A stretch of DNA of 9,416 bases, taken from positions 1 to 9,416 of the forward strand of contig JALSQH010000181.1 of NCBI GenBank assembly GCA_026985515.1, in the 5' to 3' direction. The notes below the pieces were generated by a model. That model saw only the letters and a list, made by a program, of their open reading frames with translations, was not told the origin of the DNA and ran no database searches. This document shows, in pieces, positions 1 through 9,416 of this stretch; the stretch's first letter is position 1; each line of letters opens with the position of its first letter. Source of the DNA: a bacterium. GTDB taxonomy: Bacteria > JALSQH01. A program made the position numbers and the translations under genes.

Positions 1-858
1 ACCCACAAGGGTTCTGCCTGGTCCAATCTCAAGAAAATGGGTAACTCCTTCATTTTTGAGAAGTTCAATTGACTGCTGCCACTTAACTGGTGAAAATGTC
101 TGAAAATAGAGAAGATTGGGAATATCTGCAGGATCAGTATGGATCCGTGCGTCAACATTGGCAACGAGTGGATATTTGAGTGGTCTGAACTCTATTTTCG
201 CAAGTCTATCTTTTAACTTTTCCGCTGCCGGTTTCATGAGAGGAGTATGAAAGGGCGCACTCACATCAAGGTAAACTACCCTCTTTGCTCCCTCATCCTT
301 TGCCCTCTGAACAACCCTATCAACTGCAACTTTTGAACCTGCAACAACAATCTGGTTGGGACTGTTGTAATTGGCTGGAACGACGCTATTCTCCTCGTCA
401 CTCTCCTCCCAGCAGAGGGTTTCCACCCTCGATGGAGCAAGTCCCATAATAGCTGCCATGGCTCCTACATCGGGGGGAACTGCTTCCTGCATAAATTTCC
501 CCCTGTCCCTCACAAGAGGAACAGCCTCATCGTAACTGAGGGATTCCGCCACAACCAGGGCGGTGTATTCACCCAGGCTGTGACCCAGAACAAAATCTGG
601 TTCCACCTTTAAAAATCCATTATCTACAAGTGTTCTGTAAATGGCGTAACTTACGGCAAGAACTGCAGGCTGGGTATTTTCAGTAAGGGAAAGCTGTTCC
701 TTTGGACCATTTAAGATTTTTTCCTTTAGGGGGGTATCAAGTATTTCATTTACTCTGTCCAGAACTTTTTTAAATGACTCATACTTTTCATAAAAGTCCT
801 TTCCCATCCCCACATATTGTGCCCCCTGCCCCGGAAAAACGAAGGCTATTTTACCCAT
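1..858 (-). CDS. fabD: Malonyl-CoA:ACP transacylase, C-terminus cut by window edge
   Basis: Moves the malonyl group from malonyl-CoA to acyl carrier protein, supplying the extender unit for cytoplasmic type II fatty acid synthesis. The reading frame gives 286 residues up to the window edge; FabD proteins usually have about 305-310, so roughly 20-25 C-terminal residues are missing. The N-terminus reads GKIAFVFPGQGAQYVGMG, the typical FabD opening. The nucleophile motif GHSLGEYTAL places the catalytic serine at residue 94, and the partner histidine is at about residue 204 in APFHTPLM. The arginine that binds the malonyl carboxylate should lie in the segment VRDRGKFMQ. The last visible residues, FLEIGPGRTLVG, are the conserved region before the C-terminus. 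The ATG is preceded by GGGAGGA at 870-864, inside the end of fabK, and the two genes overlap by 8 bp, so translation is probably coupled. Identification is secure. Confidence 0.95.
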   Translation of the reverse strand, partial: MGKIAFVFPGQGAQYVGMGKDFYEKYESFKKVLDRVNEILDTPLKEKILNGPKEQLSLTENTQPAVLAVSYAIYRTLVDNGFLKVEPDFVLGHSLGEYTALVVAESLSYDEAVPLVRDRGKFMQEAVPPDVGAMAAIMGLAPSRVETLCWEESDEENSVVPANYNSPNQIVVAGSKVAVDRVVQRAKDEGAKRVVYLDVSAPFHTPLMKPAAEKLKDRLAKIEFRPLKYPLVANVDARIHTDPADIPNLLYFQTFSPVKWQQSIELLKNEGVTHFLEIGPGRTLVG

Positions 859-1816
859 TATCTTCCTCCCTTACTATGGTATCATTTAATTTTAGTATAA
901 CTTCACCTGCCTCTGCAATGATTTCCTCAATTATTTTTGCAGCAGGTTTGATCTCGTTTATGAGGCCAGAAATCTGACCTGCCATCAGAGAACCCATGTT
1001 AACATCACCAAGTAAAACAGCCTTTCTCAACGCTCCCATACCAAGTGTCTCAAGCTCCTCAACAGAAGCTCCCCTCTCCACAAGTTCCACAAACTTTCTT
1101 GCAAGCTGATTTTTTATCACCCTGACTCTGATCCCCGACGGATGTCCCGTAACAATGGTGCTTCTATCCTTTGCTTTCAAAATAGCTTCTTTATATTTCT
1201 GATGAATATGGCATTCCTCAGACGCGAGAAATCTCGTCCCCATCTGCACACCTTCGGCTCCCAGAGCAAGAGCCGCCACAAAACCTCTTCCATCTGCAAT
1301 CCCACCTGCTGCAACAACGGGAATGGAAACTCTGTCCACAAGTTGAGGAACAAGAGCCATGGTGGTAATCTCACCCACATGTCCCCCTGCCTCATATCCT
1401 TCAGCAATAAGCATATCTGCACCCAATTTCTCCATCCTTCTTCCGAAATCCACTGTTGCCACAACAGGAATAACTTTTATGCCCTTTTCTTTAAAGAGGG
1501 GAATATCCTTTCCGGGATTACCTGCACCTACCGTCACAACTGGAGGTGCATACTCAAGAACAACCCGTTTCTGTTCTTCAATGTTTGGATTCAGGTAGTA
1601 AAGATTAACGCCAAATGGTCTGGAAGTTAACTGTCTGACCCTTTCAATCTGGATGGAGAGTTCTCTGCCATTTAAACCACCAGCTCCAAGTATGCCGAGA
1701 CCCCCCGCATTTGACACTGCAGCAACCAGTTCAGGATTGCTTGCCCAGGCCATTCCACCCTGAAAAATGGGATACTTGATCCCGAGAATCCGGGTAACCC
1801 GGGTATTGAAAACCAC
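851..1816 (-). CDS. fabK: Enoyl-ACP reductase II, FMN-dependent
   Basis: Reduces trans-2-enoyl-ACP with NAD(P)H through bound FMN, the last step of each elongation round. It is a TIM-barrel flavoprotein of the nitronate monooxygenase/FabK family, unrelated to the FabI reductases. The 321-residue protein begins TRVTRILGIKYPIFQGGMAW, close to streptococcal FabK. It carries the glycine-rich segment AGGLGILGAGG (residues 37-47), the catalytic histidine at residue 146 in EAGGHVG, the FMN phosphate-binding stretch AAGGIADGRG (169-178) and GTRFLAS (193-199). The IKNQLAR segment (234-240) and the later GDVNMGSLMAGQISGL region are also typical. The start is GTG at 1816-1814, with AAAGGGG at 1829-1823 and a 6-nt gap. 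The neighbour fabD supports true FabK rather than a nitronate monooxygenase. It lies 18 bp after rpmF and overlaps fabD by 8 bp. FabK enzymes are generally insensitive to triclosan. Confidence 0.94.
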   Translation of the reverse strand: MVFNTRVTRILGIKYPIFQGGMAWASNPELVAAVSNAGGLGILGAGGLNGRELSIQIERVRQLTSRPFGVNLYYLNPNIEEQKRVVLEYAPPVVTVGAGNPGKDIPLFKEKGIKVIPVVATVDFGRRMEKLGADMLIAEGYEAGGHVGEITTMALVPQLVDRVSIPVVAAGGIADGRGFVAALALGAEGVQMGTRFLASEECHIHQKYKEAILKAKDRSTIVTGHPSGIRVRVIKNQLARKFVELVERGASVEELETLGMGALRKAVLLGDVNMGSLMAGQISGLINEIKPAAKIIEEIIAEAGEVILKLNDTIVREEDNG

Positions 1817-1834
1817 AATATGCCCCTTTTAATT

Positions 1835-2017
1835 TTACTCAACCTCCAGATCCAGAACCTTTCTTCCCTTGTAGTAACCACAGTGTGGACAAACACGATT
1901 GGGGAGAATCGGTTCACCACAGTTGGGACAGGTAATATAATGAGGTTTTTTGAGATGAATGTGGCTCCTTCTTTTTCCCTGTCTCGATTTTGATGTCTTT
2001 CTCTTTGGCACAGCCAT
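1835..2017 (-). CDS. rpmF: 50S ribosomal protein L32, zinc-ribbon form
   Basis: Small protein of the large ribosomal subunit, 60 residues, the usual L32 length. The N-terminus [19 protein letters not shown] is the L32 signature and is rich in basic residues for rRNA contact. Two CxxC pairs (C30/C33 and C43/C46) form a zinc ribbon, so this is the zinc-binding version rather than the cysteine-free paralogue some bacteria switch to under zinc shortage. The ATG is preceded by GAGAGGGAG at 2032-2024. It lies 15 bp after the DUF177 gene and 18 bp before fabK. The yceD-rpmF pairing next to fatty acid synthesis genes is widespread in bacteria. In many genomes plsX and fabH come next; here fabK follows directly. 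Confidence 0.97.
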
Positions 2018-2032
2018 ATTTTGCTCCCTCTC

Positions 2033-2572
2033 TTACAATTTTATTGATAGTTTTATCTTATCCCAGATGGGATTTTTATATCTGTGTTCAGCACCGTAGT
2101 GCTCACATTTTTCATAATTCCAGTTGGCTCCACAAACAGGACAGAGTCCCTTACAATCAGGTCTGCAAAGCTTATCATGGGGGAAGTTTACCATCAGTTC
2201 CGACAGAATTATATTCTCCAGATCCACAACCACCCCATCAAAGTACTCAACATCAAGATCCTTCCTCGTCAGCCTTACCTCTCTCTTACCCGCAATGTAG
2301 ATGTCCGGCATCAGCCTTATATCAAACTCACCCTCAAAGGGTGAGGTGAACTCTTCAAGACACTTTGGACAGGTGAGCTGAGCAACACTGCTGTATCCAC
2401 CTTTCACCCTTATGCCCCTTTCTGTTCTGTAAAGTTCAACCCAGACTCCGATGTTTTCAGCAAACCTGAAATCATCTCCAGGATCCTCGATTCTCTCCCG
2501 CATCCACTCTGGAGGCAGATCAAAATCAAGCTTTATGCCTTCCTTTGGAATATCTTCAACTAAAATTCTCAC
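2033..2572 (-). CDS. yceD: DUF177/YceD family protein (large ribosomal RNA accumulation protein)
   Basis: Member of the YceD/DUF177 family, which is nearly always found just upstream of rpmF. In E. coli and plants, family members have been linked to 23S rRNA accumulation; the biochemical role is unclear. The 179-residue protein shows the family cysteines: CPKC at 68-71, then C136, C140, C144 and C147 in LCRPDCKGLCPVCGANWN, and a further C156. These probably bind zinc. The N-terminal half is a beta-rich region with no recognisable catalytic motif. The start is GTG at 2572-2570, chosen because AAGGGG lies at 2584-2579 with a 6-nt gap and the protein then begins MRILVEDIP. It is the first gene after the minus-strand promoter at 2595-2622 and so heads the yceD-rpmF-fabK-fabD operon. 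Confidence 0.9.
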   Translation of the reverse strand: MRILVEDIPKEGIKLDFDLPPEWMRERIEDPGDDFRFAENIGVWVELYRTERGIRVKGGYSSVAQLTCPKCLEEFTSPFEGEFDIRLMPDIYIAGKREVRLTRKDLDVEYFDGVVVDLENIILSELMVNFPHDKLCRPDCKGLCPVCGANWNYEKCEHYGAEHRYKNPIWDKIKLSIKL

Positions 2573-2594
2573 AAAAATCCCCTTGTTTCACTTC

Positions 2595-2622
2595 ATTATA
2601 TATTCTGAGGGGTGAATGTCAA
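2595..2622 (-). promoter_or_regulatory. Sigma-70 type promoter for the yceD-rpmF-fabK-fabD operon
   Basis: On the minus strand a perfect TTGACA (2622-2617) and a perfect TATAAT (2600-2595) are separated by 16 bp. Transcription should start near 2588, giving a short leader of about 16 nt that contains the AAGGGG ribosome binding site and then the GTG of the DUF177 gene. Both hexamers match the consensus fully; the spacer is one base shorter than the 17-bp optimum. This is a prediction from sequence only. Confidence 0.8.
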
Positions 2623-2630
2623 GGTGAGGA

Positions 2631-2644
2631 AATTCCGGAGAATT
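2631..2644. promoter_or_regulatory. Short inverted repeat between the two divergent promoters
   Basis: AATTC (2631-2635) and GAATT (2640-2644) are perfect inverted arms around the 4-bp centre CGGA. The dyad lies between the two outward-facing -35 boxes, and its right arm overlaps the first two bases of the cas6 -35. Its position suits a regulator site for cas6, but 5-bp arms in AT-rich DNA can arise by chance. No regulator gene is seen nearby. Confidence 0.3.
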
Positions 2645-2671
2645 GACAGTGCTGTGGAAATGAACTATACT
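2643..2671 (+). promoter_or_regulatory. Sigma-70 type promoter for the cas operon
   Basis: A perfect TTGACA (2643-2648) and TATACT (2666-2671, five of six consensus bases) are separated by exactly 17 bp. Transcription should begin about 6-8 bases after the -10, at roughly 2678-2680. That coincides with the cas6 ATG at 2679, so the message would have no leader. This is a strong constitutive-looking promoter for a cas operon. No second promoter is evident before cas10d, so all five cas genes are probably co-transcribed. Confidence 0.8.
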
Positions 2672-2678
2672 TTAAGCA

Positions 2679-3461
2679 ATGAGAATCAAAATCCATTTCT
2701 CCCTGCCCAGGGGAGGGGTGAAGTTACCGGTTCATTACAATCCAGTCATTCAGGGTTTCATATACAGAAATATTGATGAGATACTTGCGGAAAAGTATCA
2801 CAGTGAAGGATACAGGGTGGGCAAGAGGAAATTCAACTTCTTCACCTTTTCAAGATTATATTCAAAGCACAGAGAGTATATTAAGGAAGAAAAAAGCATT
2901 ATCTTCAGGGATTACCTCATTCTCAGAATCGCTTCCCTTGATGTTAATCTTCTCGAATCATTTGTCACCCATCTGGTACATAAGAAAAGGGTTAAAATTG
3001 GGAGAAATTTTTGTGAAGTATCCTCCATAGAGGTAGAAATGCCACCCCCATTCAGCAGGCTCGTAATTGTAAAAACCATTTCTCCCATTACAACATACAG
3101 CACTCTTATTGATCCTTACGGAAAAAAGAAAACTTATTTTTACAATCCATCAGAAGCAGATTTCCCAGTGAAATTGATGGAAAATCTGCAGAGAAAATAT
3201 CTGGCACTTATAAACTCACCATTCTCCCTTTCCACTCCAGTGAAATCAAATGAAGAGATGGTTGGCGATATAGAGGTCATTAAAATCAGGAAGGAAATCA
3301 TAACTTATTTTAAAGACACGCTTATTAAAGGATGGGATGTGGTCCTGAGGCTCAATCTCAGTGAGCCATTTTTTGAACTTGCCTACAATGTAGGCCTCGG
3401 CTCCAAAAACAGCCAGGGCTTCGGTATGGTGGAGGTGGTGAGGGGGGAGGAGTTTTCATGA
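2679..3461 (+). CDS. cas6: CRISPR-associated endoribonuclease Cas6
   Basis: Cuts the CRISPR precursor transcript within each repeat to release crRNAs; the reaction is metal-independent. The 260-residue protein opens with the first ferredoxin-like strand RIKIHFSL and has the pattern KYHSEGYRVGKRKFNFFTFSRL (residues 39-60, described here by its key residues). It ends with the glycine-rich loop GLGSKNSQGFGMV (239-251) that defines the family. By comparison with archaeal Cas6, Y29, H41 and a lysine near 49-51 are the likely catalytic residues. The ATG is forced: an in-frame TAA lies at 2673-2675, two codons upstream, and a downstream GTG at 2718 would delete the first strand. No Shine-Dalgarno site precedes it and the promoter implies a leaderless mRNA. 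Its GC (about 41%) is nearer the housekeeping genes than the rest of the operon. The stop overlaps the cas10d start as ATGA. Confidence 0.94.
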   Translation: MRIKIHFSLPRGGVKLPVHYNPVIQGFIYRNIDEILAEKYHSEGYRVGKRKFNFFTFSRLYSKHREYIKEEKSIIFRDYLILRIASLDVNLLESFVTHLVHKKRVKIGRNFCEVSSIEVEMPPPFSRLVIVKTISPITTYSTLIDPYGKKKTYFYNPSEADFPVKLMENLQRKYLALINSPFSLSTPVKSNEEMVGDIEVIKIRKEIITYFKDTLIKGWDVVLRLNLSEPFFELAYNVGLGSKNSQGFGMVEVVRGEEFS

Positions 3462-6004
3462 GTGTAAATATAATAGCTAAGTTCAATAAAACATTTTCCA
3501 CTCCTATTTTTAAAAAAACACTTAAAGAATATTTTCAAGAAATCTTTCCGAAAATTTTAGAAAGTTACAGGACGTTCCCTGCAAAAGGAGGAATTAAATT
3601 TCAAGATTTCTCCGATATGAGCTATCCTATGCATATCCTTAATGGAATATTACCATCAATGCTGTACCTTGAACAACAATTCTTAAGCAATGAATCGCTT
3701 TCTAAACTCACGAATAACGAGGACTCGGAAATTAGAACACTTATAAAATGTACCTTACTTGGAATAACATTTCACGATATTAATAAACTTGTGGGAAAAA
3801 GCGATTTAAAAGAATCTCTGAAATATGTTGACGAAATGTTTGATCATTTGGGGTTAAGACTATCAGAAGAGGAAAAGGGCATTGTTAAATATTTAATAAT
3901 GAGTGCAGAAGATAGAACACGGTATACAATCCCAGATAGCACACTCCCACAAAAAATCTATCTCCATAAAATTATTAAAGATTATCTGATAGAAACAGTA
4001 CACATGGCAGATAGTATTTCGTTACCACCTCTGGAATCGTTTTCTCATACATTCAGAATTCTCAGAAAGAAAATTACCAATTATTTTCCAAGTGTTCATG
4101 TGTTTTATTTTCATGACACTCCTTACGAAGTTCTAAGCAGGTACATAATGAGCAGGCTCATTACCAGAATAGACGGCAAAATTCTTCTCATATCCCCAAA
4201 AGGTTTTATATGGACGGGAAAACCAATATATAAAAAGAACATAGAAGAATTTTTGCCAGAAATAAAAAATGAATTTTATAATTTTCTGCTAAATCAACTG
4301 GATGACTTTCTGACATGTGATTGGCAGAAAGCACAACTTGATATATTCAGATACATTCCACCAACAAAAGACTTCATAAAAAACAAATTATTTCCTACTC
4401 TACTGGAAAAGAAAAGAGAAATAATACTATATCGAGGATTACCTTCCGATGAAGCTATAAAAGAAAATATTAAAAAAGAAATAGAAAAGCTCGAAGTAAA
4501 CGGAAAACTTGAAGTGATGCTGATATTTAAATTTATTTTAACTCTTACACCAAACAGTAACGAAGTTAAGAAACTAAAAAAGGATATAGAAAACATTTAT
4601 TATCCTGACGAAAAAGATACCAGAAATCCTGTCATAAAAAACATAAATAAAATTCTGGGAGCAGCTTACAGATTCAATAGAAGACAAGATGAACTGTATG
4701 AAGTATTGGTTAAACTTATCACTGAAAACTATCGAAATGAAATTATAAATATAAATGAAGTGCTAAAATCCATTCTAAGTTATGCATACATTGATGACCA
4801 ACCGATATTTCCTATTGAGGTTCAAGACCTTGGTGACAAACACAATATTTGTTCAATATGCGGAGCTAAAACTACTACTGTGGCCAGAGAGGGTGTTTCA
4901 GTTGGATTTTCACCACGAGGTTTCACAAATAGAACAGTAGTGTCGTTAAGAAATACAGAGCGAAAGATCTGCAAAACCTGTTTAGCAGAAGTAATGTTGA
5001 GAAAACTATTTTTTAAACAAAGTAAAGATTTTTTTGCGGTTTACATTGATGCATGTGATTACACAACTCCTATTCTGAATGCTGAGAAAGTTGTAAATTA
5101 TATTGAAAACCAAATAAAGGGTATTAAAACCTTATCTGTGGAGCATGACAGATCTTATCCAATTCTCTATGGGTACGACTTAAAAAACACTAAAGATGTT
5201 TTAATCCCTTTTTTAATGTTTAATATTCAAGCTGGTAAAGAATCAGAGTTTCTCAGAAGATATCATGACCTGTTAATTTTTGCTAGTGCAACAGGATTCA
5301 AAGTTTACCTTACATACGCCCTAAACTCTGACAGAATTAGAAAAGAAAGTTTTGTTCTTGACTACGCCCCTAAATCTTTACACAAATTAAAATGGGACAA
5401 AATCAGGATTGATGAACTTATTACAGTTAAAACAGAATTTGAACTACTCAGAGACTTGGCAAAAAACGTAGGTGGAAGAAGATGGGATAATGAATTGGTT
5501 AGAATTTTGAATGATTATGCTTCCTATCATCTTTCATTTTTTTATCATTTATTCAGAACTGCTAATCCTTCAGGCTTTTCAAGCAAAAATAATGATAAGA
5601 TCATGTTAGTTTATAAACGCATAGGAGGTAAAACGATGGGTGTAATTAAAAAATTGGCAGACAAAGCTTCTGAAATAATATGGAGTGGATACACTACTTC
5701 AAAGCAAACATGGATAATTCGCACCGCCATTGATGCCTTAAAAATTGGGGTTCAAAGAAAATTAGACAAAGAAGATACAATCGCTTTGATGGCAGGAACC
5801 ATAAATAAGAAGGTTAAGATTTTAAAAAGTAAAGAAGTTGATGATTTTTGTCAGGCAGTTTACGAAGATCTTTATGAAAAGACATGGCAAAACAAAATTC
5901 CTTCAAAAACTGAATTAAAATACTGGATATATGGTTTTGCATTTGAATACGCAAAAAAATCAGAAGAAAAATATAAAAAGATTCAAGAAGAAAAAAATAA
6001 ATAG
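3458..6004 (+). CDS. cas10d: Type I-D large subunit Cas10d (Csc3) with N-terminal HD nuclease
   Basis: Large subunit of the subtype I-D interference complex, which in this subtype also provides the DNA-cutting HD nuclease. Of 848 residues, the first ~200 form the HD domain: H59 (PMHIL), H106-D107 (TFHDINKLVG) and H182/D185 (HMADSI) match the metal-binding pattern. A zinc finger is formed by C465/C468 (CSIC) and C505/C508 (CKTC), as in Cas10 proteins. I see no GGDD motif, so the palm is unlikely to make cyclic oligoadenylate, as is usual for Cas10d. The alpha-helical C-terminus (about 727-848) resembles a Cas11 small subunit and has its own internal start, listed separately. The ATG overlaps the cas6 stop and follows GGAGGAG at 3446-3452. 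The gene is strikingly AT-rich (about 28% GC in sampled lines). Family assignment rests on domain layout plus csc2 and csc1 next door. Confidence 0.9.
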   Translation: MSVNIIAKFNKTFSTPIFKKTLKEYFQEIFPKILESYRTFPAKGGIKFQDFSDMSYPMHILNGILPSMLYLEQQFLSNESLSKLTNNEDSEIRTLIKCTLLGITFHDINKLVGKSDLKESLKYVDEMFDHLGLRLSEEEKGIVKYLIMSAEDRTRYTIPDSTLPQKIYLHKIIKDYLIETVHMADSISLPPLESFSHTFRILRKKITNYFPSVHVFYFHDTPYEVLSRYIMSRLITRIDGKILLISPKGFIWTGKPIYKKNIEEFLPEIKNEFYNFLLNQLDDFLTCDWQKAQLDIFRYIPPTKDFIKNKLFPTLLEKKREIILYRGLPSDEAIKENIKKEIEKLEVNGKLEVMLIFKFILTLTPNSNEVKKLKKDIENIYYPDEKDTRNPVIKNINKILGAAYRFNRRQDELYEVLVKLITENYRNEIININEVLKSILSYAYIDDQPIFPIEVQDLGDKHNICSICGAKTTTVAREGVSVGFSPRGFTNRTVVSLRNTERKICKTCLAEVMLRKLFFKQSKDFFAVYIDACDYTTPILNAEKVVNYIENQIKGIKTLSVEHDRSYPILYGYDLKNTKDVLIPFLMFNIQAGKESEFLRRYHDLLIFASATGFKVYLTYALNSDRIRKESFVLDYAPKSLHKLKWDKIRIDELITVKTEFELLRDLAKNVGGRRWDNELVRILNDYASYHLSFFYHLFRTANPSGFSSKNNDKIMLVYKRIGGKTMGVIKKLADKASEIIWSGYTTSKQTWIIRTAIDALKIGVQRKLDKEDTIALMAGTINKKVKILKSKEVDDFCQAVYEDLYEKTWQNKIPSKTELKYWIYGFAFEYAKKSEEKYKKIQEEKNK
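5623..5629 (+). promoter_or_regulatory. Internal ribosome binding site within cas10d
   Basis: AGGAGGT, a full match to the anti-Shine-Dalgarno, lies 7 bases (counted from its last GG) before an in-frame ATG at 5636. It is part of the 12-mer ATAGGAGGTAAA, which recurs exactly at the csc2 start (6001-6012). In the cas10d frame it encodes IGGK. Strength, spacing and the shared sequence argue that it is used to translate Cas11d. Confidence 0.72.
5636..6004 (+). CDS. cas11d: Predicted Cas11d small subunit, translated from inside cas10d
   Basis: In-frame product covering residues 727-848 of Cas10d, 122 residues, starting at the ATG after the AGGAGGT at 5623. It begins MGVIKKLADKASEIIW and appears wholly alpha-helical, with two amphipathic blocks (about 728-768 and 793-835 of the parent) and a very lysine-rich tail (KKSEEKYKKIQEEKNK). 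Small subunits of Cascade-type complexes bind crRNA and the displaced DNA strand along the belly of the complex. It is established for subtypes I-D, I-B and I-C that Cas11 can be made by internal initiation within the large-subunit gene. That this happens here is inference from the ribosome binding site, the in-frame start, the size and the position at the 3' end. It shares its stop with cas10d. Confidence 0.7.
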   Translation: MGVIKKLADKASEIIWSGYTTSKQTWIIRTAIDALKIGVQRKLDKEDTIALMAGTINKKVKILKSKEVDDFCQAVYEDLYEKTWQNKIPSKTELKYWIYGFAFEYAKKSEEKYKKIQEEKNK

Positions 6005-6015
6005 GAGGTAAAGAA
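5999..6015 (+). repeat. 17-nt direct repeat, copy 1, containing the csc2 ribosome binding site
   Basis: AAATAGGAGGTAAAGAA covers the cas10d stop codon (TAG at 6002-6004) and the AGGAGGT (6003-6009) that serves csc2, whose ATG follows at 6017. The Shine-Dalgarno overlaps the stop, a layout that suits ribosome reinitiation. The identical 17 nt occur 220 bp downstream inside csc2. Confidence 0.85.
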
Positions 6016-6016
6016 A

Positions 6017-7057
6017 ATGAATACAGGGCAGTTTGTAAAATATGAGGAAAAAGTCATCAATGAAATAAGACAAAAACTTTATAAAATAATTCCACCTGAG
6101 TTTTTCCAAGAGAAATTTGGGGTAAGGACACCAAATTATATAAAGTTGTTTCTTATAAGAGAAACCACTGGTTACCTTATAACTCGCTCCACAGAACCAG
6201 ATGAAGTGATTAGTACAGAAATAGGAGGTAAAGAAGTGGTCGTGATACCAGCAAGGAAATTAAAATCAAAAGAAAAAATGACCGGTCTCCTATTGTGCAG
6301 AAAATTTGGAGTTGTCCATCCAGATGTGGAATATAACGTTATCAAGCACGCAATACAATTGGCAAATCCTAATTCTATTGTTTTTGGAGATAGTGTAACA
6401 GAAGAAAGAGAAGCTATAGGTCTACCGTCCAGAGTTTTATATGAATGGAGCTACTCCCTAAGATCAAAGAATGAAATAATAGAAGAATTAACCCATAACG
6501 CTTTAAATGAAGAAGGAACAATGTGGGATAAAGAAAGAGGAACACATCGGGAAAGTCTCTATGATGTTCAGTATGTCAAACCTGGTGTTTATTTCCCCCA
6601 ATTTATCACATTCCCAGACATAACGCCAGAAGGATTTATCCATGTAATATTATCAATTGTAAAAACAACCAGATATGGGGCACAGAGCAATGTAATGGAT
6701 GCAAACATTAGAAATCACATAGTAGCTATTGCTCTTGATCAGTTTGAACCAGCTATCAGTTCTTACATATTAAGCAAGGATTGGCCTAATAAAAAAGAAG
6801 TAAGCCTTGAGAATCTAAAACAATATACGATTGATAAGTTACAAAAGTGTTCCTCGATCGTTTTGACAGAAAAAGGAAATATAAACCATATAAAGGAATT
6901 GATGGAATTGATAGAATATTTGCTAAAAAATGAAGATAATTTGAAAGAAATTTACAAAAAATTACTAAGCGACTCTATAAGATATTTAACAGAATGCAAA
7001 ATCATAAAAGAATCAGATGTCAATAATTATTTAAAACAACTGAAAATTAAAAAGTAA
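6017..7057 (+). CDS. csc2: Type I-D backbone subunit Csc2 (Cas7 family)
   Basis: Cas7-type protein with an RRM-like core that polymerises along the crRNA spacer to form the filament of the I-D complex. It has 346 residues, in the usual Csc2 range. Recognisable family features are the N-terminal GVRTPNYIKLFLIRETTGYL stretch (residues 35-54), the NSIVFGDSV segment (119-127) and KTTRYGAQSNVMDANIRNH (216-234), where the RYGA motif typical of Csc2 sits. The C-terminal ~80 residues are predicted helical and lysine-rich. Which residues contact RNA cannot be assigned from sequence alone. The start is supported by AGGAGGT at 6003-6009, the best ribosome binding site in front of any gene in this operon, fitting a subunit needed in several copies per complex. 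It is 12 bp after cas10d and 1 bp before csc1. Confidence 0.92.
   Translation: MNTGQFVKYEEKVINEIRQKLYKIIPPEFFQEKFGVRTPNYIKLFLIRETTGYLITRSTEPDEVISTEIGGKEVVVIPARKLKSKEKMTGLLLCRKFGVVHPDVEYNVIKHAIQLANPNSIVFGDSVTEEREAIGLPSRVLYEWSYSLRSKNEIIEELTHNALNEEGTMWDKERGTHRESLYDVQYVKPGVYFPQFITFPDITPEGFIHVILSIVKTTRYGAQSNVMDANIRNHIVAIALDQFEPAISSYILSKDWPNKKEVSLENLKQYTIDKLQKCSSIVLTEKGNINHIKELMELIEYLLKNEDNLKEIYKKLLSDSIRYLTECKIIKESDVNNYLKQLKIKK
6219..6235 (+). repeat. 17-nt direct repeat, copy 2, inside csc2, followed by an in-frame GTG
   Basis: Exact second copy of AAATAGGAGGTAAAGAA, here read in a different frame and encoding part of TEIGGKE of Csc2 (around residues 68-73). The AGGAGGT at 6223-6229 is followed after 7 bases by GTG at 6236, which is in the csc2 frame. 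Initiation there would give a 273-residue Csc2 lacking its first 73 residues. It may simply reflect the local codon choice for Ile-Gly-Gly-Lys. Confidence 0.6.
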
Positions 7058-7058
7058 G

Positions 7059-7691
7059 ATGATAAGGCATTACAAAATTTTACTCCTATCACCGCTTTTC
7101 TATTACACAAGAACAGAAAGCGGGGTTGCATCAACTTCCCCCTTTATTGGAGACATTGCTCTTACTTATGCTACAAACTTTGCGTTGGGATGGAATAAAA
7201 GAATAACATATCAACCTAAATTAGAACCTGATTACAACGAAATCAAAGAACTTGGATTCCTATGGACAGTTGGACGTCCTATTAAAATTAAAAGAACACA
7301 GATTTATTCTAGATACACTTCACCAATATCCGATGGAATGGTCCGAAAGGATTTAATTGAACTGATGGGTAAATCGCTTTTTAAAAATTATTTTCACGTG
7401 CAGGGAATAGAAGCTGGTTCAGTTTTCCAAGCTTCGCTAATTGGGAATTTAAACATTCCTCACCAATTCACATTGAGGATAGGCAACGGAAAAGAATGTT
7501 TAATTCTGTTGGAAAAATTGGACAAACCTGACAAAGACATATGGGTGAATTACTATACCATTAAAAAAATATTTAACAAAGATTTAAAGTTTAAAGAGGG
7601 TTTAACAATAGAACGAATTCTAGCGCAGTATATAATTGTGAAAGGGTTGAATGAAAAAGATTTGGAGAAAATATTTAATTCCACAATATGA
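7059..7691 (+). CDS. csc1: Type I-D subunit Csc1 (Cas5 family)
   Basis: Cas5-type subunit expected to hold the 5' handle of the crRNA and help form the PAM-recognition end of the complex with Cas10d. It has 210 residues. The family signature TSPFIGDIALTYATNFALG (residues 26-44) is clear, preceded by the first strand YKILLLSPLFYYTRTESG. The middle contains paired basic residues (KIKRTQIYSRY, 76-86) that could contact RNA. Unlike many other Cas5 proteins of type I systems, no catalytic role is expected because Cas6 is present. The ATG at 7059 is 1 bp after the csc2 stop and has no clear Shine-Dalgarno, so it is probably translated by coupling with csc2. The last bases overlap the cas3' start as ATGA. 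The csc2-csc1 order is the common one for subtype I-D. Confidence 0.9.
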   Translation: MIRHYKILLLSPLFYYTRTESGVASTSPFIGDIALTYATNFALGWNKRITYQPKLEPDYNEIKELGFLWTVGRPIKIKRTQIYSRYTSPISDGMVRKDLIELMGKSLFKNYFHVQGIEAGSVFQASLIGNLNIPHQFTLRIGNGKECLILLEKLDKPDKDIWVNYYTIKKIFNKDLKFKEGLTIERILAQYIIVKGLNEKDLEKIFNSTI

Positions 7692-9416
7692 TTGATTTAA
7701 TAGTAACTGTAAAAGAAAAAAGGATTCCTCTTGGTGAAACCGAAATTGAGGTGGATGGTAAAAAATATAGATTGCATAAATTTCAAGAAAAATTCTACTC
7801 CAACCTAAGCGATTTGCCCACTGTTACAGTCGTTATAGCTCCAACCGGCGCCGGCAAAACATTTGCCTTTGTCCTTCCTATCTTATACGCAAAAAATAAA
7901 AAATATCCTGCTTCTCCAAGAGGCCTCGTCATAGCTCCAACCAATGCACTTGTTGAAGACATGTATAATAGCTTTAAAAAATTAGTTAATGCAGAAAAAA
8001 TCACCGGGAGAACTCTTAAAGAACATGGGAGCAACAGAGCAAAAGAATTAATAAACAGGTTAAAATCTGCAGAGATAGTAGTCACAAATCCTGATATTGT
8101 AAACTTCGTTATTCACGGTGGTTATCACACAGATAATTCAGGCAAAAGGCGTTTTATTTTAAATTTTCAAGATTGGACTGAATTCTTTGGAAAGATCCAA
8201 TACATAATATTCGATGAATACCATTTATATGACGAAGAACAAATAGCTAATCTCTTAGTTTGGCTATTATCAAATCACAAGTTTTTCCCAAGCATAAAAT
8301 GGTTTTTCGTATCAGCAACCCCTGAGTCAGCTCTTCTAAAACTTCTAGGAAATCATCAAATTGAGTTTGAAATCATTCAAGAAAATTTAGAAGATTCTGG
8401 GAGGATTATTCAAGGACAACAAAAAATAAATTTCATCGGAGTTTCTAAATCCTACTCATTATATCAGTGGATATTTGGCAAAGAAGGTATTCAAACTGAA
8501 GTAAAAGAAAAGATTTTGTCGACAATCAAAAAAGGTAAAAAAGTTCTTTTCATTTTTAATTCATTAAGAGAAGCAAAACTCGCTGAAGAAAAATTGAAAT
8601 TTATTTTTAGCGATGCCAAGATAGGCATAAATACAGGTTTTGAAACCAGGCAGAAAGATTTCAACTTTAATCCTGAGAAATTTGACCTAATAATATCAAC
8701 CTCAAAAATCGAAGTTGGAGTAAATTATCCTGTCCACCTTGCGTACATTGAGTCCGGGAAATATTTGAGAAATTTTCTCCAAAGGATTGGAAGGATCGGA
8801 AGAGGTAACATTGAAAGTGAAATCTTTTGCTTAACACCTGTATCAGTTGTAGAACCACTTAAAAATAGTTTAAAAAATAACATTACCTATTATGAATTTA
8901 CAGAAGCACTAAATCACTCCTTTAATGATAAAGAACTCAAAGAAAGAAAAATCCCCTATTTTATAGGTGCACTGCTCTGGTCAGTATACAATGCCTTAAG
9001 CCATCAAGAAAAAAAAGATGTAATTAAAGACCTTATAGAGCAATTTCCTTATTCCAAGATTCTTTTTAAACTAGATAAAGAAATTAAAAACATAAATATG
9101 CACGACGAATTCAATAATTTAAAGATTTTCTGGAATTCTTTCAAACAATCATTCGTAAGATTCAGAACCGATTCAATTCAATGGAAAGTTCTATACAAAA
9201 CTCAGGAAACAGAGTATGACATAATATGGATTCTTGACAATGCATTTATTGAAAAAATAAACAAAGAACAAAAGGAAATAGTGATAACTGATTTCAGGCC
9301 TAAAAGAGAACTAATAGTTAAAGGAATATTAACTCCAACTATTCTTGATGATCCATACAAAAAAAATAATCTTCAGAAAATAGGGGGTATTGACAGAAAT
9401 GGAAAAAAAGAATGGT
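7688..9416 (+). CDS. cas3: Cas3' superfamily 2 helicase, C-terminus cut by window edge
   Basis: ATP-driven helicase that unwinds target DNA after recognition; in subtype I-D it works with the HD nuclease carried by Cas10d. The frame is open from the ATG at 7688 to the window end, 576 codons with no stop. I read motif I APTGAGKT (residues 51-58), Ia APTNAL (83-88), Ib TNPD (133-136), motif II DEYH (176-179), motif III SATP (209-212), motif V STSKIEVGVNYP (337-348) and motif VI QRIGRIGRG (365-373). All core motifs are intact. Only 50 residues precede motif I, so no HD domain is fused at the N-terminus, which defines it as Cas3'. The region after residue 373 is family-specific and unassigned. 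It overlaps csc1 by 4 bp (ATGA) with no strong ribosome binding site, implying coupled translation. Composition is AT-rich like cas10d to csc1. Confidence 0.92.
   Translation, partial: MIDLIVTVKEKRIPLGETEIEVDGKKYRLHKFQEKFYSNLSDLPTVTVVIAPTGAGKTFAFVLPILYAKNKKYPASPRGLVIAPTNALVEDMYNSFKKLVNAEKITGRTLKEHGSNRAKELINRLKSAEIVVTNPDIVNFVIHGGYHTDNSGKRRFILNFQDWTEFFGKIQYIIFDEYHLYDEEQIANLLVWLLSNHKFFPSIKWFFVSATPESALLKLLGNHQIEFEIIQENLEDSGRIIQGQQKINFIGVSKSYSLYQWIFGKEGIQTEVKEKILSTIKKGKKVLFIFNSLREAKLAEEKLKFIFSDAKIGINTGFETRQKDFNFNPEKFDLIISTSKIEVGVNYPVHLAYIESGKYLRNFLQRIGRIGRGNIESEIFCLTPVSVVEPLKNSLKNNITYYEFTEALNHSFNDKELKERKIPYFIGALLWSVYNALSHQEKKDVIKDLIEQFPYSKILFKLDKEIKNINMHDEFNNLKIFWNSFKQSFVRFRTDSIQWKVLYKTQETEYDIIWILDNAFIEKINKEQKEIVITDFRPKRELIVKGILTPTILDDPYKKNNLQKIGGIDRNGKKEW

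Follow-up and report, generated by a model that had tools for sequence, protein, structure and literature searches.

The window, i.e., the whole stretch of 9,416 nucleotides that we analysed, contains a type I-D operon in the order cas6-cas10d-csc2-csc1-cas3' (Table 1). Csc2, Csc1 and Cas3' score above the cut-offs of their NCBIfam models. Cas10d falls under that of TIGR03174, yet matches the PADLOC models Cas10_Id (residues 451-838, E 4e-18) and Cas10d (residues 94-787, E 3e-13), which fits the earlier description of a divergent I-D locus. It also gives a profile match to cyanobacterial Cas10d over its full length (probability 99.6%), and its residues H106 and D107 are invariant among 21 full-length homologues. 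A type I-D CRISPR-Cas effector module is defined by a Cas10d with a type I-like HD domain together with Csc2, Csc1 and a separate Cas3', and by its sequence the locus encodes such a module.

Table 1. Features of the type I-D locus, in window coordinates.
Feature	Position	Strand	Evidence or remark
cas6	2679..3461	+	TIGR01877, E 2e-34
cas10d (848 aa), divergent type I-D large subunit, hosts the nested start	3458..6004	+	PADLOC, profile match
Shine-Dalgarno AGGAGGT for the internal start	5623..5629	+	anti-SD pairing -11.6 kcal/mol
Predicted cas11d, nested in frame (122 aa, five-helix, Cas10d residues 727-848)	5636..6004	+	Met conservation, fold
csc2 (cas7d), 3' neighbour of cas10d, RBS ATAGGAGGTAAA at 6001-6012	6017..7057	+	NCBIfam TIGR03157, E 3e-28; Pfam PF18320
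Third copy of ATAGGAGGTAAA, within csc2, 5' of in-frame GTG 6236	6221..6232	+	most likely fortuitous
csc1 (cas5d)	7059..7691	+	TIGR03159, E 3e-12
cas3' helicase, truncated by the contig end	7688..9415	+	TIGR03158, E 1e-31

In several related I-D loci, adaptation genes follow cas3', whereas Cas1 had no match in the assembly of the window (97.6% complete), whose contig stops inside cas3'. Perhaps cas1 was lost with the contig end, or spacers come from another source. The stretch from cas10d to cas3' (3458-9415) has a G+C content of 0.30-0.33, lower than that of a genome sample (0.41), of cas6 (0.40) and of the upstream housekeeping genes (0.43-0.46), and the closest relatives that we found are archaeal (Archaeoglobales, 59-73% identity). 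The low G+C content and the archaeal affinity thus suggest that an archaeon, or a shared donor, was the source of the effector genes, which came to stand beside a resident-type cas6.

Direct reading of the sequence places ATAGGAGGTAAA at 5621-5632, with AGGAGGT inside it, and an ATG at 5636-5638. Being in frame with cas10d ((5636-3458)/3 = 726), this ATG forms codon 727 of the gene and opens 122 codons that end on the stop at 6002-6004. The earlier note had described the same site, but with a spacing of seven bases between AGGAGGT and the ATG, which is in fact six. The 12-mer recurs just 5' of the csc2 start, and the pairing with the anti-Shine-Dalgarno (anti-SD) is equally strong at the two places, as had been expected. 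These energies assume the standard anti-SD, since the assembly yielded no 16S rRNA from which that of the host could be read. All 12 other internal ATGs of cas10d have weaker pairing (0/12 comparable). In a 234-kb sample of the genome, pairing at least as strong is present at 1.2% (8/658) of internal ATGs and at 19% of gene starts. With 12 other internal ATGs in cas10d, the chance of one equally strong site by luck is ~15%, and the site taken alone is therefore only suggestive of a start.

The third copy of the 12-mer, in csc2, had escaped the earlier note and bears on how its identity should be read. Three exact copies in 9.4 kb, against just five in the whole 2.36-Mb genome, are not a random occurrence. 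The two outside the window lie directly 5' of an enoyl-CoA-hydratase-like ORF (on C261) and antisense to an acyltransferase-like ORF (on C172). Initiation at the GTG in csc2 (6221-6238) would yield a Csc2 short of 73 residues. We rejected this GTG as a second nested start, as neither it nor its Shine-Dalgarno (SD) is conserved: the SD is broken in all relatives, the near ones reading IGDK or IGNK, and the aligned codon is GTT, GTC, CCT or similar, or a GTG with no SD. The copy in csc2 is thus probably fortuitous, and a good-looking SD does not by itself make a start. The identity to the csc2 start that the earlier note had pointed out is real, but it does not prove that ATG 5636 is a start.

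The phylum of the window consists of two genomes, one of which has the gene. A direct scan of genome contigs with Cas10d gave no matches, and neither did the viral contigs searched; the relatives were found via Csc2 aligned with a plasmid homologue, followed by profile searches within the phyla or orders to which they belong. The resulting alignment of 22 Cas10d proteins includes the window, two Archaeoglobi (L013, L014), one contig labelled as a Bacteroidales MAG (L015), seven Methanococci (L016, L030-L035) and eleven Bacteroidota (L007, L017, L018, L036, L037, L039-L044). The operon of L015 is of the Methanococci type (I-D, with SD, G+C 0.29), and reflects either transfer or mis-binning. The Cas10d of the Aureibacter plasmid pAT6 (L007, 5887-8709), ~27% identical to that of the window, is annotated just as 'hypothetical protein', as are the plasmid-encoded Cas10d of Thiothrix, Halarchaeum and Roseomonas.

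We found the internal Met at a single alignment column in 22 of the 22 proteins, always encoded by ATG, in a set that goes down to ~25% identity and spans a candidate-phylum bacterium, Archaeoglobi, Methanococci and Bacteroidota. It is among the ~40 residues that are invariant in the 21 full-length proteins. The other Mets of the window's Cas10d are mostly replaced by I, L, V or others; M54 is the sole other internal one that is widely kept, and no other conserved Met lies near the domain boundary. Other systems, too, have a start codon near the equivalent place: ATG in Synechocystis, Picosynechococcus, Chlorohelix, Thiothrix and Halarchaeum, and GTG in Roseomonas. An in-frame start codon at the domain boundary is thus conserved in the family.

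The sequence 5' of the internal Met is ATAGGAGGTAAAACG in the window and ATAGGTGGTGAAATT, ATAGGAGGTGAAATT, ATTGGTGGTGAGAAA or ATTGGCGGTGAAAAA in other SD users, with a Gly-to-Val variant reading ATTGGGGTGGAAAAA. In five Methanococci IGGE has become IGVE, yet they have GGGGTGG or GGGGTAG there. True csc2 starts in Methanococci carry the same kind of SD (GGGGTGATGACAATG, TATGGTGATAATATG). Among the ten full-length SD-using genes, including the window's own, the anti-SD energy averages -10.0 at the Met column and -2.8 (sd 1.8) at other columns, of which 0.7% are equally strong. A ribosome-binding signal is thus present at the internal start, with its pairing conserved in SD-using relatives. The comparison of homologues that the earlier note had proposed speaks for the start, as the Met is present in all 22 and the SD is kept where SDs are used, but the synonymous choice of SD is not significant (p = 0.078 for the window alone; z -0.57 across the SD-using group, with 15% of columns as low). 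Just 5' of the Met, each of three disjoint groups shows more codon conservation than the average, but with 18%, 7.5% and 3.6% of windows equally conserved this is only suggestive.

The AlphaFold2 model of the 122-aa product is all helical, with five helices (pLDDT 89.7, pTM 0.83). Its best structural match is the Cas11 domain of 7sba_I (residues 834-975, Z 11.6, rmsd 3.1, 117 residues aligned), followed by 6yes_A (722-847, Z 8.2) and 6thh_C (Z 7.8); the first unrelated match has Z 6.1. Because helical bundles may reach Z 13 by chance, the identity of the three top matches, all type I-D Cas10d at the right segment, matters more than their Z. Foldseek E-values are weak (best 0.12), and local profile alignment of this domain by itself to cyanobacterial Cas11d (hhalign probability 8%) was dropped as too weak; the link to Cas11d rests on full-length homology and structure. 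In the full-length model of Cas10d, of modest confidence (pLDDT 72), M727 sits at the break where the thumb helix (712-722) gives way to the Cas11-domain helix (724-738). The solved Cas11d chain 7sba_J corresponds to residues 830-975 of Synechocystis Cas10d, and the predicted start is at most 4 residues from this experimentally defined one (7SBA). The models are thus in agreement with the Cas11 identity proposed earlier from size, position and helical character, and the segment is predicted to be the C-terminal Cas11-like helical domain of Cas10d.

Such a domain could exist solely as part of Cas10d, the SD and ATG being by-products of a conserved RIGGxM hinge peptide, with no separate protein made. 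Coding for the peptide RIGG[KE] tends in itself to produce an SD, and the SD at the internal start is indeed largely dictated by that peptide; the position of M727 at a helix break could offer a structural reason to keep the residue, and the copy of the 12-mer in csc2 shows that functionless sites of this kind do occur. However, neither the loss of the peptide motif in Bacteroidota nor its alteration in Methanococci goes with a loss of the Met, a Met kept for structure alone should tend to give way to I or L as most other Mets do here, and related systems are known to produce a separate Cas11d.

The Bacteroidota genes also speak against this explanation. An SD is absent both from their internal Met and from their csc2 starts. 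For every one of the eleven genes, the mRNA around the internal Met ranks in the least-folded 17% of positions. It is also more open than synonymous recodings of the same stretch (mean z +1.09; background -0.20, sd 0.35), with 0 of 160 control columns equally extreme. The column tested was set in advance by the position of the Met. As the eleven sequences are related, they do not count as eleven separate tests, but this relatedness applies equally to the control columns. This points to nucleotide-level selection for an open start region in Bacteroidota, beyond the needs of the protein. We thus regard the explanation by a hinge peptide alone as improbable. That a separate small subunit arises from a different internal start or by proteolysis of Cas10d is less probable still: in alignments, the Synechocystis start is displaced upstream by 3-5 residues relative to the equivalent position, but no other ATG of cas10d has comparable pairing and no further Met is conserved around the boundary.

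We consider it very probable that internal initiation in cas10d makes a separate Cas11d; that the product is made, its copy number and its function we infer by analogy with well-studied relatives. Ribosomes would read the cas10d mRNA twice, initiating at 3458 to give the full-length Cas10d and at the internal AGGAGGT/ATG (5623-5638) to give, in the same frame, a separate all-helical Cas11d. Several copies of Cas11d would line the belly of the type I-D Cascade, adjoining the one Cas10d at its Cas11-like C-terminal domain, and would stabilise the R-loop. By analogy with Synechocystis and S. islandicus, Cas10d and the separately initiated Cas11d would together build the R-loop-supporting minor filament of Cascade. 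Within the lineage, the position of the Cas11d start was probably fixed while the initiation signal was swapped by host, between an SD, whose pairing is encoded in RIGG[KE] or IGVE in the bacterial and archaeal SD users, and an SD-free, unstructured and often A-rich region in Bacteroidota.

If this swap is true, the cas10d of Bacteroidota would provide a natural example of in-frame internal initiation that does without an SD, and the change at one codon would offer a testable case for internal initiation where SDs are unused. The locus also illustrates that the curated NCBIfam model of Cas10d misses a divergent I-D large subunit at its cut-off, and that this gene would hide a second one, overlooked by annotation. 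Reconstitution of such systems, in vitro or in eukaryotic cells, would need Cas11d to be supplied separately.

Production of Cas11d from an internal start is already established for type I-D, as the earlier note had stated (PMC10212523, PMC9123187), and the example in the window is new. The closest parallel is Synechocystis PCC 6803 (7SBA/7SBB; McBride et al. 2020, as cited in PMC10212523), where, in the account given there, Cas11d also comes from the 3' end of cas10d by way of an internal start in the same frame. The two share an all-helical product, a domain boundary that is the same within 4 residues, and the operon partners Cas7d, Cas5d and Cas3'. They differ in the length of the product (122 aa in the window, 146 aa in Synechocystis; 11% identity in the structural alignment), in the upstream signal (a strong AGGAGGT versus a weak AAGGAA) and in the operon order, which in the window is cas6-cas10d-csc2-csc1-cas3'. 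The Cas11 domain of Sulfolobus islandicus Cas10d (6YES, 6THH; residues 720-847) matches the window model from its residue 1 with 12% identity. This Cas10d belongs to a separate archaeal lineage; a 14-kDa small subunit co-purifies with it, for which an alternative start was termed likely (PMC7689449). In Haloferax volcanii, Cas11b is produced from an internal in-frame Met of cas8b, as shown by Met-to-Ala mutation and mass spectrometry (PMC11899642). As proposed here, a small subunit comes from an internal Met of the large-subunit gene, but the system is of type I-B, the host gene encodes Cas8b and the product is of 29 kDa.
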